Positions 1 to 24,417 of a DNA stretch of 24,417 bases are shown in pieces. The notes under the pieces were generated by a model, which saw only the letters and a program-made list of their open reading frames with translations, searched no databases and was not told the DNA's origin. The position numbers and the translations under genes were made by a program. This DNA is from a virus: the IMG/VR virus record IMGVR_UViG_3300021083_000185, positions 1 through 24,417 of that record. One strand, given 5' to 3'. How positions within the stretch are numbered: the first letter of the stretch is position 1; each line of letters opens with the position of its first letter.

Positions 1-7303: not shown

Positions 7304-7628
7304 AAATTCAAATGGTGGTGTAACTGGTGATCAGTGGACAGCTACTGGTATAGGCGGCGCATATTCCGGTATTGCTGGAGGTCCTGTAACAATGAGTGGC
7401 GGTGGCGGCGCTGGAAGTGGCAGTGGATATGCTACTGGTATAGGTGGCACATATATCTATAATTTAACTTATAGAGAATACCTAGAATTAAGTCAGAGAT
7501 TATCGAAAATTGAAGAGCAATTGGCAATTCTTACACCGTTGCTTGAATCTCACGAAAAATTTGAATCTTTGAAAAATGCGTATGAACATTATAAATTAAT
7601 GGAAAAATTAATAGGCGAAAATGAATAG
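7290..7628 (+). CDS. Gly-rich N-terminus plus coiled helix, hypothetical
   Basis: This is a 112-residue protein. Residues 8-55 are low-complexity Gly/Ser/Thr with the near repeat ATGIGGAYSGIAGG / ATGIGGTYIY. From residue 60 the chain becomes helical (YLELSQRLSKIEEQLAILTPLLESHEKFESLKNAYEHYKLMEKL), probably a coiled coil. The tandem ATGs at 7290 and 7293 make the start uncertain by one residue. The gene at 8649 has the same build of a low-complexity start and a helical end. The function is unknown; a small assembly or structural role is possible. It overlaps the GalE-like gene by 8 nt. Confidence 0.7.
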   Translation: MMTIKNSNGGVTGDQWTATGIGGAYSGIAGGPVTMSGGGGAGSGSGYATGIGGTYIYNLTYREYLELSQRLSKIEEQLAILTPLLESHEKFESLKNAYEHYKLMEKLIGENE

Positions 7629-8592
7629 AATATTAGTTACTGGCGGCAGTGGATTTATAGGTAGCCAAGTAGTAAAAAATTTAAGTAAGGAAGGTTATGA
7701 ACTTTTTGTAGTCGATAGAAAAATTAATCCTTGGACTTATACATATGTGAATAAAGATCATATTCACGAGGGCGATTATTTAGAAGCATTTCAGTTAGAC
7801 CATTTTAAATTTGATACTATTATTCATCTTGCGAGTGATATATTAGTAAGTGGCGGTGAAATCAACCCAAGCCAATATTATGAAAATAATGTTACAAAAT
7901 TTAAAGAAATGCTTGATTTGATGCAGACAAGAAATGTTAAAAATATTCTTTTTAGCAGCAGTGGAAGTATCTATGGAAATCAATCAAAGGGAAAATATTT
8001 AACTGAAGATTTATTTTATGATCCACAATGTACTTACGCATCGACTAAAGTGGCTGGTGAATTATTAATTAAAGATTATTCACGAACTCATGATTTCAAG
8101 TATGTAATATTTAGATATTTTAATGCAGCCGGCGCAGATCCTGAATGCGAATTTGGATATATTCAAAATCCTGCTACTCATATAATTCCGATTATCTGTA
8201 ATAAAATTAATAAACATTCACCAGTAATGATTTATGGTAATGACTATCCTACAGTCGATGGGACTTGTGTTCGAGACTATGTCCATATCAGTGATATAGC
8301 TGATGCACATAAGCAAGCATTGTTATATTTAGAATCTGGTGGAAAAAGTGATGTATTTAATATTGGTGGATCAGATACTGTATGTAGTGTGAAGCAACTT
8401 ACAAATAACGTATATAATATGCTTAATAGAAAATCAGATATTATATATTCAGAAAGAAGACCAGGCGATGTAGCTGAATTAGTTGCTAATATCGATAAAA
8501 TTAAGACTGTATTAAATTGGGCACCAAAATATAATATTGAAGATATTATTCAACATGCGTGGAATTGGGAATTAAAGTATCACGGTGTATAA
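7621..8592 (+). CDS. galE: NAD-dependent sugar epimerase (GalE-like)
   Basis: This is a 323-residue short-chain dehydrogenase/reductase, close to the usual 330-340 of UDP-glucose 4-epimerase. The Rossmann NAD motif TGGSGFIG is at residues 7-14. The catalytic Ser region SSSGSIYG is at 112-119, and YASTK gives Tyr139 and Lys143. RYFNAAGADPE and PTVDGTCVRDYVHISDIADAH are typical GalE substrate-side motifs, and RRPGDVAELVA is near the end. It interconverts hexoses in nucleotide-sugars; the exact sugar is not determined. With the glycosyltransferase at 3562, it suggests sugar decoration of phage DNA or virions, or alteration of the host surface. Confidence 0.9.
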   Translation: MNRILVTGGSGFIGSQVVKNLSKEGYELFVVDRKINPWTYTYVNKDHIHEGDYLEAFQLDHFKFDTIIHLASDILVSGGEINPSQYYENNVTKFKEMLDLMQTRNVKNILFSSSGSIYGNQSKGKYLTEDLFYDPQCTYASTKVAGELLIKDYSRTHDFKYVIFRYFNAAGADPECEFGYIQNPATHIIPIICNKINKHSPVMIYGNDYPTVDGTCVRDYVHISDIADAHKQALLYLESGGKSDVFNIGGSDTVCSVKQLTNNVYNMLNRKSDIIYSERRPGDVAELVANIDKIKTVLNWAPKYNIEDIIQHAWNWELKYHGV

Positions 8593-8617
8593 GGCCGCAC
8601 TATATATGTATGCGGTC
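8593..8617 (+). promoter_or_regulatory. Hairpin downstream of the epimerase gene
   Basis: GGCCGCA (8593-8599) and TGCGGTC (8611-8617) pair with one G-U, around an 11-nt AT loop. It begins right after the epimerase stop. There is no T-run behind it, so it is not a standard intrinsic terminator. It may stabilise the mRNA 3' end or mark an RNA processing site. Confidence 0.5.
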
Positions 8618-8648
8618 TGGCATAACGAAAATAATTATAGGAAACAAT

Positions 8649-9122
8649 ATGAATTCATCAGCAATAACTCCAATCACAACAACGATAACTAACAACACCT
8701 ATACCACTACTTCAAATGGGTTTGGATATAATTCTATTTCGACTATTGTGCCTGGATTCAGCACCGGATATTACCCAACTTTAAATCCTTCGCCTGTAGT
8801 ATCAATTAGCTCTATGCATTTATTGGCAATCTATAAACCCAATACCAATGAACTTGTGGTTAAAATAAACAATGATGGTTCAGTAGTATGGACTAATAAC
8901 GAAATGAATATAGATGAGGCAGTTAAATCACTATCTACTGCATTAACTCGAAGTGCAGAATTGGTTGCTGGAGTAACCGAAGGCACAAGAATGAGAATGA
9001 GAGATCTTGTATTTGAAGAATTGATAGAGATTGCTAAATTAAAAGGATCACTGGATTCTGAAGACTTGATTTTATTATTGCGATCTGCTAAAATAGTAGA
9101 CAAATTAAAAGGCGTCATATGA
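8649..9122 (+). CDS. Hypothetical protein, Thr/Asn-rich start and helical end
   Basis: The ATG at 8649 is chosen because TAGGAAACA precedes it, and the upstream in-frame extension would run back through the hairpin. The protein has 157 residues. Residues 1-55 are Thr/Asn/Ser/Pro-rich low complexity. Residues 60-85 form a strand pair (LLAIYKPNTNELVVKINNDG), and the remainder is helical with an acidic-hydrophobic pattern. Its architecture resembles the protein at 7290. The function is unknown. It shares an ATGA overlap with the small membrane protein at 9119. Confidence 0.75.
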   Translation: MNSSAITPITTTITNNTYTTTSNGFGYNSISTIVPGFSTGYYPTLNPSPVVSISSMHLLAIYKPNTNELVVKINNDGSVVWTNNEMNIDEAVKSLSTALTRSAELVAGVTEGTRMRMRDLVFEELIEIAKLKGSLDSEDLILLLRSAKIVDKLKGVI

Positions 9123-9214
9123 TTTTATTTGGCTCAATAGTTATTGGATTTGTCGCAGGATATTATATTCCTGAATTGGTAGAATTTTTGAAGAAAGTCT
9201 TTAAAAAGAAATGA
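9119..9214 (+). CDS. 31-residue single-pass membrane protein
   Basis: ATG at 9119 overlaps the upstream stop, and TGA 9212-9214 overlaps the next ATG, so it sits in a three-gene coupled row. The peptide is MILFGSIVIGFVAGYYIPEL followed by a short basic tail (EFLKKVFKKK). It has a hydrophobic segment at residues 2-17 and a positive C-terminus, which suggests an N-out, C-in membrane anchor. It lies directly before the Imm-like gene and may act with it. It is too short for homology, but the overlaps on both sides support it. Confidence 0.65.
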   Translation: MILFGSIVIGFVAGYYIPELVEFLKKVFKKK

Positions 9215-9399
9215 TTGAATTACTTCAATTGATTAGTTTTGCCTTTATCATGATTTGGTATTTTTTACCGAGTTATAATGCATATGAATACAACCATAGG
9301 AATAAAAATGTTATTTTAATATTGAATTTTTTGTTTGGTTGGACCGTAATAGGTTGGATAGCATTAAATTTGTGGGCATGTCACCCACAGAAGAAATAA
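9211..9399 (+). CDS. imm: Superinfection immunity (Imm) membrane protein
   Basis: This is a 62-residue protein with two membrane segments, about residues 5-20 (LISFAFIMIWYFLPSY) and 33-57. Between them is an N.HRNKNV turn. The segment NVILILNFLFGWTVIGWIAL is the hallmark of the Imm superinfection-immunity family, in which T4 Imm blocks DNA entry of later phages at the inner membrane. The length is typical for the short members of the family. It is coupled by ATGA to the 31-residue membrane protein upstream. Confidence 0.85.
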   Translation: MIELLQLISFAFIMIWYFLPSYNAYEYNHRNKNVILILNFLFGWTVIGWIALNLWACHPQKK

Positions 9400-9426
9400 T
9401 TTTCAAATCACTCAGAAAGGTATTAT

Positions 9427-10371
9427 ATGGATAAGGCAACCAGGCAAATTAAGTATAGTGAAATTTTTGGCAACACAATTCAAGGCGAAGGCCAGTATTG
9501 TGGTGTGCCGTCTGTGTGGGTCCGTTTCTTCGGATGTAATTTTGAATGCAAAGGTTTTGGACAGAAGAATCTCAATGATCCAACTACCTGGGATCTGCCG
9601 TATCTAGATTTTGATGTAAAGACAATTAAAACATTGAAAGAATTGCCAGTATGGCATACTGGTTGCGATTCTTCATACAGTTTTGCTAAGAAGTTTTCTA
9701 AATTAGCAAAAAGTGGAACTGCAATGGAAATTGCTAATGAATTGATCGAATTGAACAAGTCGCCATACAATTCATCGGGATCATTTGTGCATGAAAGATC
9801 CGGCCAAGAATCACATTTAGTATTTACTGGCGGCGAGCCAATGATGAACCAACAAGGGATAGTCGACATTATCGAATCACTAGCTGAATTGAAAAAAGCA
9901 CCATCAAAAATTACTATCGAAACAAATGGCACAAGAGAGGTAAAGGACTACCTCACAACATTCCTGCAAGAAAGATTCTATCGATATACAAGTGTCGGCG
10001 GAATGATGGATCCAGCCCGCGAATCAAATGAACTGTTCTGGAGTGTTAGTCCAAAACTACGTTCTAGTGGTGAAAAATGGGAAGATGCAATTAAACCCGA
10101 GGTAGTAGCAAAATATGATTCTTTAAGTCCACATGGTCAATTGAAATTTGTGGTTGACGGCAGTGAAAGGACTTGGGGCGAAGTTGAAAGAGCAGTCAAA
10201 CTTTATCGCGAAGAAGGTATTGATTGGAAAGTATGGATTATGCCTGTCGGCGCCGACATCGAAATGCAAGATGAACATGCCGCACTTATTGCAAGAGAAG
10301 CAGTAGCTCGTGGATACAATGTTGCAGTTCGTGCTCACGTTTATCTGTTCAAAAATACCATTGGCACCTGA
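9427..10371 (+). CDS. queE: Phage-type QueE, 7-carboxy-7-deazaguanine synthase
   Basis: This is a 314-residue radical-SAM protein preceded by AAAGG. The N-terminus YSEIFGNTIQGEGQYCGVPSVWVRFFGCNFEC is the QueE substrate/SAM entry, with the GEGQ motif and the first two cluster cysteines Cys37 and Cys41. The canonical third Cys of CX3CX2C is not at the next position, which reads CKGF. GCDSSYS at Cys80 fits the third ligand, giving CX3CX38C, a spacing I associate with phage QueE. TGGEP (about residues 138-142) is the radical-SAM SAM-binding motif. It contracts the pterin made by QueD to 7-carboxy-7-deazaguanine. It fits a phage DNA-modification pathway with the DpdA-like gene at 587. Confidence 0.9.
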   Translation: MDKATRQIKYSEIFGNTIQGEGQYCGVPSVWVRFFGCNFECKGFGQKNLNDPTTWDLPYLDFDVKTIKTLKELPVWHTGCDSSYSFAKKFSKLAKSGTAMEIANELIELNKSPYNSSGSFVHERSGQESHLVFTGGEPMMNQQGIVDIIESLAELKKAPSKITIETNGTREVKDYLTTFLQERFYRYTSVGGMMDPARESNELFWSVSPKLRSSGEKWEDAIKPEVVAKYDSLSPHGQLKFVVDGSERTWGEVERAVKLYREEGIDWKVWIMPVGADIEMQDEHAALIAREAVARGYNVAVRAHVYLFKNTIGT

Positions 10372-10401
10372 ACCAATCTTTGTGGCTGATTGTAAACTTA
10401 G

Positions 10402-10614
10402 ATGCTAGTTAGATTACTGACCTTTAGGTATGATAGAATCGGTCCTAAAGAGTGGGACAGTTTACATGAATTCATTTATCAATATAAATATCATTGGGCA
10501 TATGATTATGATGAAAATTGTATTCATTTAATTTTAACATTCGTTGATAATGAAGAATTTTTATTTTTCATTATGAAATACGGAGCTAATTTAAAATATA
10601 AGGTTATGTCCTAA
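10402..10614 (+). CDS. Small KYG-family protein, copy 1
   Basis: This is a 70-residue protein, the first of three tandem paralogues. It ends in IHLILTFVDNEEFLFFIMKYGANL, which aligns with IHFKTSDELLIFALKYG and IQIIFKSQEDLLMFTLKYG in the next two. The ribosome binding site before the ATG is weak. It overlaps the next gene by a TAATG. The fold is likely a small alpha-beta sandwich. The function is unknown. Confidence 0.7.
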   Translation: MLVRLLTFRYDRIGPKEWDSLHEFIYQYKYHWAYDYDENCIHLILTFVDNEEFLFFIMKYGANLKYKVMS

Positions 10615-10871
10615 TGTTGGCATTTAAATTCCATGTCTATATTTATAAAATTAATAGATTTATCTACTATGACTCGGCGGATCATCGAGTGATAGTAGAT
10701 ATAATTGAAAAAGAATTCCCTAATGCAGATTTCAATTGGGCATCTGATAGCATCCATTTTAAAACTTCAGATGAATTATTGATATTCGCACTTAAATATG
10801 GTGAAGAATTTCCAATTGTAAAATCAGACAGAAATTATGATGGGTCTCCAATCTACGACACTAACGCTTGA
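10614..10871 (+). CDS. Small KYG-family protein, copy 2
   Basis: This is an 85-residue protein, the second tandem paralogue, coupled to the first by TAATG. The shared parts are VIVDIIEKEFPNADFNW and IHFKTSDELLIFALKYG. It has a longer C-terminal extension than its sisters (EEFPIVKSDRNYDGSPIYDT), and the next gene starts inside this extension. The function is unknown. Confidence 0.7.
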   Translation: MLAFKFHVYIYKINRFIYYDSADHRVIVDIIEKEFPNADFNWASDSIHFKTSDELLIFALKYGEEFPIVKSDRNYDGSPIYDTNA

Positions 10872-11046
10872 TTACTGGAAATTTACATCATTTAGTTCAC
10901 CCTGGACTGAAATATGTAAAATACTACGTGATGAATTTGATGCAAATTTTGAATTTAGTCATGAATCTCAAACAATTCAAATTATTTTTAAATCACAAGA
11001 AGATTTACTGATGTTTACCTTAAAATATGGACACTTAATTATATGA
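10837..11046 (+). CDS. Small KYG-family protein, copy 3
   Basis: This is a 69-residue protein, the third tandem paralogue, with EICKILRDEFDANFEF and IQIIFKSQEDLLMFTLKYG. Two adjacent ATGs (10837 and 10840) both lie inside the upstream gene, a 35-nt overlap, and no better start is seen later. It overlaps the next gene by ATGA. The function is unknown. Confidence 0.65.
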   Translation: MMGLQSTTLTLDYWKFTSFSSPWTEICKILRDEFDANFEFSHESQTIQIIFKSQEDLLMFTLKYGHLII

Positions 11047-11669
11047 AAAATAAAAAACCATTACTCCCATTTTCTGTTTGGCCTTATACTTGGGGCACAA
11101 AAGGCAAAACACGAGAAATTCTAAAAGCAGAATACGAATTATCGGGGTATGATTTGGATGGTAGGTTACTTGAACTTAATAAGTCTGAATTAACGGATGA
11201 CGAATTTAATAGTAAATTTCTTGATATCCAATATAAATATAAAAAGATTAGCGATTCGGAATATTATAGAACTTTAGCAAGTTTTATCAAAGACGAGAAA
11301 AAAAGAGAATTAGCTAATTTGGAATTGGATTTCAAAGAACGAAAAATAAACCAACTTCAATATGAAAAACAAATAGCAACTTTAAAAGGCGAGCCTTGGG
11401 TAAATGTTGTTAAATTGGAGTTTACGGAAAATGCGCCACAGGAAGGAAGTTTTGAATTAGACTGGAATGATAAGTTTATAGAACATCTTGAAGATAGAGG
11501 ATATTTGGCTCCACAACCGGATCAGGTTGTTAATCTATGGTTTACGGAAGTATGTCGTTCTGTAGCATTAGAAACTTTTGATGGTGTAGGGACATTTACT
11601 GAAGATTCTCAAGATGCACTTGATTCACAAGAGGGCGAGGTGTTACGTGGTAAAAGAATCGTTAAATGA
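11043..11669 (+). CDS. Conserved hypothetical protein with central coiled coil
   Basis: This is a 208-residue protein that begins with an unusual aromatic segment (LPFSVWPYTWGTKGKTREI), then helices of alternating charge (about residues 25-115: ILKAEYELSGYDL to LDFKERKINQLQYEKQI). The C-terminal part is acidic and more globular (VVKLEFTENAPQEGSFELDW, VNLWFTEVCRSVAL). This order is familiar from T4-like environmental phages, but no function is known to me. The start at 11043 overlaps the preceding stop (ATGA). Its 3' end overlaps the next gene by 23 nt. Confidence 0.75.
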   Translation: MKNKKPLLPFSVWPYTWGTKGKTREILKAEYELSGYDLDGRLLELNKSELTDDEFNSKFLDIQYKYKKISDSEYYRTLASFIKDEKKRELANLELDFKERKINQLQYEKQIATLKGEPWVNVVKLEFTENAPQEGSFELDWNDKFIEHLEDRGYLAPQPDQVVNLWFTEVCRSVALETFDGVGTFTEDSQDALDSQEGEVLRGKRIVK

Positions 11670-12096
11670 ATCAAAAACTTTTGTTGCTCTAAAATATCCA
11701 TTACCGACACTTAATATTCATGAATGGAATCCTTCATTAATACACAATGAACTACCCAATCTTGCAATATATAATTGGATGTGGCGAGTTTCGGAATCTA
11801 AATTTCACAAATATAGTCATCTATTAACCGATCACGAGTTAGTAGCAATCGACACCGCTAGAGCTTATAGGGATGGAAACACAGAATTAACAAATTTAAC
11901 TATAGACTGGTGCAGGACAGTATCGTCAACTCATGTTATTGAGACATTCTTCTATTATGCTGCACAAAATGAGATTAGTGGTTTCTTAGAAACCTTCAAT
12001 GATCATCCTGATATAGCAAACGAGACTGAAATTGAATATGAAGAATATTATAATTTTCTAATAGAAGAATTATATATCCACGAAGGAATAGAATGA
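11647..12096 (+). CDS. Paralogue of the alanine-heptad protein family
   Basis: A GTG at 11647 with GAGG upstream is preferred over an ATG at 11614 that has no binding site. It gives about 149 residues starting MVKESLNESKTFVALKYPLP. KTFVALKY matches KTFVLLKYEI in the protein at 24073. NWMWR matches KWAWR, and TARAYRDGNTEL matches VAKLYQDGLATR. The C-terminus LIEELYIHE matches the tails ending at 184 and 602. It lacks the Ala/Tyr array. The function is unknown. It overlaps the exonuclease gene by ATGA. Confidence 0.7.
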   Translation: MVKESLNESKTFVALKYPLPTLNIHEWNPSLIHNELPNLAIYNWMWRVSESKFHKYSHLLTDHELVAIDTARAYRDGNTELTNLTIDWCRTVSSTHVIETFFYYAAQNEISGFLETFNDHPDIANETEIEYEEYYNFLIEELYIHEGIE

Positions 12097-13127
12097 CAAA
12101 TAAAACTTTTTTATTATGCGATGGCCATAACTTATTTCATAGAATGATACATCAGGTTAATCCAGCATCGGGCATTGATGCTATGATCGGATTATCTTTT
12201 CATCTAATGTTATATTCTATGAAAAAAGAATGGACTCGCTTTAACGGAAACCATGCTGTATTCTTTACAGAAGGTCGCAGTTGGAGATATAATGTCTATG
12301 ATGATTATAAAGCTGGTAGAAAAATAACATTTTTACAAAAATCTGAAAAAGAAAAAGATGATCAGAATATATTAACTGAAGCATTTATGGATTTAGTTGA
12401 TTTTTTTAATAATAAAACTAATATCACTGTGCTACAAAATCCAACAGCCGAAGCAGATGATATGATCGCCATTTGGATTAAAATTCACCCTAACGATAAT
12501 CATATACTAATTAGTTCAGATAGTGATTTTTATCAGTTATTGGCACCAAATGTAAAGATATATGATCCAGTAAAAAATATCCTTATTACGGAAGACAGTG
12601 TTATTGATGATAATAATAAGAATATGAGTTTTATTTTGAAAGATGGTAAATTAACAGGATTAAAACCTGATCCAAATTTCAAACCAGAAAAAGACTGGTT
12701 TAAATATGCTCTATTTTTAAAAATAATTCGAGGTGATGCATCTGATTATATCTTTAGTGCGTATCCTGGTGTTCGAGAAAAAGGGACACGTGATAAGGTT
12801 GGCATAAAAGAAGCATACCAAAATCAAGAAGCAAAGGGTTTCGAATGGAATAATTTTATGAATCAAAAATTCACAGATCATGATAATAATATCCATATTG
12901 TTAAAGATATGTATGAACGAAATAGAACATTGATAGATCTTACAGCACAACCGGAATCAGTGAAGCAAGATTGTGAAAGAATTATAAATGAACAAGTTTC
13001 AAGAAAAAATGTGTCTGCACCGCAAATAGGTATGTCATTCTTGCAATTTTGCACGAGATGGAATCTTCCTAAAGTAGCAAATAACGCTCAGCAATTTACT
13101 CAATTATTTAATTCAAAATACAATTAG
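12093..13127 (+). CDS. rnh: 5'-3' flap exonuclease (T4 RNase H-like, FEN family)
   Basis: This is a 344-residue PIN/FEN nuclease, about the length of T4 RNase H (305). Acidic metal-binding residues sit in family order: Asp10 (LLCDGHNL), Asp70/Asp71 with YDDYKAGRK (69-77), Glu120/Asp122/Asp123 (AEADD), Asp143/Asp145 (SSDSD), and Asp215/Asp218 (GDASD). The helix-hairpin-helix region follows (YPGVREKGTRDKVG). It removes RNA primers and flaps during phage lagging-strand synthesis. It starts inside the previous gene by ATGA overlap. It is the only clear replication gene in the window. Confidence 0.9.
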   Translation: MTNKTFLLCDGHNLFHRMIHQVNPASGIDAMIGLSFHLMLYSMKKEWTRFNGNHAVFFTEGRSWRYNVYDDYKAGRKITFLQKSEKEKDDQNILTEAFMDLVDFFNNKTNITVLQNPTAEADDMIAIWIKIHPNDNHILISSDSDFYQLLAPNVKIYDPVKNILITEDSVIDDNNKNMSFILKDGKLTGLKPDPNFKPEKDWFKYALFLKIIRGDASDYIFSAYPGVREKGTRDKVGIKEAYQNQEAKGFEWNNFMNQKFTDHDNNIHIVKDMYERNRTLIDLTAQPESVKQDCERIINEQVSRKNVSAPQIGMSFLQFCTRWNLPKVANNAQQFTQLFNSKYN

Positions 13128-13137
13128 AATACTGTCA

Positions 13138-13617
13138 ATGGAAAAATTAAAAGTTATTACAAATAACAACTGGATTGTGTTATCAGAAAATGATGAAAAA
13201 TTAGGAATGTTACTTGAAATTACTAATCGTTATATTTTGATGATAAAGAATAATAAATATGAATTTGAATCTAGAGAAGAAGTTGTTAAACATTTCAATG
13301 GTGATATATTTAACAATGTGGTTTCTCCAGTAATTCAAGAAAAGCAGATAGAAAAGTATATCGATGGCTATCCTGTTGATTTTGAATCTCCAATAGAATG
13401 CAAATTAGAAAACAATGATCTTCCATTATTCATTAAGAAGGAGGATAGTAAAATATATTATGTTGCTGGATATTTTTGCTTAAATTATCCTAAAGGATGG
13501 ATGCCAGCATTGTGTCCTAAGTTGTCAACTTTAGAATCCTATGAATACAAGGGTGGATTTAAAGATGAATTATCCATGAGGACAGAATTACAAAAATTAA
13601 GGAAAATAAAAAGATAA
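13138..13617 (+). CDS. Conserved phage hypothetical protein
   Basis: This is a 159-residue protein. The N-terminal half is beta-rich (KLKVITNNNWIVL, YILMIKNNKYEFESREEV). The second half has a motif row, YIDGYPVDFESP, LPLFIKKEDSKIYYVAGYFCLNYPKGWMPALCPKL and TLESYEYKGGF. I recognise this row as a conserved family in T4-like environmental phages, but its function is not known to me. Two Cys residues may pair or bind metal. The stop overlaps the next start by TAATGA. Confidence 0.75.
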   Translation: MEKLKVITNNNWIVLSENDEKLGMLLEITNRYILMIKNNKYEFESREEVVKHFNGDIFNNVVSPVIQEKQIEKYIDGYPVDFESPIECKLENNDLPLFIKKEDSKIYYVAGYFCLNYPKGWMPALCPKLSTLESYEYKGGFKDELSMRTELQKLRKIKR

Positions 13618-13820
13618 TGAGCGAAATTTCAAAATTTGAAGCCACTGTTAAAAATGCAGAAAAATTTAAATCTCCAGAAATAAGATTATCTTTTCCGGAA
13701 GCAAAATCATTATTACTTGAAATTCAGGAACTACGCAATCAACAATCTAAAATCACTGAACCGACCAAAAAAGAACCATCTGTAGTAAATAAAGTGGTCA
13801 TGGACGGTGGTAAATTCTAA
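13617..13820 (+). CDS. Small helical hypothetical protein
   Basis: This is a 67-residue protein coupled to the upstream gene by a TAATGA overlap. It is mainly helical and charged (FEATVKNAEKF, LSFPEAKSLLLEIQELRNQQSK), with a Lys/Pro-rich linker and the end VVMDGGKF. The function is unknown. It ends the rightward run that began near 10402. The next gene has its own promoter. Confidence 0.65.
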   Translation: MSEISKFEATVKNAEKFKSPEIRLSFPEAKSLLLEIQELRNQQSKITEPTKKEPSVVNKVVMDGGKF

Positions 13821-13840
13821 TCCATTAAATAGTCATATAT

Positions 13841-13869
13841 TTGTCAGAAATGATAAATATATGTATATT
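13841..13869 (+). promoter_or_regulatory. Promoter region with late-type GATAAATA box
   Basis: GATAAATA (13852-13859) lies 25 nt before the ATG at 13885 and resembles the T4 late -10 element TATAAATA. A sigma70-like pair overlaps it: TTGTCA (13841-13846), 17 nt, TATATT (13864-13869). Either or both could work. The sequence GATAAATATATG recurs upstream of the minus-strand gene ending at 14545. Confidence 0.55.
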
Positions 13870-13884
13870 ACGGAGAATTAACAT

Positions 13885-14109
13885 ATGGCTAGACCTCGTC
13901 CTACGGTATTGCTGGAACACACCAATTCAAAGACTTATAAAGTTGAACAAATTTTAGATGCTGAAGCAATCTATGCAGTATTCTATCAAGGTAAACCAAT
14001 CAATCTAAGAACACTAAACCAATTGATTAGCTATCCTGGTCCAAAATATAAAAAATGTAGTTTTGGAAATCCGCGGCCATGCATTCAATTTAATGGAGAG
14101 ATTGAATAA
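13885..14109 (+). CDS. Conserved phage protein (MARPRPTVLLE family)
   Basis: This is a 74-residue protein with GGAG upstream of the ATG. The start MARPRPTVLLEHT, a Y(K/R)xEQ(I/V)L segment, AIYAVFYQGKPINLR, and YPGPKYKK(C/V)SF form a compact conserved protein that I recognise from T4-like phages; its function is unknown. It probably has a small beta-barrel-like fold. It has its own late-type promoter, which suggests late expression. Confidence 0.8.
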   Translation: MARPRPTVLLEHTNSKTYKVEQILDAEAIYAVFYQGKPINLRTLNQLISYPGPKYKKCSFGNPRPCIQFNGEIE

Positions 14110-14188
14110 ATTATTTAAGACCGAGGGTTTTGCTGTCTATAAACTTGATGGTAGTGCAGGAACAATCGTTACTGAATTTCAAGAATAA
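14093..14188 (+). CDS. 31-residue small protein
   Basis: An open frame with ATG at 14093 overlaps the end of the previous gene. A TTG at 14102, right behind GGAGA, is an alternative start. It encodes NKLFKTEGFAVYKLDGSAG and a TIVTEFQE end. The composition is protein-like, it fills the whole gap between 14109 and 14204, and it is on the same strand as both neighbours. It is too short for family recognition, so support is moderate. Confidence 0.45.
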   Translation: MERLNKLFKTEGFAVYKLDGSAGTIVTEFQE

Positions 14189-14203
14189 ATTGAAATAATT
14201 GCT

Positions 14204-14548
14204 ATGAGTTTACCTATTACACTCAAAGAAGCAATTATTTCAGAAATACGAAAAAATAAACCTGAATTTGAAAATAAGGCCGATGATTATATGGTTGCAG
14301 AATTATTTCTGCACCCGGCGGCTTTACGCCTGTCATACTATGGATATATTCAATGCAAGGATATATTTACATCATATAGTTTTAATCTGGATGATTCAAT
14401 AAAATCAAAACACTTAATTAATTTATCAAAAGTAATGAATTACCCATATTACTTGAATACTCATAAATTAATTTTATTTTCCAAATCAGATTCAATGATG
14501 ATAAAATTATCAGGTAGTGTAAATATTTTTCTGGAAAGTATTTCTTAG
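14204..14548 (+). CDS. Hypothetical protein, distant KYG-family ending
   Basis: This is a 114-residue protein. The N-terminal helix LKEAIISEIRKNKPEFENK is followed by MVAELFLHPAALRLSYYGYI. The C-terminus, HKLILFSKSDSMMIKLSGSVNIF, follows the same pattern as IHLILTFVDNEEFLFFIMKYGANL at 10402-10614, so it may be an enlarged member of that group. There is no clear ribosome binding site. It converges with, and overlaps by 4 nt, the minus-strand gene. The function is unknown. Confidence 0.7.
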   Translation: MSLPITLKEAIISEIRKNKPEFENKADDYMVAELFLHPAALRLSYYGYIQCKDIFTSYSFNLDDSIKSKHLINLSKVMNYPYYLNTHKLILFSKSDSMMIKLSGSVNIFLESIS

Positions 14549-15018
14549 ATTGTAAAGAATGGACCCTTAATTGGTGTTGTTTTTCTTTCTGGTATTAACC
14601 ATTTATTTAAATTTTTAATCCATTCATTGGTAATATGTCTCTTTCTTATATCATTCCTAAAAAATAAATGAACTTCGATAGGAGAATCACCTTCGGTTTC
14701 TTGTATAGCATACATTCTATTTCTACCTTCGTGGGACTTAACCGCAGCTGGTAGAGTAAAATCACCATCTTCCCATTCAGCAGGCACAGAAATATCTAAG
14801 AACGGTGATCCAATTGACCCATTGTTTTTAATATGGTTAATTAATCCATCTACTGATAGAGCTTCACTTCTATCTAATGGAGCAGCAAGATTCATAAAGA
14901 TTGACGGACTCATTTGAACTCTTAGTCCTCGATAATCAACCTCCTGATTATATGGGACTGCACCGGCACCCTTTTTGTTATCGATAATGACTTCATTTAA
15001 AATTTCGTGCAATCTCAT
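14545..15018 (-). CDS. Putative capsid-targeted (injected) protein with EGRNR motif
   Basis: This is the only well-supported minus-strand phage gene: 157 residues, GGGAG about 9 nt before the ATG, and a late-type box upstream (15039-15046). The N-terminus MRLHEILNE matches the T4 capsid-targeting pattern (MKTYQEFIAE, cut by prohead protease after (I/L)xE), so cleavage after Glu9 is predicted. The body has YRGLRVQMSPSIFMNLA, then SHEGRNRMYAI and SPIEVHLFFRNDIRKRHI, ending KGPFF. The HEGR(N/H)R segment is common in phage proteins of unknown activity. If packaged, it would enter the host with the DNA. This is inference from the leader and promoter. Confidence 0.75.
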   Translation of the reverse strand: MRLHEILNEVIIDNKKGAGAVPYNQEVDYRGLRVQMSPSIFMNLAAPLDRSEALSVDGLINHIKNNGSIGSPFLDISVPAEWEDGDFTLPAAVKSHEGRNRMYAIQETEGDSPIEVHLFFRNDIRKRHITNEWIKNLNKWLIPERKTTPIKGPFFTI

Positions 15019-15038
15019 ATTATATTTCTCCCATCATA

Positions 15039-15046
15039 TATTTATC
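15039..15046 (-). promoter_or_regulatory. Late-type GATAAATA promoter box, minus strand
   Basis: On the minus strand GATAAATATATG ends 21 nt before the ATG at 15018. It shares 12 identical bases with the box at 13852 and has the same spacing class as the box at 21084. It is T4-late-like; the sigma factor is not in this window. Confidence 0.55.
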
Positions 15047-15058
15047 TTGGCTTAGTGC

Positions 15059-15087
15059 TTGACAATATCAATTTTAATTGCTACAAT
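15059..15087 (+). promoter_or_regulatory. Sigma70-type promoter
   Basis: TTGACA (15059-15064), a 17-nt spacer and TACAAT (15082-15087), one mismatch in total. It diverges from the minus-strand late box only 13 nt away and drives the run of genes starting at 15128. Confidence 0.75.
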
Positions 15088-15127
15088 ATATAGTAGTAAT
15101 AAAATTATGACGCCGACGGGAGTAAAA

Positions 15128-15457
15128 ATGATCTTACCACATAATTTGCTAAAGAATGTAAAATACTATACTGCTGAAACATATTGTAGTCCAGCATCGA
15201 CTGCATTATTTACCACTTCCAGTATCAAGCCATATTCTAGAATAACACTACACTGGAAACAATGGTGGAAAAAACCAACAGTTATCAAAATGAATTGTGT
15301 TAGGGTAATGTCTGATGGAGAATATGGGCACACACCGGATACCGAATTTACAGAATTAAATACTCAGATGCACGAATATTTCTCAAAAGAACAATCCAAT
15401 AGTCAATCTGATTCTGCAATTGTTCTTTCTCTTGTTAAACCCGAAATCAAGGAGTAA
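15128..15457 (+). CDS. Hypothetical protein, first gene of an operon
   Basis: The ATG at 15128 is chosen because GGGAG lies 5 nt upstream. The in-frame ATG at 15107 would be nearly leaderless and has no binding site. The protein has 109 residues: LLKNVKYYTAETYCSP, a basic aromatic stretch (WKQWWKKPTVIKM) and an acidic, Ser/Gln-rich C-terminus. No domain is recognised. It is followed 4 nt later by a coupled membrane-protein gene. Confidence 0.65.
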   Translation: MILPHNLLKNVKYYTAETYCSPASTALFTTSSIKPYSRITLHWKQWWKKPTVIKMNCVRVMSDGEYGHTPDTEFTELNTQMHEYFSKEQSNSQSDSAIVLSLVKPEIKE

Positions 15458-15461
15458 TAAC

Positions 15462-15851
15462 GTGACACGCACTCTAACTGTAAATAAATCAAGTTGGCAT
15501 TATTTTCTTGCTACAAGATTCAGTGATTATCCACGGGGTGTTGATTTTGATGATCTCTGTGGATACAGCGGATATGTCATTAAAGGAATATTCGGATTAA
15601 TAGCAGGAATTGCAGTCTTTGCGGGCGCGGCATATTGCTTTGATGATTTTATTATTGGGTTGATATTTAGCATTATTTACCATTCATTCATGGTGGACAT
15701 ACCAGGCCTTACATTCATAGCAATTGCGTCAGCAATTATTCTTTTCCCTATCTTTCATATGTGGATTAGTTATACATCCGATGGATTCATACCATCACTA
15801 TATCGCAGTTATAAAAATAAATTTTGCATGGAAATTGAATTTAAGGAATAA
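15462..15851 (+). CDS. Multi-pass small membrane protein
   Basis: The start is the GTG at 15462, with AAGGAG upstream; no better start is available. The protein has 129 residues. A soluble N-terminus (SSWHYFLATRFSDYPRGVDFDDLCGY) is followed by two or three membrane segments: about residues 36-56 (GIFGLIAGIAVFAGAAY), 59-74 and 78-98 (FIAIASAIILFPIFHMWI). A short basic tail follows. It may act at the host inner membrane. I recognise the general W.YF.A..F..Y phage pattern, but there is no named function. Confidence 0.7.
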   Translation: MTRTLTVNKSSWHYFLATRFSDYPRGVDFDDLCGYSGYVIKGIFGLIAGIAVFAGAAYCFDDFIIGLIFSIIYHSFMVDIPGLTFIAIASAIILFPIFHMWISYTSDGFIPSLYRSYKNKFCMEIEFKE

Positions 15852-15852
15852 T

Positions 15853-16263
15853 ATGGATCAGTCGACAAAATTCGTGTGGGCATATATGATTAAGAATGGT
15901 GTCGTTACTGACGGCGAGTGGAATCAATATTTTGGAAATTTTGAACCATTATTTCGTACACCAGGTTCTCTTAATTTTTCACAATATGAAATCAAACAAT
16001 CCGATTTCTTAAATAAAATAAAAACAATTCACGTTGACTGGAGTAAGACGAAAAATCCAGTTTCCTTGTATGGGTATGTATTTGAGGGAACTGAAAACGA
16101 AGCTAGTATGGCAGAAACCCTTTTAGGTACTCTTGTCCTACTCGACGGTTCAGAATACAAAATTGGGATGGCTAATGAAAGAACAGGATTTTCAGACTAT
16201 CTTATGTCTATTTCTGAATTCGCATCAGATCCTCAAATAGTAAAGGATATCCTTGGTGAATAA
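15853..16263 (+). CDS. Hypothetical protein
   Basis: The ATG at 15853 follows AAGGAATAAT and lies just past the upstream stop; earlier in-frame starts run through the membrane-protein gene. The protein has 136 residues: an aromatic N-terminus (FVWAYMIKNGVV), a central KTIHVDWSKTKNP, LYGYVFEG, and a helical, Leu-rich MAETLLGTLVLL segment. No domain is recognised. It overlaps the following lipoprotein gene by 8 nt. Confidence 0.65.
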   Translation: MDQSTKFVWAYMIKNGVVTDGEWNQYFGNFEPLFRTPGSLNFSQYEIKQSDFLNKIKTIHVDWSKTKNPVSLYGYVFEGTENEASMAETLLGTLVLLDGSEYKIGMANERTGFSDYLMSISEFASDPQIVKDILGE

Positions 16264-16624
16264 TTATTTGAAGCCATTTGCTGTGATAATGTGCTCATTC
16301 ACAATTGGATTATCTGGGTGTCAATCTAAAAAACCTGATAATGAATCAGCTAATCACGATTTACCATTGTCGGCATATTTCACTGCTATTGAAAATACAT
16401 GGACTAATATAGATAAGGTCTGCTATGATTATTCATCAAAGTTATTCCTGATTCATGTTACTTCAGAAGATGCAGACGACAAACCTTGGTGTGGTTGGAA
16501 TGTAATGAATAAATATGAATTTTATTCATTAGACAATGGAACTTTATTTATAAATAGGCCTGGCGCCAATTGGATTAATACTTATGTTGATACTTCAGAT
16601 TTGAAATGTTCTGATTCACAATAA
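16256..16624 (+). CDS. Phage-encoded lipoprotein
   Basis: The GTG at 16256 has AAGGAT upstream and gives 122 residues. The N-terminus MNNYLKPFAVIMCSFTIGLSG is a lipoprotein signal, with lipobox LSGC placing the acylated Cys at about residue 22. The mature part is about 100 residues with four further Cys (VCYDYSS, PWCGWN, LKCSDS), perhaps in disulphides. It would be anchored in the host envelope. Similar phage lipoproteins can block receptors or Rz-like spanins, but no motif here identifies such a role. Confidence 0.7.
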   Translation: MNNYLKPFAVIMCSFTIGLSGCQSKKPDNESANHDLPLSAYFTAIENTWTNIDKVCYDYSSKLFLIHVTSEDADDKPWCGWNVMNKYEFYSLDNGTLFINRPGANWINTYVDTSDLKCSDSQ

Positions 16625-16626
16625 CT

Positions 16627-17016
16627 ATGATTACAAAAGACCAAGCATTGATTTTAACAGGGTACACAGGAATTTCATGTGTCATGAATTTTGACGACTT
16701 TGAAGCTGATGCTGCAAGAAGATTAGGTCGTCCATTATGTGACCATGGATTATCAACTGACCAAGTCATCAAAGAAATAAAAGAACTATATAAATCTGAC
16801 TTTGAAGCATTGGTATTTGATAGCCAAGATGCGATTATTCTATCTGGATTTACTGGATTTATGTTTGTAGATACAAATGAATTGTTGAAAGACATATCGG
16901 CCAGACTCAATAGACAAATATCCGAAACGGAAATGATAGAGTCATTCTCTAAACGAGGATATCGTTATCTTTATAAAACAGATTTTATTTCATTGTTACC
17001 AAAAGAAGAAAATTAA
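16627..17016 (+). CDS. Tandem duplicate of the LTGYTG (DUF7736-like) domain
   Basis: This is a 129-residue protein made of two copies of one domain. Residues 1-62 contain KDQALILTGYTGISCV..FDDFEADAARRLGRP and a KSDFEALV end. Residues 63-125 contain SQDAIILSGFTGFMFV, ELLKDISARLNRQIS and KTDFISLL. The single-domain form occurs widely in phages (AIILSAYTG ... D.F..L) as a protein of unknown function. I recall a DUF for it, probably DUF7736, but cannot verify this. A duplicated version in one chain is unusual. It starts 2 nt after the lipoprotein stop. Confidence 0.75.
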   Translation: MITKDQALILTGYTGISCVMNFDDFEADAARRLGRPLCDHGLSTDQVIKEIKELYKSDFEALVFDSQDAIILSGFTGFMFVDTNELLKDISARLNRQISETEMIESFSKRGYRYLYKTDFISLLPKEEN

Positions 17017-17019
17017 ATT

Positions 17020-17310
17020 ATGAAACGATATTGGTGTTCGTGGTGGTCTGGATATTATCTTGACGAAGGTTGTTCGATGCCACCATTTCAAATATGGTTG
17101 TTACATGAGCGAGCACGAAATTATCCAGATACTACTCGAACTGAAGTTAATATTTATGCTGTAATTGATTCAGATTTAGTAGCTGAAATCGAATCTTCAA
17201 TTCAGAAATATTTTCCAGATTATTCAGAATTATCTATTGAAGAAAAAGATATTGATTTTCAACCTGATGAATGTTTTATAAATTTTGAAAATAAAACATT
17301 ACTGAAATAG
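17020..17310 (+). CDS. Conserved phage protein (WCSWWSGYY family)
   Basis: This is a 96-residue protein. The N-terminus YWCSWWSGYYLDEGCSMPPFQIWLL, then a R..Y..... TEVNIYAVIDS segment and a KYFPDYSE pattern, match a small phage protein family that I recognise but cannot name. Two Cys may form a disulphide or bind metal. It starts 3 nt after the upstream stop and is followed by a Shine-Dalgarno-like GGATATACT before 17319. The function is unknown. Confidence 0.75.
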   Translation: MKRYWCSWWSGYYLDEGCSMPPFQIWLLHERARNYPDTTRTEVNIYAVIDSDLVAEIESSIQKYFPDYSELSIEEKDIDFQPDECFINFENKTLLK

Positions 17311-17318
17311 GATATACT

Positions 17319-17528
17319 ATGTCAACTGAAATGAAAATTATGGGTATTGTTGCCGCATTGTGCCTAATTGCGCTAGTAACATTTTCTGTGATCTATTATC
17401 AAAAACAGTCAATCTTCTATGATGCCTGTTTGAATGCTGGCGGCCTGGTAATCGATGCTCCAATCAAGAATGGGGTATCTGTTTGTGCTAAAATTGAAAT
17501 TTTAAAATTGAAAGTAAACAATGATTGA
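17319..17528 (+). CDS. Small single-pass membrane protein
   Basis: This is a 69-residue protein with a short N-terminus (MSTEMK), one membrane segment (residues 7-27, IMGIVAALCLIALVTFSVIYY), then a 42-residue soluble tail with two Cys spaced about 20 apart (DACLNAGG, SVCAKIE). The likely topology is N-in with the Cys-containing part in the periplasm, where a disulphide could form. It overlaps the macro-domain gene by 8 nt. The function is unknown. Confidence 0.75.
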   Translation: MSTEMKIMGIVAALCLIALVTFSVIYYQKQSIFYDACLNAGGLVIDAPIKNGVSVCAKIEILKLKVNND

Positions 17529-17964
17529 ACAAAGAATAGGTGATCTTCTTGATCAGAAAAGTGGGCACATAGTTCATTGTGTAAATGCCCAGGGAGTAAT
17601 GGGGGCTGGAATTGCTTTGGCAATTAAGAATAAATATCCTGACTGCTATAAAATTTACAAAGAAGAATATGATAGAGATAATTTGTATCTTGGAAATTGT
17701 ATTCCTTATTATGTCAATGATAATTTAACAATTTGGAATTTGGTTGGCCAACGTGAAGTTGGTGCTGGTCGTCGAATGGTAAACTACGAAGCAATCGCTA
17801 ATGGATTAGAATTCCTTGAAGATAAAATTAAGAAAAGTAGTGTGCCAAATATTTTACATTTTCCGTTGATCGGGTGTGGGTTGGCCGGTGGAAAATGGCC
17901 AATAATTCATGCAATCATAGATAATACCATCACTTGTAAAAAAGTCCTCTGGACATTGTCGTAA
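17521..17964 (+). CDS. Macro-domain protein (ADP-ribose binding/hydrolysis)
   Basis: This is a 147-residue single macro domain of normal length. HCVNAQGVMGAGIA (residues 19-32) is the ADP-ribose distal-phosphate loop with Asn22, and LIGCGLAGGKW (116-126) is the second phosphate loop. The pattern is nearest to the ADP-ribose 1''-phosphatase/TARG-like types. In phages such domains may process ADP-ribose products made by host or phage ADP-ribosyltransferases or NAD-based defences. The substrate is not shown here. It is the last gene before the intergenic promoter at 17981. Confidence 0.9.
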   Translation: MIEQRIGDLLDQKSGHIVHCVNAQGVMGAGIALAIKNKYPDCYKIYKEEYDRDNLYLGNCIPYYVNDNLTIWNLVGQREVGAGRRMVNYEAIANGLEFLEDKIKKSSVPNILHFPLIGCGLAGGKWPIIHAIIDNTITCKKVLWTLS

Positions 17965-17980
17965 TTTCAAAAATCCATTA

Positions 17981-18009
17981 TATACATAATTACACTACTA
18001 GTATATAAT
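17981..18009 (+). promoter_or_regulatory. Likely sigma70-type promoter
   Basis: TATACA (17981-17986), 17 nt and TATAAT (18004-18009). The -10 is perfect and the -35 matches four of six positions. It is followed by an AT-rich leader and AAAAGGAAAATGTT before the ATG at 18061. Confidence 0.6.
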
Positions 18010-18060
18010 TGCTTTTACTGTTTTAATTTTTACAATAAATCTATTTAAAAGGAAAATGTT

Positions 18061-19116
18061 ATGACATTGTATCATCGCCAAGGCACATCATTTTATCCAT
18101 CAGCTGAATCTGCTCTAGATATCAGAAAAGAATTGCCGGTGGGAAATTATGTGGTAGCAAAAAATCCGAATACTGGCCAATTGTATTTTGACTCCATTGA
18201 TGGATTTAAAATTAGTGGAAAAGTATATGGTGACACAGAACAACATGCAACAAGAATTCTTTCCACATTCAATCATCGTGCTGTTTCCACTGGTGTATTA
18301 CTATGCGGAGAAAAAGGATCAGGTAAAACCCTATTAGCTAAAATGCTATCAGTAATGGGGCTGAATCTTGGATATCCAACCGTTACTATCAACCAACCCT
18401 GGCACGGTGAAGCATTCAATCAATTGATTCAAGGAATCCAACAACCTGCGATTATCTTGTTTGACGAATTTGAAAAAGTATATGATCGCGATGAGCAAGC
18501 CAGTATGCTGACTTTGCTGGATGGTGTTTTTCCTACTAAGAAATTGTTTATCTTGACGTGTAATGATAAATGGCGCATTGATGCACATATGCGCAATCGT
18601 CCAGGTAGAATTTTTTATATGCTGGAATATAGTGGATTGGAGCAAACTTTTATTCAAGAATATTGTGAAGAAAACTTGAATAATAAAGGATATATTGAAA
18701 CAATCTGCAGACTTGCGCTTATGTTTGATAAATTCAATTTCGACATCTTGAAAGCTGTTTGCGAAGAATGCAATCGCTATAATGAATCACCACAACAGGC
18801 ATTGAAATTGCTAAATGCTAAACCACAAGATGAAGGCGAATCTGTTTATGATATTGTGGTATTTAAGAATTTGAAGGAAATTCCCAGAGATGATATTAAC
18901 GACACATGGTCGGCCAATCCACTTACATCTGATAATTTTACACTTTGGCATGACATTAGTGAAGATGATCAAGTTGGATATGACTTTACTCCTCATGATT
19001 TAAAACACGTTGATCCAGTCGCAGCACAATATACATTTATCAACAGAGAAGGTATTAAGGCTGTCTTTACACGTCGAAAAGAAAACAGATACAATTATCT
19101 GGATTATGTAAACTAA
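18061..19116 (+). CDS. AAA+ ATPase
   Basis: This is a 351-residue AAA+ protein with Walker A GEKGSGKT (residues 83-90), Walker B IILFDEFEK (131-139), sensor-1 Asn168 (LTCND) and MRNRPGR (177-183) with arginine-finger candidates. The N-terminal 80 residues are distinct (YHRQGTSFYPSAESALD, YFDSIDGFKI). The C-terminal part is acidic (EDDQVGYDFTPHDL). This matches an ATPase class found in large phages, probably acting as a remodelling ring; its target is not known. It has its own promoter and a good ribosome binding site. The later MoxR (21422) is a different AAA+ clade. Confidence 0.85.
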   Translation: MTLYHRQGTSFYPSAESALDIRKELPVGNYVVAKNPNTGQLYFDSIDGFKISGKVYGDTEQHATRILSTFNHRAVSTGVLLCGEKGSGKTLLAKMLSVMGLNLGYPTVTINQPWHGEAFNQLIQGIQQPAIILFDEFEKVYDRDEQASMLTLLDGVFPTKKLFILTCNDKWRIDAHMRNRPGRIFYMLEYSGLEQTFIQEYCEENLNNKGYIETICRLALMFDKFNFDILKAVCEECNRYNESPQQALKLLNAKPQDEGESVYDIVVFKNLKEIPRDDINDTWSANPLTSDNFTLWHDISEDDQVGYDFTPHDLKHVDPVAAQYTFINREGIKAVFTRRKENRYNYLDYVN

Positions 19117-19123
19117 AGGAAGA

Positions 19124-19216
19124 ATTTATTTAAATAAAAATCATAATGAATTGATAAAATGCATTGACAAAAGTAAAGAATGGCTGACCGCAATCAAGGA
19201 TAATCATACACTATGA
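19124..19216 (+). other. Open frame without a standard start between two genes
   Basis: In the gap after the AAA+ gene, one frame is open from 19124 to TGA at 19214-19216, which overlaps the next ATG as ATGA. It reads IYLNKNHNELIKCIDKSKEWL followed by TAIKDNHTL. AAGGA precedes an ATT at 19124, and the only conventional start is a TTG at 19151, which leaves about 21 residues. The protein-like reading and the ATGA junction hint at a short coupled peptide with a rare start, or at the tail of a frameshifted gene. Confidence 0.3.
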
Positions 19217-19815
19217 AAATTCAAGCTTATCAATGTCGGTTTAGTGGAGAAATATTCCGTCTAGATGAACGGGAAGAATATATTTCCCATCTAACTTCGA
19301 TTAGAGAGAAAAAGAAAGCCGATCGGCAACATAGAAATGCCATTCGAGAATGGAATAAATGGCTTACTTCGGAAAAAGAAAATATAAAAGAATTTTCTCA
19401 AATAGCACCATGGGTAATAAAGAATTTCAATTTCATAATAAAGAATTATGGGTGTTTGCATCGAAAAAACATTAGTGGGGAGTGTTCTGAATTAAAGTTT
19501 CAATGTAAATATAAGTCATTAGCTTCCAATAGTCATTCTGCTCCGCGTGGTAAACCAGAAAATTGGTGCTCTGGAAATAAAAATCTACCTAATGGATATC
19601 CGGGCTATACAGGAAGTATTTCTGGAATTGTCCAACTAATAGGAGATCATTCCTGGCTCAGTGATGTTTTTAAATTCTTTGACATTTGTTTAGTCGGTGG
19701 ATCTGGTCCTAGTAGGTATGGAGAATTTAATTATAACGTGAACGTATATATTGAAGACTGGCCTGGATTGAAAGACGAATTAGTTGTGAAGACATTAAAA
19801 GGGGAATGTCAATAA
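19213..19815 (+). CDS. Conserved phage hypothetical protein
   Basis: This is a 200-residue protein. The start MKIQAYQCRFSGEIFRLDEREEYISHLTSIREKKKADRQ has a single zinc-finger-like spacing (Cys8 ... His26), followed by a basic helix. The middle is a W..(I/V)..NF..I segment and a Cys-containing region. The C-terminus has GSGPSRYGEFNYNVNVYIEDWPGL, a beta-rich end. I recognise the N-terminal pattern from other large phages, but the function is unknown. It starts at an ATGA junction and is followed by the next gene after 1 nt. Confidence 0.75.
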   Translation: MKIQAYQCRFSGEIFRLDEREEYISHLTSIREKKKADRQHRNAIREWNKWLTSEKENIKEFSQIAPWVIKNFNFIIKNYGCLHRKNISGECSELKFQCKYKSLASNSHSAPRGKPENWCSGNKNLPNGYPGYTGSISGIVQLIGDHSWLSDVFKFFDICLVGGSGPSRYGEFNYNVNVYIEDWPGLKDELVVKTLKGECQ

Positions 19816-19816
19816 T

Positions 19817-20128
19817 ATGAAGCCAAATTGTTATGAATGTCAATACCGAAGAGATATTCCAGGAAATGCACATTCTCAATGTGATCATCCATCCTTTCAA
19901 GGTGTTAACGCCATTTTGGGGATTTTAGCAACGATACGAGCAACCCATAGGAGTGGGCCTATCGAATCAATGGATAAGGAGATTATCGTGAAAGGTAATC
20001 AACATGGTATTAAGAATGGGTGGTTTATGCACCCATTGAATTTTGATCCGGCGTGGCTTGAAGAATGTAACGGTTTCAAATCTATTGAAAGTATCTCAGT
20101 AAGTCCAGCAATCAGCCAAGTTGAATAA
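19817..20128 (+). CDS. Conserved Cys-rich phage protein
   Basis: This is a 103-residue protein that begins KPNCYECQYRRDIPGNAHSQCDHP, four Cys/His that look like a zinc-binding knuckle (Cys5, Cys8, Cys22, His24). The second half contains GIKNGWFMHPLNFDPAWLEECNGF, a recognisable phage-protein signature (P.NFDP.WL..C.GF). It probably binds one zinc. The function is unknown. It is the last gene before a 277-base region without a recognised gene. Confidence 0.8.
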   Translation: MKPNCYECQYRRDIPGNAHSQCDHPSFQGVNAILGILATIRATHRSGPIESMDKEIIVKGNQHGIKNGWFMHPLNFDPAWLEECNGFKSIESISVSPAISQVE

Positions 20129-20405
20129 GGCCCACTACATGATGACCAAGGTGTATATCGCGGAAGTTATCGGGCATCGTAAATCTTGCAATTAGTCTGG
20201 CAGTTAGTAGAGAAAAAGATAGTTAGAAATTGTAGCAAATTTTCAAACTTAGAATGGGAATAAGTGAGCAGTATTTAGCGAGTATTCAGCATCCTTGGAA
20301 CACGGCAGTGAACCAAATGGCTGGTAACGGTAGCGCACAGGCCTGTGGATACTGCTCACTTATTCCCATTCTAAGCCTTAAACTAATTAATTCAACACAA
20401 GGAAT
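20129..20405 (+). other. Long gap: 27-bp inverted repeat element and short open frames
   Basis: This region has no recognised gene. At 20138-20194 a short frame codes for MMTKVYIAEVIGHRKSCN with no supporting signal. At 20248-20375 lies the inverted-repeat element, listed separately. An ATG at 20254 in the left arm opens a 51-residue frame that runs through the element to TGA 20407-20409, where it overlaps the next start as ATGA. Confidence 0.5.
20248..20375. repeat. 128-bp element with 27-bp perfect inverted repeats
   Basis: The arms at 20248-20274 and 20349-20375 are exact reverse complements over 27 bases. The 74-base centre has two more foldings: CAGC..TTGG (20287-20298) pairs with CCAA..GCTG (20313-20323), and CACAGGCCTGTG (20336-20347) is a perfect 12-base palindrome. 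As RNA this gives a long stem topped by two hairpins. As DNA it resembles a MITE-like or recombination element. The centre is more GC-rich than the genome. There is no T-run after it, so it is not an ordinary terminator. An open frame also runs through it (HPWNTAVNQMAGNGSAQACG). Confidence 0.8.
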
Positions 20406-20699
20406 ATGATACCAATTTATTTATTAGAATCAACTGACATCATTGAACCAACTGATTGGTGTAGGCCTCTTCAATTAATTTCAATGAGTGGCGGAATGAG
20501 TGATGGATATTCTTTTAAATCGTGCTATAGCGGAAAACCTGAAAATAATGTTGAATGGGTAAAGGTGTCAAATATACTTGGCCAACGCTGGTTTGGTGAA
20601 ACTGTCGAAAATTACAATAATGGAGTCGGTGTATCTTATGAATTTGTAAGAGGTAGTATTCCATTATCTCATCAATTAGATATGAGTGATTACAAATGA
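20406..20699 (+). CDS. Hypothetical protein
   Basis: This is a 97-residue protein with AAGGAAT just before the ATG. The N-terminus IPIYLLESTDIIEPTDWCRPLQL is followed by a Gly/Ser-rich stretch (ISMSGGMSDGYSF) and a beta-rich part with GQRWFGETVENYNNGVGV. It ends in an acidic tail that overlaps the next gene by ATGA. The gene lies directly after the inverted-repeat element, which may influence its expression. The function is unknown. Confidence 0.7.
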   Translation: MIPIYLLESTDIIEPTDWCRPLQLISMSGGMSDGYSFKSCYSGKPENNVEWVKVSNILGQRWFGETVENYNNGVGVSYEFVRGSIPLSHQLDMSDYK

Positions 20700-21088
20700 A
20701 GAAACTAGTTGAAATGAAGAGAATTAAAGTTGAAGAAATGTCTATTCACGCATTAAGTTGGCTAGTTGCTGATTTGCTCGATTGGAAACCTAAAATTGAT
20801 AAATATGGCCCATTATTCAGCAAGGGTTATTATGCGACATCGATAAATTGCCATATGTTCGATATAGCAAAATGGGAAATAGGCGGCCCAATTCTTGAAT
20901 GGTTGATTAGTCAAGGAATGCTAGTTGAAGCAACGGATAAAATGTATAAAACCCTTCCTAAATTCAAAGCTACTTTGACTAAATGGGAAACTTCTTCCTT
21001 CGGTGATACGTTACTCATTGCGGCAATGAAATGTTTTGTAGTTTATAAATGTGGCGAATTTGCCGAAATTCCTACTAAATTGGCATAA
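20696..21088 (+). CDS. DUF2591-like phage protein
   Basis: This is a 130-residue protein. RIKVEEMSIHALSWLVADLL, YGPLFSKGYYATSINCHMFDIAKWEIGGPILEW and a C-terminal GDTLLIAAMKCFVVYKCGEFAEIP correspond to the DUF2591 pattern seen in many phages (L...LDW.VA ..., ..W..GGP.IE, G.T.L.AAMR.YV..K.GDE...P). Its function is unknown. The variant WEIGGPILEW is clear. It is coupled to the upstream gene by ATGA. Confidence 0.75.
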   Translation: MKKLVEMKRIKVEEMSIHALSWLVADLLDWKPKIDKYGPLFSKGYYATSINCHMFDIAKWEIGGPILEWLISQGMLVEATDKMYKTLPKFKATLTKWETSSFGDTLLIAAMKCFVVYKCGEFAEIPTKLA

Positions 21089-21091
21089 ATA
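21084..21091 (+). promoter_or_regulatory. Late-type CATAAATA promoter box
   Basis: CATAAATATATAA begins 28 nt before the ATG at 21112, with GGAGA in between. It resembles the T4 late -10 TATAAATA and the boxes at 13852 and 15039. It overlaps the stop codon of the upstream gene. Confidence 0.55.
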
Positions 21092-21111
21092 TATAATTAC
21101 AGGAGACCATC

Positions 21112-24417: not shown

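Follow-up and report, generated by a model that had tools for sequence, protein, structure and literature searches.

A solitary perfect inverted repeat of 128 nt between two same-strand genes of a phage-like contig, and its possible origin by insertion

The window analysed here, a linear virus record of 24,417 bases, contains at positions 20248–20375 a perfect inverted repeat of 128 nt, in which 27/27 arm positions pair across a 74-nt spacer (Table 1). The element most probably represents a solitary hairpin belonging to a generally known kind. With a probability of roughly one in three, we read it as an insertion, MITE-like in anatomy and present in one copy, that, if transcribed, would form a hairpin cut by RNase III and thereby separate the flanking messages. 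The source looks like a large tailed phage; the nearest annotated relatives of the protein encoded at 22677–23858 are found in Pseudomonas jumbo phages such as PA5oct (48% identity).

The original prediction had described a perfect 27-bp repeat and had considered a chance origin unlikely, and both statements held. Exact inverted repeats within 300 nt never exceeded 16 nt in 200 dinucleotide-shuffled versions of the whole window, the longest in each usually measuring 11–13 nt, and related viral loci (875 kb) contain no arms beyond 14 nt for loops of 20–300 nt. The surrounding gap, which had been called the longest of its region, ranks second in length among those of the window according to the gene map, falling only 2 nt short of the gap at 3482–3760. 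The comparison with related loci also bears on the idea that one of the arms was reversed artificially, by formation of an inverted chimera or by misrouting in the assembly graph. For this record, a virus contig, there is no second source, and strand-displacement amplification is known to yield inverted-type chimeras according to a published account (PMC9484634). However, the arms lie within a coherent spacer with both flanking genes intact, and arms of this length are otherwise absent from the 875 kb of comparable assemblies, so that we regard an assembly or amplification artefact as unlikely.

Table 1 Features of the inverted repeat and its surroundings (window coordinates).
Feature	Position	Strand	Description
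Upstream gene	19817..20128	+	103 aa, Cys/His motif; 60% identical to a gene in viral contig L088
Intergenic gap containing the element	20129..20405	+	277 nt, between two same-strand genes
Left arm	20248..20274	none	27 nt, CTTAGAATGGGAATAAGTGAGCAGTAT
Open frame across the element	20254..20409	+	51 codons; stop overlaps the next start (gene 20406) as ATGA
Core	20275..20348	none	74 nt, 54% GC against 34% GC in the contig
Nested stem	20286..20324	+	TCAGC/TTGG/CAC pairing with GTG/CCAA/GCTGG; within chance for such composition
Palindrome	20336..20347	none	12 nt, CACAGGCCTGTG; adjoins the right arm
Right arm	20349..20375	none	27 nt, exact reverse complement of the left arm
Downstream gene	20406..20699	+	97 aa, conserved in L004 and L005
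NinX-like gene	20696..21088	+	PF10765; coupled to 20406–20699 by an ATGA overlap

The core stands out in base composition, as only 0.66% of 74-nt windows in the contig are equally GC-rich and all others lie within genes or a TnpB remnant. A forward frame that runs open through the element from 20236 to 20409 looks attractive in so compact a genome, and its ATGA overlap with gene 20406 would suit a reading in which the element is part of a short coding gene of 51 codons. In contrast, the codon score of this frame (−0.16) sits with that of out-of-frame pieces (−0.11 ± 0.07) and not with that of coding sequence (+0.12 ± 0.06), a measure by which alone a short foreign gene is hard to rule out, and we found neither relatives of the frame nor an SD sequence. 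The non-coding codon usage together with the lack of relatives led us to reject the frame as a gene, and a coding role for the element is hardly credible.

The predicted RNA fold of positions 20241–20382 reaches −62.3 kcal/mol, compared with −33.1 ± 3.8 kcal/mol for shuffled sequences (z = −7.7), and the opposite strand is predicted to fold about equally strongly. Taken by itself, the 74-nt core is predicted to be slightly less stable than its shuffles (z = +0.73, with 385 of 500 shuffles equal or better), indicating that the strength of the whole fold comes from the arms. The two internal hairpins that had been pointed out are present as the nested stem and the palindrome, but the structure of the core is within chance. 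The stem is not a rho-independent terminator, since it continues into CCTTAAAC with no poly-U or T run. A search with the Rfam covariance models matched no family at the gathering score, and a relaxed threshold yielded only snoRNA scores of chance level.

These observations concern the possibility that the element is a selected phage RNA, that is, a hairpin maintained for its RNA structure that serves processing or insulation where two transcription units meet. The strength of the whole fold fits this proposal, as do the intergenic position between same-strand genes and the unobstructed start site of gene 20406, whose SD-like ACAAGGA lies outside the hairpin, ~20 nt beyond the end of the stem. 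However, no homologue with compensatory changes was found, the relatives are devoid of the element, and the chance-level core, the missing poly-U terminator and the Rfam result also count against it. We therefore consider a selected RNA element rather unlikely.

In the insertion reading that we prefer, a 128-bp non-coding element would have entered a large phage, in the spacer that separates two genes on the same strand, either along with an acquired gene cassette (19817–20699) or next to it. Co-transcription with its neighbours would generate a 27-bp RNA duplex capped by a 74-nt loop, host RNase III would cut this duplex, and the message of 19817–20128 would thus be parted from that of 20406–21088, while the start site of the downstream gene 20406 would stay free after cleavage. 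We infer the origin by transposition, the mobility, the co-transcription and the cleavage alike. The reading builds on arms that exceed chance, on a core whose GC content is foreign to the contig, on the non-coding character of the element, on its location in a variable segment and on the strong predicted fold, whose stem ends short of the SD-like sequence of gene 20406. The earlier suggestion of a dsRNA or RNase III site agrees with this in that the long hairpin is real and would therefore be a biochemically sensible substrate, its basis being the predicted fold.

The suggestion of a MITE-like insertion fits the anatomy and the composition, and the element is a candidate MITE at most. As in prokaryotic MITEs, the element is short (128 bp), non-coding by codon usage and bounded by terminal inverted repeats (27/27), with a composition unlike that of the contig. 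Within 24 kb, however, a single copy was seen, and neither a convincing target-site duplication nor a parent transposase was detected. Only 2-nt matches, TA included, were seen at 3 of 25 symmetric boundaries, which is approximately the chance level. No parent transposon with matching ends was found in IMG/VR, plasmids, phages or E. coli, and no transposase with matching ends was found either; the window itself showed just one, a TnpB remnant of the IS200/IS605 type. The IS200/IS605 group is not known for terminal repeats of such a kind.

The original prediction had also proposed a search for further copies in phage and host, and none emerged from the contig, IMG/VR, phages, plasmids, E. coli or GTDB. 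The singleton status holds for these 24 kb; blastn of the element against phages, plasmids and E. coli genomes returned no copy, and neither did an exact scan of IMG/VR with a 20-nt arm or paired-arm scans with 11+11 or 10+10 nt, in a collection that, like GTDB as scanned, may omit records very close to that of the window. One IMG/VR match (L120) sits within a glycine-rich coding gene and was rejected as a coincidence. Paired-arm scans of the GTDB species genomes (15+15 and 11+11 nt, with a spacing of 75–110 nt that a full-length parent element would escape) gave only two arm-level matches, L086 and L087, which are other inverted repeats with 11–13 nt of arm in common with the phage element. 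Base composition predicts about 0.2–0.5 such matches, and inverted repeats of such spacing are about threefold more common in phage DNA than base composition predicts, so that the two matches are unremarkable. In a sample of 386 genomes of the cyanobacterial phylum, blastn (E ≤ 0.01) found one 22-nt piece only, again a coincidence.

A local inverted duplication is almost equally likely as the insertion and accounts to a similar degree for the singleton status and the missing target duplication. By a template switch (snap-back), a polymerase may have copied one 27-nt arm in reverse orientation at a distance of 74 nt within a non-coding spacer, or may have made an older imperfect repeat perfect; both variants, which we judge together as a serious though tentative contender, imply no mobility and perhaps no function. 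The perfect arms accord with this origin, as template switching between inverted repeats homogenises their arms according to one published study (PMC8604942). However, such a duplication leaves the GC-rich core unexplained, and the IMG/VR scans found a one-armed ancestor in no relative.

The neighbouring genes provide the genomic context of the preferred insertion. The closest syntenic relative, L006, retains the order 18061, 19213, (20696), 21112, 21422 and 22677 but is without the element and without genes 19817 and 20406, in whose place it has a different small gene. L006 is thus a related genome lacking the element, as had been sought for comparison, although both adjacent genes are missing there too. 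The homologue of gene 19817 in L088 (6001–6315) is flanked by genes that look unrelated to those of the window, a weaker relative of its Cys/His protein occurs in L118 (41%), and the relatives of gene 20406 in L004 and L005 have other surroundings than in the window. The absence of the segment 19817–20699 from L006 and the recurrence of its genes in other contexts indicate that it is variable and was probably acquired, and the 103-aa Cys/His gene itself looks like a transferred accessory gene. Over its first ~90 nt, the gap weakly resembles the sequence that follows the L088 gene (score 30, against 20 ± 3 and a maximum of 32 for shuffles); no hairpin comparable to the element follows that gene, and the spacers of L004, L005, L006, L088 and L118 contain no hairpin with such arms. 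We also note that the NinX-like protein is present in a large AT-rich phage.

The proposed processing step has known counterparts. In T7-type phages, the mRNA carries stable intergenic RNase III hairpins between co-directional genes; the element differs from these in its longer, perfect stem and 74-nt loop and in not being conserved in relatives. Correia elements (CREE) of Neisseria have 26-bp inverted ends and lengths of 104–108 or 153–157 bp, their symmetrical forms are bound and cleaved by RNase III, and the elements also occur in a prophage region (PMC2649163). The phage element resembles them in size class (104–157 bp), in its inverted ends of 26–27 bp, in its intergenic position, in an RNA stem that would suit RNase III and in a TA at a possible boundary, but it is a single copy in a different type of genome with no proven TA duplication, and any likeness would be one of working only. 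Paired-arm pattern scans of the GTDB genomes gave no Neisseria match to the phage arms. In phage satellites, non-coding RNAs lying between inverted repeats have been likened to domesticated MITEs (PMC7567579). In bacterial chromosomes, short inverted-repeat elements act through RNA processing to regulate their neighbours, and a clear case from a large phage would carry such regulation over to phage operons; the present case is one unconfirmed copy. The more far-reaching idea of an undescribed MITE family, moving between large phages as an RNase III-cleaved dsRNA hairpin and rewiring their operons, is a long shot.

Perfect inverted repeats of a size typical for recombination sites might also delimit an invertible 74-bp segment or constitute another type of recombinase site, as had been put forward. 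The size of the repeat does fit, but no recombinase was recognised among the ten window proteins scanned, the core contains no promoter-like match and no homologue of the element was found, making this function very improbable.

A supposed link of the element to the right end of an IS605 element through GCCTGTGGAT turned out to be a chance resemblance, as 4 ten-mers of the element recur elsewhere in the window, fewer than for shuffled elements (8 ± 4). With the hairpin partner also absent, we rejected the element as a homologue of IS200/IS605 ends. The IS605 remnant itself is a TnpB-like frame of 123 aa (2673–3044) in which an N-terminal piece is joined to a C-terminal zinc-finger piece, an arrangement as in an internally deleted copy, and the frame is followed at about 3019–3041 by an end hairpin of the form CCTGTGGA-TCTTTAG-TCCACAGG.

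Two further repeat structures were observed. The Gastranaerophilales genome that contains one of the two GTDB matches (L086 2268–2386, G002) harbours ~20 interspersed elements of ~115 bp with a conserved core of ~55 nt, whose arms are runs of the variant octamers GGGAATAA, GTGAATAA and GTAAATAA. This family resembles the phage element in its length, its inverted ends and 11–12 nt of common arm, but differs in its octamer-run arms, its unrelated core and its copy number. At the two ends of the contig (1–137 and 24268–24417), similar GC-rich tandem repeats of 9, 12 and 21 bp of the CGCCGCCAACTCCGCCTACTC type probably account for the assembly break.
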